Assembly (NCBI GenBank): GCA_022813675.1
Contig: CP063375.1
Coordinates: 1,810,001-1,874,000, forward strand
From: Deferribacteraceae bacterium V6Fe1
GTDB taxonomy: Bacteria; Chrysiogenota; Deferribacteres; Deferribacterales; Deferrivibrionaceae
DNA: 64,000 bases
Direction of reading: 5' to 3'
Below are positions 1 through 64,000 of the stretch, piece by piece. Numbering within the stretch: position 1 is the stretch's first letter; each line of letters begins with the position of its first letter. Below the pieces are notes generated by a model, which saw only the letters and a list, made by a program, of their open reading frames with translations, was not told where the DNA came from and made no database searches. The position numbers were made by a program, and so were the translations under genes.

Positions 1-1
1 G

Positions 2-1468
2 GTTTTTAGGACATGCAGAAAGATGGGTATAGGCACTGTTGCCATTTATACCCATGCGGACAGAAAAGCACCGCATGTCAGATATGCAGATGAAGCATAC
101 TGTATAACCGACAGTCCTGCTGATACAAGCTATTTAAAACAAGATCGAATTATAGATATAGCCAAGAAAACCGGAGCTGCTATTCATCCCGGATACGGAT
201 TTTACGCTGAAAATGCGGGGTTTAGAAGGGCGTGCGATGATGCAGGTGTGATTTTTATTGGTCCGTCTGCAGAGCATATAGATATGATGGGAAGTAAGAC
301 AGGGGCAAGAGCTGTTATGGCTGAAGCCGGTGTCCCCACTGTACCCGGCACCAAAAACCCTATTAGAGATATTGAAGAAGCTAAAAAAGTAGCAAGAGAG
401 ATCGGTTATCCCATAATGCTAAAAGCTGTTTATGGTGGTGGCGGTAAAGGGATGAGGCTTGTGGAAAAAGAGGAAGATTTTGAATCATCTTTTAGAACAG
501 CTAGTAGTGAAGCCCTTAATGCCTTTGGAAATGGTGATGTATATATGGAAAAATTTATTATCCAGCCTCACCATGTGGAAGTCCAGGTATTAGGTGATAT
601 GCACGGCAACGGGATTCATCTTTTTGATAGGGAGTGTTCGATTCAAAGAAGGCATCAGAAGGTAATAGAAGAAGCACCTTCTCCGTTTATTAGTGAGGAG
701 ACAAGGCAAAAGATGTGTACTGTGGCTGCTGAAGCGGTTAAAAAGATTGGATACTTTAGTGCCGGTACACTTGAATTCATTGTTGGTGCGGATCAAAACT
801 TTTACTTTTTGGAAATGAATACAAGGCTACAGGTTGAGCATCCGGTTACAGAGCTTATTACCGGGATAGATATAGTAAGAGAGATGATATTTGTTGCAGA
901 GGGGAAACCTCTCAATTATAAGCAGGAAGATATTGAAAGGCATGGACATGCGATTGAGTGCCGTATTTATGCAGAAGACCCATCAAACAACTTTGCACCT
1001 TCTCCGGGACTGCTAACAGTTTACCAGACTCCTGAAGGCCCAAATGTGAGGGTCGAGAGTGGTGCATACCAAGGATATGAAATCCCTCTTTACTATGACC
1101 CTATGATTGCAAAGGTTTGTGCTAATAGCAAGACAAGGGAAGGGGCAATAGAAAATATGAAGAGAATCCTCTCCGAATATATGGTCGCAGGAATTAAAAC
1201 TTCTATCCCATTCCACTTAAGTGTTTTGAAAAATAAAACATTTATAAGCGGAGTTTACGATACAGGGTTTATAGATAATAAGTTTGATATGGAAGAGATG
1301 AAAAGAAGAGCAAATGAAGATGTGGATGTCCCTGTGATTGCGGCAGCTATAAAGCAGCTTCTATCGGAAAAAATTTCTGCCTCTCGTGCCGTTACAAGAC
1401 CTGAAGTGGGTGATTCAAACTGGAAACGATTTGGTAGAAGTGTTAATTTTGCAAAAACATTAGGATAA
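2..1468 (+). CDS. Biotin carboxylase subunit of an acyl-CoA/pyruvate carboxylase (5' end cut by window)
   Basis: ATP-dependent carboxylation of the biotin carried by the next gene's product, the first half-reaction of propionyl-CoA, acetyl-CoA or pyruvate carboxylase. The frame is open to the window edge (the leading codons read VFRTCRKMGIG, the usual continuation of ANRGEIA.R), so the methionine at 23 is internal and the true start lies outside. Visible family marks are the ATP-grasp glycine loop GGGGKGM, the block ECSIQRRHQK and the catalytic EMNTRLQVEHP. The C-terminus is complete and about 40 residues longer than a standalone AccC, as in PycA-type and propionyl-CoA carboxylase subunits. 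The biotin carrier follows after 10 bp and methylmalonyl-CoA mutase lies just beyond, which favours propionyl-CoA as substrate; that choice is inference, because the carboxyltransferase is not in the window. Confidence 0.9.
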   Translation, partial: VFRTCRKMGIGTVAIYTHADRKAPHVRYADEAYCITDSPADTSYLKQDRIIDIAKKTGAAIHPGYGFYAENAGFRRACDDAGVIFIGPSAEHIDMMGSKTGARAVMAEAGVPTVPGTKNPIRDIEEAKKVAREIGYPIMLKAVYGGGGKGMRLVEKEEDFESSFRTASSEALNAFGNGDVYMEKFIIQPHHVEVQVLGDMHGNGIHLFDRECSIQRRHQKVIEEAPSPFISEETRQKMCTVAAEAVKKIGYFSAGTLEFIVGADQNFYFLEMNTRLQVEHPVTELITGIDIVREMIFVAEGKPLNYKQEDIERHGHAIECRIYAEDPSNNFAPSPGLLTVYQTPEGPNVRVESGAYQGYEIPLYYDPMIAKVCANSKTREGAIENMKRILSEYMVAGIKTSIPFHLSVLKNKTFISGVYDTGFIDNKFDMEEMKRRANEDVDVPVIAAAIKQLLSEKISASRAVTRPEVGDSNWKRFGRSVNFAKTLG

Positions 1469-1478
1469 GGGGTGAGAT

Positions 1479-2012
1479 ATGGCTGTAAAAAGAAAATATT
1501 TTGCTACTGTTGAGGGGCATGAAGAAGAATTGTTGGTAGATCTTACCGAAGAAGCGCCTTCTAACTATACAGTTTTAATAAATGACAAAGAGTATAAGGT
1601 AGATTTTGAGCAGATTAATGAGACAATTTATTCAATAATAATAAACGGCAAATCTTATGCCATCGATATGAGCGAAAAAGGCGATAAATATGAAGTACTT
1701 GTCAATGGGGATACTTTTCACGTAGAAATACTTGATGAAATGAAAAAACTCATGAGGATGAGGACTTCTTCAACAGTCGAAGGAAGACAGGTTATCGAAG
1801 CTCCAATGCCAGGATATATTTGGAAAATGCTTAAAGATCCGGGTGATGAAGTCAAAGCCGGTGAGCCTATAATGATTTTGGTTGCAATGAAAATGGAGAA
1901 TGAAATCAAAGCTCCAAAAGATGGTGTTGTAACTGAAATATTTGTCAAAGCAAGTGAAGACCCAAATGAAAGTACCGTTGCAATGGGAGATAAATTAGCA
2001 ATTGTTGAGTAA
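1479..2012 (+). CDS. Biotin carboxyl carrier protein (biotinyl/lipoyl domain)
   Basis: Carries the carboxylated biotin between biotin carboxylase and carboxyltransferase. The 177-residue protein ends in a standard biotinyl domain, with APMPGYIWK at the start of the domain and the biotinylation motif AMKMENE, the modified lysine being residue 138. Residues 1-90 form a beta-rich, charged region resembling the BT-type domain of propionyl-CoA or pyruvate carboxylase carriers rather than the Pro/Ala-rich linker of AccB. It starts at an ATG with GGGG 7-8 bases upstream and is surely cotranscribed with the biotin carboxylase. A Rho-independent terminator follows. Confidence 0.92.
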   Translation: MAVKRKYFATVEGHEEELLVDLTEEAPSNYTVLINDKEYKVDFEQINETIYSIIINGKSYAIDMSEKGDKYEVLVNGDTFHVEILDEMKKLMRMRTSSTVEGRQVIEAPMPGYIWKMLKDPGDEVKAGEPIMILVAMKMENEIKAPKDGVVTEIFVKASEDPNESTVAMGDKLAIVE

Positions 2013-2016
2013 TATT

Positions 2017-2050
2017 AAAAGAGCCTGTTTATAATGCAGGCTCTTTTTTC
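2017..2050 (+). terminator. Rho-independent terminator after the biotin carrier gene
   Basis: AGAGCCTG at 2020-2027 pairs perfectly with CAGGCTCT at 2037-2044 around a 9-base loop, and the stem runs straight into six T (2044-2049). It ends the carboxylase operon, so the mutase gene at 2104 probably has its own promoter or depends on read-through. Confidence 0.9.
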
Positions 2051-2103
2051 TTTTTTGTTTAATAATAAATAAATTTTTAAAGTAATATTCAAAAGGGGAT
2101 TTT

Positions 2104-4266
2104 ATGAAAAAATATACTATTAAAGATTGGGAAAATCTGGCAAAAAAAGAGCTAAAAAGTGATGATTTGTCGCAGCTTATTTGGAATACTCCCGAAGGAT
2201 TTCCCGTAAAACCTCTTTATACTCTGGAAGATATAGAAAATTTGGAAACAATAAACACTTTCCCAGGCCTTGAACCTTTTATAAGGGGACCAAGGGCAAC
2301 TATGTATGCGGTCAAACCGTGGACAATCAGACAATATGCGGGATTTTCTACGGCGGAAGAGTCCAACGCTTTTTACAGGAAAAATCTTGCTGCAGGTCAG
2401 CAAGGCTTATCAGTCGCTTTTGACCTCCCCACTCACAGAGGTTATGACTCTGACCACCCAAGGGTTGTAGGTGATGTTGGTAAAGCAGGAGTGGCAATTG
2501 ATTCCGTAGAAGATATGAAAATACTTTTTGATGGTATACCACTTGACAAGGTTTCTGTTTCGATGACAATGAACGGCGCAGTAATACCAATTATGGCAAA
2601 TTTTATTGTAGCGGCAGAAGAGCAGGGTGTATCTCAGGATAAGCTTGCAGGCACAATCCAGAATGATATTTTAAAAGAGTTTATGGTTAGAAATACTTAT
2701 ATTTATCCTCCAGAGCCATCAATGAGGATTATTGCGGATATTATTGAGTATACAAGTAAATATATGCCAAAATTTAATTCGATTAGTATCAGCGGGTATC
2801 ATATTCAGGAAGCCGGTGCAAACTGTGCGTTAGAGCTTGCTTTTACTTTGGCGGATGGTCTTGAATATATAAGAGCTGCGCTTTCAAAAGGGCTGCATAT
2901 TGATAAATTTGCGCCAAGGCTTTCATTCTTTTTCGGAATAGGGATGAACTTTTTTATGGAGATAGCGAAATTAAGAGCAGCAAGACTGCTTTGGTCAAAA
3001 ATTGTTAAAGAGTTTAACCCGTCTGATCCAAGGTCTATGGCACTTAGGACTCACTGCCAGACTTCCGGTTGGAGTTTGACTGAGCAAGATCCATACAATA
3101 ATGTTATAAGGACAACTATTGAAGCGATGGCTGCAGTCCTTGGCGGTACCCAATCACTTCACACAAATGCTCTTGATGAAGCGATAGCCCTTCCTACCGA
3201 ATTTTCTGCAAGGATAGCAAGAAACACACAGATTATTATTCAGGAAGAAACAAATATTTGTAATGTAATTGACCCGCTTGGTGGTTCATATTACATAGAA
3301 AGTCTTACAAATACATTGGCAGAAAAGGCATGGGAAATTATCGAAGAGGTTGAAGAGCTCGGTGGTATGACCAAAGCTATTGAGTCTGGCATGCCAAAAC
3401 TTAGGATTGAAGAATCGGCTGCAAGAAAGCAGGCAAGGATAGATTCTGGGATTGATACAATTGTAGGAGTAAATAAATACAAACTTGAAAATGAAGTACC
3501 AGTCGAAATTTTAGAAATTGATAACACTGCCGTTAGAGAGTCACAAATTAAAAGACTTAATAAAATTAAGGCTGAAAGGGACAATAATGCTGTAAAAAAT
3601 GCCCTTGAAAAGTTAACAAAAGCCTGCGAAAATAAAGTTCAAAATCTACTTGAGATTGCTGTTGAAGCTGCGAGGTTTAGGGCAACTGTCGGTGAGATTT
3701 CAGATGCAATGGAGAAGGTTTTTGGCAGGCATAAAGCTGAAATTAGGCTTCAGTCAGGGGTTTATATGAGTGAGGTACAAGATAAACAAGATTTTATTCA
3801 GGTAAAAGAGCTGGTCGATAATTTTGCTCATGAGCTTGGCAGAAGGCCGAGAATTTTGATAGCCAAAATGGGGCAGGACGGTCATGACAGAGGTGCTAAA
3901 GTAGTGGCTACCGGTTATGCTGATTTAGGATTTGATGTGGATGTAGGTCCATTATTCCAGACCCCTGAGGAGACTGCCAAAATGGCAGTTGAAAATGATG
4001 TGCATGTAATAGGGGTATCAAGCCTTGCGGCAGGTCACAAAACATTAATCCCGCAGTTAATTGAAGAGCTTGAGAAATTAGGTGCGGATGATATTATTGT
4101 TACTGCCGGCGGAGTCATACCAAGACAAGATTACGACTTTTTACACAAAAGTGGTGTTGCTTGTATATTTGGTCCGGGCACACCTATTCACGAGGCAGCT
4201 AAAGATGTGATAGAGGCTATAAAGAGTAAAAAATATCCAAAAACAGTAAGAAATGAATATAAATGA
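2104..4266 (+). CDS. Methylmalonyl-CoA mutase, adenosylcobalamin-dependent
   Basis: Interconverts (R)-methylmalonyl-CoA and succinyl-CoA. At 720 residues this is the full-length catalytic form with both domains in one chain: an N-terminal TIM-barrel substrate domain ([16 protein letters not shown] and the run through [12 protein letters not shown]) and a C-terminal B12-binding domain with the base-off motif DGHDRG, where His594 is the cobalt ligand. It starts at an ATG preceded by AAGGGG. The last 14 bases overlap the MeaB gene, so the enzyme is translationally coupled to its protective GTPase. A cobalamin adenosyltransferase that could supply the cofactor lies at 16.3 kb. Symbols in use include mutB, mcmA and scpA, so I leave the field empty. 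Confidence 0.95.
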
Positions 4267-5233
4267 AATGTTTGAAGGGGTGCTGTCTGGTAGCAGACGG
4301 CACCTTGCCAAAGCCATAACACTTATTGAAAGTAAAAGGGAAGAAGACTTTAGAGACTCACTCAAGCTTCTTGACAAGCTTGTCCCATATTCGGGAAAAT
4401 CCATAAGGATTGGCATTACAGGGACTCCCGGTGTCGGTAAAAGTACTTTTATAGAATCTTTTGGACTTTACTTAATAGATAAGGGCTACAAAGTAGCCGT
4501 ATTGGCGGTAGATCCTTCATCCCAAAAGACCGGCGGAAGTATTCTTGGGGATAAGACAAGGATGGAAGAGCTTAGCAAAAACGAAAAAGCTTTTATAAGG
4601 CCTTCCCCTTCCGGAGATACGTTGGGTGGAGTCGCAAGGAAGACAAGAGAGGCAATGATTGCTTGTGAGGCGGCAGGATATGATGCCATATTGGTTGAAA
4701 CTGTCGGGGTAGGGCAGTCAGAGGTCGCAGTTGCCCACATGGTGGATCTGTTTACACTTCTTCTTTTGCCAAATTCAGGAGATGAATTGCAGGGGATAAA
4801 AAGGGGGGTAATGGAGCTGTCTGACGTTATCCTTGTCAATAAGGCAGAAAATGATAATTTAGAAAAGGCAAAATTGGCAAAATCTCAGATTGAAAATGCG
4901 TTAATGATGTTTTCTCACAGGGAAGATGGCTGGAATATACCTGTAATTTTGACAAGCGGGCTAAAAGGATTTGGCTTTGATGAATATTATGATGCTTTGA
5001 TGAATTATTTTGATTTGATGAAAAAAACAGATTTATTTGCGGCAAAGAGGGATTCTCAATATATTTCTTGGATGTGGTCAATGGTGGATGACTACATTAA
5101 AGATAAAATTCATAACAATAAAAACATGAAAAATCTGATTACCGAATGCCAAAAAAATATCATTTCTAAGAAATCTTCACCATTTTCCGTGGCGGAGCTT
5201 TTGATAGACAATCTAAAAAATATCTTTACTTAA
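4253..5233 (+). CDS. meaB: MeaB/ArgK-family GTPase, chaperone of methylmalonyl-CoA mutase
   Basis: G3E-family P-loop GTPase that gates adenosylcobalamin loading and protects methylmalonyl-CoA mutase from inactivation; older annotations call it ArgK, a lysine/arginine/ornithine transport kinase, which is generally regarded as a misassignment. The P-loop GTPGVGKS is at residues 57-64, followed by [16 protein letters not shown] (switch region) and the base-specificity motif NKAE. The start codon lies inside the last codons of the mutase, a 14-bp overlap that supports a functional pair. Length (326) is normal. The insertion sequence begins 50 bp after the stop codon. Confidence 0.93.
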
Positions 5234-5274
5234 TTAGATTTAGCAATTTATACTATAGAAATATTAAATTATAT

Positions 5275-5282
5275 TTTAAAAA
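5275..5282. repeat. Target-site duplication, left copy
   Basis: TTTAAAAA is found here and again at 6750-6757, exactly outside the two inverted-repeat ends. The duplication marks an insertion that has not been rearranged since. The next three bases (CTG) also happen to match on the right side, so the repeat reads as 11 bp, but the inverted repeats align only if CTG belongs to the element. Confidence 0.8.
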
Positions 5283-5301
5283 CTGGCATCACCCCATTTT
5301 T
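5283..5301 (+). repeat. Left terminal inverted repeat of the insertion sequence
   Basis: The 19 bases match the reverse complement of 6731-6749 at 18 positions; the only difference is the fourth base. Beyond base 19 the two ends diverge. Confidence 0.88.
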
Positions 5302-5341
5302 ACATAAGAAATGTTATTTGACAGGTATTTATAATTGATAA

Positions 5342-5405
5342 TGCCTCCAAGATGTTGTATTATGATTTTAACGAAAAAAGCAACAATAACAACAAAATGG
5401 AGGCA
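5342..5405 (+). promoter_or_regulatory. Hairpin that would mask the transposase ribosome binding site
   Basis: TGCCTCCA at 5342-5349 is the exact complement of TGGAGGCA at 5398-5405, which holds the GGAGG ribosome binding site of the transposase. A second paired block (GTTGT 5354-5358 with ACAAC 5389-5393) continues the stem across a 4x4 internal loop. Transcripts entering from outside the element would fold and hide the start signal, whereas a transcript begun inside the loop would lack the 5' arm. Such protection from read-through is known in IS10 and IS50; its action here is inference. Confidence 0.6.
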
Positions 5406-5409
5406 GTTT

Positions 5410-6723
5410 ATGATAGGTGAAATTACTAAAAATGTGAAGGGAAAAATGTTAAACACTACAAGAAACCTTCATGATTATCTCACAAAGCCGCAACAAAAGT
5501 ATATTCTTGAGATTATTTCAGGTTGTTTTGCTACTCGCAGTTTAAATCTTACTGCCATATCTGGTTATTTAAATGAGAAGTGTGGAATTAAACACACATT
5601 AAAGCGGTTGCAAAGAAATACATTTAATTATTCACATCTACTTGCTATTTCAAATGCATATAATATTGATTACGCACTTAAAGAAACAGAATCAGATTCC
5701 AGGTTAATAATATCAATTGATGGTGGAGATTTGGTTCACAATTATGGTAGAAACTTTGAGCTTATTGGTAAAGTCCACGATGGTAGTAGTGGTCGTATTG
5801 CTAATGGCTTCCATTTAAATCATGCAGTGTGTTATAGCCCCAGTAGCAAACGTTTATTTTCATTATATTTAGATGCTTATAGTTCTAAATCTCAAGACTT
5901 TAAAAGTGAGAATACAGAGACCTTAAATATGCTGGATAAATTAAAAGATAAGTTTCGAAATAAGGGTTTATTTGTATTTGATAGGGGTTATGACAGGGGA
6001 GTAATTTTAAGATATCTTCTTCGAGAAGATTTAAATTTTGTTATTAGGAGCACAGGTAAGAGGCATTTAGAATATAAGGGCGAGAAGATGTCAGTATATA
6101 AAATTTGCAATGGTATAATAAACAGGCGTTACAAGAAGGGTGGTATTTCTTATGGTTATGCAAAATGTTACTACAACAATCGAGCAGTTACAGTTATTAG
6201 TGTGAGCTTTCATGGTAATAAGAATAAACTTTATTTTTTATGTGAAGGCCACATAAGTAGCAGTAAGGAGGCTTACTTTAGGATTAAATCTTATTTTAAG
6301 AGATGGAAAATAGAAGAAAGCTATAGATTTATGAAACAGCAATTTGGGCTGGAAAAGTGTCTTGTGAGGAAGTTTGAATCTTTAAAGACTATATTATCGT
6401 TAGTATCCTTTTGTTGGAATGTATTAAGCCAAATAGAGAAAGATACAATTGTTTCAAAACTTTTAGAGAATATGGCAAAAAGGGAGAAATTTAATAGTAA
6501 GGGTAAGGTTGTATGTAAATTTATTTATTATCGAATTTCAGATGGGTTAATGAACTTGTTATTATCATCTAAAGAACGACTTTTTAGGTTTAGGGAAAAG
6601 ATTTATGAATCAGATAAAGTGTGTTATTTTAAATTGGATTATTATTTTAAGATTAAGGAAAAAAGACATCGGATTAATGAGTTAGGAAAAATGAAAAGAA
6701 AGAAAAGTTTACTTGTAGCTTAA
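5410..6723 (+). CDS. IS4-like transposase
   Basis: Cuts and rejoins the element ends. Counting from the ATG at 5410 the protein has 437 residues. Candidate catalytic acids are Asp104 in SIDGGD, Asp191 in FVFDRGYDRG and Glu302 in RWKIEESYRFMK, giving the usual DDE order with a beta-rich insertion between the second Asp and the Glu. The protein is rich in Lys and Arg. The start at 5410 is chosen because GGAGG lies 6 bases upstream; the reading frame also extends to an ATG at 5335 but without a comparable signal. The gene fills the element and stops 7 bases before the right inverted repeat. I see no frameshift or internal stop. Confidence 0.9.
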   Translation: MIGEITKNVKGKMLNTTRNLHDYLTKPQQKYILEIISGCFATRSLNLTAISGYLNEKCGIKHTLKRLQRNTFNYSHLLAISNAYNIDYALKETESDSRLIISIDGGDLVHNYGRNFELIGKVHDGSSGRIANGFHLNHAVCYSPSSKRLFSLYLDAYSSKSQDFKSENTETLNMLDKLKDKFRNKGLFVFDRGYDRGVILRYLLREDLNFVIRSTGKRHLEYKGEKMSVYKICNGIINRRYKKGGISYGYAKCYYNNRAVTVISVSFHGNKNKLYFLCEGHISSSKEAYFRIKSYFKRWKIEESYRFMKQQFGLEKCLVRKFESLKTILSLVSFCWNVLSQIEKDTIVSKLLENMAKREKFNSKGKVVCKFIYYRISDGLMNLLLSSKERLFRFREKIYESDKVCYFKLDYYFKIKEKRHRINELGKMKRKKSLLVA

Positions 6724-6730
6724 AGGTGCA

Positions 6731-6749
6731 AAAAATGGGGTGATGGCAG
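6731..6749 (-). repeat. Right terminal inverted repeat of the insertion sequence
   Basis: Pairs with 5283-5301 with one mismatch in 19. It lies 7 bases beyond the transposase stop codon. Confidence 0.88.
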
Positions 6750-6757
6750 TTTAAAAA
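6750..6757. repeat. Target-site duplication, right copy
   Basis: Second copy of TTTAAAAA, identical to 5275-5282. The -35 box of the following promoter begins three bases later, so the element landed directly beside a regulatory region. Confidence 0.8.
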
Positions 6758-6760
6758 CTG

Positions 6761-6788
6761 TTGACAAAAATCATAGTATATTTATATT
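6761..6788 (+). promoter_or_regulatory. Sigma-70-type promoter driving the candidate small RNA
   Basis: TTGACA (6761-6766) and TATATT (6783-6788) are separated by 16 bases, close to the consensus. No protein-coding start with a ribosome binding site follows on this strand before the terminator at 6855-6882, so the transcript would be short and non-coding. Confidence 0.6.
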
Positions 6789-6794
6789 CTAAAT

Positions 6795-6882
6795 AAGGTA
6801 TTTGATAGAAATACCAAATACCCTCCTCCCCCCTCCTTAAAATATATGGAGATTGCCGGCTTCAACGAGGCCGGCTTTTTTA
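6795..6882 (+). ncRNA. Candidate small RNA with a CCUCC-rich single-stranded tract
   Basis: A compact transcript unit of about 88 nt can be read after the promoter at 6761-6788. GGTATTT (6797-6803) pairs perfectly with AAATACC (6809-6815) as a 5' hairpin. A pyrimidine tract at 6821-6838 contains CCTCC twice and ends CCTCCTT, the same bases as the anti-Shine-Dalgarno end of 16S rRNA, so it could pair with ribosome binding sites. A Rho-independent terminator closes the unit. The architecture resembles C-rich regulatory RNAs of the RsaE type. Hfq is encoded at 58.8 kb. There is no expression evidence, and the exact start is a guess from the promoter spacing. Confidence 0.45.
6855..6882 (+). terminator. 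Rho-independent terminator
   Basis: GCCGGCTTC (6855-6863) pairs with GAGGCCGGC (6867-6875), with one G-T pair, around a three-base AAC loop, followed by six T. The T run is on the + strand only, which shows transcription comes from the left: the candidate small RNA, and possibly the mutase/meaB operon before the insertion. Confidence 0.85.
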
Positions 6883-6994
6883 ATAATTTCCAACTATGGT
6901 ATAATTTTAATGGTTGCGCTTATGTGAAAAAATGGGTCTTTTTCTCTAAAGTATGGATTAATTGCTTGAGCCATTATTGTTTTAAACAATATAA

Positions 6995-7642
6995 CTATAA
7001 AATATCGTTTTTAAGTTTATTTATTTCATTTTGAAAATAATCTCTGATTTCTTCTTTTGAAATTATGATTTTCGGACTTAAATGGTCTATAGTGTCATCA
7101 AAGATATCGTCAACATAAAGTAATGCAGCAAAAAATAATTTCATAGTGATTCCACTTAAAATATTTTTACTCAATTCAAATATTTTTTTAAGACCTATAT
7201 TTGCGTGCTTTGTTATAAAATACAAGTCATAATAATCTCTATAAGTTGCTCTAACAAAAAGTGTATTTACTTTCATAGCAGTCAATTGTTCAATGGTAGC
7301 CAAGTTAAATTGCAAAATATTTTTAGGTTTTAAAAAGCTCCATGAAGAATTAAAAAAAGTGATTTTTACACCATCAGCAAGTAAGTCAATTTGCTTATCT
7401 GTCTCATTTAAAATGCTAAAGTTTTTAAAATATATTGATATATCAATTAATTCTGATTTGTTGAAATAATTTTCATATGTAAAAAAATCAAGGTCTTCAC
7501 TTTTCCTGTGATTTAAATGCAAAGCTAAAGCGCTACCGCCAACAAAGGCATATTTTTTTAAAAAATTGCAATTCTTAATTAATTTTAATAACACTTCCCT
7601 TGTTTCAGGAAGCAAACTGTTTAATTTTATCAAGTCGTTCAT
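6995..7642 (-). CDS. AbiEii/AbiGii-type nucleotidyltransferase (type IV toxin-like)
   Basis: A 215-residue nucleotidyltransferase-fold protein. The block FVGGSALALHLNHR followed by KSEDLDFF holds the G-S motif and the acidic DLD pair that bind metal and NTP in this family, and DYYDLYFI further on matches its conserved helix. Characterised members (AbiEii, MenT toxins) transfer nucleotides to targets such as tRNA and stop growth. The ATG at 7642 is preferred; an in-frame TTG at 7666 would add eight residues. The gene overlaps its upstream partner by 38 bp, the usual antitoxin-toxin order. Target and toxicity are inference. Base composition is even more AT-rich than the neighbours, consistent with accessory DNA. 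Confidence 0.82.
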   Translation of the reverse strand: MNDLIKLNSLLPETREVLLKLIKNCNFLKKYAFVGGSALALHLNHRKSEDLDFFTYENYFNKSELIDISIYFKNFSILNETDKQIDLLADGVKITFFNSSWSFLKPKNILQFNLATIEQLTAMKVNTLFVRATYRDYYDLYFITKHANIGLKKIFELSKNILSGITMKLFFAALLYVDDIFDDTIDHLSPKIIISKEEIRDYFQNEINKLKNDIL

Positions 7643-8066
7643 AATTTTTACTTTCAATATTATCAATTTTCATGTTTAAGATGACTCTGGCTATCAACAC
7701 ATTTACTTTTTTAAACCTCTCATCATTTTTCATTTTATCTCGCCAGACACTTTTTACAATTTTAGTACCGTATAGTCGTGTTAGTTTTACAATATCTTCA
7801 AAGTCACCATATTTTAAAGTGTGTTCAATAATAATATTATCATTAAATTTGGTATAGGGTACATTTTTATCATAACTCCAAAAAATTCCATTATTTCTCA
7901 TTTTATTAAATAAGGCTTCTTTTTTCTTTTCTTTTGACAATATTTGTTTGATATATGACTCTGATAAACCAAAATATTTTGAGATTTCGCTTATTTTATC
8001 CCCTTTTAAATAATTTTCAAAAATTTGTTTATTACGTGTAAGTTTGCTCATAACATAGTTTAGCAT
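7605..8066 (-). CDS. HTH plus DUF6922-like protein, likely antitoxin partner
   Basis: The 153-residue product starts with a helix-turn-helix of the sigma/resolvase kind (residues about 8-48, including DKISEISKYFGLSESYIKQIL) and continues into a region (GIFWSYDK, LKYGDFEDIVKLTRLYG) that I recognise as like the small DUF6922 proteins commonly placed before AbiEii-type toxins. The pair would form a type IV-like toxin-antitoxin or phage-defence module, with the HTH part probably autoregulating the operon. An internal ATG at 8051 is an equally good start; neither has a clear ribosome binding site. Classical AbiEi antitoxins have a winged helix instead, so this is a variant. Family recognition is from memory and moderate. 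Confidence 0.65.
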   Translation of the reverse strand: MLNYVMSKLTRNKQIFENYLKGDKISEISKYFGLSESYIKQILSKEKKKEALFNKMRNNGIFWSYDKNVPYTKFNDNIIIEHTLKYGDFEDIVKLTRLYGTKIVKSVWRDKMKNDERFKKVNVLIARVILNMKIDNIESKNYERLDKIKQFAS

Positions 8067-8084
8067 ATTTGTGTCGAAATTGAA

Positions 8085-8109
8085 TAGTAAAATTTGTCAG
8101 TTTTTACTA
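8085..8109. repeat. Inverted repeat upstream of the HTH/toxin pair
   Basis: TAGTAAAA (8085-8092) and TTTTACTA (8102-8109) are perfect 8-base arms separated by 9 bases, 19 bp before the first possible start of the HTH gene. Position and symmetry suit an operator for the HTH protein. AT-rich arms of this length can arise by chance. Confidence 0.35.
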
Positions 8110-8303
8110 AATTTATAATAAATTACAGCCATCGTGGATAAACTTATTATCTTATGTGTTACATAAAAATCATTAGATAAATCCTACAACCCTTCAAGGG
8201 GGAATTTCAATGACACAATTAATTATACATTACCTATTAATCTATTGCAAAATTTCTGATTAATTATTAATTTTAATATGCAACTTTATTAGTGAGGTAA
8301 CTG

Positions 8304-9089
8304 ATGAGATTTTCTATTTTTACAATAAAAACTATCCTAAAAGACAGACTGTTTTTGATGATATTATCTTTTATTTTGGTATATGGATTTATACCGTTTT
8401 TTAGTTATTTTTCTATGAGGCAGCTTCAGGAGATTTCCATTACTATGTCAATCTCTTTAAACTCTTTTATACTTCTTATTTTATCACTTTTTGGCAGTAT
8501 CTATACTATTTGGCGAGATATTGAGCGTAAATATACCTTCACAATGCTCAGCTATCCGGTAACAAGGGTCAATTATATTATTGGTCGATATTTGGGATTT
8601 GTTATAATTTTATTGATAATTACCCTAATAAATTTAGGACTGGGGGCTATTGCTATCAAGATTTCAGCAGGATTTTACAAATCACAGCTTCCAATTATGT
8701 GGAGCAATATAATCGTTGCATATTTGTTTTCATTTTTAAAATATTCAATAGTGCTTGCTTTTGGATTTTTATTTGCTTCATTTTCCACATCCTTTTTTAC
8801 ACCTGTTTTTTCTACAATCGCCATCTTTTTGGCCGGTAATTCTATTCAAGGGATTTATGATTACATACTTAAAGAGTCAGATAAAACTTCTCAGTTTTTG
8901 AAAGGTGTTGTTTCAGTATTTTATTACATTTTGCCAAATTTATCAGCTTTTGATATGACGTCTTATGCGGCATATTCAATAAAGATTAATAGTAATTCTA
9001 TCCTTTTTTCAATTGGTTATTTTTTCCTTTACGTGTCAGTTGTGATGTGCATCACTGTATTAATATTTAATAAACGGGATTTAAAGTGA
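8304..9089 (+). CDS. ABC-2-type permease, PilI-like
   Basis: Membrane subunit of an ABC exporter. The 261 residues contain six hydrophobic segments (about 15-35, 44-70, 98-120, 130-165, 170-185, 225-255) and an ABC-2 permease pattern, with TIWRDIERKYTFTMLSYPVTR between the second and third segments. It starts at ATG 8304 after AGTGAGG. It overlaps the next gene by 4 bp and the ATPase gene follows. The trio faces the pilin genes; Myxococcus xanthus has a pilGHI ABC transporter next to pilA that is needed for type IV pilus assembly, and I infer this is the same system. Cargo is unknown in the family. Confidence 0.72.
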   Translation: MRFSIFTIKTILKDRLFLMILSFILVYGFIPFFSYFSMRQLQEISITMSISLNSFILLILSLFGSIYTIWRDIERKYTFTMLSYPVTRVNYIIGRYLGFVIILLIITLINLGLGAIAIKISAGFYKSQLPIMWSNIIVAYLFSFLKYSIVLAFGFLFASFSTSFFTPVFSTIAIFLAGNSIQGIYDYILKESDKTSQFLKGVVSVFYYILPNLSAFDMTSYAAYSIKINSNSILFSIGYFFLYVSVVMCITVLIFNKRDLK

Positions 9090-9976
9090 TAAAAGACAGA
9101 GCTATATTAAAAATTTCAATTGTTTTAGTTACTGCAATATTAGTGATGACCATCTTTTTCCCTGCGTTTAAAGCTGACATGCAGCAAAGACCGTTGTTTG
9201 AAAAACTTGGCTACACACCGCAAGGGAAATTGTATAAAGTTGTCTTGGGAGAATTTCGATGGTTTACAGGAGTATATTTAACTTTTAAGTCAATTATTTA
9301 TTATGGCGGGAATGTCGAAAAGATTGGTCAGAGAAGATTTAATGAAGTAGAATATTACAATCTTTATAGGACACTTGAGACTTCAATTTTATTAAATCCA
9401 TATAATGAAGATGCATATTATTTTGCACAAGGTGCATTTACTTGGGATATTGGTAGAGTAAAAGAGGTTAACTTGCTTTTGGAATATGTCGCCAAATATA
9501 GGACATGGGACTTTAAGGTGCCTTACTTTTTAGGGTTTAATTATGCTTACTTTTTAAAAGATTTTAATAAGGCAGCAGAGTATTACAAAAAGGCGTCTGA
9601 GCTTTCCGGCTCACCTTTATTTACAAATCTTGCCGCGAGGTATTTTTATGAGGGGGGCGAGACTGAGCTTGGTATTGCCCACTTGAAAGCAATGATAAAT
9701 ATGACGAGGAAAGAAAATATAAAAAAGGTTTATGAAACAAGGTTAAAATCACTTGAGGCAATAAACGCAATAGAAAAGGCTGTTAGGAAATATAAAAATA
9801 TCTACGGCAAAAATCCTGAAAATATTCAGCAGCTTGTAAGTGCAGGGATTTTGGATAAAATTCCTGAAGACCCCTATGGCGGTCAGTTTTATATTGATGA
9901 AAATAATAAGGTCAGGACAACAAGCAAACTAACTACATCAAAAGAGGTAAAAAATGGAAGTGCTAAAAATAAATAA
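9086..9976 (+). CDS. Membrane-anchored TPR-like accessory protein of the ABC exporter, PilG-like
   Basis: A 296-residue protein with one N-terminal membrane segment (about residues 8-27) and an otherwise extracytoplasmic, helical body. Tetratricopeptide-like repeats are visible around 120-200 (YYFAQGAF, FLGFNYAYFLKDFNKAAEYYKKASEL cut across two units). Near the C-terminus, GKNPENIQQLVSAGIL followed by IPEDPYGG resembles the tail seen in pseudopilin-like or pilus-associated proteins. It overlaps the permease by 4 bp and the ATPase by 23 bp, so the three are made together. By position it matches PilG of the myxococcal pilGHI set; sequence identity to PilG itself was not tested. Confidence 0.6.
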   Translation: MIKDRAILKISIVLVTAILVMTIFFPAFKADMQQRPLFEKLGYTPQGKLYKVVLGEFRWFTGVYLTFKSIIYYGGNVEKIGQRRFNEVEYYNLYRTLETSILLNPYNEDAYYFAQGAFTWDIGRVKEVNLLLEYVAKYRTWDFKVPYFLGFNYAYFLKDFNKAAEYYKKASELSGSPLFTNLAARYFYEGGETELGIAHLKAMINMTRKENIKKVYETRLKSLEAINAIEKAVRKYKNIYGKNPENIQQLVSAGILDKIPEDPYGGQFYIDENNKVRTTSKLTTSKEVKNGSAKNK

Positions 9977-10853
9977 CTTATACAAAGTATTTAAAACAAA
10001 AGGTAAAAAAGTAAATGCCTTAAACGGGATGGATTTTAGCGTCAATAAGGGAGAAATACTTGGCTTTTTAGGGCCAAATGGTGCCGGAAAAAGCACTACT
10101 ATAAAATCAATTATGGATTTGATAAGGCCTGACAGCGGTAATATAAAAATAATGGGAATTGATTCAAGAGTTGTCGAAGCAAGAAAACACATTGGCTTTA
10201 TGCCTGAGAATCCTCAATATTTTGATACTCTGACAGGTAAAGGGCTGTTGATGTTTACAACTTCAATTTTTAATATGAATAAAAAAGAAGCTGAAAAAAA
10301 AGCCGATGAATTGTTAGAAGAGTTTGAGCTGCAAGATGCCGCAAAAAGACCGATAAGAAATTACAGCAAGGGGATGATTCAGAGAATAGGCTTTGCCGCT
10401 GCAATAATTCACGCTCCTGAAGCTTTAATTTTAGATGAGCCGATGAGTGGACTTGACCCTATGGGAAGAGTTTTATTTAAGAAGAAGCTTTTGGACTTAA
10501 ATAAAAATGGAGCCACTATCTTTTTTAGCTCACACATAATTCCTGATATTGAAGACATTTGCAGCCGCGTATTGATAGTAAATAAAGGTAAAGTAATTTC
10601 AGATTTATCAAGGGAGGAGATAAAATATAGCACAACTACTGGGTTTAATGTTATCACGAAAAATCCTGTTGATATAAAAGAGATTCACTTTGAGAAAATA
10701 TCAGATGAGTTATATAAATCCTATTGTAAAAAGGACCAACTAATAGAGCTTTTGGAAAAAATAAGGGAAACTAAAATCGAGATTGTAGATATCGAGCCAG
10801 TGAAAAAGGACTTGGAAGATATTTTCGTGGAGATAGCGGGGGGAAGGTTATAA
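9954..10853 (+). CDS. ABC transporter ATP-binding protein, PilH-like
   Basis: ATPase of the exporter. It has Walker A GPNGAGKS (about residues 40-47), the signature YSKGMIQRIGFA, Walker B LILDEPMSGLDP, and the switch region SSHIIPDIEDICSR. The last 90 residues form the usual C-terminal extension of ABC-2 drug/polysaccharide-type ATPases. Its start lies inside the preceding gene by 23 bp. Together with the two genes before it and the convergent pilin genes it makes a plausible PilGHI-type pilus-linked transporter. As a lone sequence it could equally be any ABC-2 exporter ATPase. Confidence 0.88.
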   Translation: MEVLKINNLYKVFKTKGKKVNALNGMDFSVNKGEILGFLGPNGAGKSTTIKSIMDLIRPDSGNIKIMGIDSRVVEARKHIGFMPENPQYFDTLTGKGLLMFTTSIFNMNKKEAEKKADELLEEFELQDAAKRPIRNYSKGMIQRIGFAAAIIHAPEALILDEPMSGLDPMGRVLFKKKLLDLNKNGATIFFSSHIIPDIEDICSRVLIVNKGKVISDLSREEIKYSTTTGFNVITKNPVDIKEIHFEKISDELYKSYCKKDQLIELLEKIRETKIEIVDIEPVKKDLEDIFVEIAGGRL

Positions 10854-10962
10854 GAGATGGCTAACTGTTAATTAGTTTTAAATACTCATATTTTGTAATT
10901 TCTAATTAGGTCTGTATATAACTTATCACTCAGGTAAAGCAAGATTATTATTTAATTATGAA

Positions 10963-10999
10963 AATAAATTCCCCCGTTTTTTATACGGGGGAATTTATT
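10963..10999. terminator. Bidirectional hairpin terminator between the exporter and pilin genes
   Basis: AATAAATTCCCCCG (10963-10976) pairs perfectly with CGGGGGAATTTATT (10986-10999) around a 9-base T-rich loop. The GC core is flanked by A/T arms, so either strand sees a stem followed by a U-rich run. It touches the stop codon of the - strand gene. Confidence 0.8.
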
Positions 11000-11297
11000 A
11001 ATTTACTGTACCATTATCACTACTTAATGTTTTACCTACATTAGTTGCGTTATCATTTATTAAAGAGATATCAGTTGACTCAGTAGTCTGGTAAACAGCG
11101 TTACCATTTAAGTGTTTACTTGCAGCAGTATATGAAGAGTTATCAGAAGTGGCACACAATGTGACATTTTGTGATAAGCCTGTATCAAATGTAACACTAC
11201 CTAAAGTAAGAGTATTTTTTTGCCCTGTGTCGCAGGCAGCATAAACAAAACTTACAATAGATAAACTAATTACTAATACCGTTATAATTTTTTTCAT
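10998..11297 (-). CDS. Small secreted protein resembling a detached pilin C-terminal domain
   Basis: A 99-residue protein with a Sec signal peptide (hydrophobic VLVISLSIVSFVYA, cleavage probably after YA). The mature 78 residues are Ser/Thr/Asn-rich with two cysteines (CDTGQ and TLCAT), in the alternating pattern of the beta-sheet head of type IV pilins. It follows pilA by 11 bp and its GAGGAGG ribosome binding site overlaps the pilA stop codon, so translation is coupled. In Geobacter sulfurreducens the short PilA is likewise followed by a separate C-terminal partner (GSU1497), reported to be needed for PilA stability and assembly. The functional equivalence is inference from gene order and fold pattern. 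Confidence 0.6.
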   Translation of the reverse strand: MKKIITVLVISLSIVSFVYAACDTGQKNTLTLGSVTFDTGLSQNVTLCATSDNSSYTAASKHLNGNAVYQTTESTDISLINDNATNVGKTLSSDNGTVN

Positions 11298-11308
11298 ACA
11301 ATTCCTCC

Positions 11309-11515
11309 TCAGTTGATAGTTGGGTAATTTTGATTGTCAGCAAAATATGCTTCCATACTAGTTTTAAAATTTCTCAAATCGCTCTGAGCTGAAGAGTTGT
11401 AAGCCCTTTGCCTGTACTTAGAAAATTGTGGTATAGCAATAGCTGCTAAGATACCGATGATAGCTACTACGACGAGCAGCTCGATCAATGTAAAACCTTT
11501 TTTAGATTTCTTCAT
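11309..11515 (-). CDS. pilA: Type IV pilin, short Geobacter-type
   Basis: Major pilin candidate. The leader MKKSKKG is cut before Phe1 by prepilin peptidase, leaving a 61-residue mature chain, the same length as Geobacter sulfurreducens PilA. The N-terminal helix has the conserved Glu5 and the hydrophobic stretch [18 protein letters not shown], and there is no globular head. Aromatics at mature positions 1, 24, 27, 32, 51 and 57 match the Geobacter pilin, with extra ones at 43 (Phe) and 50 (Tyr), giving eight in 61. The ATG has AGGAGG at ideal spacing. A sigma-70 promoter lies just upstream and a secreted partner gene follows. Whether the filament conducts electrons cannot be read from sequence. 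Confidence 0.9.
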
Positions 11516-11555
11516 ATTTACCTCCTACGGTTTTTTGTTGTAATCAACATAGAAA

Positions 11556-11584
11556 ATTATATGCCACATATTTTTTCTTTGCAA
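11556..11584 (-). promoter_or_regulatory. Strong sigma-70-type promoter of pilA
   Basis: On the - strand TTGCAA (11584-11579) and a perfect TATAAT (11561-11556) are separated by exactly 17 bases. The predicted start near 11549 leaves a leader of about 34 bases with AGGAGG before the ATG. No -24/-12 element of the RpoN kind used by many pilA genes was found. Confidence 0.7.
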
Positions 11585-11981
11585 CAGAAATTTTAATACT
11601 TTGTTATTGCAGTTTTAGTAAATGATATCTTATAAAACTAATAGTTATTAATGCCAATAAATGCTTGTTATACAAAGAAATTTAAGGTGCTGACTTAATG
11701 CTTACTAACAGTATTTTTCTTGGCAAGTAAAATTTTACAATTTTGATATCATTTTTTTACTTTGACAAAAATGTCAAATTTTACAATTTTGTTGGGTTTA
11801 GCTGTGAATTAATGAAGTGGTATGTAAGTGAAGAGGAGTAATTTGGCAGCAGCAGAAAAGATAAAAATAGTGACAGGCAACTTTGAGCCTTCAACGTAGA
11901 ACGTAGAACTTAGAACGTTGAACATTGAACTTCAACATATGCTCAAGCCACCTATCACTTATCATTTATTGCCGTATTTAT
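11585..11981. other. Non-coding stretch between pilA and the thioredoxin-like gene
   Basis: No credible gene is present. It holds two copies of a 16-base repeat AAATTTTACAATTTTG at 11730-11745 and 11776-11791, with a perfect palindrome (TTTGACA-AAAA-TGTCAAA, 11761-11778) overlapping the second copy. An 18-codon frame starting with TTG at 11843 has a good AGAGGAG signal (11832-11838) but runs into the tandem repeat. The heptamer array is listed separately. Confidence 0.6.
11895..11935. repeat. Tandem 7-bp repeat array
   Basis: Five successive heptamers (CGTAGAA, CGTAGAA, CTTAGAA, CGTTGAA, CATTGAA) followed by a partial unit CTTCAA. TCAACGT at 11891-11897 also mirrors ACGTTGA at 11915-11921, so the array can fold on itself. 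It lies between two convergent-to-nothing regions outside any gene. Confidence 0.7.
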
Positions 11982-12809
11982 CTATTTTAACAAATTAATC
12001 CCTTTATCAATAAGTTGAGTGTTAAACCCTTCAACCTTTCTACCATTGAAGAAAAGGACAGGAGTGGATTGTATCCCTAACGATTGAGCATAAGCCTCAT
12101 TAGCCTTAACTTTTTCTTCGATAGATTTGTCGTTGACGAGTTTTTTGAATTTTTCCGCATTTCCTGACATTTTTGCAAATTCATTGATTATTTCCTCGTC
12201 AGCCATTTTGTCATATTTACCTGAATACAGTTCATCAGAAAAGTCTTTATTCAGCTTAATACCTGCTTCAAATATCTTGGCAAAAAGCAATGCCTTATCG
12301 TGAATAGACAGTGGGACGTGGAGCATATAAAGTGCATAATCTTTTTTGCCTTGCAGTTTCTCATTTAAATATGAGTGGGCTTTTCTGCAGAATGGGCATT
12401 GAAAATCGCTTGCATCAACTATGATATTCTTGGAATTTTTGTTACCTTTGACAAATGTAAGTTTTGACAAGTCAACTTTTTCTATATCATATTCAAAAGC
12501 ATAGTCTTTAATGAGGCTACTGCCTTCTTTGATATTGATTATATCCGGCAAAAGATACTTTCCGTCTGATATAATATATTGCTTTGCATTCCTGTTTCTT
12601 GCTTTATCCTTTATATCGACTTTGAAAAAATAAAACCCTTTCAATGAATCGATGGCTTTTAAGTTTGTAATGGATAGCTCGATATCATTGAGTCCCCTTT
12701 TTTTGAAATTATCAAGAAGAGCGGATTTTAAAGTATCTTCGACCGAAGCCGCAAATACATTTGATGCAAAAACAGTAAATGTTAGCAAATACAGAATAAA
12801 TCTTTTCAT
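11982..12809 (-). CDS. Secreted thioredoxin-fold protein with CPFC motif (DsbA/DsbC-like)
   Basis: A 275-residue periplasmic thiol-disulfide protein. A Sec signal peptide ends about residue 20 (SNVFA). Residues about 20-110 form an N-terminal domain reminiscent of the DsbC/DsbG-type dimerisation domain, and residues 115-275 are a thioredoxin fold with helical insert, bearing the active site CPFC at 138-141 (DASDFQCPFCRKAH) and the cis-proline loop IQSTPVLFF. The ATG has GGAGGT upstream. It is a single-gene unit. An oxidase or isomerase role cannot be decided from the motif alone; a role in folding secreted cysteine proteins such as the pilin partner is possible. Confidence 0.85.
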   Translation of the reverse strand: MKRFILYLLTFTVFASNVFAASVEDTLKSALLDNFKKRGLNDIELSITNLKAIDSLKGFYFFKVDIKDKARNRNAKQYIISDGKYLLPDIINIKEGSSLIKDYAFEYDIEKVDLSKLTFVKGNKNSKNIIVDASDFQCPFCRKAHSYLNEKLQGKKDYALYMLHVPLSIHDKALLFAKIFEAGIKLNKDFSDELYSGKYDKMADEEIINEFAKMSGNAEKFKKLVNDKSIEEKVKANEAYAQSLGIQSTPVLFFNGRKVEGFNTQLIDKGINLLK

Positions 12810-12997
12810 AAATATGACCTCCGTAAATTTTTTTGAAATATATTAGTCTAAGATTGCTTTTGCAAGGAAAAGTTTAATAAAATTAAGGTGCAGCGATAAA
12901 TTGACGAAGTTATATGATGTTTATAGTTTTTAGTTGAACAATTTTTCATAGTAAATTATAAGTTTAAAAGTGCTTTGTATATCCAAGGAGGTTACAA

Positions 12998-14623
12998 ATG
13001 AAGCTCAGCCTTAAAGTAAAACTTTTTTTATCATTTTTATTAATTGGCTCAATTGGTGGTTTGATTGGACTATTTGGGATTTATAGTCTTTATCAGTTAG
13101 GAAATCTCGATAATTTTGACCATATAAAAGAGTTGTCAAATAACTATCTTATGCTCATCGCTTCAGTTATGGTGATAGGGACATTAATTAATTTAGTCAT
13201 TATTGTTCTATTTTTGAAATACTTATTTAAAAATATAAACAGTATAAGTGCCATATGTAAAAGTTTGTACGAAAATAATTTCAATATTAAGAAGGCAAGT
13301 AATATTTCAGATGATGAGCTTGGTGATGTATCAAGGCAAGCTTACTCTTTTGTGGATAAGTTTTCTGGGATATTGAGAAGTTTTCTTGACTCCACTGTGT
13401 CATTGAAAGGCGCGGCAAATGATCTGATTGAAATTAGTGAAAATATCAATAATGGAGTAATGACAATAAATGATAAAACTCAAAGTGTTTCTTCTGCGGC
13501 GGAAGAGCTGTCTGCGACAAGTGTAAATATCTTAGAGAACACCAATAATACTTTTTCTCTTTCTGAAGAGTGTCAAGATGAGTTAAATAAGACTATTGAA
13601 AAGATACGCCTTAACAAAAGTCAGATGTTGAAAATCAATGAATCTTCAGAAGCGGTTGCTGAAACTGTTAAAAAATTTCAAACTTTATCCAAAGAGATAG
13701 GCGGCGTGATTACTACTATTAACGATATCGCTGATCAGACCAATTTACTTGCACTTAATGCAGCTATCGAAGCCGCAAGGGCAGGGGAAGCTGGTCGAGG
13801 GTTTGCCGTTGTCGCTGATGAGGTAAGAAAACTTGCAAATAAGACAACCGATTCCACAAAGCTTATCGAAGAAGTTATTAAAAGTTTGAATGATGAGGTC
13901 AAAATAATTGTAGAGACTGTCCATAATGAGGTGAAAGAGGTAGAGAAAGGGATAGATTATACAAATATGACTGAAGAGTCGGTAAAAATTGTTAATGATA
14001 AGTTTTTGCAAATAAATGAAGCGTTGAGAAACATTTCTGCTGCTGTGGAAGAGGAAAATGTCGCAATTTCAGACATCGCTGCAAGTATGAATGATGTGGC
14101 GGCTTCTATTGAGGATATTAAGTCTCTTGCTGCTGATAATTCTGAAGCAGGGGACAACTTGTTTAAGCTTTCATTAAATCTTTCCGAGCTAATGCAGGGT
14201 ATAAATGTAGGGGATATTAAAAATTTTATTGAGTGGGATAAAAGTTTTGAGACAGGTATCACCGAATTTGACAATCAGCATAAAAAATTAGCTGCGCTTA
14301 TTAACAGGATTTATAATGCCATTAAGGATGGAAGAGCACAGAATGAAGTTGAATCTATCTTAAACGAATTGGTTGATTATACCGTATATCACTTTGACAG
14401 TGAAGAGAAAGCATTTAAACAATTTAATTACCCCGAGTATGCCGAGCATAGAAAAATTCATGAAGCACTAAAGTCACAAGTGGGTAAATTTATAAATGAT
14501 TTAAAATCCGGACGTTCATCAATAGGTTATAATTTAATGGAATTTTTAAAAAGTTGGCTGTTAAATCATATTAAGGTCGAAGATAAAAAGTATAGTAAAT
14601 TTTTAAAAGGGAAAGTGAAATAG
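12998..14623 (+). CDS. Methyl-accepting chemotaxis protein with C-terminal hemerythrin domain
   Basis: Chemoreceptor that probably senses oxygen inside the cell. Two membrane segments (about 8-31 and 49-77) are separated by only some 17 residues, so there is no periplasmic sensor. A HAMP-like stretch and the long coiled-coil signalling domain follow, with the conserved hairpin tip [19 protein letters not shown] and [15 protein letters not shown]. Residues about 410-541 are a bacteriohemerythrin domain in which all seven iron ligands are present: His428, His465, Glu469, His484, His488, His524 and Asp529. DcrH of Desulfovibrio has the same end domain. ATG with AAGGAGG. queC starts directly after the stop codon. 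Confidence 0.93.
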
Positions 14624-15316
14624 ATGAAAAAGGCAATTGTATTGGTAAGCGGAGGGCTTGATAGCTGTGTTACGGCTGCTGTTGCAAAAGATTTGGGATA
14701 TAATCTTTGTTTGTTGCATGTAAATTACGGTCAACTAACAGAAAAGAGAGAATTAAAAGCGTTTAATGATATCGCCGAATATTACAATGTAAATGAGAAG
14801 TTAATTGTGGATATTTCCTATCTAAAGGAGATAGGCGGCTCTGCTTTGACGGATGAAAATATTGACGTGGAAGAAGGTAGTCTTAACAGAGTGGGGATTC
14901 CTAAGACATATGTGCCATTTAGGAATGCAAACATTCTTTCCATAGCTACCGCATGGGCTGAAGTCGTAAAAGTTGAAAAAATATTCATAGGTGCTGTGGA
15001 AGAAGACAGTTCTGGTTATCCTGACTGCAGAAAAGTATTTTATGATGCGTTTAATAATCTTTTAAAAGTAGGTATAAATCCTGAAAATGATATCGAAATA
15101 ATCACACCGTTGATAGAGCTTAAGAAGAGAGATATAGTATTGCTTGGTAAAAAATTAAATGCTCCATTGCACTTAACTTGGTCGTGTTACAAAAGTGAAG
15201 ATTTGGCATGCGGAAATTGTGACAGCTGCTTTTTAAGATTAAGAGGATTTAAAGAGGCAAATGTCAAAGACCCTATAAAATATATAACATACCCTAAATT
15301 TTATGATACAATTTAG
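14624..15316 (+). CDS. queC: 7-cyano-7-deazaguanine synthase
   Basis: Converts 7-carboxy-7-deazaguanine to preQ0 with ATP and ammonia, a step in queuosine tRNA modification. The N-type ATP pyrophosphatase motif SGGLDS is at residues 9-14 and the zinc site is four cysteines in CYKSEDLACGNCDSC near the C-terminus; 230 residues is normal. The ATG follows the chemoreceptor stop codon with no spacer, which means translational coupling but not a shared function. No other queuosine gene lies in the window. Confidence 0.95.
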   Translation: MKKAIVLVSGGLDSCVTAAVAKDLGYNLCLLHVNYGQLTEKRELKAFNDIAEYYNVNEKLIVDISYLKEIGGSALTDENIDVEEGSLNRVGIPKTYVPFRNANILSIATAWAEVVKVEKIFIGAVEEDSSGYPDCRKVFYDAFNNLLKVGINPENDIEIITPLIELKKRDIVLLGKKLNAPLHLTWSCYKSEDLACGNCDSCFLRLRGFKEANVKDPIKYITYPKFYDTI

Positions 15317-15331
15317 CAAAAGGGGGTTTAT

Positions 15332-16294
15332 ATGAAAAGAATAGCACTTCTTACAAGCGGTGGCGATTGCCCGGGAATGAATGCAGCTATCAGAAGTATT
15401 GTCAGGACTTGTCTGAGTATGAATATTCAGGCTTTTGGAGTGGAGCAGGGTTACAAAGGGCTTATTGAAAATAAATTAATCCCAATGGAAAGTAAAAATG
15501 TTGCCAACATTATTCAAAGAGGGGGCACCATATTAAGAAGTGCCAGAAGCGAGCAATTTAAGACTAAAGAGGGTCGTGATATTGCTGTGGAGGTATTGAA
15601 AAAGAATAAAATAGACGGGCTAATTGTGGTTGGCGGGGATGGCTCTTTGACCGGGGCTAATATCTTGTATAAAGATTACGGTATAAAAGTTGTAGGACTA
15701 CCAGGTTCAATTGACAATGATATTTACGGCACAGATATGGCAATAGGTGTGGATACCGCACTTAATACAATTTTAAAGTGTATTGATACGATTAATGATA
15801 CCGCAAGTTCACACGACAGGACTTTTTTGATTGAAGTAATGGGGCGCAATTGTGGTTATCTCGCTCTTATGTCTGCAATCGCAGGCGGTGCAGAAGCCGT
15901 ATTAATACCTGAAATACCTTATGATATTGAAGGGATTATTAAAAAAATCAAGAAACGCTATGAAGAGGGTAAGACAAGAAGTATTATTGTAGTGGCAGAA
16001 GGGGTAGGGTCAGCTTACGATTTTGGGAAAGTGTTTGGCATGATAGGCGGGTTTGATACAAGAATAACTGTTTTGGGACATATACAGAGGGGCGGTAGCC
16101 CCACTATTTTTGACAGAATTTTAGCTACAAGACTTGGCACTGCGGCAGTTGAAGCACTTGTGGCTGGAAGCTCAGGTGTGATGATGGGCTTACAAAAGAC
16201 ACAGGTCGTGCAGGTGCCATTTGAAGAAGTATTTGGGAATAAAAAGAAAATTGATAGCAAACTTCTCGAGATAGCTGAAATTTTAAGTAGGTAA
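15332..16294 (+). CDS. pfkA: ATP-dependent 6-phosphofructokinase
   Basis: Phosphorylates fructose 6-phosphate, the committed step of glycolysis. The 320-residue length and motifs fit the bacterial PfkA type: SGGDCPGMNAAIR at the start, GGDGSLTGA (the Gly-Ser form typical of ATP users rather than the Asp of pyrophosphate users), the catalytic GSIDNDIYGTD, and MGRNCGYLAL. It has a strong GGGGG ribosome site before the ATG and lies 15 bp after queC. The cobalamin adenosyltransferase gene follows after 4 bp. Confidence 0.95.
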   Translation: MKRIALLTSGGDCPGMNAAIRSIVRTCLSMNIQAFGVEQGYKGLIENKLIPMESKNVANIIQRGGTILRSARSEQFKTKEGRDIAVEVLKKNKIDGLIVVGGDGSLTGANILYKDYGIKVVGLPGSIDNDIYGTDMAIGVDTALNTILKCIDTINDTASSHDRTFLIEVMGRNCGYLALMSAIAGGAEAVLIPEIPYDIEGIIKKIKKRYEEGKTRSIIVVAEGVGSAYDFGKVFGMIGGFDTRITVLGHIQRGGSPTIFDRILATRLGTAAVEALVAGSSGVMMGLQKTQVVQVPFEEVFGNKKKIDSKLLEIAEILSR

Positions 16295-16298
16295 TATT

Positions 16299-16823
16299 AT
16301 GAGTATTGCCACTAAAAAAGGGGATAAAGGGGAAACATCACTTTTTACCGGTGAGCGTATATCCAAAGCTGATTTGAGAGTTGAAGTTTATGGGACTTCC
16401 GATGAATTGATTGTGTTTATTGGGAATTTGAGGGTTAACGTTGCTTTGTTTGAAAATGAACTTATCGAAATACAAAAAAGACTTTACAAGATGAATTCTT
16501 ATTTTGCTTCAAAAAATGAAAAAGAAAAGTTTTTGTTAACAAAAGATGATGTTGATTTTTTGGACAATTTGTTAAATAAATTAGAAAACGAATTTGGCAA
16601 AGTAGAAGGTTTTATATTACCTTCCGAGTCAAAAGGTGCTGCACTTTGCGATATTTGCAGGGTAGTGTGTAGAAGACTGGAGCGTAGGGCAGTGGCTTTC
16701 AGTAGAGTCGATGAAGTGGATACAAATGTATTAAAGTTTATAAATAGGTTGTCGGATGTTTTTTTTATGATGGCAAGAGTGATAGGAAAAAGAGAAAAAG
16801 GGGTGTTACGTGGATTTAATTAA
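16299..16823 (+). CDS. Cob(I)alamin adenosyltransferase, PduO type
   Basis: Transfers adenosyl from ATP to cob(I)alamin, giving the coenzyme that methylmalonyl-CoA mutase at 2.1 kb needs. The 174-residue protein has the PduO pattern KKGDKGETSLFTGERISK, VEVYGTSDEL in the active-site helix, and the C-terminal helices CDICRVVCRRLERR and FINRLSDVFFMMAR. The usual second glycine-rich triplet (GGG) is replaced by TGE, a small departure. It is packed tightly: 4 bp after pfkA and a 14-bp overlap with the next gene. Confidence 0.88.
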   Translation: MSIATKKGDKGETSLFTGERISKADLRVEVYGTSDELIVFIGNLRVNVALFENELIEIQKRLYKMNSYFASKNEKEKFLLTKDDVDFLDNLLNKLENEFGKVEGFILPSESKGAALCDICRVVCRRLERRAVAFSRVDEVDTNVLKFINRLSDVFFMMARVIGKREKGVLRGFN

Positions 16824-17253
16824 TAAGATTTCCGAAGATATGAAAGTAGCAATGAAGAGTAAGGACAGCATTGCCCTTAACACAATCAGAATGCTTAGAG
16901 CTGAAATTAAAAACGCTGAGATTCAGAAGATGGGGCAATTGAGTGAAGATGAAATCGTTAAGGTAATTCAGACTGCTATTAAAAAGCGAAAAGAAGCGGC
17001 TGAGCAGTATAAAAATGCAGGCAGGGATGATTTGTGTGAAAAAGAGCTAAGCGAAGCTAAAGTATTGGAAAAATATCTCCCTGAGCAGCTGAGTGAAGAT
17101 AAAATAAAATCTATTATCAATCAGGTTATAAAGGAAGTTGGTGGAAATAATTTTGGGCTTGTAATGAGAAGTGTTATGGAAAAGGTTCAAGGGAGAGCCG
17201 AAGGCAAAGTCGTAAATCAGTTGGTTAAGGAGATGTTAAATGGAAATAACTGA
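16810..17253 (+). CDS. GatB/YqeY domain protein
   Basis: A 147-residue protein with the YqeY fold related to the tRNA-binding tail of the GatB amidotransferase subunit; its cellular role is not settled. The typical run is visible: AMKSKDSIALNTIRMLRAEIKN, AIKKRKEAAEQYKNAGR split by short loops, and YLPEQLSEDKI. It starts at GTG 16810, inside the preceding gene, with AAGGGG upstream, and overlaps the next gene by 14 bp. In many genomes yqeY lies next to rpsU, dnaG and rpoD, none of which is here. Confidence 0.9.
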   Translation: MDLINKISEDMKVAMKSKDSIALNTIRMLRAEIKNAEIQKMGQLSEDEIVKVIQTAIKKRKEAAEQYKNAGRDDLCEKELSEAKVLEKYLPEQLSEDKIKSIINQVIKEVGGNNFGLVMRSVMEKVQGRAEGKVVNQLVKEMLNGNN

Positions 17254-17776
17254 TATTGTATTATTAATTATAATTGGTGTCTTTGCAGTAAAAGGGCTTT
17301 TGAAAGGGCTTATAAGTGAAGTCTTTGGTATTTTAGGTCTAATTTTGGGTTATGTGGTCTCATTCCAAATTTATATGCCTATTGCAAAATTTCTAAAAAA
17401 TGTGGGTGTGAGCGATAAAGTTTCAGGTGCTTTGGGGTTTGTGTTGGCGTTTTTGATGATTTATATACTCCTTTTGGTAGTTGGAAAGCTTCTTGCCAAG
17501 TTTTTCAAAGTAATCAAGCTTGGCTGGGCAGACAGGACTTTTGGGGCTATTTTCGGAGCATTGAAGTCAGCGGTTATTTTGAGTATAATTTTATCTGTAG
17601 TTATCTCATTTACTCCAAGAAATTCGGCCTTTGCAAAAAAACTTGAAAAAAATTATGTTTCCGGAAATTTGTTAAAACTTACGCCTTATGTTTTTGACGT
17701 GTTAAACAAAATACCTAAGGATAAAAAGAAAAATCCTTTTAAAGATGAAAATCTCTTAGACAAACTTATAAAATGA
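17240..17776 (+). CDS. cvpA: CvpA family membrane protein
   Basis: A 178-residue inner-membrane protein with four hydrophobic segments (about 5-25, 30-50, 65-90, 105-128) and a charged cytoplasmic tail. The pattern [21 protein letters not shown] with later GWADRTFGAIFGALK is characteristic of CvpA, originally linked to colicin V production and more recently to envelope stress tolerance. It overlaps both neighbours (14 bp and 4 bp) and is followed by mutS2, a pairing common in bacteria. Confidence 0.88.
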   Translation: MEITDIVLLIIIGVFAVKGLLKGLISEVFGILGLILGYVVSFQIYMPIAKFLKNVGVSDKVSGALGFVLAFLMIYILLLVVGKLLAKFFKVIKLGWADRTFGAIFGALKSAVILSIILSVVISFTPRNSAFAKKLEKNYVSGNLLKLTPYVFDVLNKIPKDKKKNPFKDENLLDKLIK

Positions 17777-20058
17777 TTTTTTCTGAAACACTTGAGTTTG
17801 ATACCTTTAAAGAATATTTGAATAGTAGGTTTGCGTCTGCTTTTGCCAGTGAATATTTAAATAATTTAAAACCTTTGCAAAGTGAAAAGGATATTTTAGC
17901 AAGTCAATCATATTTCAAAGAGATATTTTATATTCTATCAAGTAAAAATGAATTAAAACTTCCGGTGGATAGCGAATATTCAGACTTTTTTGCCAGAATA
18001 AAAGACCCTTATGCAACTTTTACTCCCGAAGATTTTATAATATTTAAAAATTTCCATACTCAAGTTAATAATTTTAAAAAAGAAATTTTAGACTTTGAGC
18101 AAATAGTTCATCTAAAAAATATTACGTCAAACATTTACTCTTTTGCCGAAATAACGGCTTATATCTCGGAAAAAATAACAGATGATGCCAAGGTAAAAGA
18201 TGAGGCAAGTAACAGCCTTTTTGATATTAGAGAAAAACTAAGGGAGTTGAGAAAAACGCTTACATCCTCAATTAATAAAATATTTGGCAGGAGCGATGCA
18301 GATAAATTTATTCAGGAAAGGGTGGTCAAGGAGTACAACAACCGCTACGTGCTGCTTTGTAAGACAAATTTCAGACAATATATCAGCGGGATAGTCCATT
18401 CCACTTCAAGTAGTGGCCAGACTGTATATGTTGAGCCTAATTTTCTTGTAGATTTAAATAATCAATATCAAGATTTGGCAGGAAAAGAAGATAAAGAGGT
18501 CAGAAAGATATTAAAAGGGATTTTGGATAGGATAAAGTCCAATATTTATGAAATAGTTGAGTCGGTTAAAAGTTATAGTAAACTGGCATTTTTGTTTAGT
18601 GTGGCTCAAGTGTATGGGAGTTACAAATATTGTATACCTGAAATTTCCAATGAAATCGTTTTTGATGAAATTTATCATCCGCTTATTTTGTTTTCAAAAG
18701 ATAAAGATGCCGTGCCAATATCCCTTGAGATGAAAAATAATACAAATCTTATAATTATCACCGGGCCAAATACAGGCGGAAAAACCGCTGCACTAAAAAC
18801 TGTAGGGCTCAATACGATAATTGCCAAGTGCGGTCTGCCGCTTTTTGGCAGATATGCAAAAGTGGTCAACTTTAAAAATATATTGGCTGATATAGGGGAC
18901 AATCAATCTTTGATAATGAGCCTTAGCACATTCTCATCACATATTTTAAATATAAAAAATATTCTTGATGAGGCTGATGCAAATTCATTGGTGCTTCTTG
19001 ACGAAGTGGGGACGGGGACCGAGCCTCTTGAAGGTGCCGCACTGGCACTCGGGACGCTTAAAAGTTTGCTTGAAAAGTCAGCTAAGATTATTGTAACCAC
19101 ACATTTTTCAGATATAAAGACTTTTGGTTTGAAACGGGATGATTGTGAAATATATTCGGTAGATTTTGATTATAAGACCTTTGAATCTTCATATAAGCTA
19201 TTAAAGGGTGTAGTGGGTAAATCCAGCCCGATTGTTATAGCAAAAAAACTAAATTTTGATGAGAAAGCTATTGAGTTTGCAAATACATATCTTAATGAGA
19301 AGGTTTCGGATAAAGAGAGGATGTTTGAGGAGTTAAATCTTTTAAAGGCGGAAATTGAAAGGGAGAAGCTGAATATCCATGAAAAAGAAAAGATGTTGGC
19401 TGCAAAAGAGAACGAGATAAATGTCCGTGAAGCAGAGTTAAAAGAGAAGCTTGAGCTTAAAGAGATAAAACTTCTTGAGGAAACTTATCTGCTTTTAAAT
19501 AAGGCAAAAAATGCCGCCGAAAGTGCTAAAGATGTTAAAAGTGATAAGAAGTTTGTAGAAGAAAATCTTAGTAAAGTAAAAGATAAGCTTGATAAACTGA
19601 AAGATAAAAAATCCATTAAAGATGAAATTAGTGAAGGGGATAACATATTTCTTGAAAAATACAATAAAGTGGCAAAGATTTTGGAGATTAAGAAAGATAA
19701 CGTATTGGTTGATTTGCAGGGGATAAAAGTTACTTTGAAAAAGAACGAAATTATAGGCAAAAAAATTAAACCTGAAACAGAAAAAAACGTGAGAGTTAAA
19801 AAAGATGTGAAATCTTCGGCGAAAACGGAAATTGTGATAATAGGGAAAACGGTTGAAGAGGCAACAGATGAGGTTGAAAAGGCAATAGATAAAGCTTTGC
19901 TCAGCAATTTGTCACATCTTTACATAGTCCACGGTAGGGGTTCGGGCGCACTTAGGAAAGGGGTGCACGAATTTTTAAGAACAAATCCACTCATCAAATC
20001 ATTTCGTATCGGTGATAACAGTGAGGGCGGTCAGGCTGTAACTGTTGTGGAATTATAA
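17773..20058 (+). CDS. mutS2: MutS2 family DNA/ribosome-associated ATPase with Smr domain
   Basis: The 761-residue protein has the MutS2 order: core and clamp helices (1-320), MutS-type ATPase (Walker A TGPNTGGKTAALKT, LLDEVGTGTEPLEGAAL, TTHFSDIKTFG), a long charged coiled coil (about 510-620), a KOW-like stretch and a C-terminal Smr nuclease domain ending in HGRGSGALRKGVHEFL. It lacks the mismatch-reading domain of MutS. MutS2 suppresses recombination in some species and rescues collided ribosomes in Bacillus. The ATG overlaps the stop codon of cvpA. Confidence 0.94.
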   Translation: MIFSETLEFDTFKEYLNSRFASAFASEYLNNLKPLQSEKDILASQSYFKEIFYILSSKNELKLPVDSEYSDFFARIKDPYATFTPEDFIIFKNFHTQVNNFKKEILDFEQIVHLKNITSNIYSFAEITAYISEKITDDAKVKDEASNSLFDIREKLRELRKTLTSSINKIFGRSDADKFIQERVVKEYNNRYVLLCKTNFRQYISGIVHSTSSSGQTVYVEPNFLVDLNNQYQDLAGKEDKEVRKILKGILDRIKSNIYEIVESVKSYSKLAFLFSVAQVYGSYKYCIPEISNEIVFDEIYHPLILFSKDKDAVPISLEMKNNTNLIIITGPNTGGKTAALKTVGLNTIIAKCGLPLFGRYAKVVNFKNILADIGDNQSLIMSLSTFSSHILNIKNILDEADANSLVLLDEVGTGTEPLEGAALALGTLKSLLEKSAKIIVTTHFSDIKTFGLKRDDCEIYSVDFDYKTFESSYKLLKGVVGKSSPIVIAKKLNFDEKAIEFANTYLNEKVSDKERMFEELNLLKAEIEREKLNIHEKEKMLAAKENEINVREAELKEKLELKEIKLLEETYLLLNKAKNAAESAKDVKSDKKFVEENLSKVKDKLDKLKDKKSIKDEISEGDNIFLEKYNKVAKILEIKKDNVLVDLQGIKVTLKKNEIIGKKIKPETEKNVRVKKDVKSSAKTEIVIIGKTVEEATDEVEKAIDKALLSNLSHLYIVHGRGSGALRKGVHEFLRTNPLIKSFRIGDNSEGGQAVTVVEL

Positions 20059-20165
20059 TCTAATGCTGATTGTAAATCAGTATAAGTGTTGGTTAGCGTA
20101 TATGCAATTTGGTAAATGAAGTTTATTTCCTAAATTTAGTCTACCTTAAAAAATCAAATCAGACC

Positions 20166-20194
20166 TTGTAATTTTTTGAAAAATATTTAATAAT
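20166..20194 (+). promoter_or_regulatory. Possible promoter of the smc-ftsY operon
   Basis: TTGTAA (20166-20171) and AATAAT (20189-20194) with a 17-base spacer lie 24 bp before the smc start. The boxes are moderate matches in AT-rich DNA, so this is a weak call. Confidence 0.35.
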
Positions 20195-20218
20195 CCTAAG
20201 TTTAATAAAGAGGTGGCA

Positions 20219-23200
20219 ATGAAGTTTAAGAGCTTATATTTGCAAGGCTTTAAGTCATTTGTAGATAAAACTGTAATAGATTTTCCCGATGGCGTTACAT
20301 GTATTGTAGGTCCAAATGGGAGCGGTAAAAGTAATATCTTGGATGCCATTAGGTGGGTCTTTGGTGAGCAAAGCCCCAAAGAGCTTAGGGGCAATAACAT
20401 GGAAGATGTTATTTTTGCAGGGTCTGAAAACAGAAAACCGTCCGGCTTTGCCGAAGTCTCTTTAGTCATAAAAGATGTGCCTGAGGATGTGTCTGTTAAG
20501 TGGGGCACATTGTCTGAAGTAATGATTACAAGAAAGTATTACAAATCCGGTGAAAGGGAATATCTTATAAACTCCAGAAAATGTAAATTAAAAGATATTA
20601 AAGAGATTTTTTATGATACGGGTATCGGTGCGAGGAGCATTTCAATAATCGAGCAAGGGCGAGTAGAAAAGATAATTCAGGCGACACCGGAAGAGTTAAG
20701 ATTATTCTTTGAGGAAACTGCGGGTGTTACAAAGTACAAAGAGAGCAAAAAGGAAGCAGAAAGGCGACTTGCTCAAACTAAAGACAACTTAAACAGGATT
20801 ATTGACATCATTAACGAAGTAAAAACCTCAATGGCAACTCTTTCAGACCAAGTGGAAAAGTTGGAGCATTATAAAAAATTAAAAGATGAAAAAGAGTTAA
20901 AAGAAAAAATATACTTTAGTAATGTCTATAAAATCGAGAAGGATAAAATTAAAGATCTAAATGACAGAATAAATAACTTTACTATTGAATTGTCAACTGA
21001 GATTGGAAAATTTGAAAAACTGAGAAAAGAAGAATATGAAATTAAGAGCGAAATTAATAAATTAGATACTGAGAAAAATACATTAAACGATTTGATAATT
21101 AAGGATAATGCAAACATAAGCTCATTGGAAAGCGATATCAAAATTTTAAAAAACAACCTTGATGGTGCTGAAAATACGAAAAAACATATTAAAAATGAAA
21201 TAGAAAATTCCAAAAATAAATTAAAAGAACTGTCTGAAAACAAAGAGACACTTATTGCTGAAATCAATAACTTTGAAAATGAATTTGAAGAGCTAAATAA
21301 TCAGCTCCAAGATTTAAATAATGAGCTCGAAGAGCTTACTTATCAAAAAGAAAATTATGAAGAAGAATTGGTTGAACTTGAAAGCAGGTTTCTTGAATAT
21401 ACGGAGTCAATTACAAATAAGCGGAACGAAATCTACAAGTGTGAAACAGAAATTGATCGTATTGAAAAAGACTTGACTAATCTTGAAAAAGAATACCTTG
21501 ATTTGGAATCTAAAAAAAGTGCTGCCAAAGAGGGTTATGAAAAATCTCTGAAAAATAAGGAAAGTATTGCCGACGAATTAAATATTTTGGAAGAAAATCT
21601 TAAAAATTATAATGAGTCTTTGTCAAATTACAAACAAACCAGAGAAAAGCTTGTTAAAGAGTTAAACAGTGTCAATATGGAGTTATCATCCCTTACCTCA
21701 AAAAGGGACACATTGGTATCTCAGCTAAGCACGGAGCTTTACGGCAGCCAAAAAGGGAGCGTTAGTATAGATTTATTTAAGCCAAGGTTATTTTTGGAGA
21801 TTGCAAACCAACTTGATGAAAGTTTTGGAAAGATATATGGCGATTTGATAGTTTTTGATGCAGAAAAAAAGGTCGAGGTACTTGCAAATATTAAAAATAT
21901 TGCTATTTCAATGAAATTTATTTTCTCTGATGAAGTGGAAGATTTCATAAAAAACCTTACATTGGCAAATTATGAGCAACATTCTGAAAATATTATAAAA
22001 GTCGGCAACATTTATCATAAAATCGGCAGTGATAATAAGAGTAAAATTATCATTGAATTGAAGTCACAAATTGCGGATATAGAAAAAAGGCTTAAGTTGT
22101 TGGAAAATTCAAAGGATGATATTCAAAGAAATATTCATAACACCGATACAAACTTAGAAGATTTGTCGGATAAAATAAGCAAATTATCTTCCTTGAAACA
22201 GGAATATGACAGAAAAATGATTAATTTTGAAAATGCAGTTGTTAACTTTGAAAAAGAGTTAAAAAACATACAAGAGAGAAGCGGGATTATTTTAAGTGAA
22301 AAAGAGTTTAATAAGAAAGAGTTAAATGTAAGAAAAACCAATCTTAAAAAACTTAGGGATGAGCTTGATATAATCGGTGACGGACAGAAGAGTATAGATG
22401 CCGAGAAAGAGGATATTGAGGAAAAAATTGAATTTTATCAATCAAAAATTGATGATTTAAAGGATGAAATTTCTTCCATAAAGGCCAACTCAATGGTTGT
22501 TAATGAAAGGTTAAAATCCCATAAAAAATCGCTACACTTAATTGAAAGGGAGATTTCAAACACTTCTTCAAATATTTCAAACTTAAAAAGCAGGCTTGAG
22601 AAATTATTGACTGTCAATATTACAAGTTGGAACGCATCCATAGAGGAAAAAACACAACTTTTAAAAGAAGCAAACATTAAAAGACTGAAAAATGAAGAGA
22701 AAAAACAATTTATTATTAATAAAATGGAAGAGCTAAAGCAAGAGCTTGACAAGGTACTTGAGAAGGTGGAGAAATCAAATTCAAATATCAAATCCATAGA
22801 ATCCAACAAAAGTATGCTTGAAATAACCATTGCAGAGTGCAGGCAGCATATTATGTCTGTCAGAGAGCAGTTTTTGGATAAATTTAATATTGAGATAGAT
22901 ACGATTTATAATGACTTTGTAGAGGAAGACTTTAAGCAAAACAAATTGAAAAATGAAATAAAACTTCTTGAGAATGAAATTGAAAATTTGGGCCCGTTAA
23001 ATATGGCTGCCGAAAATGAATATAAAGAGATAAAAGAACGTTACGAATTTTTGGTTGGTCAAAAAGAAGACCTTGAAAATGCATATTCCTCAATAAATGA
23101 CATTATTAACGAGATTGATAAGAATACTATAAAAAATTTTACCGATACATTTTATATGGTAAACGAAAACTTTGTAAAGGTGTTTAAAATCCTTTTTGGA

Positions 23201-23581
23201 GAAGGGAAAGCTGAGTTAAAACTTACCGACCCTGAAAATATGCTTAACACTGGAGTGGAAATTTTTGTGCAGCCTCCTGGTAAAAAGCTTCAAAATATGA
23301 ATCTGTTATCGGGCGGGGAAAAGGCGATGATTGCATGTACCCTTATATTTGCAATGTTTTTGTGTAAGCCTACACCATTTTGTTTCTTGGATGAGATTGA
23401 TGCCCCTCTGGACGATGCCAACGTAGAAAGATTTTGCAAGATTGTAAGGACGTTATCGGAAAATACACAGTTTGTTATTATTACACACAACCAAAAGACT
23501 ATGGCATCAGCCGACTCTTTGTATGGTATTACGATGCAGGAGCCTGGTGTGTCAAAAGTTATCTCGGTAAGGTTAAGTTAG
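20219..23581 (+). CDS. smc: Chromosome segregation protein SMC
   Basis: Condensin ATPase that compacts and separates chromosomes, working with ScpA and ScpB (not in this window). The protein is about 1,120 residues, slightly short for the family. Walker A GPNGSGKSNILDAIRWVFG is near residue 30, two long coiled coils flank a compact hinge (about 500-600), and the C-terminal half-ATPase has LLSGGEKAMIA and FLDEIDAPLDDANVERF. I take the ATG at 20219 because AGAGGTGG lies at good spacing; a GTG two codons earlier is in frame. The next gene begins right after the stop. Confidence 0.94.
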   Translation: MKFKSLYLQGFKSFVDKTVIDFPDGVTCIVGPNGSGKSNILDAIRWVFGEQSPKELRGNNMEDVIFAGSENRKPSGFAEVSLVIKDVPEDVSVKWGTLSEVMITRKYYKSGEREYLINSRKCKLKDIKEIFYDTGIGARSISIIEQGRVEKIIQATPEELRLFFEETAGVTKYKESKKEAERRLAQTKDNLNRIIDIINEVKTSMATLSDQVEKLEHYKKLKDEKELKEKIYFSNVYKIEKDKIKDLNDRINNFTIELSTEIGKFEKLRKEEYEIKSEINKLDTEKNTLNDLIIKDNANISSLESDIKILKNNLDGAENTKKHIKNEIENSKNKLKELSENKETLIAEINNFENEFEELNNQLQDLNNELEELTYQKENYEEELVELESRFLEYTESITNKRNEIYKCETEIDRIEKDLTNLEKEYLDLESKKSAAKEGYEKSLKNKESIADELNILEENLKNYNESLSNYKQTREKLVKELNSVNMELSSLTSKRDTLVSQLSTELYGSQKGSVSIDLFKPRLFLEIANQLDESFGKIYGDLIVFDAEKKVEVLANIKNIAISMKFIFSDEVEDFIKNLTLANYEQHSENIIKVGNIYHKIGSDNKSKIIIELKSQIADIEKRLKLLENSKDDIQRNIHNTDTNLEDLSDKISKLSSLKQEYDRKMINFENAVVNFEKELKNIQERSGIILSEKEFNKKELNVRKTNLKKLRDELDIIGDGQKSIDAEKEDIEEKIEFYQSKIDDLKDEISSIKANSMVVNERLKSHKKSLHLIEREISNTSSNISNLKSRLEKLLTVNITSWNASIEEKTQLLKEANIKRLKNEEKKQFIINKMEELKQELDKVLEKVEKSNSNIKSIESNKSMLEITIAECRQHIMSVREQFLDKFNIEIDTIYNDFVEEDFKQNKLKNEIKLLENEIENLGPLNMAAENEYKEIKERYEFLVGQKEDLENAYSSINDIINEIDKNTIKNFTDTFYMVNENFVKVFKILFGEGKAELKLTDPENMLNTGVEIFVQPPGKKLQNMNLLSGGEKAMIACTLIFAMFLCKPTPFCFLDEIDAPLDDANVERFCKIVRTLSENTQFVIITHNQKTMASADSLYGITMQEPGVSKVISVRLS

Positions 23582-23899
23582 ATGTTTGAAGGTTTAAATA
23601 ATTACGATTTTAAAGACATTACGGTTATTTTAATTGACGATATCGGAGAGCTGATATTTAAGGTCAATTGCTTGGATAATTACGAATTTATGATGCTTGT
23701 AAACCATACGGCGAATATGTTGTCGCAACTTAAAAAAGATATTTTATTCGGAGAAATAAAGTTTGAAAATTTTTATATCAACTTTTTTACATTGGGCGAT
23801 TACAAGCTATTTTACGTTAAAGATAAAATCTTTAGTCATAACGATAAAAAGTTGATTTATGACAGTATGGAAAAAATAAAAAATATAATAGAGGAATAA
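23582..23899 (+). CDS. Unknown 105-residue protein between smc and ftsY
   Basis: I do not recognise a family. The ATG follows the smc stop codon with no gap and ftsY begins 2 bp after its end, so it is translated with both. The product is acidic to neutral, rich in Asp, Phe, Ile and Lys, with no signal peptide, membrane segment or cysteine pair. Strand-helix alternation (ITVILIDDIGELIFKV, FENFYINFFTLGDYKLFYV) suggests a small alpha/beta fold of roadblock or profilin-like size, but that is only an impression. Confidence 0.7.
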   Translation: MFEGLNNYDFKDITVILIDDIGELIFKVNCLDNYEFMMLVNHTANMLSQLKKDILFGEIKFENFYINFFTLGDYKLFYVKDKIFSHNDKKLIYDSMEKIKNIIEE

Positions 23900-23901
23900 A
23901 G

Positions 23902-25029
23902 ATGGGATTTTTTGATATTTTTAAAAAGAAAAAGGGTGTTGAAGTTAAAGAGAGTGAGGCTGATTTACAGACAATTGAGGAAAATAAGCCGAGTGAAGAG
24001 ATTATTGAGAAAGAAGAGGTAAAGGTTGAAGATATTGCCGAAGAAAAACCTGTTGAAAATGTTGAGCCATTAAGGAAAGAGCCGATTAAAGAGGACAAAG
24101 TAAGCCTGTTAAAAAGGCTTAAAAATGGTTTGAGTAAGACTTCCGATAAAATTGTAGGGGGTATGGAGTCTGTACTTCTCGGTAAAAAGGTTATTGACGA
24201 AGATTTGTTAGAGGAGTTGGAAGAGCTTTTTATTTCTGCTGACGTTGGCGTGGCTACTACTCTTAAAATAATTGATAAAGTTAGAAAAGATGTTTCAAGG
24301 AAAGTATTGAAAAATCCTTCCGAGCTAAAGAAATACATTAAAGAAGAGGTTTTTAAAATACTCAATGTTGATAACAGCTTAAAGATGACCGATCAGAAAC
24401 CGTATGTGGTGCTTGTGGTAGGGGTGAACGGTGCAGGCAAAACTACAAGCATAGCAAAACTTGCCAAAATGTTTAAGGATAACGGATTAAAAGTACTGCT
24501 TGCAGCAGGAGATACATTTAGAGCTGCTGCTATTGAGCAGCTTTGTATTTGGGGAGAAAGGGTCGGAGTGCCCGTGGTAAAACAGACTCAAGGGAGCGAT
24601 TCTGCGGCAGTTATTTTTGACGCTGTTGCTTCTGCTAAAGCCAAAGGTTTTGATGTCATTATTGCTGATACGGCTGGCAGACTTCACACAAAGCATAATT
24701 TGATGAATGAGCTTGCTAAGGTTAAGAGGGTTATACAAAAAGAGATTTCTGATGCTCCTCACGAAGTATTGCTTGTGCTTGATGCTACAAGCGGTCAAAA
24801 TGCCGTAATGCAAGCTAAGGCATTTAAGTCTGATGTGGATGTTACCGGTATTGTTTTAACAAAACTTGACGGGACTGCAAAAGGTGGAGTGATCGTTGGG
24901 ATTGTTGATGAGCTTGGTATCCCCGTCAAATTTATCGGATTTGGGGAATCTATGGAAGATTTGAAACCGTTTGATGCGAGAAATTTTGTTGATGCCCTTT
25001 TTGATGAGAAGGTGAATGAAAATAATTAA
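23902..25029 (+). CDS. ftsY: Signal recognition particle receptor FtsY
   Basis: Membrane-associated SRP GTPase that docks ribosomes making inner-membrane proteins. The first about 70 residues are an acidic, Glu/Lys-rich A region, followed by the helical N domain and the G domain with P-loop GVNGAGKTTSIAKLA, DTFRAAAIEQL, the DTAGRLHT motif and TKLDGTAKGG. The 375-residue length is normal. It is embedded in an operon with smc and a DNA-repair-like gene pair. Confidence 0.96.
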   Translation: MGFFDIFKKKKGVEVKESEADLQTIEENKPSEEIIEKEEVKVEDIAEEKPVENVEPLRKEPIKEDKVSLLKRLKNGLSKTSDKIVGGMESVLLGKKVIDEDLLEELEELFISADVGVATTLKIIDKVRKDVSRKVLKNPSELKKYIKEEVFKILNVDNSLKMTDQKPYVVLVVGVNGAGKTTSIAKLAKMFKDNGLKVLLAAGDTFRAAAIEQLCIWGERVGVPVVKQTQGSDSAAVIFDAVASAKAKGFDVIIADTAGRLHTKHNLMNELAKVKRVIQKEISDAPHEVLLVLDATSGQNAVMQAKAFKSDVDVTGIVLTKLDGTAKGGVIVGIVDELGIPVKFIGFGESMEDLKPFDARNFVDALFDEKVNENN

Positions 25030-25837
25030 GATTAATTCTGCTAACAAAGTAGACAGAAAAACATTTGACTTCTATTTTCCAAAAGATATTGAAAGTCTAA
25101 ACCCTATTGTCCCGTGTGTAAAAATTGATGATACTTTATATGTTATTGCAAATTTCGGTTTCCAGACTAATGAGTTGGTGCTTTTTGAAGAGGTTTGCGA
25201 TTACGCAGCTGCCATTAGTCTTGCAGTCAAATTAAGGGGTGGCAATCTAAATGTTATTGAATTATCAAATATATATGTGTTTATTTTAAACAATAACTTA
25301 AATATTGAAGGCTTTTCGTTTTTTAAGGAATACAATATCGTAAGTAAGAAACAATTTCATATTTTGGAAAGGCTGCAATATTTGCCTGATAACTTAAAAG
25401 CATACACAGCAGAAAAGGACATCGCTCTTAAATATTTAAATATTTTGACAAGTTTTGATAAAAAGACAATTGAAAAAATAGCAGAATATGTTGATATAAA
25501 AAAACCTTCCGTGTCAAATTTTAGGATTTTAATCAATAATATTTACGATTTTAAGGGTGAAATTAATTTTGAAAATGACCTTGATAGTGAGATTTTAAGG
25601 CTTAGAAACGAGTTTAATAAGAGAAGAATTGATTTTGAAAAAAAGATAACCGAGCTTTTGCAAGTAGGCAATGATATTTTGATGGAAAATAAAAATAATT
25701 TTGAGCTTTGCTCTATAAATGTTAATTTTGAAATAAAAAGTTTTGAGGATTTTTTAGATAAGATTGAAACTTTGAAAAAGTCGGAAAAAAGGGTCGAAAA
25801 AGTATTTAGCATATTGAAAAATAATGATTTATGTTGA
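25016..25837 (+). CDS. Unknown protein partnered with a radical SAM enzyme
   Basis: A 273-residue protein overlapping ftsY by 14 bp and the radical SAM gene by 14 bp. I do not recognise a family. The N-terminal half is a mixed alpha/beta region; residues about 125-175 (FDKKTIEKIAEYVDIKKPSVSNFR) look like a helix-turn-helix, and the last 90 residues are a Lys/Glu-rich coiled coil. There is no signal peptide. Tight linkage to the following gene suggests it acts with it, perhaps in recognising damaged DNA, but this is context only. Confidence 0.6.
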   Translation: MKIIKINSANKVDRKTFDFYFPKDIESLNPIVPCVKIDDTLYVIANFGFQTNELVLFEEVCDYAAAISLAVKLRGGNLNVIELSNIYVFILNNNLNIEGFSFFKEYNIVSKKQFHILERLQYLPDNLKAYTAEKDIALKYLNILTSFDKKTIEKIAEYVDIKKPSVSNFRILINNIYDFKGEINFENDLDSEILRLRNEFNKRRIDFEKKITELLQVGNDILMENKNNFELCSINVNFEIKSFEDFLDKIETLKKSEKRVEKVFSILKNNDLC

Positions 25838-26843
25838 AAGTAAAGCCTTAAATACAAAAATAGTCGAATTACTTAACAATAAAAATATTTCATACGATAT
25901 TGTTGATAGTGATGCTGAGTTTGAAGATTCAAAAAGTAATATTTTTATAACTTCATCAAGGGGCACATTTTTGAGACCTTGCCCAGCCACCAAAATTTAC
26001 AGATGTTGCCATTACCATGTGTTTGATATAATGGAAGGGTGTCCGTTTGACTGCTCTTACTGTATATTGCAAAGCTATTTAAATCACGAATATATAAAAA
26101 TTTTTGCTGATACAGACTCTATAAAAGAAGAGCTTTCTACTCTTGATAAAAAGGGGAGATTCAGAGTTGGCACGGGAGAATTGTCAGATAGTCTTGCCCT
26201 TGATAATATTTTTGAGTTTTCCAAATTTTTTGCTCCTATTGTAAATAATCTTGAAAATATACAGTTTGAGTTTAAAACGAAGTCTGCAAACATAATGAAT
26301 CTGTTAAATTTAAATCCAAAAAACTTGCTCGTATCTTTTAGTTTAAATACCGAGTTTATTGCTTCAAATGAAGAACATAGGGCAGCATCAATAGATGACA
26401 GAATCAAGGCAGCAAAAACCTTGACTGAATATGGTTATAAGGTAGCATTTCATTTTGACCCAATAGTAATTTATCCTGATGCATTTGTAGATTATGAAAA
26501 GATTATAAATAGACTTGTAAATGAAATTGACGAAAGGTATATTGAATTTGTCAGTTTATCTACTTTCAGATGTATACCTTCCTTGATTGATAAAGTAAGG
26601 GAAAAGTTTGACAGAAGTATTTTAACCAAATACAGTTACATTTCCGGGCTTGACGGTAAATTTAGATATTTCAAGCCTGAAAGATTGGAAATATTAAATT
26701 TTGTCTACAAAAATATTAGAAAAAATTGGCAAAATGTATTTGTATATTTTTGCATGGAGCACGCAACAGTTTGGAATAAAATAATCGGATTTGACCCCGG
26801 TGAGAGAGAAGAGTTTGAGCGATATTTTCCTTGGAAACGATAA
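25824..26843 (+). CDS. Radical SAM protein of the spore photoproduct lyase type
   Basis: A 339-residue radical SAM enzyme. The [4Fe-4S] cluster motif is CPFDCSYC, cysteines 73, 77 and 80 (C-x3-C-x2-C), preceded by a cysteine-rich stretch (RPCPATKIYRCC). The downstream pattern VGTGELSDSLALD and SFSLNTEFIASNEEHRAAS fits the SplB-like DNA photolyase family, whose Bacillus member directly reverses spore photoproduct. SplB-like proteins also occur in non-sporulating bacteria with unproved substrates. uvrB lies close downstream, which adds weight to a repair role. The identity of the substrate is inference. Confidence 0.75.
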   Translation: MIYVESKALNTKIVELLNNKNISYDIVDSDAEFEDSKSNIFITSSRGTFLRPCPATKIYRCCHYHVFDIMEGCPFDCSYCILQSYLNHEYIKIFADTDSIKEELSTLDKKGRFRVGTGELSDSLALDNIFEFSKFFAPIVNNLENIQFEFKTKSANIMNLLNLNPKNLLVSFSLNTEFIASNEEHRAASIDDRIKAAKTLTEYGYKVAFHFDPIVIYPDAFVDYEKIINRLVNEIDERYIEFVSLSTFRCIPSLIDKVREKFDRSILTKYSYISGLDGKFRYFKPERLEILNFVYKNIRKNWQNVFVYFCMEHATVWNKIIGFDPGEREEFERYFPWKR

Positions 26844-27720
26844 GAAAATCTTGGTTTTTGATATAGGCGGCACTAATATCAAATGCGGTCTTTTTGACAG
26901 CAACGGCACACTTATATCATCCGATAAAGTTTATACGCCAAAAAGTTACGAAGATTTGATAGAGCTGATAAAGGGCAGGTGTGTTGAATACAATGTCAAC
27001 TTTGTAAGTTTGGGAGTCCCCGGCACTGTAAATTATAAAGAAGGTGTAGTGAAATACGCTCCCAATCTAAAATATATTGTTGGTAAAAATATTGTTGAAG
27101 ATTTAAATGTATTAAATATCAGTTCAATAATTGAAAATGATGCAAATATGGCTGCTTTGGGTGAATATTTTGTGTTAGATTATAAGATTAAAAATTTAGC
27201 CTTAGTTACCCTTGGTACAGGTGTCGGCGGTGGCTTGATTATAGACGGTAAAATTTTAAGAAGCGAATTAAGTGTTTTCGAAATAGGGCATATGACTATA
27301 GAAACAGACGGCTATTTATGCGGGTGTGGCAAAAAAGGGTGTTTTGAGGCGTATTGTTCTAAAGGTGGTCTTGAAAAATTATATTTTGAGCTTAGTGAAA
27401 ATAGAGTTTCGATAGGTGAAATATTGCAACTGGTAGAGCAAAAAAATAGTTTGGCTATTTTGGCTGTAAATGTTTTTGCAAAATATCTTGGAATCGGTTT
27501 GTCTAATATTGCAAATATATTTGCTCCTGAAGTAATAGTTATCGGCGGAGGATTATCGGAAGTAGCAAACTATTATTATAAAAGTGCCGTTAGAGTATTT
27601 GCAAAAAATATTTTTAATGCTTATAAAAACAACACGTGTCTTGTTGTTTCAAAGCTCAAAAATAAAGCCGCTCTTTATGGCGGTTATTATCTTTTGAGGC
27701 AAAAATATGGACAAGTTTAA
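26791..27720 (+). CDS. ROK family sugar kinase (glucokinase-like)
   Basis: Phosphorylates glucose or a related hexose. Family marks are [13 protein letters not shown] (phosphate loop), [16 protein letters not shown], the zinc-binding [17 protein letters not shown] and VIGGGLSEV near the C-terminus. The true start is uncertain: the frame opens with TTG at 26791, and GTG 26800 or TTG 26815 (with GAGAGAAGAG before it) are as good; all give a protein of about 300 residues. It overlaps the radical SAM gene by up to 53 bp and uvrB by 14 bp. Confidence 0.88.
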
Positions 27721-29683
27721 ATTAGTTACGGAATACAGCCCAAGCGGTGACCAACCGGAAGCGATTAAAAGCCTTGTCAAAAATTTTAGAAATAGATTAA
27801 ACAGACAGGTGCTTTTAGGGGTAACCGGCTCAGGTAAGACATTTACTATGGCTAATGTTATAGAGCAGCTAAATGTCCCCACTCTCATTATTGCTCATAA
27901 TAAAACTTTGGCGGCACAGCTTTACGGTGAATTTAAAAACTTTTTCCCTGACAATGCGGTAGAGTATTTTGTGAGTTATTACGACTACTATCAGCCTGAA
28001 GCCTATATGCCGCAGACAGATACATATATTGAAAAAGATTCATCCATAAATGAAGAGATTGATAAGCTGAGACATTCGGCTACAAGAAGTCTGCTTGAGC
28101 GAAGAGATGTGATTATAGTTGCAAGTGTATCATGTATTTACGGGTTGGGTTCACCGGAAGCTTACCATGGGATGCTTGTTTCTGTAGAGGTTAGGGATGA
28201 TGTTGGGATTGATGAAATCCTTCAAAAATTGGTTGAAATAAAATACGACAGAAATGATTATGATTTTCATAGAGGTTCATTTAGAGTTAAAGGTGATACT
28301 TTGGAGGTATTCCCCTCCCATGAGGATAAACTTGCTTACAGAATAGAGTTTTTTGGGGATGAGATAGACAGAATATCCGAATTTGACCCTCTAACGGGGC
28401 AAACAATACAAACAAGACCTAAAATTGCTATTTATCCAAACACTCATTATGTTACAAGCAAGGTAACGGTAGATGATGCAATCAGGCAGATTAAAGCAGA
28501 TTTGCTTGAAAGGGTATCTTACTTTGAAAAAGAGAATAAATTGCTTGAAGCTCAGAGGCTTTCTCAAAGGACTATGTTTGATATTGAAATGATAAAAGAG
28601 ACCGGATATTGCAACGGGATTGAAAATTATTCAAGATATTTTGAAGGGAGACTGCCGGGTGAGCCGCCCCCTACACTGTTAAGTTATTTGCCGAAAGATG
28701 CTCTTGTGATAATTGACGAATCCCACATGACTATTCCTCAAATCAGAGGGATGTATAACGGGGACAGGTCGAGGAAAACAACTTTGGTAGAGTTTGGTTT
28801 TAGACTTCCGGCTGCCCTCGATAACAGACCTTTAAGATTTGAAGAATTTTACGAAAGAGTTAATAAAGTGCTCTATGTCAGTGCTACCCCTGCTGAATTT
28901 GAATTGGAAGATTCAAAAGGTGTGATTGTTGAGCAGATTATACGCCCCACAGGGCTTGTTGATCCCGAGATAGATATTAGACCGGCAAGAAATCAAGTTG
29001 ATGACGTTTACTCGGAAATAGTGAAAACGGTAGAGAAGGGGGATAGGGTATTGGTTACTACCCTTACAAAAAGGATGGCTGAAGATTTGACAGCATATTT
29101 GAAAGATTTGAATATTAGGGTAGAATACTTGCATTCGGATATCGACACTCTTGAGCGTGTTAAAATTATCAAAGGTCTTAGAGAAGGGGAGTTTGATGTA
29201 TTAATAGGTATAAATCTTTTAAGGGAAGGGCTTGATATGCCGGAGGTAAGCCTTGTGGCAGTGCTGGATGCGGATAAGGAAGGATTTTTAAGGTCTGACA
29301 GAGCTTTAATTCAGACAATCGGCAGGGCGGCAAGGAATGTTGATGGAAGAGCTATATTTTATGCAGATAAGATGACCGGGTCGATATTAAGAGCCTACAA
29401 TGAAACAAAGAGGAGAAGGGAGAAACAGTTGGAATATAACAAAGCTCACAACATAACCCCTGAAACCATCAAAAGTAAAATGAATGATATACTTGTGAGT
29501 ATTTATGAAAAAGATTATGTAACTATCCCTAAAAAGGGTGAAGTTGATATTGAGCTTACTGGAAATGCCAAAAAAGATATTGAGACTCTTGAAAAAGAGA
29601 TGTATAAAGCATCTGAAAATCTTGATTTTGAAAAAGCTGCAAAAATAAGAGATATTCTTTTTGAATACAGGATGAAGAGTTAG
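27707..29683 (+). CDS. uvrB: Excinuclease ABC subunit B
   Basis: Damage-verifying helicase-like subunit of nucleotide excision repair. The 658-residue protein has Walker [15 protein letters not shown], the beta-hairpin region [21 protein letters not shown]-type box [11 protein letters not shown], motif [12 protein letters not shown] and the UvrC-binding UVR motif at the C-terminus ([13 protein letters not shown]). It overlaps the ROK kinase gene by 14 bp. No LexA-like GAAC-N4-GTTC box is close to its start; it may be read as part of the upstream operon. Confidence 0.97.
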
Positions 29684-29685
29684 CT

Positions 29686-31944
29686 ATGAAGATATTTAAG
29701 ATATTTATTGTAATTTGTTTTACGATTTTTTTGATAAGTTCACTGTCTGTGTTGGTGTATATTTATAAACTGAGCAGTGAGCTACCATCGATAAAACAGC
29801 TTAAGGATTATTCTTATAAGACCCCTACTTTAATTTACGACAGAAAGGGTAGGTTGATAGGGGAGCTTGGAAAGGAGAGACGTTACCCTGTCAAATTTGA
29901 GCAGATACCACTTTATCTCAAACAAGCCGTTATTGCCGTAGAAGATAGCAGATTTTATGAACATGGCGGTGTGGATTTTTTAGGCATACTAAGAGCATTT
30001 TTTACCAATATAAAAGCGGGTAGGGTAGTTGAGGGGGGCAGCACTCTGACTCAACAGCTTGTAAAGGTAATTTATCTGACCCCTGAGAGAAAGTTAAAGA
30101 GAAAGGTAAAAGAAGCAATTTTGGCGTATAAGATAGATAATTATCTTAGCAAAGATAAAATTTTGGAAATATATTTAAATGAAGTTTATTTTGGCAGGGG
30201 GGCATACGGAGTAGAGGCTGCCGCACGGAACTATTTCGGCAAATCTGTTTCCGAGCTGACATTGTCTGAAGCTGCCCTTATCGCAGGTCTGCCTAAAGCA
30301 CCCGGGATTTATGCGCCACACATTAGCTTGAAAAAATCTTTGGTGAGAAGGGACCATGTGCTGTATAGGATGTATGAAGAGGGGTATCTGACTGAAAAAG
30401 AGTATGAAGCTGCTAAGTTGGATGAGATAAAAATAATTCCGAATATCCCCGATAAGATTTTATCTGCTCCTTATTTTATAGATTTTATAAGAAGTTATAT
30501 AAATGACAAGCTTGGTTTGGATTTATATGACAAGGGGTACAAGGTTAATACGACCCTTGATGTAGATTTTCAAAATATTGCAGAAAAGGCAATTACAGGC
30601 AACTTGTTTGATTTATCAAAGCGCCAAGGTTACTTTGGAGTAATCGGGAATATGTCTGAAGAAAATATAGAAGAAAAGATAAATAAGATTAAATATATAG
30701 AAAGGTATGGACTTAAAATTGTCAAGGTGACAGATGTCGATAGAAAATATGCGGATTTTGTATCTGTTGACAATTCTTCTGATAATTTTCTTAAAGGAAG
30801 AATAGAGCTTATAAAAAATAGATGGGCTAAGCCATATGGCTCGGATATGCGGCTTTTGGATGATATGCGAAAGATTATTAGAAATGATGATGTCATCCTT
30901 GTGCAGGAAACAGCCAATGGAAATTATCTGCTGGCTCAGGAGCCAAAAGCAGAGAGTGCTCTTTTATCTATGATTCCCCAAACAGGAGAAGTATTGAGCA
31001 TGGTGGGGGGCTTTGATTATTCAAAGTCAATGTTTAACAGAGCAACTCAGGCAAGAAGGCAGGTTGGAAGTCTTTTTAAACCGATAGTATATACTGCGGC
31101 ACTTGAAAGTGGTATGAATATAAATACCCAAATATTAGATGCACCGGTTATAATGGATACCGGTGAGGAAGGCAAATATTGGAAGCCAGAAAACTTTGAG
31201 CAGGAATTTTATGGATTTACTACACTAAGACAGGCACTTACCAAATCAAGAAATATTGTTACGATAAAAGTGGCCGAAAAGATAGGTATCGATAGGATTA
31301 TAAGTTATGCCAAAAAATTTGGTATAACTACCGATTTTCAAAGGGATTTATCAGTAAGTATAGGCTCAGGGGCAATCTCTTTACTTGAAATGGTGACTGC
31401 TTTTTCTGTTTTTCCAAATATGGGTGAATATGTTGAGCCTGTATTTGTAAAATCCATAGAAGATTATAATGGCAATATTGTTTATGAGGTTAATGAGCAG
31501 GTAAAATATCAGGCTATAAAGCCTGAGACCGCCCAGATAATGACGGATACTCTTATAAATGTTGTTGAAAACGGTACCGGTAGAAAAGCCAAATTTATTA
31601 ACAGATTTATCGGTGGGAAAACAGGCACTACAAACGATTATAAAGATGCATGGTTTATCGGATTTTTACCAAACTTAACAATAGGTGTGTGGACCGGATT
31701 TGATGATTTTCAATCACTTGGAAGGCTTGAGACAGGGGGCAGGGCTTCTTTGCCTGCTTGGATAGATTATGTGGTAGGTATACTCCCGGAAGTGGAGTTT
31801 GACGTTTTTAAATCAACAGACAATGTAAGCTATGTAAAGGTTGATAAGGAGACAGGTCAGATTACCGAAAGCATTATGGATGAGTTTGAATTTTTACCGT
31901 TTGACAATACCAGAATAGGCGAGTTGTCAGAAAATAGAATGTAG
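29686..31944 (+). CDS. mrcA: Class A penicillin-binding protein (PBP1A-like)
   Basis: Bifunctional peptidoglycan synthase. One N-terminal membrane anchor (about 5-27) precedes the glycosyltransferase family 51 domain (EDSRFYEHGGVDFLGILRA, EGGSTLTQQLVK, GRGAYGVEAAARNYFG). After an OB-like insert comes the transpeptidase with SLFK (active-site serine), SRN and KTGT. At 752 residues it is of PBP1A size. It begins 2 bp after uvrB and precedes a sensor kinase. Confidence 0.92.
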   Translation: MKIFKIFIVICFTIFLISSLSVLVYIYKLSSELPSIKQLKDYSYKTPTLIYDRKGRLIGELGKERRYPVKFEQIPLYLKQAVIAVEDSRFYEHGGVDFLGILRAFFTNIKAGRVVEGGSTLTQQLVKVIYLTPERKLKRKVKEAILAYKIDNYLSKDKILEIYLNEVYFGRGAYGVEAAARNYFGKSVSELTLSEAALIAGLPKAPGIYAPHISLKKSLVRRDHVLYRMYEEGYLTEKEYEAAKLDEIKIIPNIPDKILSAPYFIDFIRSYINDKLGLDLYDKGYKVNTTLDVDFQNIAEKAITGNLFDLSKRQGYFGVIGNMSEENIEEKINKIKYIERYGLKIVKVTDVDRKYADFVSVDNSSDNFLKGRIELIKNRWAKPYGSDMRLLDDMRKIIRNDDVILVQETANGNYLLAQEPKAESALLSMIPQTGEVLSMVGGFDYSKSMFNRATQARRQVGSLFKPIVYTAALESGMNINTQILDAPVIMDTGEEGKYWKPENFEQEFYGFTTLRQALTKSRNIVTIKVAEKIGIDRIISYAKKFGITTDFQRDLSVSIGSGAISLLEMVTAFSVFPNMGEYVEPVFVKSIEDYNGNIVYEVNEQVKYQAIKPETAQIMTDTLINVVENGTGRKAKFINRFIGGKTGTTNDYKDAWFIGFLPNLTIGVWTGFDDFQSLGRLETGGRASLPAWIDYVVGILPEVEFDVFKSTDNVSYVKVDKETGQITESIMDEFEFLPFDNTRIGELSENRM

Positions 31945-31949
31945 TATTT

Positions 31950-32873
31950 ATGGAATTATATGAAGATTACGGGTTTTTAAAGTTTGATGAAAACGGGAAA
32001 ATACTTGCCACTAACTCCTACGGTGAAAAGCTGCTTACAGAATTATATATGGCAGGAGTCAGCAATCTTTTTGAATATCTGGTTAGTGTTCTAAATTCAG
32101 GGAAGAATATCTTTAAAACCAATAAAGAAACTTACGGTATAAAGTTTTTTAATCAAGAAGAGTTGACTTTTATCATAATCCCCCTTGGTGAATTTGTTGC
32201 TTCCATAAGTGAATTTATAGATATTAACTCTCTTCATCATGAAATAAAAAACCCTTTGACCGCTATTGAAGGTGTAATTCAGGTCATTGAGGCTAAATAT
32301 GATGATGATTATCTCAGAAAATGTACGGATATTATCCGAAAAGAGAGCAGTCGTATCAAATATTTGCTTGAAAGCGTAAATGTATTATCCGACCTTAAAC
32401 TGGATTATAGTGACATATATGTAGGCGATTTTTTGAAAAATATAGTAGATAAGTTTATGATTATTTACAATAGAATAGAGTTTTTTCTATGTATAGATGA
32501 CTCTATAGAAAAGATTAGCGGGGACAAGGAAAAGCTTGAAATGGTTTTCAATAATTTAATAAAGAACGCATGTGAAGCGGCTAAAACGTCAAAGGTTGAA
32601 ATCAGATATGAAATTGATTCTACCATAAAGTTTTTTGACAGAGAAAAAAATATGTTTAAAAAAATGTTAAAATTTAGTATAATTGATAACGGTGGCGGTA
32701 TTGACAAAGGTATCAGAAATAAACTATTTACTCCGTTTTGGACGACCAAGTCCAAAGGGAGCGGCTTAGGCCTTGTTATTTCTAAAGAGATAATTGAAAA
32801 GCACTTTGGTAAAATTGAATATAAATCTGTAGAAGGAGAGGGTACTACTTTTAGTATCTATTTGCCTGTTTGA
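31950..32873 (+). CDS. NtrB-like soluble sensor histidine kinase
   Basis: A 307-residue cytoplasmic kinase with no membrane segment. Residues 1-90 form a PAS-like domain, His97 in HHEIKNPLTAIEG is the phosphorylated residue, and the ATPase has N box NLIKNACEAA, DNGGGI, and SKGSGLGLVISKEI. It is immediately followed by an NtrC-family regulator, clearly its partner. The signal is unknown; the NtrB-like layout (PAS, HisKA, HATPase) is shared with many sigma-54 kinases. Confidence 0.9.
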   Translation: MELYEDYGFLKFDENGKILATNSYGEKLLTELYMAGVSNLFEYLVSVLNSGKNIFKTNKETYGIKFFNQEELTFIIIPLGEFVASISEFIDINSLHHEIKNPLTAIEGVIQVIEAKYDDDYLRKCTDIIRKESSRIKYLLESVNVLSDLKLDYSDIYVGDFLKNIVDKFMIIYNRIEFFLCIDDSIEKISGDKEKLEMVFNNLIKNACEAAKTSKVEIRYEIDSTIKFFDREKNMFKKMLKFSIIDNGGGIDKGIRNKLFTPFWTTKSKGSGLGLVISKEIIEKHFGKIEYKSVEGEGTTFSIYLPV

Positions 32874-32874
32874 T

Positions 32875-34260
32875 ATGATGAGAGTGTTGATTTTAGATGA
32901 TGAAGAAAGTATCCTTTGGGTATTAAAAGAGGGATTATCCGACAAATCCACCGAAGTACTTACTTGTGAGACATCTCAGGAAGCCGTTGAAATTTTAAAC
33001 GATTACTCCATAGATGTATGCCTTGTGGATATATTTTTAAATAATGAAAATGGTATCGAGCTTGTGGAAAAATGGTCTAAAATTTATAACGATACCACTT
33101 TTTTGATAATGACAGCTCAAAATTCAGGTTCAAATATTATAAATTCCATGAAAGCCGGGGCAATAGATTTTGTAAGTAAACCGTTTGATTTAAAAGAGTT
33201 GAAAGAAAAACTTAATGAGATAAAAAGCGACAAGACAAATAAAAAGGTCGTTTCTTTTGAAGATGAGTATGACTTTCAGACACATAATAAAAGAATGGTA
33301 GATATTTATAAGACAATCGGCAAAATAGCAAAAACCGACATTAATGTGTTGATTCAGGGGGAAACCGGTACAGGTAAAGAAGTTATAGCAAAAATGATAC
33401 ACGAAAAAAGTTCAAGAAGCGGCAAACCTTTTGTGGCTATAAATATGGCTGCTATCCCGAAGGAGCTTATGGAAAGTGAGCTTTTTGGTTATAGCAAGGG
33501 TGCATTTACCGGGGCGGTAGGTGATAAGCCTGGCAAATTTGAAGAAGCAAACGGTGGTACTATATTCTTGGATGAGATTTCAGAAGCTGAAATGGCCATA
33601 CAATCAAAATTATTGCGTGTTTTACAGGAAAAAGAGGTTACAAGGCTTGGTTCAAATAAGACTATCAAGCTCGATATAAGGGTAATTGTCGCTACAAACG
33701 ATGATTTGGAAGAGCTTGTCAGAGAAAAAAGATTTAGAGAAGATTTATATTATAGATTAAATGTAGTCACAATAAGTCTTCCATCCTTAAGGGAAAGAAA
33801 AGAGGATATCCCTGTGCTTGTGAATCATTTTTTGAAAAAGTATGCATCTTTAGGGGAGAAGGATATATCTATTAGTACCGATGCTATGGAAGTTTTAGTT
33901 AAATATAATTGGCCGGGTAATATTAGAGAGCTTGAAAATGTTATTCAATACAGTATTGTACATTCAAGCGGAAAAACTTTGACAAAACATAACTTGCCAA
34001 ATAAAGTATTTGAAATAAACGGCAAAAACGGCAAAGATTCCCTGTCAAAACAGTTAAAAAATCTTGCTGCCGAGATTATCAGCTCTGAAACTATAAGCGA
34101 ATCGTTTAATTCGTATGAGGAATATTTGAAAATAGTGGAAAAGCCGCTCATAAAGGCTGCTTTGGAAAAGACGCTTAATAATAAGTCCGAAGCATCAAAG
34201 ATTTTGGGGATTAATAGGAACACATTAAGAAAAAAAATAAAGGATTTAAACATTGAATAA
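32875..34260 (+). CDS. NtrC-family sigma-54-dependent response regulator
   Basis: Receiver (residues 1-115, phosphoacceptor Asp52 in CLVDIF), AAA+ sigma-54 interaction domain (GETGTGKEVIAKMIH, ELFGYSKGAFTGAVGDK with the GAFTGA loop, GGTIFLDEIS) and a Fis-type DNA-binding helix-turn-helix at the end (LEKTLNNKSEASKILGIN). It pairs with the kinase 1 bp upstream and activates RpoN promoters. The rnr gene starts within its last codons. The regulated genes are unknown. Confidence 0.94.
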   Translation: MMRVLILDDEESILWVLKEGLSDKSTEVLTCETSQEAVEILNDYSIDVCLVDIFLNNENGIELVEKWSKIYNDTTFLIMTAQNSGSNIINSMKAGAIDFVSKPFDLKELKEKLNEIKSDKTNKKVVSFEDEYDFQTHNKRMVDIYKTIGKIAKTDINVLIQGETGTGKEVIAKMIHEKSSRSGKPFVAINMAAIPKELMESELFGYSKGAFTGAVGDKPGKFEEANGGTIFLDEISEAEMAIQSKLLRVLQEKEVTRLGSNKTIKLDIRVIVATNDDLEELVREKRFREDLYYRLNVVTISLPSLRERKEDIPVLVNHFLKKYASLGEKDISISTDAMEVLVKYNWPGNIRELENVIQYSIVHSSGKTLTKHNLPNKVFEINGKNGKDSLSKQLKNLAAEIISSETISESFNSYEEYLKIVEKPLIKAALEKTLNNKSEASKILGINRNTLRKKIKDLNIE

Positions 34261-36328
34261 TATTGAAAGTAAAATAATTAACTTTTTGTTGGAGAAAGAC
34301 AAACCTGTCAAGCTAAATGAGCTTCTAAAAGAAACTGACATCGATACCAAAAACTTAAAGCAATCTCTTAAGTCACTTATTAAAGACGGGCAAATTATAA
34401 AGTTAAAATCAAATAAATACTGCCTTACCAAAAACTTGGATGTTTTGACAGGTTACCTTGATGGACATCCTGATGGTTATGCTTTTTTTGTCCCTGATGA
34501 CGAAAGTATGGAAGATATCTTTGTGCCACCAAAAAAGATGAACGGTGCTGTTCACAAAGACAGGGTCGCGGTCAGAATAGAATATTTTAGAAACAAAAAG
34601 GAAGCTCGTGTTGTTAAAATATTGGAAAGGGGCTACAGGAAAGTTGTGGGCAGGGTTGAGAAGTCTGCACATTTTGCACATGTTATCCCTTTCGTAAAAA
34701 AATTATTTAACGATATATATATCCCTAAGAAATACTCTAAAAATTTGAAGGACAATGATGTAGTTTTGTGCGAAATAGTATTTTACCCTCAGGGTGGCAA
34801 GAATCCTGAAGGTAAGGTGATGAAATTATTGGGAAATCTTAGTGACAAGGGGATTGAAAACGAAATTGTTTTATCCAAATACGAATTGGACAGAAATTTC
34901 CCCCCTGCCGTAATCAAAGAGGTTAATAAGACAGCTCAAAATTTACTTGATAATCCAGGTAAAAGGACTGATTTTAAAAAACTGTTTACTGTTACCATTG
35001 ACGGGGAGACGGCTCGTGATTTTGACGATGCCATATCTTTGGAAAAAACGGAAGATGGGTATATATTATATGTTCACATTGCAGATGTTGCCCATTTCGT
35101 AAGACCAAATACAAGGGTGGATATTGAGGCTTACAAGAGAGGCACAAGTGTGTATTTTCCTGAATTTGCAATCCCGATGCTTCCTGAAAAATTATCAAAC
35201 GAATTGTGCAGTTTGAGGCCTAATGAGATAAAATTAACCCTGACTGCCAAAATATTTTACAATAAAAATGGCGAAAGGGTTAAATTAGAGCTTTACCAGT
35301 CAACGATTAAGAGTAATCACAGGCTTACTTATAACTACGTAAATGACATTATTGAAGGTAAAGAAAAAACTAAAAGCAAACCACTTAAAAATCTTATTTC
35401 GACTGCTGTTGAGCTAACTAACTTGCTTATAGAGAAAAGAAAAAGGCAAGGGACTATAGATTTTGACCTTCCTGAGCCTGAATTTATATTTAACGAAAAC
35501 GGGGACTTGGTAGATATTCAACCCCTTGAGAGAAAGTTATCCCACAGGATAATTGAAAATTTTATGATTGAGGCAAATGAAGCAGTTTCTGAATATCTTG
35601 AAAATCTTGGTGTGGTATCTGTCTATAGGGTGCATGACAAACCGTCTGCCGTAAAGGTGAGGGAATTTTTAAATGTTTTATCTACTTTTGGTATTTCAGT
35701 AGATTTGCCTGATGAAATTACCCCTAAAACTATTCAAGAGATTGCTTCAAAGTTTGAAGACAATAAATTTGGATATATTTTAAACTCTTTACTTGTAAAG
35801 ACTATGGAAAAGGCGATTTACGATACTAAGAATATAGGACATTTTGGTCTTGCATCAAAATCTTACACGCATTTTACAAGCCCCATAAGGCGTTATCCAG
35901 ATCTTGTTATCCATAGACTTATCAAAAAGGCCTTATTTGAATACCCTTATGATATCCCGGGTGATTTTGTGGAAAAAGCTACCAAACAATCGTCCGAGAC
36001 AGAGCAAAGGGCGGAGGACGCAGAGCGTGAGATTCATCAATTTAAAAAATTGAAATTTTTGGAAAATAATAAAGGCACAGTGTATGAAGCATATATAAAT
36101 AGGCTTAATTCTGGCGGTATGTTTGTATTTATTCCTAAGCTTATTATGGGTGGTTTTATCCCACTTTCAAGCCTTGATGATGATTTTTACAGCTATTTTC
36201 ATAACGATAATATTATAATAGGGAAAAAGACTAAAAAGACTTTTAAAGTAGGTGACAGGTTGAAGGTTTCCCTTTTAAGAGTCAATTATGATTATTTGGA
36301 AGCCGACTTTCAAATTGAAACAGATTAA
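34253..36328 (+). CDS. rnr: Ribonuclease R
   Basis: 3'-5' exoribonuclease that degrades structured RNA. The 691-residue protein has an N-terminal winged helix (LLEKDKPVKLNELLKE), cold-shock domains (YAFFVPDDESMEDIFVPP), the RNB catalytic domain with DFDDAIS acid cluster and YTHFTSPIRRYPDL, and a C-terminal S1 domain (SGGMFVFIPKLIMGG). It begins at TTG 34253 with AAGGA upstream, inside the regulator gene. It converges on dinB with only 4 bp between stop codons and no terminator visible there. Confidence 0.94.
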   Translation: MNNIESKIINFLLEKDKPVKLNELLKETDIDTKNLKQSLKSLIKDGQIIKLKSNKYCLTKNLDVLTGYLDGHPDGYAFFVPDDESMEDIFVPPKKMNGAVHKDRVAVRIEYFRNKKEARVVKILERGYRKVVGRVEKSAHFAHVIPFVKKLFNDIYIPKKYSKNLKDNDVVLCEIVFYPQGGKNPEGKVMKLLGNLSDKGIENEIVLSKYELDRNFPPAVIKEVNKTAQNLLDNPGKRTDFKKLFTVTIDGETARDFDDAISLEKTEDGYILYVHIADVAHFVRPNTRVDIEAYKRGTSVYFPEFAIPMLPEKLSNELCSLRPNEIKLTLTAKIFYNKNGERVKLELYQSTIKSNHRLTYNYVNDIIEGKEKTKSKPLKNLISTAVELTNLLIEKRKRQGTIDFDLPEPEFIFNENGDLVDIQPLERKLSHRIIENFMIEANEAVSEYLENLGVVSVYRVHDKPSAVKVREFLNVLSTFGISVDLPDEITPKTIQEIASKFEDNKFGYILNSLLVKTMEKAIYDTKNIGHFGLASKSYTHFTSPIRRYPDLVIHRLIKKALFEYPYDIPGDFVEKATKQSSETEQRAEDAEREIHQFKKLKFLENNKGTVYEAYINRLNSGGMFVFIPKLIMGGFIPLSSLDDDFYSYFHNDNIIIGKKTKKTFKVGDRLKVSLLRVNYDYLEADFQIETD

Positions 36329-36332
36329 AAAA

Positions 36333-37514
36333 TTATAATTTCTGCCAGGGGTGAAGAGTGTTTGAGCTTAACCTCTGGCAATTTAAGACGTTTGCAAAAG
36401 TTATTGTCAAATTTCCATGTTTTTGGTTTATGCTATCTATTGCCGAATATACATTTTCCCACTTTTTGCTGAAAATGTCATTTATGCTGCCGCAGGAATA
36501 GATTAAATTACCCAATGAAACACCTACGTGTCTTACCCCTTTTGTCAAATCTATATCTTTGGAAATGTACTTTGCTATTTCATAAATTTGGTGGGTTGCA
36601 GATGTAGGGTATCCTATTGTGTGCATTTTTGAAAATTTTGTCATATCGGAGTACCTTAAATGGAAATTTATGGTTTTACCTGCAATGTGAGCTTTTCTGG
36701 CTCTAAAAGATACCATGTCGGAAAGTTGTAGTATGTAGCTGTCTAAGAGTTTTCTGTCGAAAGTATCTTTTGGTAAAGTTATGCTGTGTCCTATTGATTT
36801 TATCGGTTCACTTTCATATTTTACCCCTTCCGGATATTCGCCGAACGCCATGCCGTAAATTTTTTCCCCGTTTTTCCCGAATATTTTTATAAAAAAATCT
36901 TTGTTTAGTTTTCTAATATCTTTTGTGCTGTATATTCCGAGACTGTTGAGCTTTTTTGTAAGCTTTTTCCCTATCCCCCATATGTCGTTTAGGCTAAATG
37001 TATCTAAAAATGCGTATACATCTTCGTCGTTTATTATATTTAGTCCGTCAGGTTTGTTGATTTCGGTTGCCATTTTTGCCACAAGCTTTGATTTGCCGAC
37101 TCCAACCGTGCAGGTGATACCAAAATTATTTTTTATATGACTTTTTATAAGGTAGCCTAAATCTTTAGGTGTAACTGCCACATCAGATATATCTATAAAG
37201 GCCTCATCTATGGAGTACATTTCCACTTTGTAAGTAATTGTTTTTAAAAAATCGTGTATTTGAGAAGATATGTATGAATATTTTTTAAAATTGCCGACAA
37301 TAAATTCTATATGTGGACATAGTTTTTTTGCCATAAATTTTGGCATACCTGTTTTGACCCCGTATTTTCGAGCTTCGTAAGACGCTGTCGTGACAACTGT
37401 CCTGTCAGCTGAGCCGACTATCCCTATAGGTTTATTTTTTAGTTTTGGATTTGAGGCAATTTCAACGGAGGCAAAATATGCATCCATATCAAGACATAAA
37501 ATCTTACTCATCAA
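36333..37514 (-). CDS. dinB: Y-family DNA polymerase IV
   Basis: Translesion polymerase. The 393-residue product starts with LCLDMDAYFASVE and has YSIDEAFIDIS (metal-binding Asp-Glu), GVGKSKLVAKMATEINKPDG and the little-finger domain afterwards. It lacks the long C-terminal extension and ends in a basic, polar stretch without an evident QLSLF-like clamp motif. It is the last gene of the lexA operon and overlaps the preceding small gene by 11 bp. An ATG pair (37514, 37511) leaves the exact start open. Confidence 0.93.
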   Translation of the reverse strand: MMSKILCLDMDAYFASVEIASNPKLKNKPIGIVGSADRTVVTTASYEARKYGVKTGMPKFMAKKLCPHIEFIVGNFKKYSYISSQIHDFLKTITYKVEMYSIDEAFIDISDVAVTPKDLGYLIKSHIKNNFGITCTVGVGKSKLVAKMATEINKPDGLNIINDEDVYAFLDTFSLNDIWGIGKKLTKKLNSLGIYSTKDIRKLNKDFFIKIFGKNGEKIYGMAFGEYPEGVKYESEPIKSIGHSITLPKDTFDRKLLDSYILQLSDMVSFRARKAHIAGKTINFHLRYSDMTKFSKMHTIGYPTSATHQIYEIAKYISKDIDLTKGVRHVGVSLGNLIYSCGSINDIFSKKWENVYSAIDSINQKHGNLTITFANVLNCQRLSSNTLHPWQKL

Positions 37515-37746
37515 CAGCCACCAGATAACATTTTAATGTTTTGGTATTAAAAGATATTTCATAGAGCCTTTCATTATCTATCGCGGTAAACTTTATAATA
37601 TTCTCATCACCTTTTTTCTCTTTCCACCTGTAGACGACTTTTTTAAACTTTATTTTATCATTGTTAAATTTAATCCATGCGGGGGTAGGGGTGCCATTTT
37701 TAAAAATTATGCCGGCTTCTATTTCTTGATTTATATTTGTTATCAT
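37504..37746 (-). CDS. Small SOS-cassette protein (80 residues), unknown
   Basis: Lies directly after lexA (no gap) and overlaps dinB by 11 bp, so it is SOS-regulated. The short beta-rich sequence (TPAWIKFNNDKIKFKKVVYRWKEK cut by loops, and RLYEISFNTKTLKCYLVAVDE) recalls the DUF6504-like proteins found beside dinB or imuB genes in other phyla. The similarity is one of layout and length; I have not tested it. A role as a polymerase accessory protein is a guess from context. Confidence 0.65.
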   Translation of the reverse strand: MITNINQEIEAGIIFKNGTPTPAWIKFNNDKIKFKKVVYRWKEKKGDENIIKFTAIDNERLYEISFNTKTLKCYLVAVDE

Positions 37747-38334
37747 TTACTTGTCCCTGAAATCTTTTAAGACGTATATAAGTTTGCCTATGACTTCAAA
37801 ATTGTCTGTATCGTAAATTATTATATCTTTGTAATTGTCATTTTCAGGCTTTAGGATAATGTTATCTTTATCTATTTTAATCCTTTTCAGTGTTACTTCT
37901 CCGTTTATCCTAAATGCGCCTATTTCATTATTATTTAAAACACTTTGTTGTTTTATGAGAGCCAAATCTCCATCCAATATCCCCGCATTTTTCATGCTGT
38001 CACCATCTACTTTTAAAAAGAAAGAGTTTTGAATATTTGTCAGGGAGTCAAGGTTGATATAACCCTCAATATTTTCTTCGGAAGTGACGGGGGTCCCTGC
38101 CTTTATCTTCCCTAATATGGGGATTTCACGGTTTAGCAATATCCCTCTTGCAAGCTGATCGGCTTTTTTAATTTTACCTTCCATCTTTAATTCATCCAGA
38201 ATGTTTTTGACAACGGAAGTAGAGTTGATATGAAGCCCTTTACATATATCCCTGATGCTCGGAGGGTAGCCATTGTTTTTTAAAAACTCCGTAACAAATT
38301 GCAAAACCATCTCTTTCCTTTCAGCTCTTGTCAT
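37747..38334 (-). CDS. lexA: SOS repressor LexA
   Basis: Represses damage-response genes and self-cleaves when RecA is active. The 195-residue form starting at ATG 38334 has AGGTGGG upstream; a longer reading to 38397 would begin inside the promoter and is rejected. The winged helix covers residues 1-65, the scissile bond is Ala79-Gly80, and the catalytic dyad is Ser113 (VDGDSM) and Lys150 (EVTLKR). It leads the operon lexA, 80-residue gene, dinB. The operator 16 bp upstream shows autoregulation. Confidence 0.96.
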   Translation of the reverse strand: MTRAERKEMVLQFVTEFLKNNGYPPSIRDICKGLHINSTSVVKNILDELKMEGKIKKADQLARGILLNREIPILGKIKAGTPVTSEENIEGYINLDSLTNIQNSFFLKVDGDSMKNAGILDGDLALIKQQSVLNNNEIGAFRINGEVTLKRIKIDKDNIILKPENDNYKDIIIYDTDNFEVIGKLIYVLKDFRDK

Positions 38335-38349
38335 AAATACCCACCTAAA

Positions 38350-38361
38350 GAACATTTGTTC
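38350..38361. promoter_or_regulatory. LexA operator (SOS box), Gram-positive type
   Basis: GAACATTTGTTC is a perfect inverted repeat GAAC-N4-GTTC, extended by AA and TT to 16 bases (38348-38363). It matches the Bacillus-type CGAAC-N4-GTTCG kernel, not the Escherichia CTGT-N8-ACAG. It sits at the predicted transcription start of lexA, so bound LexA would block initiation. Confidence 0.88.
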
Positions 38362-38368
38362 TTGACTT

Positions 38369-38397
38369 AAGATAACCAAATTTGCGGATTGTGTCAA
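38369..38397 (-). promoter_or_regulatory. Sigma-70-type promoter of the lexA operon
   Basis: On the - strand TTGACA (38397-38392) and TATCTT (38374-38369) are 17 bases apart. The predicted start is near 38362, at the edge of the LexA operator. Confidence 0.75.
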
Positions 38398-38463
38398 TAT
38401 TTATCAAGTTTGGCACATAAACCGAAATTTTATGATATAATATTTACAAATGGAGGTGAGTGT

Positions 38464-39918
38464 ATGAAGAAAATTTTTTTGTCGTTACTTTTAATTTTGC
38501 CGTTAATTGTTTCAGCTGCCGAGTGGCAGGTAGTAGGACCAAGAGCTCTTGGAATGGGGGGAGCTTATGTAGCCGTAGTAAATGACTCTACTGCAGCGTA
38601 TTGGAACCCTGCGGCATTTGGTTTTTATAAAACCAAAGAAGTCAGAAAATATGAGGACAGAGATTTTGGCCTTGGTATTGGTGTGGGGGCAGGTTACTCA
38701 ATCCATAACAATTTGGGAGAAAAAATTGATGACATTTTAAACTATGATTATGATGCAGTGGCAAATGATATCAATAACGGTGTAATAAGTATTTCAAATC
38801 TTCATGACTATGTAAACCTTATAAACAATGTGGCAAAGATTACAGACAAGGATGCGGTCGTCTTTAAGGCAAACGGTTATGTAGCATCAAGAATCGGACA
38901 TTTTGGCGTAGGTGTATATGCTTTAGGAAATATTGCAGCTTTACCTATACTGGATTTGCAAAATATAAGCGTTAATTCAGGCGATACTGATATTATCAAT
39001 TCGTTGGCGGGAGTAGGTGGAGATACAACTCAAGATGTGTTAACTGCGACACAATATACCGAGTTGGTTAATACAATTTCTTCCTTTACAGGTTGGAGCT
39101 ATACAGATGCACAAAATTTTGTAAATACAATAGATGACTCACTTAAAACAAACGGTATAACATCTATTGACGATGAGACTTACAATGCAGTTATCAATAC
39201 TGCAAAAATAGCATCTAACGCTCAAACAGGGGGCTCATACGATAAAAATGAATCGAAAATAAAATTTTCCGGCTTTATCTATTATGAAATCCCTATTTCT
39301 TACGGTTATGCCATCAATAAAAATTTCTCAGTCGGTGCAAATGTAAAGTTTATGAAAGGTAGATATTACGAATCATACGTTTCACTTTATGATGACAATA
39401 ATGACAACGACCTTTTCGATAATGCAAAAGATGATTATGCAGAGTCAAATACATTTGGTATCGATGCAGGTGCAATGTACAAATTGGGGAATATGGTTAC
39501 TCTTGGCATAGTGGGTAGAAATTTAAATACTCCAAAGTTTGACAAGCCATTTGGCGGTGAGTATAAATTAGACCCACAGGCAAGGGGAGGGGTAGCATTT
39601 ACTCCTTTTGGTTGGCTTACACTGGCTGCAGATATCGATTTGATAGAAAATGACACTAACATTAACGGTTATAAATCTCAAAATGTCGCTTTTGGAGCAG
39701 AGTTTGAATTGTTGAAATTTTTGGCACTAAGGGCAGGGTATTATAAAAATCTTGCAGAAAGTGATATAAATGGCGTTTATACTGCAGGGCTTGGGTTAAA
39801 CCTATATCTGTTGAGACTTGATGCAGGTTTGGCTTTTAGCGATAAGACATCAAAAGTGGATGGAAACGATATTCCAAATGAGGTTAAGGCAGAAGTTGCA
39901 CTGTCATTTGAATTTTAA
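38464..39918 (+). CDS. Outer-membrane beta-barrel protein, TraF_2-like
   Basis: A 484-residue secreted protein. The signal peptide ends about residue 20 (LIVSAAE). The block GPRALGMGGAYVAVVNDSTAAYWNPAAFG is typical of the FadL/TraF_2/UPF0164 outer-membrane group, and the C-terminus ends in Phe after alternating beta strands, as barrel proteins do. A helical segment about 70-190 interrupts the barrel. The ATG has GGAGGTG upstream; a longer reading from 38389 would cross the lexA promoter. Transport or structural function is unknown. A terminator follows immediately. Confidence 0.78.
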   Translation: MKKIFLSLLLILPLIVSAAEWQVVGPRALGMGGAYVAVVNDSTAAYWNPAAFGFYKTKEVRKYEDRDFGLGIGVGAGYSIHNNLGEKIDDILNYDYDAVANDINNGVISISNLHDYVNLINNVAKITDKDAVVFKANGYVASRIGHFGVGVYALGNIAALPILDLQNISVNSGDTDIINSLAGVGGDTTQDVLTATQYTELVNTISSFTGWSYTDAQNFVNTIDDSLKTNGITSIDDETYNAVINTAKIASNAQTGGSYDKNESKIKFSGFIYYEIPISYGYAINKNFSVGANVKFMKGRYYESYVSLYDDNNDNDLFDNAKDDYAESNTFGIDAGAMYKLGNMVTLGIVGRNLNTPKFDKPFGGEYKLDPQARGGVAFTPFGWLTLAADIDLIENDTNINGYKSQNVAFGAEFELLKFLALRAGYYKNLAESDINGVYTAGLGLNLYLLRLDAGLAFSDKTSKVDGNDIPNEVKAEVALSFEF

Positions 39919-39949
39919 CAAAAAGCCCCCGAAAGGGGGCTTTTTTTAT
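39919..39949. terminator. Bidirectional Rho-independent terminator
   Basis: AAAAAGCCCCC (39920-39930) pairs with GGGGGCTTTTT (39935-39945) around a GAAA tetraloop, with an A run on one side and seven T on the other. It serves the barrel-protein gene and the convergent alanine dehydrogenase gene. Confidence 0.93.
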
Positions 39950-41058
39950 TGAATCAGAAGTGAAAGGTCTGTGTAAGGTAATTCGTGAGCTTCTGCCACA
40001 GGCTTGCAAGTGACATGCCCATCATAAACGTTTACCCCTTTGAAGATTGCAGGGTTTTCAAGTGCAGCCTTTTTCCACCCTTTACTAGCTATCTCAAGCC
40101 CGAATGAAAGTGTGGCATTTGTAAGGGCAAATGTAGACGTCCTCGCATAAGCTCCCGGCATATTTGCAACACAGTAGTGAACAATGCCGTCCACTTCATA
40201 TACAGGGTCTTGATGAGTAGTCGGCTTTGATGTTTCCACACATCCCCCTTGGTCGATAGATACATCCACAATTACAGCTCCGGGCTGCATAAGTTTAAGC
40301 ATATCCCTCGTAATGAGGTGAGGTGCTTTTGCACCCGGAATTAAAACCGTACCGATAACAGCATCGGCATCTTTTATTTCATTCATTATGTTATACCTGT
40401 TTGACATAATTGTTTCACAGTTTTTAGGCAATACATCTTCAAGATATCTCATCCTTTCCAAATTTACATCCATTACAACTACCTTGGCTCCAAGCCCTGC
40501 TGCTATCTTTGCTGCATTAATACCAGCAGTCCCTCCGCCCAATATTACAAATTTTGCACTATGAGTGCCTGCCACACCGCCAGCAAGCATACCTCTGCCA
40601 CCGTATGGCTTGGCAAGAAAATGTGCTGCCATCATTGATGCCATTTTACCTGCAACCTCGCTCATAGGCTCAAGTAGAGGGAGCTTTCTGTTTACCTCTA
40701 TTGTTTCGTATGCGATACCTACGACCTTTTTCTCAATAAGTCCTATTGTTTGAGGCTTGTCAGGGGCAAGATGGAGATATGTGTATAAAATTTGACCCTC
40801 TTTGAGCATTTCAATTTCAACAGCCTGAGGCTCCTTAACTTTGACAATCATTTCCGCACTGTCAAAAATTTCCTTTGCTGTATCAAGAATTTTTGCACCC
40901 TCTTTGATATATTCCTCATCAGTAATACCGCTTCCAAGCCCAGCACCTTTTTGAATCAATACCTCGTGGCCGGCCGCAACAAACTGATGCACGCCTGCAG
41001 GTGTCATACTTACTCTGTTTTCATTGTTTTTAATTTCCTTTGGTACGCCTACTATCAT
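39946..41058 (-). CDS. ald: Alanine dehydrogenase
   Basis: NAD-dependent interconversion of alanine with pyruvate and ammonia. The 370-residue protein begins MIVGVPKEIKNNENRVSMTP, has the catalytic His-containing segment LYTYLHLAPDKPQT, the nucleotide-binding loop LGGGTAGINAAKIAAGLGA and the substrate motif DVSIDQGGCVETSKPT. The ATG at 41058 is preceded by GGAGG at ideal spacing; the longer TTG reading at 41070 lies in that ribosome site. The gene is a single-gene unit. Repeats upstream may be operator sites. Confidence 0.96.
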   Translation of the reverse strand: MIVGVPKEIKNNENRVSMTPAGVHQFVAAGHEVLIQKGAGLGSGITDEEYIKEGAKILDTAKEIFDSAEMIVKVKEPQAVEIEMLKEGQILYTYLHLAPDKPQTIGLIEKKVVGIAYETIEVNRKLPLLEPMSEVAGKMASMMAAHFLAKPYGGRGMLAGGVAGTHSAKFVILGGGTAGINAAKIAAGLGAKVVVMDVNLERMRYLEDVLPKNCETIMSNRYNIMNEIKDADAVIGTVLIPGAKAPHLITRDMLKLMQPGAVIVDVSIDQGGCVETSKPTTHQDPVYEVDGIVHYCVANMPGAYARTSTFALTNATLSFGLEIASKGWKKAALENPAIFKGVNVYDGHVTCKPVAEAHELPYTDLSLLIQ

Positions 41059-41068
41059 TATTTCCTCC

Positions 41069-41111
41069 AAGTTTAGTTATAAAGTATATTTTTAAGTTTA
41101 GTTAAACTAAA
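41069..41111. promoter_or_regulatory. Repeated AAGTTTAGTTA elements upstream of ald
   Basis: Two direct copies of AAGTTTAGTTA (41069-41079 and 41094-41104) are 25 bp apart. The second copy is part of an inverted repeat TTTAGTT-A-AACTAAA (41097-41111). Placement within 60 bp of the ald start and mixed direct/inverted arrangement suit a regulator such as an Lrp-type protein binding several turns. This is inference. Confidence 0.4.
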
Positions 41112-41241
41112 ATTCATCATAACACTAAAGACAGTGCTTGTAAATAATAAAACGAATATAGTATTTTTTATGCAATGTTTCTGATATTTTATATGAAATT
41201 GACATCTTCAGATCAAATGAGGGCAGATTCAGAAAATTATT

Positions 41242-41270
41242 TTGCCAAATTATTTGATATGTGTTATCTA
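41242..41270 (+). promoter_or_regulatory. Possible promoter of accA-mutL-miaA
   Basis: TTGCCA (41242-41247) and TATCTA (41265-41270) with a 17-base spacer lie 37 bp before the accA start. The match is moderate. Confidence 0.45.
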
Positions 41271-41307
41271 TTAAAGATATATTAAATTAACTTGGGAGTT
41301 GATTATT

Positions 41308-42264
41308 ATGACAGTACAACCTTTAGAATTTGAATCTCAGATTTATGAACTTGAGACAAAAATAAAAGAGCTTAAAAATTTATCAAATATAGCAGATGAT
41401 GATTTCAAAAGTGAAATTCAGTCTTTGGAAAAGAAGCTGGAAAAGGTTAAGGCATCTGTTTATAAAAACTTAACTCCGGCACAAAAGGTCCTTGTGGCAA
41501 GGCATCCTAACAGACCTTACACAATGGATTATATAAAGCTAATCTTTACGGATTTTTGTGAGCTTCATGGGGACAGGCTTTTTAGAGATGACCCTGCCAT
41601 TGTGGCTGGTGTGGCAAAATTTGAAGGTGAGCCTGTGGTTGTGGTTGGGCATCAAAAAGGAAGAAATACCAAAGAAAATATTGTAAGAAACTTTGGTATG
41701 GCAAATCCGGAAGGTTATAGAAAGGCTCTCAGAATTTTTCATATGGCTGAAAAATTCAAAAGACCGATAATAACCTTTGTTGATACACCCGGGGCATATC
41801 CCGGAATTGGTGCCGAGGAAAGAGGGCAGGCTGAGGCCATTGCAAGAAACCTTTTTGAAATGGCTGGTTTGACTGTACCGATTGTTACCGTTATCTCAGG
41901 AGAAGGCGGGAGCGGCGGTGCCCTTGGAATAGCTGTAGGGAATAAAGTATTGATGCTTGAGCATTCAATTTATGCTGTAATAAGCCCTGAAGGGTGTGCA
42001 TCAATCCTTTGGAAAGACCCGTCTTATGCCAAAAAGGCGGCAGAGGCGTTGAAATTGACAGCTCAAGATTTAATAAAATTTAATATAATTGATGAAATTA
42101 TCCCCGAGCCATTGGGTGGAAGCCACAGAGATCACGTGCAGACTGCATCAAATGTAAGAAAGGCGATATTTAAAAGTCTACAAGAGTTAAAATCGATGTC
42201 TCCACAACGGCTTTTTGAACATCGATATGAAAAATTTAGAAAAATGGGTGTTTTTGCCGGTTAG
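41308..42264 (+). CDS. accA: Acetyl-CoA carboxylase carboxyltransferase subunit alpha
   Basis: Transfers carboxyl from biotin to acetyl-CoA for fatty acid synthesis. The 318-residue product has the AccA N-terminal coiled coil, [23 protein letters not shown], the oxyanion-type [12 protein letters not shown] and C-terminal helices. The ATG at 41308 has GGGAG upstream; three earlier codons in frame (from 41299) are unlikely to be used. accD is not in the window. mutL follows after 2 bp. Confidence 0.96.
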
Positions 42265-42266
42265 TT

Positions 42267-43943
42267 GTGTCTGAAATAAAAATCTTAGATCAAAAAATTG
42301 CCAATAAAATTGCAGCGGGGGAAGTAGTAGAGCGCCCTTTTAATGTGGTAAAGGAGCTTGTTGAAAACTCTGTCGATGCCGGTGCAACTTTTATACGAAT
42401 TGATATATTTGACGGCGGTCTTGGCCTTATAAAAGTGACTGACAATGGGAGAGGGATTTTGCCCGAAGATTTAAAAAATGCTGTCTTAAGATATTCCACA
42501 AGTAAAATATCAAATATAGAAGATGTGTACAGGATTAATACTTTTGGTTTCAGGGGGGAAGCTTTAGCCGCAATATCTTCCGTAAGTGATTTTAAAATTG
42601 AGTCTAAAAGACAAGGGTATGAAGCGGCGGAATTACAAGTATATTTCGGGAAAGTAGGGGAAATCAAACCCGGTAAAATTCAAAGCGGGACTTCTGTCAC
42701 TGTAAAAAATCTTTTTGATAACGTCCCTGCAAGAAGAAAATTTATTAAGTCTGCTTCTGCAGAGCAGAGGGAGATTATAAAATTTGTTAAGACATTTAGT
42801 TCAATAAACCACACTATTGAAGTGGAACTTTTTGTCGATGAAAAAAATGTGCTGACTTTTTCTAAATATGACAATATGAAAGATAGATTTATATCATCTT
42901 TCGGTTTAAGTAATATATTTTATCTTAATGATAAATATAATGATATTGAAGTTGAAGCAGTGTTGACATTGCCAAATGTCCAGAGGAACAGAAAAGATGT
43001 TATTTTTATTGGGCTTAATAATAGAGTGATAAAAGATTTTGCTCTGACTCAGGCAGTTGTTCAGGCATATTTCAGAAAATTGCCTCAAAATAAATATCCT
43101 GCAGGGGTTGTGTCTATAAAAATTAATCCCGATGCAGTTGATGTAAATGTGCACCCCACAAAGATGAATGTTAAATTTTTAAATGACAGAGATGTATTTT
43201 CTGCAGTTAACAAAATTATCTCATCTAATCTTGGAAAGCAGCAGCTAAGCAAGAGCGAAGATTATAATTACAAACTTGATAATGTCGAAACTAAATATTT
43301 TGTAAAAGAAGATAATTTGAATTATTCGGTAACTGTTGATGAGCTGGTAACTTCATCTGTATCAGATGCTTTTGAAGAAAAAGAAGAGCTAAAGGTAATA
43401 GGTCAGGTTTTTGATTCGGTTATATTGATAGAAAAAGATGGTGAGATTTATTTTATAGACCAGCATATTGCCCATGAAAGGGTGCTGTATGAAAAATTTA
43501 TTTCCAACAATAATAATTCCGTCACAAAAATAAAACTTGTAGAGCCTGTTATTGTAGAATTGAATGAATTTGATAAAGAGATTGTATTAAACAATATAAA
43601 TAACTTTTTAAGGCTTGGTTTTGAGCTGGAAGATTTTGGCGGTGATTTTGTTTCCATTCTTAGTGTGCCAACAAGTATTGTTCATAAAAATATAGAGAAT
43701 GAATTTGTAGAGCTTTTAAATGAATTTCACAAAAATAAAAGTGATAATTTTCTCGATTCACTCTCTTTGACAATGGCGTGTAAGACTGCCATAAAAGCAG
43801 GGGAGAAGCTTACAGATTATGAAATTAGTAAAATAGTGAAAGACCTTTTCCAAACGAAAAACCCTTACACGTGCCCTCACGGCAGACCTATAGTCTATAA
43901 AATGAGTAAAGAAGATATTTATAAGAAGTTTCACAGACCATGA
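42267..43943 (+). CDS. mutL: DNA mismatch repair protein MutL, endonuclease type
   Basis: GHKL ATPase of mismatch repair. The N-terminal half has EVVERPFNVVKELVENSVDAGA, DNGRGI and GFRGEALAAI. The short C-terminal half keeps the metal-dependent nicking-endonuclease motifs: DQHIAHERVLYE (an Ile variant of DQHA-x2-E-x4-E), ACKTAIKAGE and CPHGRP. Such MutL proteins make the strand nick themselves, as expected in bacteria lacking MutH. It starts at GTG 42267 and overlaps miaA by 4 bp. At 558 residues it is a little shorter than average. Confidence 0.95.
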   Translation: MSEIKILDQKIANKIAAGEVVERPFNVVKELVENSVDAGATFIRIDIFDGGLGLIKVTDNGRGILPEDLKNAVLRYSTSKISNIEDVYRINTFGFRGEALAAISSVSDFKIESKRQGYEAAELQVYFGKVGEIKPGKIQSGTSVTVKNLFDNVPARRKFIKSASAEQREIIKFVKTFSSINHTIEVELFVDEKNVLTFSKYDNMKDRFISSFGLSNIFYLNDKYNDIEVEAVLTLPNVQRNRKDVIFIGLNNRVIKDFALTQAVVQAYFRKLPQNKYPAGVVSIKINPDAVDVNVHPTKMNVKFLNDRDVFSAVNKIISSNLGKQQLSKSEDYNYKLDNVETKYFVKEDNLNYSVTVDELVTSSVSDAFEEKEELKVIGQVFDSVILIEKDGEIYFIDQHIAHERVLYEKFISNNNNSVTKIKLVEPVIVELNEFDKEIVLNNINNFLRLGFELEDFGGDFVSILSVPTSIVHKNIENEFVELLNEFHKNKSDNFLDSLSLTMACKTAIKAGEKLTDYEISKIVKDLFQTKNPYTCPHGRPIVYKMSKEDIYKKFHRP

Positions 43944-44869
43944 AGATTCCCATTATCACAGGCCCAACAGCAACCGGTAAATCAGACTTTGCATTGGAAG
44001 TATCAAAGCATTTGAAAATCGAAATTATAAATGCAGATGCCTTTCAGGTCTATAAATTTATGGATATCGGGACTGCAAAGCCAAGTGCTGTCGAACTGAA
44101 AAAGTGCAAACACCATTTGGTAGATATTATCACCCCCGATATTCAATACAATGTAGGGGAGTTTTTTGCGCACTGTGAAAAACTTATCCCGGATATAATG
44201 TCAAGGGGGAGGCTTCCTGTAATCGTTGGCGGCACAGGCCTTTATGTGGAATCATTAGTAAAAGGGCTTTGTCAGGTGAGCGGAAGGGATGAGAATATCT
44301 ATAAAAGATTAAGTTTTGAGTGCGAAAGTGTTGGTCTTGAAAAGATGTATGATAAATTATCAGCTGTTGATCCTGATTATGCCCAAAAGATATCAAAGAA
44401 TGATAAAAAAAGGATTTTAAGAGCACTTGAGGCATATTTTGTCCTCGGTATCCCTTTTAGTCAGATGCATAAAAAATATCATAAAAAGCTTCAATATGAT
44501 TTTGATGTATATGTTTTTAATAATGATAGAGATTTGCTATATGAAAAGATAAATAATAGGGTTGACAAGATGATTGAAATAGGTTGGTTAGATGAGGTCA
44601 ACCGGTTATTAAGCTTGGGGTATGATGAAAACTCACCCGGTTTTAAAGCTATAGGTTACAGAGAGTTAGTTGGCTATTTAAGATATGGCGGGGATTTTGA
44701 TATGGTGGTTTCTGATATAAAGAAAAAAACAAGGAATTTTGCCAAAAGGCAACTTACATGGTTTAGGCATATGGAAGATGTGATATTTTTAAATTTTTCA
44801 AAGATTGACAGGGGGACTTTTTTAAAACAATTCGTTAATGCTTATATCTCTGAACTTAGTAATAATTAA
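43940..44869 (+). CDS. miaA: tRNA dimethylallyltransferase
   Basis: Adds the dimethylallyl group to A37 of tRNAs reading U-initial codons. The 309-residue protein has the P-loop GPTATGKSDFALEVS, DAFQVYKFMDIGTAKPS, VGGTGLYVESLVKGL and the C-terminal AIGYRELVGYLR followed by RNFAKRQLTWFRH. It overlaps mutL by 4 bp. The mutL-miaA pairing is common in bacteria, often with hfq next; here hfq is 14 kb away. Confidence 0.96.
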   Translation: MKIPIITGPTATGKSDFALEVSKHLKIEIINADAFQVYKFMDIGTAKPSAVELKKCKHHLVDIITPDIQYNVGEFFAHCEKLIPDIMSRGRLPVIVGGTGLYVESLVKGLCQVSGRDENIYKRLSFECESVGLEKMYDKLSAVDPDYAQKISKNDKKRILRALEAYFVLGIPFSQMHKKYHKKLQYDFDVYVFNNDRDLLYEKINNRVDKMIEIGWLDEVNRLLSLGYDENSPGFKAIGYRELVGYLRYGGDFDMVVSDIKKKTRNFAKRQLTWFRHMEDVIFLNFSKIDRGTFLKQFVNAYISELSNN

Positions 44870-44884
44870 TCCAGCTAATTAACC

Positions 44885-44913
44885 TTGACAACTTCTGTTA
44901 TAAGGCATAATTT
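44885..44913 (+). promoter_or_regulatory. Promoter of the 72-residue gene
   Basis: TTGACA (44885-44890) and TAATTT (44908-44913) are 17 bases apart. A short hairpin (AGGCGCT 44946-44952 with AGTGCCT 44961-44967, one G-T pair) lies in the leader between promoter and gene. Confidence 0.5.
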
Positions 44914-44983
44914 GCAACTAATACAATTTATTATGTAATTTTATTAGGCGCTAAAATTAAAGTGCCTATGAGAAGAAGGGCTT

Positions 44984-45202
44984 ATGATTTATTTATTAAT
45001 GTATCTTATGTTTGTAGTAGGCCTGTTGCTTTTTTGCTTTATCAATGGTTGTAATGTCGGCAAAACTACTTACTATTGCGAAAAATGCGAAGGGAGCACT
45101 CCTCACAGGGAGCTATACTGCTCATTTGAGAAGAATACTGACAGGAGAAAACTGTTTATCGAGTGCAGTAAATGTCACTCAAAGCATGAAATGTATTTAT
45201 AA
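44984..45202 (+). CDS. Small membrane protein with a zinc-ribbon-like domain, unknown
   Basis: A 72-residue protein with one hydrophobic N-terminal segment (residues about 2-22) and a soluble part carrying two CxxC pairs, CEKC and CSKC, about 28 residues apart, which look like a zinc ribbon facing the cytoplasm or periplasm. The ATG has AAGAAGGG upstream and the gene has its own promoter. It converges on the end of the Pel operon. I do not recognise a family and no function is proposed. Confidence 0.65.
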   Translation: MIYLLMYLMFVVGLLLFCFINGCNVGKTTYYCEKCEGSTPHRELYCSFEKNTDRRKLFIECSKCHSKHEMYL

Positions 45203-45226
45203 TACTTTAAGAAAGGTTTAGTTTTT

Positions 45227-46720
45227 TTAAAACCATAAGTTATAATTTATTTCCAAATTGTAGATATTGTAAGCTTGGCCAAAAAAACCTCTGCCGTATT
45301 TTATCCCTAATGCGAAATTGTCCTGTTTGAAAATACTTCCGCCAATACCTGTAAATATTGAATAGCCTATGTTACTGTTATTATTTATTCCTAAGCTCGT
45401 ATCTAAAAATGGTCGCCATTGCCTATTATATAAATTGTAATAATCTAACCCAAACTGAAAGCCTATGCCTACCTCTACAAAATTATCCGGCAGTGCGTTA
45501 AAGTCATTTTCCTTTGCTACTTTTAAGATACTGCCTATTTTCTTATCTTTTTCATTATACAAACCTTGTGAAGTGTATATGTAATATGTGTAGTCAGGGT
45601 AGGCTATTCTTAACTTTCTTGTATAGCTTAAATAAGCGTTTTCACCAAAGCCTATACTGTTTCTTTCCTGAGAATTGTATTTATTTAAAGATATTTCCCC
45701 CGCAATAGTATTTTTGTTATTCAACTTAAAGTTAAAATCTGTTTTTATGTAATCCTTTGCTCCGCCATAAAAAATATAGTTTGTCTCTTCTGCCAATGTG
45801 TTTAATCCTAAAGAGAAAGAGTAATCAAAATAGCTATTGATTACTTTGCCAAAAGATAAATTTAAAAATGGAAATGTTTTTATGCTTTTTCTCAGACCAA
45901 AATCAACTTTTGTATTTAATCTTTCTTTTTTATGTAAAATACCTACCGTAAACAGCTCATCAAAGTTATCTATCAAATAGGTATCTTTTTTATAATCATA
46001 TGTATAATAGGAAGTATTTGTAAAAGTCATATAAGTGGATGAATAAAGATACTTTTTCAAGTTAATCTTATTTGTTATCCTTGAAATATCTTCCACATGC
46101 TCTATTTCGGTATTAAATGAAAAGTTGTTTGCATAATTAATATATAAATCACGATTTTGTTTGTATGACAAATAATCAAAGTTATTATAAATACTGTTAT
46201 CGTATGCCGTGTCATAAGCTTTTTGTATTTGTCCGGTGATAATTTCCGCTTCGAGCTTATCCCTGTATGGTAAAGTCAGATTGTATTTATTTAGTGTGTT
46301 TGAAATACTGTCCTTATCGTAATTTAGAATTTCCAAAGAGAGCTCAGCATATGGCTGCATATTAACTTTATCTTTTATTATCAAATTATTATTTAATTCA
46401 CCTTCATAGGCAGAAATGTTATCGTAATAACCCGTTGGAATCAGTTCAAATATGTCAGGTAAAGATAAATTTTGATTTTTGCACGGTTTGAATTTGATAT
46501 TATTTTTGATTAATATGTCTATCAGACTTTTAATTTCATTTTGTTCGTAAGACTTTACTACCGTAATATTATCAACTTTTTCAAAATAAATACTTTCACT
46601 TTGCTCAATTTTATAGTTAGCGCTAAGAATTTTTATACATGTAATATTATCAAAACTGTCACCGAAGGCAGGGGAGCAGATAATCAGAAATAGGTAAGCA
46701 GCAAATAAAACTTTATACAT
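45227..46720 (-). CDS. Outer-membrane barrel, C-terminal part of a split PelB
   Basis: A 497-residue secreted protein with signal peptide (LFAAYLFLIICSPAFGD). A periplasmic region up to about residue 200 is followed by many alternating, aromatic-ended beta strands, and the chain ends in LEINYNLWF with terminal Phe, all as in an outer-membrane barrel. In Pseudomonas aeruginosa the Pel polysaccharide leaves through a barrel at the C-terminus of the 1,193-residue PelB. Here the barrel is a separate gene at the end of the pel operon, overlapping the TPR gene by 1 bp. Identification rests on position and architecture. Confidence 0.7.
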   Translation of the reverse strand: MYKVLFAAYLFLIICSPAFGDSFDNITCIKILSANYKIEQSESIYFEKVDNITVVKSYEQNEIKSLIDILIKNNIKFKPCKNQNLSLPDIFELIPTGYYDNISAYEGELNNNLIIKDKVNMQPYAELSLEILNYDKDSISNTLNKYNLTLPYRDKLEAEIITGQIQKAYDTAYDNSIYNNFDYLSYKQNRDLYINYANNFSFNTEIEHVEDISRITNKINLKKYLYSSTYMTFTNTSYYTYDYKKDTYLIDNFDELFTVGILHKKERLNTKVDFGLRKSIKTFPFLNLSFGKVINSYFDYSFSLGLNTLAEETNYIFYGGAKDYIKTDFNFKLNNKNTIAGEISLNKYNSQERNSIGFGENAYLSYTRKLRIAYPDYTYYIYTSQGLYNEKDKKIGSILKVAKENDFNALPDNFVEVGIGFQFGLDYYNLYNRQWRPFLDTSLGINNNSNIGYSIFTGIGGSIFKQDNFALGIKYGRGFFGQAYNIYNLEINYNLWF

Positions 46721-48306
46721 CAGTACACCTTTTTGAAATTATATATATAAAAGAGCTTATCATATTGCCTGCTAAAAAAGTAATAATCCACCATAAATTG
46801 CGCATATTCTTTTTCAGATAGGGAATTTTTGTATTTATTTAGTAACTCATTAAAACTTTCAGGATTTTGACGGTCGAGCATCAATCTTAAATAATTTTTA
46901 AAAAACAGTTTATCTTGATTAACATTACCAAATTTTTTATTTACAATATCTAAAGCCAAATGTTTGTAGTAATTTGATTCTTCAAATCTTGTTTGAATAT
47001 TTAAGATATCCGAATACAATAACAGAAATTCCACGTCGTTAGTATTATTCTTCAATACCTTTTTAGCAATAACTTCAGCATTGTCAATTTGTTGAATGGC
47101 TAAATATCCGCTTATAAGCTCTAATTCTAATCCGCTTTTTTTACTAAAAAGTGGGAGATATTTTATTAATTCATCATAGAAATAATTTTTATTATCAATC
47201 ATTAACCACACAATACCTTTTATGTCATTAATGGTTAGCTCCGCATAATGTTGTCGAAGCAGCTCATTTACTATTTTCTTGGATTTATCATATTTATTTA
47301 GCTTTGCTAATAATTGAGCGTAAAGAATTAAGTAATCTTTTTTATTTTTAAAAATACTTTTGTTGTCGTTCAACGTTTTGATTGCACCCTGTAAATTATT
47401 GTCCTTTAGGAGCAAGGTAATGTAAAGGGATAACAGCTCCTGTGATTTATATTCAGCTACCCCTTTTTCCAGCAAATACTTCAATCTATTGTAATCATTA
47501 TTTCTTAAATAATAATTAAGGAAGTAATAAAACTCGCTAATTGTTAATTTCCCATTGGCATTTAAATAAGTTAAAAGTGTTTCCGCTCTTTCATATTTTT
47601 TAAGCTTTATTGCAACACTAAGCAGTAATTTATAATATGAATCATTGGCAGGCAATGTATTTGCCATAGTAAGGACTTCATATGCCTCATTATATTGTCT
47701 TTTGTTTATATACAGGGTGGCCAGTCTTATTTTTTCATATTCGGTTAAATAAGATATGGCAGGTTTGAAGTCGTTAACTTCGGGTGTATTACCAAAATTT
47801 ATGTGGTACTTTAAAAGAGTTATTAAATATTTTATCTCTTTAGTCTTGCTGTAGGCTGTTTCAAGCAACTTTATTGATTTTTCGGGGTATCCGGATAAGT
47901 TGTAAAGCTCAGTCAATTGGTATAAATGTTTATAATCCCCTGATGTTATTTCATCCTCATATACTCTGATTTTTAAATTGGTAACCTCTTTGTAAGGAAA
48001 TTTAAAAAGAATATCTCTAATCCCCTTATCCTTTGTTTCACTGTAAATATACAGATAGTTTGTGTAAGCTTCCCGTTGCTTGCCAAGCCACATGCAAAGT
48101 TGTGCAAGACGTTTTCTCCATTCAATATTTTTAGGCACCACATCTACCGCTTTTTTGGCAATATTGTATGCATTTTCATTATCATTTGAATACATAAAAC
48201 TGCGATACATAAGATCGTACATTTCCAAATTTTTAGTTTCTTGAGAAAATGCAGAGAATGAAGCAACCACAAAAATTAGCAGTGAGAGAAATATAACCTT
48301 TTTCAT
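46720..48306 (-). CDS. Periplasmic TPR protein, middle part of a split PelB
   Basis: A 528-residue protein with a Sec signal peptide (VIFLSLLIFVVASFSAFSQ) and helix pairs throughout, for example NAYNIAKKAVDVVPKNIEWRK and PAISYLTEYEKIRLATLYINKR cut by turns. No membrane segment follows, so it is periplasmic. TPR repeats of PelB bind PelA and guide the polymer in Pseudomonas. It overlaps the inner-membrane TPR gene by 4 bp upstream and the barrel gene by 1 bp downstream. Confidence 0.72.
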   Translation of the reverse strand: MKKVIFLSLLIFVVASFSAFSQETKNLEMYDLMYRSFMYSNDNENAYNIAKKAVDVVPKNIEWRKRLAQLCMWLGKQREAYTNYLYIYSETKDKGIRDILFKFPYKEVTNLKIRVYEDEITSGDYKHLYQLTELYNLSGYPEKSIKLLETAYSKTKEIKYLITLLKYHINFGNTPEVNDFKPAISYLTEYEKIRLATLYINKRQYNEAYEVLTMANTLPANDSYYKLLLSVAIKLKKYERAETLLTYLNANGKLTISEFYYFLNYYLRNNDYNRLKYLLEKGVAEYKSQELLSLYITLLLKDNNLQGAIKTLNDNKSIFKNKKDYLILYAQLLAKLNKYDKSKKIVNELLRQHYAELTINDIKGIVWLMIDNKNYFYDELIKYLPLFSKKSGLELELISGYLAIQQIDNAEVIAKKVLKNNTNDVEFLLLYSDILNIQTRFEESNYYKHLALDIVNKKFGNVNQDKLFFKNYLRLMLDRQNPESFNELLNKYKNSLSEKEYAQFMVDYYFFSRQYDKLFYIYNFKKVY

Positions 48307-49256
48307 ATTCCGTTCATCCCATTTAAAATTTTAAGGGATAGCGTTCTGGCAGATTCAACATCTCCTTGAGATAGATAATATTTCAAAAAATAAGTTAACA
48401 TATTTGTATCATTTATTTTTATAAAATAGTCCGTATATTTGTTTAGCAACTCTGCCGCTTTTTCAGTTTTTTTGTTCCATATCAAAATATTTAAGACCTT
48501 TTCAAAAAAACTACTATTCCCGGTTTTTTCGAATAATTCCAACAACAAAACAGATGCGCTGTCTGCGTCTTTTTGATAATTTAACAAAATATCAATCTTT
48601 TTATTTATCCAGTCTGTGTCGTTGGTTAAATTATACAATATATCCAATGTCTTAAGTGCCAAATCATAATCGCTATGATTTAAAGATTGTTGGTACAGAT
48701 CACTGAATTCAGACAAGTATTTTTTATCTTTTGTCAACTTCAATAATGATTTTAAGGCTTCAAAGCGTAAATCTTGAAAATCCATATTTATGGTTTCTTG
48801 GTAAATAAAATCAATTTCATCTAAAGTTTTTGATGCAGATAACAATTTTATAAGAAAGGACTTAGATAAATCTCTATATGAGCTTTTGTTGTCGGCAAAA
48901 TAAAGATTTTTATAAATTTGGTATGATGATAATAAAAAAGCATAGTCGTTTAACAGTGTTGAACCTTCATCCAAGTTTTTTATAAAGGCAGTCGCTCTGT
49001 CAAACATATTATTTTTAACATAGTAGTCTAATAAGAGCATTTTAAAATCTTTATTTTTAGGATTCAGTTTGACCAAAGATTCAAGATAAAGAATTGTTAA
49101 TTGGATATTTTTTGAGTCTTTGGATACGTAGTATTTTATGGATTTTTCCGGGAATAATACATAAAGGGAAATGGCAAATACCACTACAATCCCGACTATT
49201 TCATACCAAGTAATAACTTTCTTTTCTTCATTAACCTTCATTTTACTTGCATTCAA
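48303..49256 (-). CDS. Inner-membrane-anchored TPR protein, N-terminal part of a split PelB
   Basis: A 317-residue protein with a single uncleaved membrane segment (about 17-38, ending LYVLFPEKSIKYYV) and TPR helices after it. The sequence LTILYLESLVKLNPKN following the anchor resembles the N-terminal region of Pseudomonas PelB. It overlaps pelA by 14 bp and the second TPR gene by 4 bp. Together with the next two genes it gives 1,342 residues, close to a complete PelB, with internal membrane anchor and secretion signals added at the breaks. Confidence 0.72.
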   Translation of the reverse strand: MNASKMKVNEEKKVITWYEIVGIVVVFAISLYVLFPEKSIKYYVSKDSKNIQLTILYLESLVKLNPKNKDFKMLLLDYYVKNNMFDRATAFIKNLDEGSTLLNDYAFLLSSYQIYKNLYFADNKSSYRDLSKSFLIKLLSASKTLDEIDFIYQETINMDFQDLRFEALKSLLKLTKDKKYLSEFSDLYQQSLNHSDYDLALKTLDILYNLTNDTDWINKKIDILLNYQKDADSASVLLLELFEKTGNSSFFEKVLNILIWNKKTEKAAELLNKYTDYFIKINDTNMLTYFLKYYLSQGDVESARTLSLKILNGMNGI

Positions 49257-51942
49257 CTTGAAATTCTACCCCTTTACTTTTAAAATGAATTATACCGTTT
49301 TTTACAGAATATTTATCATATGTCCTTATTCTACAATTTGAAATATTGGCTAATTTAACATCTATCGGCATGTATCCGTTAATTTTATATCTGCCATTGT
49401 CAGAATCAATTATCCTTCCATTTGTTTGCACTAAATACGGAGTTTGAGGCGTTGCGTTAGTAAAAACTAATTTATAAAATCCGCCGCCGTTTAGATGAAT
49501 ATACCGCTGCCCATTATAGTCATAAAAGCCTAATACCCCTTGACTCAATTTTAAATCAGGGTAGCCGTAATTTGTACTTACTCTAAGAGTCCTAAGATGT
49601 TTGTCTGTTTGAATTAGCCAAGCATTGTCTTCTTTGGCAATAACTGTTTCATAAAAATCCAATACTTTTAATATGTATTCTGAAACCTTCATAGGTATTA
49701 TGTCTTGTTTTAATGCCCACTTATATACATCTTTAACTGCATTAAGACTTGCAAGCTTAGCACCTGAGTAAAAATGATAATATATATCTATAGGTTTTAG
49801 ACGGTAGGGTTTATCGGTAAGCTCAAAAGTCTCTATTACCTTTTTATAACGCCAATAATTTTGGCTAAAACCGTTAGTATAAACATTTTCGTTTTGGGCT
49901 CCCGTATAGATTTGGTAAAACCGCCCCCTTTTTAGTCCGGCAGGGGCTACTAATGATAAAAAAGGTCTTTCATTAGTAATAGATGTATCCCCGTTGTTAA
50001 TATTTAAATAATTATTTTGGTAAATAAGTTTAAGCCCTTCTTCAGGCGGCAAACAGTCGCCTGTCCAGTAAAAAACCTTTATCTGTTTATTTTGGGGGGA
50101 AATTTTTGAAAGATTTTGTATTGAGCCTACTATTTCACGTTTTAAATCAAAAGTATAATTGGGAATATCTATAGAGTATTCATCCGGGATAACGGCATCT
50201 TGAGTCGAAAGAGCGTAAGATGTTAGCCATTTAAAAGGGTGAGAAAATGAATGGGATGCCGGTTCAACATTTGGCAATAAATAAATTGATTTGGCAACAT
50301 CTATGGCTTTTTTGGAGAATTGAGGGTATGCGCCGTATGGCATTATTTCCCCTTCAACAAAAGAAACACCGATTGGTATTTCGTATTTTTTTAACACTTC
50401 ATCCCGTATAACTTCACTTGCAAGTTTACCGGGGTCTATTTCGGAAAGTGAAACTGACCCATCCCCATCTATATGAGAAATTAATACTCTTTTGCCATTT
50501 TCAGTGGTAAAGTCAGGAGCAGGAAAATCTCCCAATCTTAATGCTTTTTTGATAAATTCAAACGGATTTACTAACCATTTGATATTATTTGCAAACTCTT
50601 TGATAAAAAACTCTTCTAAAACATATCCGCCCCAATCGGTAATTGCTATGGGGTGATGTATTTGGCTGTGTGAATTTTTAAGGATTACCAGAGGAGTGCC
50701 ACTTTTAATGCTGACCATTTGCGAAGATGAAACTATTTCAGGCAATTCGGTTTCGTAGTTGGTTATTGAGTCGGTATATAAGTATTGTAGATTTTCAAAT
50801 GCAGGGGACAAGTTTTCTTGAATATCCATTCCAAATGATGATAGGTATTTATTTTCGAATGGAAAACCAAAGTTTTGTAAAAATAGTATTTTAATGTTGG
50901 TATTAATTTGAGTTAGCACCCATTTGTAAAAATTTTCATAATCTTCAAGGATATATGATTCTGAAAAGATTATTATTCCGGCATATTTATCAAAAGTATA
51001 TTTCTCTTTTACAGCTTCCTCTGGGGTTTTAAACTCTGCCTTGTAGCCTAAATATTCCAACGGCATTTGAATAAGTCGGTGAGCATCACTTAACGCAATA
51101 TCATTCTTACTTTTGTAAATAATGAGTATCTTTCTTTTATATATTTCCAAATTTGAAATACCTATTACCGATAAGTCGTTATCAGTTATATATGGAATAA
51201 AACCAAGCGATTTAATATCTTTTGCCACTTTTTTGGCTAAGTGGAAATTTTCAGGCCTTAAATAATCGATAACTATTACAGGCTTATTATAAGATTTAAC
51301 TTTATTTAGCTTATCAATCAGATAATTTCTATTTTCTTGGGAAACATTAAAATATTTTTGTCCGTCATATCCAAAAAACAGCGATTCAGCAGCCACACCA
51401 TCTATGTAACTATGAACATTATCAATAATCTCAAAACCTCTGTTTAATAAAATTTTTGAAGTCGGGAATTTTGTTTTAATTGAAATAATAAAATCGGCAA
51501 GTTTTGCTTCGTATTCTTTCCATTGGGGCTGTTTGGCAATTATTTTATATGAATCTAATGTATCGAGAAAAAAATTACGGTAACCTTTGTCGTAAAGAGC
51601 CGTTATCTTCGATAGTAAATATGCTCTGTAATTTTCATTTCTGATATCTGCAATGGGAGTATTCCAGGATTTATTGACACCTATCACCCATCTTTTCGTG
51701 ATATCGTTAATTTCTTCGTTATGAATTTCATTGACGCTTATATAAGCAAAAAGCTTGTCACCATATTTTGTCACTGCAAAATTATCAGTATTATCTGACT
51801 GCACTACTACCCAGTCATAGAGCTTTAATATTTCGTCAGGAATATTACTTTCGTAATAAAAGGCAACATTTAAGGCAAAACTGTTTGAAACAAGCATTAT
51901 AAAAAATAATATAATAATTTTATTGAAGCATGAAGGTTTCAT
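49243..51942 (-). CDS. pelA: PelA, glycoside hydrolase and polysaccharide deacetylase
   Basis: Periplasmic enzyme that trims and partly deacetylates the Pel polymer (an N-acetylgalactosamine-rich polysaccharide). The 899-residue protein has a signal peptide to about residue 23, a GH114/GH166-type TIM barrel (about 25-270; GVNKSWNTPIADIRN, FFLDTLDSY), a flavodoxin-like linker and a deacetylase domain with ISHIDGDGS and the metal-binding pair in SHSFSHPF near residue 560. A beta-sandwich ends the chain. Length is near Pseudomonas PelA (948). It overlaps pelG by 23 bp. Confidence 0.88.
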   Translation of the reverse strand: MKPSCFNKIIILFFIMLVSNSFALNVAFYYESNIPDEILKLYDWVVVQSDNTDNFAVTKYGDKLFAYISVNEIHNEEINDITKRWVIGVNKSWNTPIADIRNENYRAYLLSKITALYDKGYRNFFLDTLDSYKIIAKQPQWKEYEAKLADFIISIKTKFPTSKILLNRGFEIIDNVHSYIDGVAAESLFFGYDGQKYFNVSQENRNYLIDKLNKVKSYNKPVIVIDYLRPENFHLAKKVAKDIKSLGFIPYITDNDLSVIGISNLEIYKRKILIIYKSKNDIALSDAHRLIQMPLEYLGYKAEFKTPEEAVKEKYTFDKYAGIIIFSESYILEDYENFYKWVLTQINTNIKILFLQNFGFPFENKYLSSFGMDIQENLSPAFENLQYLYTDSITNYETELPEIVSSSQMVSIKSGTPLVILKNSHSQIHHPIAITDWGGYVLEEFFIKEFANNIKWLVNPFEFIKKALRLGDFPAPDFTTENGKRVLISHIDGDGSVSLSEIDPGKLASEVIRDEVLKKYEIPIGVSFVEGEIMPYGAYPQFSKKAIDVAKSIYLLPNVEPASHSFSHPFKWLTSYALSTQDAVIPDEYSIDIPNYTFDLKREIVGSIQNLSKISPQNKQIKVFYWTGDCLPPEEGLKLIYQNNYLNINNGDTSITNERPFLSLVAPAGLKRGRFYQIYTGAQNENVYTNGFSQNYWRYKKVIETFELTDKPYRLKPIDIYYHFYSGAKLASLNAVKDVYKWALKQDIIPMKVSEYILKVLDFYETVIAKEDNAWLIQTDKHLRTLRVSTNYGYPDLKLSQGVLGFYDYNGQRYIHLNGGGFYKLVFTNATPQTPYLVQTNGRIIDSDNGRYKINGYMPIDVKLANISNCRIRTYDKYSVKNGIIHFKSKGVEFQVECK

Positions 51943-53290
51943 ATTCCAACCTCATCATAGATTTGTTTAAAAATAGTAAACCTGCGATCGATGCAATTAA
52001 CATTGCAACCGCTGAGCCATAACCGTAAAAGTATGGACCTAAGTTAATGGATATAAACGGTAAAATAATATTTAAAGTTGCCATAATAAAAGTAACTATT
52101 GCTGCTTCTCGTCTTTTATTTAGATAAAAAAGAAAAGCCAAATTTATCATGACAATTAATTGGAGTTGTATCGCTACCATATCTATATAAAAAAGAGGTA
52201 CAATCAGCAAAGGAAGATTTAAAAAATTAATGATTTTAGGAGCCGTAAGATAAAAAATAATATTAAAAATACCTTGTATGATAATAGCTTCTTTTGTAGC
52301 AATCCTTATAAGGTCTATCATGTTATTCTTATAATTTAACAGCTTATATAAAGTAGCTCCGTTAACCACCCCTTTGAAATATTTGTCGTACAATTCAGCG
52401 AAATCTGCCTCCAAGCGTATAAAAAAGATGGCAAGACCGGGTATTATTGTGAGATATGCAAGAAATAGGGGGAGATCATAGACGATTGATGCATTAATTT
52501 TACCAATTATGCCATTACCTGTAGATGAATACCAAAACATAAATTCATCTGACCATATCCCCAAATTAAAGAAAAAACCTGCCAATACCAAAGAAAAATA
52601 TTTTTTATAATACTTTGTAAACTCAAATGATATGAATTTAGAGAAAAAATATGATTTTATTACAAGAAAAAGGAGGGTTAGAAAAAGAAAAATATTACTT
52701 ACAAAAAATGACCCGATAAGATAATCCAAACCGTATTTACCAAAGACAGATGCAAAAATTAATACAAGCAGATAAGATATAAAATAAGCTACGATAGTAT
52801 GTTTATATTTTTTGATGCTTACCGCAATAATGTTTAAAATCCAAATATTAGATAGCAGCAGAAATGTCATTATAAAGAAAATATTGAAATAAAAGCTATC
52901 TATCCCTTTTAATGCAAATAGCGAATATATGATAATAAATGCAAATGAAATAGCTGTATTTAATATTGTAATACCGATGAGATTTGGTATTATCGCTTTT
53001 TCTTCCTTTATATAGATTTTATCGGCAATAAATCTTGTGAATACTAACTGATGAATACCTGAAACAATAAGGCTTAAAGCTATCAAATGGGTAACACTTA
53101 CCTGAAACCTTATTATATCACTTGAATTGTCGTATAGTAAAATATTTATAAAACCGACAGTTAAAATAGACAGTATTGATGCCACCCATCCACCTGCGGA
53201 CAAAATAGTGGCATAGCTGTATGCTATAAAAAGTGAAGTCAAACTCTCTTTTTTTAATATTTTCTTTAATTCAAAACCTATTCCTGCCAA
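51920..53290 (-). CDS. pelG: PelG, membrane transporter of the Pel system
   Basis: A 456-residue polytopic protein with about twelve hydrophobic helices, of the MOP/flippase superfamily, which with PelD, PelE and PelF makes the inner-membrane synthase complex. The N-terminal MAGIGFELKKILKKESL is a PelG hallmark. It overlaps pelF by 13 bp and pelA by 23 bp. No sign of truncation. Confidence 0.9.
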   Translation of the reverse strand: MAGIGFELKKILKKESLTSLFIAYSYATILSAGGWVASILSILTVGFINILLYDNSSDIIRFQVSVTHLIALSLIVSGIHQLVFTRFIADKIYIKEEKAIIPNLIGITILNTAISFAFIIIYSLFALKGIDSFYFNIFFIMTFLLLSNIWILNIIAVSIKKYKHTIVAYFISYLLVLIFASVFGKYGLDYLIGSFFVSNIFLFLTLLFLVIKSYFFSKFISFEFTKYYKKYFSLVLAGFFFNLGIWSDEFMFWYSSTGNGIIGKINASIVYDLPLFLAYLTIIPGLAIFFIRLEADFAELYDKYFKGVVNGATLYKLLNYKNNMIDLIRIATKEAIIIQGIFNIIFYLTAPKIINFLNLPLLIVPLFYIDMVAIQLQLIVMINLAFLFYLNKRREAAIVTFIMATLNIILPFISINLGPYFYGYGSAVAMLIASIAGLLFLNKSMMRLEYETFMLQ

Positions 53291-54777
53291 TTTAGTGCCT
53301 TATAGTATATTTTTTTGTAGTTACTTATTAATTTCTCATAAGTATAATATTTTGAGACCCTTTTTATTGCTGACTGTTGCTGCTTTTTCCAAAGAGCTTC
53401 ATCAGTGAGCAAGCTAATGTATGCTTGGGCCAGACAATTTGCATCTGCCACTTTACATATAAAACCGGCTTGACCTATTTTAATATCTTCTTCGTCAATA
53501 CTTCCAAAAATTAAATCTTTACAAGAGCCTACATCTGTAGTTACCGCAGGTATCCCTGCAGCAAAACCCTCTAAGATTGTCAGTGGCATCCCCTCACTGA
53601 TAGAAGTTAGGGTATTGACTGAAATCTTATCAAATATGTCTAATATATTTTGAAACCCCATAAACTTAACATTTTCAGTTAATCCCAAAGTCTTGGTAAG
53701 GTTTTGACACTCCTCAAAATAAGCTTCATCTTCATTCGTTGGACCAACTATCCACCCTTCGGCATCGGGTAACTTGTTTACTACTATTCTCATAGCCTTT
53801 AAAAAAGTCTTTATATCCTTTATCGGAACAACTCTTCCGATTAGGCATATTCTTTGGTGATGCGCCTTTCTTTTTTCAATAAGCGGGGTTAGTTTTTTAA
53901 TATCAACTCCATTTGGTATTACATCTGTTTTTTCAGGTGGCGCACCGTAAGATATCTGAACTTCAGATGCTTTTCTGTAAAGCGACAAAATCTTATCCGC
54001 AGTAAAATAGCTAAACAGCCCCAGACCGGCAAAAAAATTGTTCCAAATATCACGAACAAGATTCCCTTTTGTATCTGAGTAGTTTACAAAAGGTGTTCGT
54101 GTTGTAAACCAGTCGGAAGTCATTAAATCTATTTTACGCTCCTTAGTATAGATACCGTGTTCAGTCAATATATAAGGTATATTTTTAGATATCTTTATTA
54201 GACCAGCCAAAAATCCCGCATAGCCGGTTGAAGGGGAGTGGACAAGCTTTATTTCAGGCAGCCTGTTTATAACATCAAAAAGATTCCAAATAGGGATATG
54301 TATATTTCTTATCGTCCACAAGTAATCTATGAACGACTCATTTTCATACTTATCAAAGTACGTATTTTTTGTATATTCCCATGAAGTATCGGAATACAAA
54401 AAATCTTTTAGTTTAAATTTACCGATTAGATTTGAAAGAAAATTAAGCTTATCTTTAGATGAATGTATCATTCTGAAAAGGTTGTGAATTTCATCTATTT
54501 GATTAATAACCGATCTGTCTTGCTTGATACTTTTTGATTTGGGGAGCTTTTCTTCTTCAAATATAAATACTTCTTCAAAATATACGATATTTAAAGGAAA
54601 GTCATACATTTGCTTTTTATACTGAGTTTTTTGCCCGCCTATAAAAATAAGCCCGAAATTTATTTCCGGATTACCCTCAATAAGTTGATGTATCCAAGTA
54701 GAAACTCCACCTTGAATATAAGGATAAGTCCCTTCTCCAATAATAAGAATATCTATAGGTTTTGTTGGTTTATTCAT
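53278..54777 (-). CDS. pelF: PelF, Pel polysaccharide glycosyltransferase
   Basis: Cytoplasmic GT4-family transferase that polymerises the Pel sugar from a UDP donor. The 499-residue protein begins DILIIGEGTYPYIQGGVSTWIHQ and has the GT-B signature SISEGMPLTILEGFAAG with the E-x7-E pair, preceded by LIGRVVPIKDIKTFLKAM. It overlaps pelE by 8 bp. Among the operon genes it is the most securely recognised. Confidence 0.93.
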   Translation of the reverse strand: MNKPTKPIDILIIGEGTYPYIQGGVSTWIHQLIEGNPEINFGLIFIGGQKTQYKKQMYDFPLNIVYFEEVFIFEEEKLPKSKSIKQDRSVINQIDEIHNLFRMIHSSKDKLNFLSNLIGKFKLKDFLYSDTSWEYTKNTYFDKYENESFIDYLWTIRNIHIPIWNLFDVINRLPEIKLVHSPSTGYAGFLAGLIKISKNIPYILTEHGIYTKERKIDLMTSDWFTTRTPFVNYSDTKGNLVRDIWNNFFAGLGLFSYFTADKILSLYRKASEVQISYGAPPEKTDVIPNGVDIKKLTPLIEKRKAHHQRICLIGRVVPIKDIKTFLKAMRIVVNKLPDAEGWIVGPTNEDEAYFEECQNLTKTLGLTENVKFMGFQNILDIFDKISVNTLTSISEGMPLTILEGFAAGIPAVTTDVGSCKDLIFGSIDEEDIKIGQAGFICKVADANCLAQAYISLLTDEALWKKQQQSAIKRVSKYYTYEKLISNYKKIYYKALNWQE

Positions 54778-55756
54778 TTCTTATCCATGCACAATAATTG
54801 GAATAAAAGTTTGGATGAATCTCCGTTTTACTTAAAGTGGAGAGGATAGATTTCGCTTTTTCATGTTTTGTTAAATTAAAATATATTTCTGCCATATAAG
54901 GGAGAGCTTTCTCTTTTTCATTTAATTCTACGACTTTTTGAAAATAATCAAGAGCTGTATCATATTCTTTTTTCTTTAAGTAAATTCTTCCCAAGTATAA
55001 AAATATTTCATAATCGTTTTGGTTGCTCAAGAGAGCTTTTTTGAAATATTCTTCTGAAAGTGACAAGTAGTAACCATTTAACTCGCTATCAACCAAATCC
55101 AAAAATAAAAGCTCCCAATAAAGAATCCCTATCTCTTTGAGGACTAAGCTTTTGTCTATATTATCTTCATTATTTAGCTCTAACTTTTCCAGTCTTTTTT
55201 TAAGCTCATTATTTATAAAATTCTCTTCTTTGGATAAAATATTAAAAGCATAAAGGCGTATCTCATCATTGTCATCTTCAAGACTCCTTTTAATAATGTT
55301 ACCCATATTTGGGAATCGCAAGTTAGATACAAGGCTCAAAATCCCATATTTTGAAGACGTTGGTAAATCGGTGTTGTAGGTGCTAAGAGTTCCTTCACCA
55401 AATTGTCTTTTGGATTTAGAGAGAATTTCAATATTTTTTGAGTCAAAAGAATCCAAATATATATCTATGTTATGCCGCTGTCTTTTCATAAGATATATGA
55501 AGATAATAAGCGAAAAGATAAAACCGATAAATGTTGTCAGAAAAAACAGTATTGTTGATGTCACTATTATAGGTATCTTATTTTCAACTTTTTTGATAGA
55601 AAACAGGGGAGAAATGGCAAGTGATACGAGAAAACTGGCAATCAAATGTAAAAATAAGTAGAAATATACGTTTGAAAGTGTATTGGTAAATATATTATTG
55701 TATAAGCTAAAAAACTCCAAAATACCTGCAATGATAAGACAAAATATGCTAAACAT
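54770..55756 (-). CDS. pelE: PelE, membrane TPR component of the Pel synthase
   Basis: A 328-residue protein with several N-terminal membrane segments (about 1-20, 30-48, 58-90) and a C-terminal run of TPR repeats (IFLYLGRIYLKKKEYDTALDYF). In Pseudomonas PelE links PelD and PelG. The match to PelE is by length, domain order and place between pelD and pelF; sequence conservation in this family is low. Confidence 0.78.
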   Translation of the reverse strand: MFSIFCLIIAGILEFFSLYNNIFTNTLSNVYFYLFLHLIASFLVSLAISPLFSIKKVENKIPIIVTSTILFFLTTFIGFIFSLIIFIYLMKRQRHNIDIYLDSFDSKNIEILSKSKRQFGEGTLSTYNTDLPTSSKYGILSLVSNLRFPNMGNIIKRSLEDDNDEIRLYAFNILSKEENFINNELKKRLEKLELNNEDNIDKSLVLKEIGILYWELLFLDLVDSELNGYYLSLSEEYFKKALLSNQNDYEIFLYLGRIYLKKKEYDTALDYFQKVVELNEKEKALPYMAEIYFNLTKHEKAKSILSTLSKTEIHPNFYSNYCAWIRNE

Positions 55757-57017
55757 TTTCTTCCGATTCTTTAATAAATTTATCGATATTATGAATATTA
55801 CTTATATCAAAAATATTATATAAGTCTTTGTTTGATAAGAAGTTTAAATTATTTTTGGCACGTTCAACAAAACCAAATGTACCTTCTTTACTTACCAAAG
55901 GTAAAACCACAATGAATAAATCTTTATTCGATAGCTCCTTCTTATAATAAAAATCTAAAACCCTTAGATTTAGCGTAAGAAAGTTTTCCATTATTTCAGA
56001 ATGACTTTTGCTAATTTCAAATATTACTATACTGCTACTTATTTTTATTGTTTTATACAAATCGTTTAGCTTTATAAGTTCAAATTTAAAATCCATAGGA
56101 AAGTTAGCAAAAAGCTCCACTTCCTTTGCTCTTTCCATAAGTGCCGATTTGTTTAAGTTGTAGAAGAAGTTCATAAGTATTAATTGAGCCGAAATCAAAT
56201 TTTCTACATTATAATGTAAAAATGGCATCTCTTTTAAGGCCAAAAAAGCAATTATTTCGTCATTATTACTAAGCACAGGTATTGCAGCAAGCAGGTTAAC
56301 CTCTTCCTTGACTGCAATGTCATTTAGCAAAACAGGCTCTTTTTTTTCGAATATTTTGGCAATTATGGGATTTTTAAGACTAATTTCCCCCTTATCCATA
56401 TTGTGCGGGTATATTTCTTTTATAATTTCCTTGTCAGAGTCATATAATACCAGAGCAAATTTTTCCATTTTAAACTGAGCGGATAAAAATTTAAGCAAAT
56501 CATCATATGCAACTATGTTTTGTGACAACAATTCCTTTAAGATTGACCTGATTGTGTAAGGCTTTGACAAATAACTCTTTTCGAGCTGGTCATGAGACAG
56601 TTTGGTTGTAAGAGCAGAAATCCCTAACTCCCTGATTTTAGAGTATAAGTAGTCATTTTTTATGTTTAGCATACTAATTTTTCTAGTCCAATAGTAGTGA
56701 AATTCTCCTGCGATTAAAGTAAGTAATAAGCCGTCCAGAAAAAAGTTTAATGAATTTTTACTGTTATAATAAAAGTAAAAAAATCCGGCTATGATAAGTA
56801 ATGAAATAAGACCTGCGCCCAGTCCGTGAAAAAGAGCAAATACCAGTATTATAATAAAGAAATAGTTTATATATGAGGAATCCACAAACAAAGGATTTTG
56901 TTTATTTATTATATAGCCGATAAAAATAGCAGTTAAAGTAAATGCAATTACTTCCGAAAAGACAGTGATACTTTTGAGTTTATGAATGGCAAAATGATTT
57001 TTAAACAGCTTAACCAT
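55749..57017 (-). CDS. pelD: PelD, c-di-GMP receptor of the Pel system
   Basis: Inner-membrane protein that activates Pel synthesis when c-di-GMP binds. The 422-residue protein has four membrane segments (about 15-110), a coiled-coil link, a GAF domain (about 160-300) and a degenerate GGDEF domain. The ligand site is preserved: Arg352-Val-Leu-Asp355 is an RxxD, and Arg386 lies 34 residues after the first arginine, nearly the spacing of the three binding residues in Pseudomonas PelD. The GGDEF active-site motif itself is absent, as expected. It overlaps pelE by 8 bp and pelC by 1 bp. Confidence 0.88.
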   Translation of the reverse strand: MVKLFKNHFAIHKLKSITVFSEVIAFTLTAIFIGYIINKQNPLFVDSSYINYFFIIILVFALFHGLGAGLISLLIIAGFFYFYYNSKNSLNFFLDGLLLTLIAGEFHYYWTRKISMLNIKNDYLYSKIRELGISALTTKLSHDQLEKSYLSKPYTIRSILKELLSQNIVAYDDLLKFLSAQFKMEKFALVLYDSDKEIIKEIYPHNMDKGEISLKNPIIAKIFEKKEPVLLNDIAVKEEVNLLAAIPVLSNNDEIIAFLALKEMPFLHYNVENLISAQLILMNFFYNLNKSALMERAKEVELFANFPMDFKFELIKLNDLYKTIKISSSIVIFEISKSHSEIMENFLTLNLRVLDFYYKKELSNKDLFIVVLPLVSKEGTFGFVERAKNNLNFLSNKDLYNIFDISNIHNIDKFIKESEENV

Positions 57018-57490
57018 CAGTCTATATCGTCAAAAATATCATTTATAAGCTGTTGAGCTGTTATTGCTATCGACCTGTGACCCCATTGAGATTTACCGCC
57101 AACGGCCGACCACAATACATCCCCACTTTTATCTTCCAAAATGACAAGCAAGCTTACCGCCGGTTCACCATCAATTCCTGTTTTATATCTCCACTCGACA
57201 ACTCTCCCTTTGACTATGTATTCAAATGAATTATCTGTAATATTTACTGCTTTAAATTCACCATCTAACTCTTTGTAACCTTTGATAGTTTGATAACCGT
57301 AACTTCGTAATACACCCTCGGTAACCGATGCCGCTTTAAAACCTGCATATGGAGTCTGTGAAAGATTTTCAAAAGGGAGCACAAGCAGGGTACCTCTTTT
57401 AGGAAAATTGTTTTTAGTAATATTTTTTACGGTTGTAGAGCAAGATAAAAGGGCAAAAGCTACTAATAGTATAAAAAACTTTTTTAACAC
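57017..57490 (-). CDS. pelC: PelC-like outer-membrane lipoprotein
   Basis: A 157-residue lipoprotein with lipobox LLSC (cysteine at about residue 17). The mature region (TLLVLPFENLSQTPYAGFKAASVTE and RGRVVEWRYKTG across short loops) has the alpha/beta fold of PelC, which forms a ring under the PelB barrel. It starts at GTG with GGAGG upstream, 42 bp after the channel gene and 1 bp overlap with pelD. It leads the run of nine pel genes. Confidence 0.78.
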   Translation of the reverse strand: MLKKFFILLVAFALLSCSTTVKNITKNNFPKRGTLLVLPFENLSQTPYAGFKAASVTEGVLRSYGYQTIKGYKELDGEFKAVNITDNSFEYIVKGRVVEWRYKTGIDGEPAVSLLVILEDKSGDVLWSAVGGKSQWGHRSIAITAQQLINDIFDDID

Positions 57491-57532
57491 TTAACACCTC
57501 CGAAATTAAATTACGTCATATTATTTTGTTAT

Positions 57533-58570
57533 TTATTCTTCTTTCAACTCTTTTTCTACTGATTTTAATTCTTCTTTTTTTTCTTTAATTGAATCTACAA
57601 TTATTTTTTTATCTAAACCAGAAGAGTTTTCGATTTTCTTTTTATGTTCGTCAATCTCTTCCTCTATCTGCTGTTTTATATTTTCGACTTTTTCTGCTTT
57701 TTCAGCTTTATCAAACAATACCTCTTCAGCTATGACATCTTCCTTAACACTTTCTTTACTCGGCCTTGTAGGAATAATTTGTAAATTATCGGGCAATTTA
57801 CGCTGATTCATAAAAGTCGGAGATACAATTTCAATACCATTGTCATGAAGCTTGTCCAATACACATCTGCACAAATTAGAGCGCGCGGTTATTATAAATT
57901 TTACATCTTCTAACATTCCGCTAATTTTATAAGTTATTGAGAAGTCTCCAAGCTCCAATAGTTGCACAAAAGGCTCTTTCAGACCGCAATCTTTGGCTGC
58001 TTCTATCAAGAGGGATTCGATTTTGGAGTGATGAATGTCATATCCTAATGATAAAACCGTTGAAATTATTGCACCAGAGCTCCGTGTTACATATATTGGG
58101 TTGTTAATTAAAAAAGTATTGGGAATTGCAGCCAGCTCTCTGTCAATAGTCTGTATTTCAGTGTCAAATAATCCCCTTTCCACCACACGACCAAAATATT
58201 CACCAACTTTTATAAAGTCGCCTATTTTAAACGGTTTGGTAATTCTAAGCATTACTCCTGCCATAAGATTTGCAAAAATTGTGCTTGATGAAAATGCTAT
58301 AAGTCCTGACAATAAAAGGCCTATAAGTCCAATTATCTGATTTTTTGAACTATCACTTACAGGAAGAGCAAGTGCAATCGCCAATATACCTATGAGTGAC
58401 AATATAATCATAATGATTTGCTTAGGAAAAAGCTTATCACTTCCTAGGTCAATGTTTTTTGCTATTAGAATTTTATGACTACTCCAAATGGTCACTCCTA
58501 CAATAGTTAAAGTTATAATTAACGGTACAAATGAATTTATTTTATCTAATAAAGATGAAATTAATGTCAT
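57533..58570 (-). CDS. MscS family mechanosensitive channel with a charged tail
   Basis: A 345-residue protein with three membrane segments (about 15-33, 50-70, 80-108), the pore-lining glycine/alanine helix SSTIFANLMAGVMLRIT, the MscS beta domain (FKIGDFIKVGEYFGRVVERG) and alpha/beta domain. Beyond residue about 285 it has a Lys/Glu-rich coiled-coil tail not found in Escherichia MscS. Its ATG has CGGAGG upstream. The pel genes begin 42 bp after its stop codon with no terminator between, so it may head the operon or simply read into it. Confidence 0.85.
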   Translation of the reverse strand: MTLISSLLDKINSFVPLIITLTIVGVTIWSSHKILIAKNIDLGSDKLFPKQIIMIILSLIGILAIALALPVSDSSKNQIIGLIGLLLSGLIAFSSSTIFANLMAGVMLRITKPFKIGDFIKVGEYFGRVVERGLFDTEIQTIDRELAAIPNTFLINNPIYVTRSSGAIISTVLSLGYDIHHSKIESLLIEAAKDCGLKEPFVQLLELGDFSITYKISGMLEDVKFIITARSNLCRCVLDKLHDNGIEIVSPTFMNQRKLPDNLQIIPTRPSKESVKEDVIAEEVLFDKAEKAEKVENIKQQIEEEIDEHKKKIENSSGLDKKIIVDSIKEKKEELKSVEKELKEE

Positions 58571-58690
58571 ATATCAAACTGCCTCCGCTATAGTATAATA
58601 AAATATTACTGTAAATCTTTGTGCTATTCAATGTATTTTTCTTTTATATAGTAGTTTATTGTTAAAAAATTTATTGACGCGCAAATATTC

Positions 58691-58719
58691 TTGAAATAAT
58701 CATAAGTATATTATACAAT
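58691..58719 (+). promoter_or_regulatory. Promoter of the hfq operon
   Basis: TTGAAA (58691-58696) and TACAAT (58714-58719) are separated by 17 bases, 45 bp before hfq. The region 58571-58690 should also carry the divergent channel-gene promoter; TATACT-like boxes are present near 58595-58600 but no good -35 was chosen. Confidence 0.6.
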
Positions 58720-58763
58720 AGAAAAGTAGTTGTTTTAAAATAAGAAGTGAGGGGATAGTTTTT

Positions 58764-58988
58764 ATGAGCAAAAAGTTAAACATTCAAGATTTGTTTCTTA
58801 ATCATGTTAGAAGAAAAAGGATACCTGTTACTGTTTATCTTATGAACGGTGTCAAACTTGAAGGGCTTGTTAAAGGGTTTGATAACTTTGTGATTGTCCT
58901 AAAAGATGAAAATCAAAAAATGATTTACAAACATGCTATATCTACTATTGAGCCTTCGGAAGAAATACCTGAAATAGAAGTAGAATAG
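58764..58988 (+). CDS. hfq: RNA chaperone Hfq
   Basis: Hexameric Sm-like protein that pairs small RNAs with mRNAs. The 74-residue product has Sm1 ([25 protein letters not shown]), written here across its halves, with [13 protein letters not shown], the proximal-site segment FVIVLKD and Sm2 IYKHAISTI (the usual YKHAIST). The C-terminal tail is short and acidic. ATG with GTGAGGGG. It is the first gene of a long + strand run ending at greA, and it makes a candidate partner for the small RNA at 6.8 kb. Confidence 0.96.
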
Positions 58989-58991
58989 TTT

Positions 58992-59522
58992 ATGGTTTTT
59001 GGCGGAGGGGTAAGAAAGCCGCTTGAGGTTGTTTTATTTTGTGCCGTCCTTTATAATGAAAATGAAATAAATAACCCCGATGAAATAGTAGAGGAAAATT
59101 TCGGAAAGATTTATATTAAATCTGAAATTTTCCCGTTTTCACACACCTCTTACTATATTCCTGAAATGGGTGAATCTCTTTATAAATATTTTGTCGGGTT
59201 TAAATACTTTATGCTCCCGGATAAAATAGTGGACTTAAAATTGAGAGCTGTCCAGGTAGAGGATAAGTATCTTAAAGACGGCAAAAGAATGATTAATATT
59301 GACCCTGGCTATGTTGCTCTTGAAAAGGTTGTTGCTGCAAGTACAAAAAACTTTACTCATAGAATTTATATTGCAAACTCTATTTACGGTGATGTACAAT
59401 TAATGAGAAAGGGTAATACTTTTGAAAAACTGCCTTGGACTTTTTACGACTACACCCTTGATACGTCTTTAACGTTTTTTGATGATATGAGAAGGTTACT
59501 AAAAGGATATTTGGATGGATAG
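58992..59522 (+). CDS. DUF4416 family protein
   Basis: A 176-residue protein of a conserved but uncharacterised family. The run KPLEVVLFCAVLYNEN, SEIFPFSHTSYYIPEMGESLYK and FVGFKYFMLPD followed by RMINIDPGYVALEKVVAAS is the family pattern as I recall it. No signal or membrane segment. It begins 3 bp after hfq and overlaps the diguanylate cyclase by 8 bp. No function is known to me. Confidence 0.8.
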   Translation: MVFGGGVRKPLEVVLFCAVLYNENEINNPDEIVEENFGKIYIKSEIFPFSHTSYYIPEMGESLYKYFVGFKYFMLPDKIVDLKLRAVQVEDKYLKDGKRMINIDPGYVALEKVVAASTKNFTHRIYIANSIYGDVQLMRKGNTFEKLPWTFYDYTLDTSLTFFDDMRRLLKGYLDG

Positions 59523-60726
59523 GCAAACTTTTTTAGTTGAGCTTGGGGAAATAATTATTGAAATACTAAAACAGTTAAGGCTAAAAGGTGAAGTATTGTC
59601 TAAGGAGAATTTTAGAGATTATTTGAGCAAAAATCAAAGGTTTAACTTTCTTCTAAGTAGATTGGAATGCCATGATTGTATGGATGAATTTGCTCGGAAA
59701 TTTTTAGATTTTTTTGATAAGCTATATGGTGCAATTCCTAATGACTTAATCGGACATTTTGCAGAAATTCTTAAAAATGGGAGTTTTAGCGAGAAAAAGC
59801 AGGTTATAATTGAGCTTGTAACAGTTATTGTTGATAGGCTTGAAAAAAGTTATGGTGCTTTTGATAGAATAAAATCTGTCATATATGATATTGCTGCCGG
59901 TATCGATAAAACAGCCGCCCTTATAGACGAATCTTACGATGATGGTTTATCTGTGATATCAGAGGATATTAATACGGATAAGAAATTGATAAATGAGCTT
60001 AATATTGCTGCTACTGAAATATCTCAAAAAGATTCTTTGGAAGATGCCCTTGGGCATATAGTAAATAAGCTTAACGGACTAAGCGAGCTAATAAGGGATA
60101 AAGTATCAAAAAAAGAAAAGTTTGTAACTGAGCTGACTGAAAAGAAACAACAGATAAAAGGGATGAAATCTAAAATTAGTATAAATAATAACATACTTGA
60201 AAGGATTAAGGATGAGCTTGAAACCTATAAGGCTCAGATAATACGTGATTATCTTACGGGACTTTACAATCGCCAATATTTTGATGAGGTTATTGAAAGG
60301 GCGGTAGAGGAATATGAAAGATACGGCAAAAAATTCAGTATTATTTTTATAGATTTAGATGATTTTAAGTTGGTTAACGATAAACACGGACACGTTGTAG
60401 GTGATTTTGTATTGAAATATTTGGCTAATATTTTGAAACGGAATATTAGAAAGGTTGATTTTGCTTTTAGATATGGCGGTGAAGAGTTTGTCATAGTAAT
60501 GCCTAATACCGATATAAGAAATGCGACTATCGTCGCTGAAAGGATATTGGCAGATTTGAGAAAAACAGTTTTTAAATATAAAAATTTAGATATCAAGCTT
60601 ACTGCAAGTATCGGGGTTGAAGAGATAAGAGATGGTTATACTTCAACGAAGCTTGTGGAAGTGGTAGACAAAAGAATGTTAGAAGCCAAATCATCAGGCA
60701 AAAATAGGGTAGTTAGTGAGCTCTAA
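59515..60726 (+). CDS. Diguanylate cyclase (GGDEF)
   Basis: Makes c-di-GMP from two GTP. Residues 1-230 are a helical, soluble region with a coiled coil near the end and no membrane segment; residues 240-403 are the GGDEF domain with DYLTGLYNRQYFDE, the active-site GGEEF (about 321-325) and product-inhibition I-site RKVD five residues before it. Both sites intact implies an active, feedback-controlled enzyme. It is the only diguanylate cyclase in the window and could feed PelD, though that link is inference. Overlaps both neighbours slightly. Confidence 0.93.
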   Translation: MDRQTFLVELGEIIIEILKQLRLKGEVLSKENFRDYLSKNQRFNFLLSRLECHDCMDEFARKFLDFFDKLYGAIPNDLIGHFAEILKNGSFSEKKQVIIELVTVIVDRLEKSYGAFDRIKSVIYDIAAGIDKTAALIDESYDDGLSVISEDINTDKKLINELNIAATEISQKDSLEDALGHIVNKLNGLSELIRDKVSKKEKFVTELTEKKQQIKGMKSKISINNNILERIKDELETYKAQIIRDYLTGLYNRQYFDEVIERAVEEYERYGKKFSIIFIDLDDFKLVNDKHGHVVGDFVLKYLANILKRNIRKVDFAFRYGGEEFVIVMPNTDIRNATIVAERILADLRKTVFKYKNLDIKLTASIGVEEIRDGYTSTKLVEVVDKRMLEAKSSGKNRVVSEL

Positions 60727-61885
60727 TATTACAGCATTTCTTGAAGATTTAAAACAAGTTGATAATCCTGATAAAGAAAAAATTGAATTACTTAAGAAGA
60801 CATTGCTTCTTGAGTTTGATATCAAAGCATATATTGATTTGTTTAAAAGATTTGGTGTGTTAGATTCTATTACTGCCGATATAATTTTGAAAAAATCTAC
60901 CGAAGAACAAGTAAGCACAATCCTTTCAATGAGCCTTCCAATAAAAGAATCTGCATATCCTGCAATAACTTTCGGTGTCCTTAAAAATTATAGAGGGCTT
61001 GTAAGGGAGCTGTACCAATTTCTTGTAAAAGTTTCAGATAGTGGCTTAAAATCTATTCTCAATGATGTCTTGTTTGATAGTAACTATTTTATTTATCTTT
61101 GCCGTTTAATGAAAAATGATGTGAGATTTTTTACTCTTGTTGTTCAGCTTAAAAAGTATGACAAAAATGTACTCTCCGTTTTCGCTGAAAGCAGCGAGCC
61201 TGAGGTACTTTTTAGGGTTGGTAACATCAGACATATAGTAGAAAATGATGATGAGTTGATAAAAAAGATTTTGTTCAACCCTTTTTCCCCGGATGAAACT
61301 ATAACTTTAATGAAACAGATAATGATAGATAAGGCTGAAACCTTAAAATCTTTGCGAGAAAAAGTCGAAAGTGAAAGTGAAGATGAAGTTACAAACGAAG
61401 AAATTAAAGATTTGATACCAATTGATCAAAATATTGACGTCAAAGAAAGTTTTATAGAAAAAAAAGTAAATGAAAATATTTATAATAAAATTAATAAAAT
61501 GAATATGGCAGAGAAAATTAAATTGGCACTAAAAGGGAATAAAACAGCCAGAATGCTTTTGATAAGAGACCCTAATAAACAAGTTTCTTTAAATGTTTTA
61601 AAAAATCCAAAAATTACCGAGCAGGAGATTGAGTTTATTCTAAAAAATAAGGCAACAGGGGAGCATATTATCAGAGAGGTTGCAAGGACAAGTGCATTTA
61701 TAAAAGACTATAATATACTAAGAGAGATTGTTTTTCACCCAAAGACACCATTAAATATAAGTATGACCTTTATGAACAGACTTTTTGTTACCGATTTGGA
61801 AAAACTCTCAAAATCAAGAGATGTGCCTGCAAATTTAAAAAATCAAGCTATCAGACTACTTAAAGTCAAAACGGTTAAAAAATGA
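60716..61885 (+). CDS. Unknown helical-repeat protein
   Basis: A 389-residue protein starting at GTG 60716 inside the diguanylate cyclase gene (11-bp overlap) and overlapping ftsB by 4 bp. It is almost wholly helical, with repeated short helices and Asn/Pro turns (for example LLIRDPNKQVSLNVLKNPKI and LFNPFSPDETITLMKQ), suggesting HEAT-like or leucine-rich-variant repeats. A charged region near residues 215-260 splits two repeat blocks. No signal or membrane segment. I do not recognise a family. Confidence 0.7.
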   Translation: MSSNITAFLEDLKQVDNPDKEKIELLKKTLLLEFDIKAYIDLFKRFGVLDSITADIILKKSTEEQVSTILSMSLPIKESAYPAITFGVLKNYRGLVRELYQFLVKVSDSGLKSILNDVLFDSNYFIYLCRLMKNDVRFFTLVVQLKKYDKNVLSVFAESSEPEVLFRVGNIRHIVENDDELIKKILFNPFSPDETITLMKQIMIDKAETLKSLREKVESESEDEVTNEEIKDLIPIDQNIDVKESFIEKKVNENIYNKINKMNMAEKIKLALKGNKTARMLLIRDPNKQVSLNVLKNPKITEQEIEFILKNKATGEHIIREVARTSAFIKDYNILREIVFHPKTPLNISMTFMNRLFVTDLEKLSKSRDVPANLKNQAIRLLKVKTVKK

Positions 61886-62178
61886 AAAATAATATTTTAT
61901 ATATCATTATCATTCTTATGTTACTTATTTATTTTATTTTTGGCAGTAACGGACTGCTAAAATATAATGATTTATTAGAGATTAAGGAGTCTTATGAACG
62001 TCAGATAGTAGAGCTTGAAGAAAAAATCAGTGACCTTGAAAAGAGGATAGATTTGTTAAAAAGGGATAAAGATTATCTTGAAGAAACAATAAAAAAAGAG
62101 TTGAATATGGCAAAACCGAATGAGGATTTGTATATAATACTTGATGATAATGAAACTGACAGTAACGGAAATAACTAA
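61882..62178 (+). CDS. ftsB: Septum formation initiator FtsB/DivIC-like
   Basis: A 98-residue bitopic division protein: short cytoplasmic end, one membrane segment (about 5-22), then a long coiled coil (ESYERQIVELEEKISDLEKR) and the family's end motif KKELNMAKPNEDLYII. It would join FtsL and FtsQ at the division site. The xseA gene starts within its last codons. Confidence 0.88.
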   Translation: MKNNILYIIIILMLLIYFIFGSNGLLKYNDLLEIKESYERQIVELEEKISDLEKRIDLLKRDKDYLEETIKKELNMAKPNEDLYIILDDNETDSNGNN

Positions 62179-63484
62179 AAAAATTAAGTTTTTACTTGAA
62201 AGTAATTTCAATAGCCCTGTGTGTGTTGTAGGGGAAATATCAAACCTTTCTGTGTCACCATCCGGACATATCTATTTTACTCTTAAGGATGAGTCTGCCC
62301 AAATTAAGGTAGTATTTTTTAAGCGTTACAGAATGGCTAACACATACAAACTTAATCAAGGGGATAAAGTCGAGGTGGTAGGGGATTTAACCGTATATGA
62401 AAGTGACGGTTTATATCAGATTATAGCTCGCAAAGTTGTTTATGACTCTGCGGGAGATTTTTACAAAAAGTTTGAGGAAACTAAGCGTATTTTGGAAAAA
62501 GAAGGATTGTTTGATAAAGACAAGAAAAAAGATATCCCTTTGATTGTAAAGAATGTGGCTGTCCTTACATCCCCAACAGGTGCTGCAATAAAAGATTTCA
62601 TACAAACATTAAAATTAAATGGAGTGGGATTGAAAATTGATATTTGGCCTGTTCAGGTGCAAGGGGCACAAGCCATCAAAGATATTATTTTAAAAATGCA
62701 AACTCTTAATAAATATGTAGGTACCTATGATGTGGTTATCCTTATGCGGGGGGGCGGTTCTCTTGAAGATTTGATAATTTTTAATGATGAAACATTGGCT
62801 CGAGAATTTTTTAAATTAAAAATACCTACAATATCTGCGATTGGTCATGAAAGAGACTTTTCGATATGTGATTTTGTCGCCGACCTTAGAGTGTCTACCC
62901 CTACTGCTGCGGCTGAAACACTTAGTAAACCTTATCTGGAGTTAAGAAGTAGGGTGAAAGAGCATATTAGTAAAGCTGTCAGAGCGACTCAAATTAAACT
63001 TGATAAGAATTATCAACTGCTTGATAAATTTATCTCTTTAATATCATATAAAAATCCAAAAAGTATCATTAAGAGCAAGAAAGAAATGATTGATAAATAT
63101 GTATCGGATATTATATCAAGTATAGGTTTAAAAATAAAAAATAATTATATAGTATTAAATGAAAATTTACATACCATAGAGAAAAAAAGCCCAGTAATTA
63201 TCGTAAATGAGTTGAAAAGTAAAGTAAGGCACATCGACAGTTTACTATTAAGCTCATTAAGTAAAAAAATTGAAAAATGCAGGTTTTCATTAGACATTTT
63301 AAATCAAAAAGTTATGCTTCTTAATCCAGAAAATATTCTTGAAAGAGGGTACAGTATTGTTTATAAGGACAAAATGCCGGTAGGAAGCTTGAGTAACGTA
63401 AATTTGGAAGATTATCTTGAAATTCAATTCAAAGATGGATATACTAACGTCTTTGTTACCGGTAAAAAGGTGAAAAAAGATTAA
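62150..63484 (+). CDS. xseA: Exodeoxyribonuclease VII large subunit
   Basis: Catalytic subunit of the single-strand exonuclease. OB-fold N-terminus (VCVVGEISNLSVSPSGHIYFTLKD), catalytic centre with VLTSPTGAAIKDFI, LMRGGGSLEDLIIFNDE and SAIGHERDFSICDFVADLRVSTPTAAAE in pieces, a coiled coil, and the end motif ILERGYSIVYKD. The ATG at 62150 is chosen; ATG 62144 and TTG 62141 are in frame. It overlaps ftsB by about 29 bp. xseB is not in the window. Confidence 0.95.
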   Translation: MKLTVTEITKKIKFLLESNFNSPVCVVGEISNLSVSPSGHIYFTLKDESAQIKVVFFKRYRMANTYKLNQGDKVEVVGDLTVYESDGLYQIIARKVVYDSAGDFYKKFEETKRILEKEGLFDKDKKKDIPLIVKNVAVLTSPTGAAIKDFIQTLKLNGVGLKIDIWPVQVQGAQAIKDIILKMQTLNKYVGTYDVVILMRGGGSLEDLIIFNDETLAREFFKLKIPTISAIGHERDFSICDFVADLRVSTPTAAAETLSKPYLELRSRVKEHISKAVRATQIKLDKNYQLLDKFISLISYKNPKSIIKSKKEMIDKYVSDIISSIGLKIKNNYIVLNENLHTIEKKSPVIIVNELKSKVRHIDSLLLSSLSKKIEKCRFSLDILNQKVMLLNPENILERGYSIVYKDKMPVGSLSNVNLEDYLEIQFKDGYTNVFVTGKKVKKD

Positions 63485-63503
63485 ACGTTTTTGGAGGAAT
63501 TAA

Positions 63504-63980
63504 ATGGACAGGATACCTATCACAAAGGAAGGGTACCAAAAAATAAAAACTGAGCTTGAAAGGCTTAAGAGTGTTGAAAGGCGAGCTGTAGTAGAAGCAA
63601 TAAAAGAGGCGAGAGGGCACGGAGATTTGAGCGAAAATGCCGAATATGACGCTGCAAAAGAAAGGCAGGGGATGATTGAGGCAAAGATAGCCGAGCTCGA
63701 AAGTAAAATGGGCAAATTTGAAATAATTGATACTGATAATTTGACTACGGATAAAGTTGTCTTTGGCGTGTATGTGGAAATCGAAAATGTTGAAAGTGAT
63801 GAGATAAAAAAATATAGGATTGTTGGCCCTGATGAAAGTGATATTTCAAGGGGCTATATTTCGGTATTTTCACCTATTGCAAGGGCTTTAATCGGTAAAA
63901 AGGTCGGGGATGAAGTAGTGGTAAATGCCCCCGGCGGTGAAATAGAATACGAAATAATAAATATTACAAAGGATGCCTAA
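63504..63980 (+). CDS. greA: Transcription elongation factor GreA
   Basis: Rescues backtracked RNA polymerase by stimulating transcript cleavage. The 158-residue protein has the N-terminal coiled coil with acidic tip (GHGDLSENAEYDAAKERQ) and the C-terminal FKBP-like domain (SPIARALIGKKVGDEVVVNAPGG split by loops). GGAGG precedes the ATG. The last gene in the window is complete. Confidence 0.97.
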   Translation: MDRIPITKEGYQKIKTELERLKSVERRAVVEAIKEARGHGDLSENAEYDAAKERQGMIEAKIAELESKMGKFEIIDTDNLTTDKVVFGVYVEIENVESDEIKKYRIVGPDESDISRGYISVFSPIARALIGKKVGDEVVVNAPGGEIEYEIINITKDA

Positions 63981-64000
63981 GTATTCAATACTTGTAGTAG

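Follow-up and report, generated by a model that had tools for sequence, protein, structure and literature searches.

Architecture of the locus

The question raised by positions 6761-6882 of the 64-kb stretch of DNA analysed here (the window, taken from the genome G000, which is one contig of 2,358,333 bases) is whether a promoter, a pyrimidine tract and a terminator that follow one another there make up a stand-alone small RNA gene and, if so, how such an RNA might act. A sequence-only reading had proposed a gene of this kind, and the parts that it named are present on the forward strand, to which all coordinates below refer unless stated otherwise. The near-consensus promoter was recovered by a promoter scan as the top site within 5500-8500, with a -35 element TTGACA (6761-6766) and a -10 element TATATT (6783-6788) separated by a 16-nt spacer, giving 11/12 consensus matches over 6761-6788. 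With its start placed from this promoter, the predicted small RNA has about 88 nt (6795-6882) and a predicted fold of -28.6 kcal/mol (z = -4.9), beating 200 of 200 shuffles. It would begin with a perfect 7-bp hairpin, GGUAUUU-GAUAG-AAAUACC (6797-6815), and continue with the announced 18-nt pyrimidine tract CCCTCCTCCCCCCTCCTT (6821-6838), which is unique in the window with 3 mismatches allowed (chance expectation 0.06). The tract opens a core delimited by alignment, CCCUCCUCCCCCCUCCUUAAAAUAUAU (6821-6847), whose two anti-Shine-Dalgarno modules, CCCUCCUCC and CCUCCUU, form the putative seed. Next comes a GGAG (6848-6851) for which a 4-bp pairing with CUCC of the tract is possible, and the RNA would end at an intrinsic terminator as strong as had been claimed, GCCGGCUUC-AAC-GAGGCCGGC then UUUUUU (6855-6881), in which a stem of nine pairs, seven of them G-C (6855-6875), is followed directly 3' by six T.

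Homologues across the Deferribacterales

Close homologues were found by DNA search in every member genome searched of four families, f1, f2, f3 and f8 (12 loci, E 1.5e-60 to 2e-9), f1 being a single genus that comprises the window's genome and two other genomes (G000, G001 and G002). A covariance model, R1, recovered all 12 of them at 55-105 bits (E 3.6e-19 to 1.1e-8) and also picked up diverged members in two f5 genomes, which score 46 and 34 bits with E-values (1.4e-6 and 4.6e-4) that come, like those of the weak f6 members, from a lightly calibrated covariance model. The f6 genera g6 and g13 carry TTTTCCCTCCCCTCCTTAACACACAT, then a GC-rich terminator, beside a PilT-type gene, and have an identical CCCTCCCCTCCTTAACACA; these diverged members score only 25-31 bits with R1, and their membership was accepted because of synteny and the exact core, not because of the score. 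The homologue searches gave no convincing copy in the f6 genera g10 and g16, nor anywhere in f4, f7, f9 and f10, and, as some genomes are incomplete, absence in any single genome is not firm. A possible paralogue in the window's own genome (G000:C1:239908, 33 bits) proved to be the end of a coding sequence plus a terminator. When 385 relatives were searched widely, four weak matches were obtained in other phyla, which we take for analogues at most rather than for homologues, and the phage, plasmid and viral-contig collections held no match to the RNA. Separately, C-rich intergenic stretches were observed by strong terminators in unrelated genomes (L114 and L118 in G100, and L116 in G347; e.g., ACCCCTAUCCUCCUUAAAAUAAA), and these are possibly independent C-rich small RNAs.

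Conserved and variable parts

The most constant part of the RNA is the core, CCCUCC(U)CCCCCUCCUUAAAAUAUAU, in which 26-27 of 27 nt are identical between families; the match is 27/27 in f1, f2 and f8, and two f3 genomes have one C fewer, in agreement with the expectation that the CCTCC tract should be constant. Between families, identity approaches chance in three regions: it is 35% for the promoter spacer, 29% for the sequence upstream of the promoter and gene, and 37% for that downstream. The -35 box TTGACA is the same in 12/12 close homologues and the -10 box reads TATATT in 11 of them and TATACT in one, with a spacer of 16-17 nt throughout. As for the terminator stem, four of eight pairs change on both sides among the homologues (GC to AU, CG to GC or AU, and others) with pairing kept, and its covariation score of 0.250, compared with 0.099 in shuffles and reached by none of 500, collapses when the partners are slid. 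The compensatory changes that had been looked for were thus encountered in this stem, and a broken terminator stem or, among the close homologues, missing promoter boxes, which would speak against the gene, were not. An intrinsic terminator of conserved structure is also a mark of trans-encoded base-pairing sRNAs. Because the locus is conserved in other families of the order, it lies far beyond chance, and we conclude that we are, very probably, dealing with a genuine small RNA gene, long kept across most families of the Deferribacterales.

The 5' hairpin is as perfect in the window as had been described, but it is limited to the three f1 genomes, and conservation of its stem failed outside that genus. 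Its place is taken in f8 by a 12-bp stem, AUAUUUUAAGGA/UCCUUAAAAUAU, whose loop is the C tract, and the 5' part has little structure in f2 and f3. This lineage-variable part probably serves the stability or the presentation of the core. The fold-back partner GGAG is kept in f1-f3 and absent from f5, f6 and f8, and the tract is predicted to be mostly unpaired in every homologue (mean unpaired 0.54-0.99). In f2 only (L024, L022 and L025), the -10 box is overlapped by GTTTAATATATTAAAC, which is perfectly palindromic and a possible operator.

Autonomy of the gene

The surroundings of the RNA gene differ from family to family. In f1 it sits 3' of meaB, the two genes pointing the same way; in f2 it falls between ahcY and meaB, which is convergent there; in f6 its neighbour is a PilT-type ATPase gene, and in f3 and f8 it adjoins an operon whose last gene is such an ATPase gene, the genes on its opposite side being different. 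Because the neighbouring genes change, we regard it as an autonomous gene and not as a cis element of one gene; a promoter of its own and independence from its neighbours are likewise features of trans-encoded base-pairing sRNAs. The stand-alone small RNA gene of the sequence-only reading is in this way sustained by a kept promoter, an invariant core, a covarying terminator and changing neighbours.

A cis-acting element of the neighbouring genes, be it a leader, an attenuator or an operon terminator, would suit the situation in f1, where the RNA gene is directly 3' of meaB and its terminator could end the meaB operon too, but the neighbours, their orientation and the downstream gene vary between families while the promoter and the core stay constant, and in the window genome an insertion sequence splits the RNA gene from meaB with the promoter retained. 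We consider this explanation largely refuted and very improbable. The insertion sequence, which has a DDE transposase and terminal inverted repeats (5275-6760), is flanked by 11-bp direct repeats, TTTAAAAACTG, at 5275-5285 and 6750-6760 (target duplication), the downstream copy abutting the -35 box, and it leaves the RNA promoter intact; the near-identical genome G002 has an empty site where the window has the element. A small protein-coding gene deserves even less credence: an ATG at 6846 does open a frame through the terminator, yet it has no ribosome-binding site, as the earlier statement that no open frame here has a start signal implied, and it is missing in f8, and the alignment holds no reading frame common to the homologues. 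The same alignment disposes of a run of pyrimidines placed by chance after a promoter-like site and before a terminator, which is at odds with the 27-nt identity between families, so that we regard both ideas as refuted. On the reverse strand of the window (6995-8066), an AbiEii-type nucleotidyltransferase gene overlaps a Mor/DUF6922-like gene; this pair, a possible type IV toxin-antitoxin, is also found in G002 and not at the corresponding place in G001.

Pairing potential and candidate targets

CCUCCUU is the anti-Shine-Dalgarno sequence of the 3' end of 16S rRNA. The invariant core contains it together with the second module, and is complementary to AAGGAGG, as had been claimed when pairing with such ribosome-binding sites across many mRNAs was suggested. 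This complementarity stands, but the sites are fewer than that suggestion would require: genome-wide, about 112 ATG codons have AAGGAGG 3-9 nt before them, the count for the reversed pattern being 22, and among the 52 start sites inferred in the window AAGGAGG occurs in 1 and GGAGG in 9. Since AAGGAGG is uncommon, the possible reach of the RNA is about a hundred genes, at most about 5%, and not most genes. When pairing of the tract with these 52 ribosome-binding sites was computed, the value obtained was -9.0 kcal/mol, compared with -9.26 (sd 0.28) for shuffles of the same composition. Six sites with AGGAGGGG before ATG were counted against 1 in the control, and the start sites with TTTTAAGGAGG and AGGAGGGG give mixed gene lists, while a search for longer complementary stretches (AAGGAGGGGGGAGG, at most 2 mismatches) yields only the RNA locus itself and two other sites.

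The candidate targets include, in f1, a sodium:solute symporter (PF00474), fliQ (PF01313) and a PilP-like gene, to which f2 adds a FlgJ-like gene and f3 an ActP-like symporter; the names PilP-like, ActP-like and FlgJ-like, which have no Pfam accession, come from a reading of the sequence. The predicted duplexes with these candidates range from -18 to -28 kcal/mol. No target clearly recurs across families, beyond the sodium:solute symporter site in f1 and f3, and the symporter genes of these two families may be non-orthologous. Because the tract has no advantage over shuffled versions of equal composition on the start sites of the window, and recurrence is not clear, the targets are to be read as candidates only. 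Pairing itself is inferred because the core equals the anti-Shine-Dalgarno and because C-rich sRNAs offer a precedent.

Hfq and its co-occurrence with the RNA

The RNA chaperone Hfq had been said to be encoded in the same window, and it was found there as a protein of 74 aa (58764-58988; PF17209, 7e-31), the candidate partner of the RNA. The Hfq family is present in the 12/12 genomes with close homologues and also in f5, f6, f9 and f10, and every genome where the RNA was found encodes it. In none of the 21 f4 and f7 genomes was either Hfq or the RNA found; because these two families fall into one clade of the UvrB tree (96/98 support), the joint absence counts as one event and is weak evidence of dependence. 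The f6 genera g10 and g16 keep Hfq without a detectable RNA. Perfect Shine-Dalgarno sites are fewer in the f4 and f7 genomes tested (14-42 vs. 84-173), and the 87 such sites of G008 are matched by 77 in the control. A further protein, of 168 aa and with two tandem Hfq domains (G000:C1:780156-780662; L197:257-763), exists in addition to the 74-aa Hfq, and most genomes of the order that have Hfq encode this protein as well.

Comparison with known RNAs

The CcsR1-4 RNAs of Rhodobacter sphaeroides are regulatory and carry the motif CCUCCUCCC. They are processed from the ccaF1 3' UTR (PMC8625941), whereas the RNA described here has its own promoter. The alpha-r14 or cuckoo RNAs of alphaproteobacteria (RF02344) resemble it in being trans-encoded from a sigma-70-type promoter and in having an unpaired anti-Shine-Dalgarno motif, CCUCCUCCC in their case, outside of which the sequence is free to change (PMC10746234, PMC3927594), and a member of this group, NfeR1 of Sinorhizobium meliloti, silences ntrB via CCUCCUCCC (PMC10746234). 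However, alpha-r14 RNAs have three hairpins, each exposing CCUCCUCCC, while the RNA of the Deferribacterales has one continuous tract with an invariant AU-rich 3' extension, unlike alpha-r14; furthermore, NfeR1 was reported to be Hfq-independent and the present RNA was found only in Hfq-encoding genomes. Membership in RF02344 was accordingly rejected (11.5 bits vs. a gathering score of 58.8, with the triple hairpin absent). RsaE/RoxS and IsrR of the Firmicutes also aim single-stranded C-rich regions at Shine-Dalgarno sequences in AT-rich genomes (PMC9410917); in the AT-rich staphylococci, C-rich sRNA regions select Shine-Dalgarno sites, and IsrR is Hfq-independent (PMC9410917). These RNAs differ in having several separated C-rich regions in place of one continuous tract.

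Neither the window nor four homologous loci matched any Rfam family, RsaE/RoxS and other C-rich ones included, at the gathering score, and the best weak matches at relaxed thresholds, rseX (22.6 bits, E 0.95) and RprA (21.7 bits, E 2.9), seem to owe their scores to the terminator and the AU-rich composition. The earlier statement that no RNA with such a layout was described in this group agrees with these results and with our literature searches, which found none for these genera and no report of a regulatory RNA from the Deferribacterota. The class of mechanism has been described before, and the RNA family and the host phylum appear to be new.

Proposed role of the RNA

We propose, with a probability of roughly three in four, that the locus encodes a free-standing, trans-acting regulatory RNA that masks strong Shine-Dalgarno sites, probably with the assistance of Hfq. 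Judging from the conserved sequence, an RNA of roughly 75-90 nt would be made from its own sigma-70-type promoter and ended by the intrinsic terminator. Its single-stranded C-rich core with CCUCCUU would pair with G-rich Shine-Dalgarno sequences, e.g., AAGGAGG(GG), and the paired core would compete with the 30S subunit, lowering the translation of those mRNAs. The AU-rich stretch and the U-tail by the terminator probably bind Hfq, and specificity could arise because the genomes are AT-rich and contain few G-rich stretches other than Shine-Dalgarno sites. A more far-reaching version sees a phylum-specific global regulator that imitates the 16S anti-Shine-Dalgarno and, with Hfq, tunes the hundred or so mRNAs with the strongest Shine-Dalgarno sites, the f4/f7 clade having lost the RNA, Hfq and most perfect sites; we hold this version to be possible, though doubtful.

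It is also conceivable that the conserved RNA is mainly a protein-binding sponge or scaffold, for Hfq, the double-Hfq protein or another binder of single-stranded or C-rich RNA, and does not pair with Shine-Dalgarno sites. Such a role would account for the conservation of the AU stretch along with the C tract, and it is consistent with pairing to the ribosome-binding sites of the window that composition alone explains and with the additional tandem-Hfq protein encoded by the same genomes. However, the invariant core holds the exact anti-Shine-Dalgarno CCUCCUU, which no protein known to us requires, and the C-rich sRNAs of other phyla work by pairing, so that we judge it unlikely and favor the masking of strong Shine-Dalgarno sites. 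Because the core equals the anti-Shine-Dalgarno of the ribosome, this reading makes a question directly testable, namely how an RNA able to mask every strong ribosome-binding site can be selective, and whether this selectivity comes from Hfq. If true, the Deferribacterota would have their first conserved regulatory RNA, common to lineages that are thermophilic and lineages that are mesophilic, and the anti-Shine-Dalgarno strategy of the alphaproteobacteria and the Firmicutes would apparently have arisen here independently.
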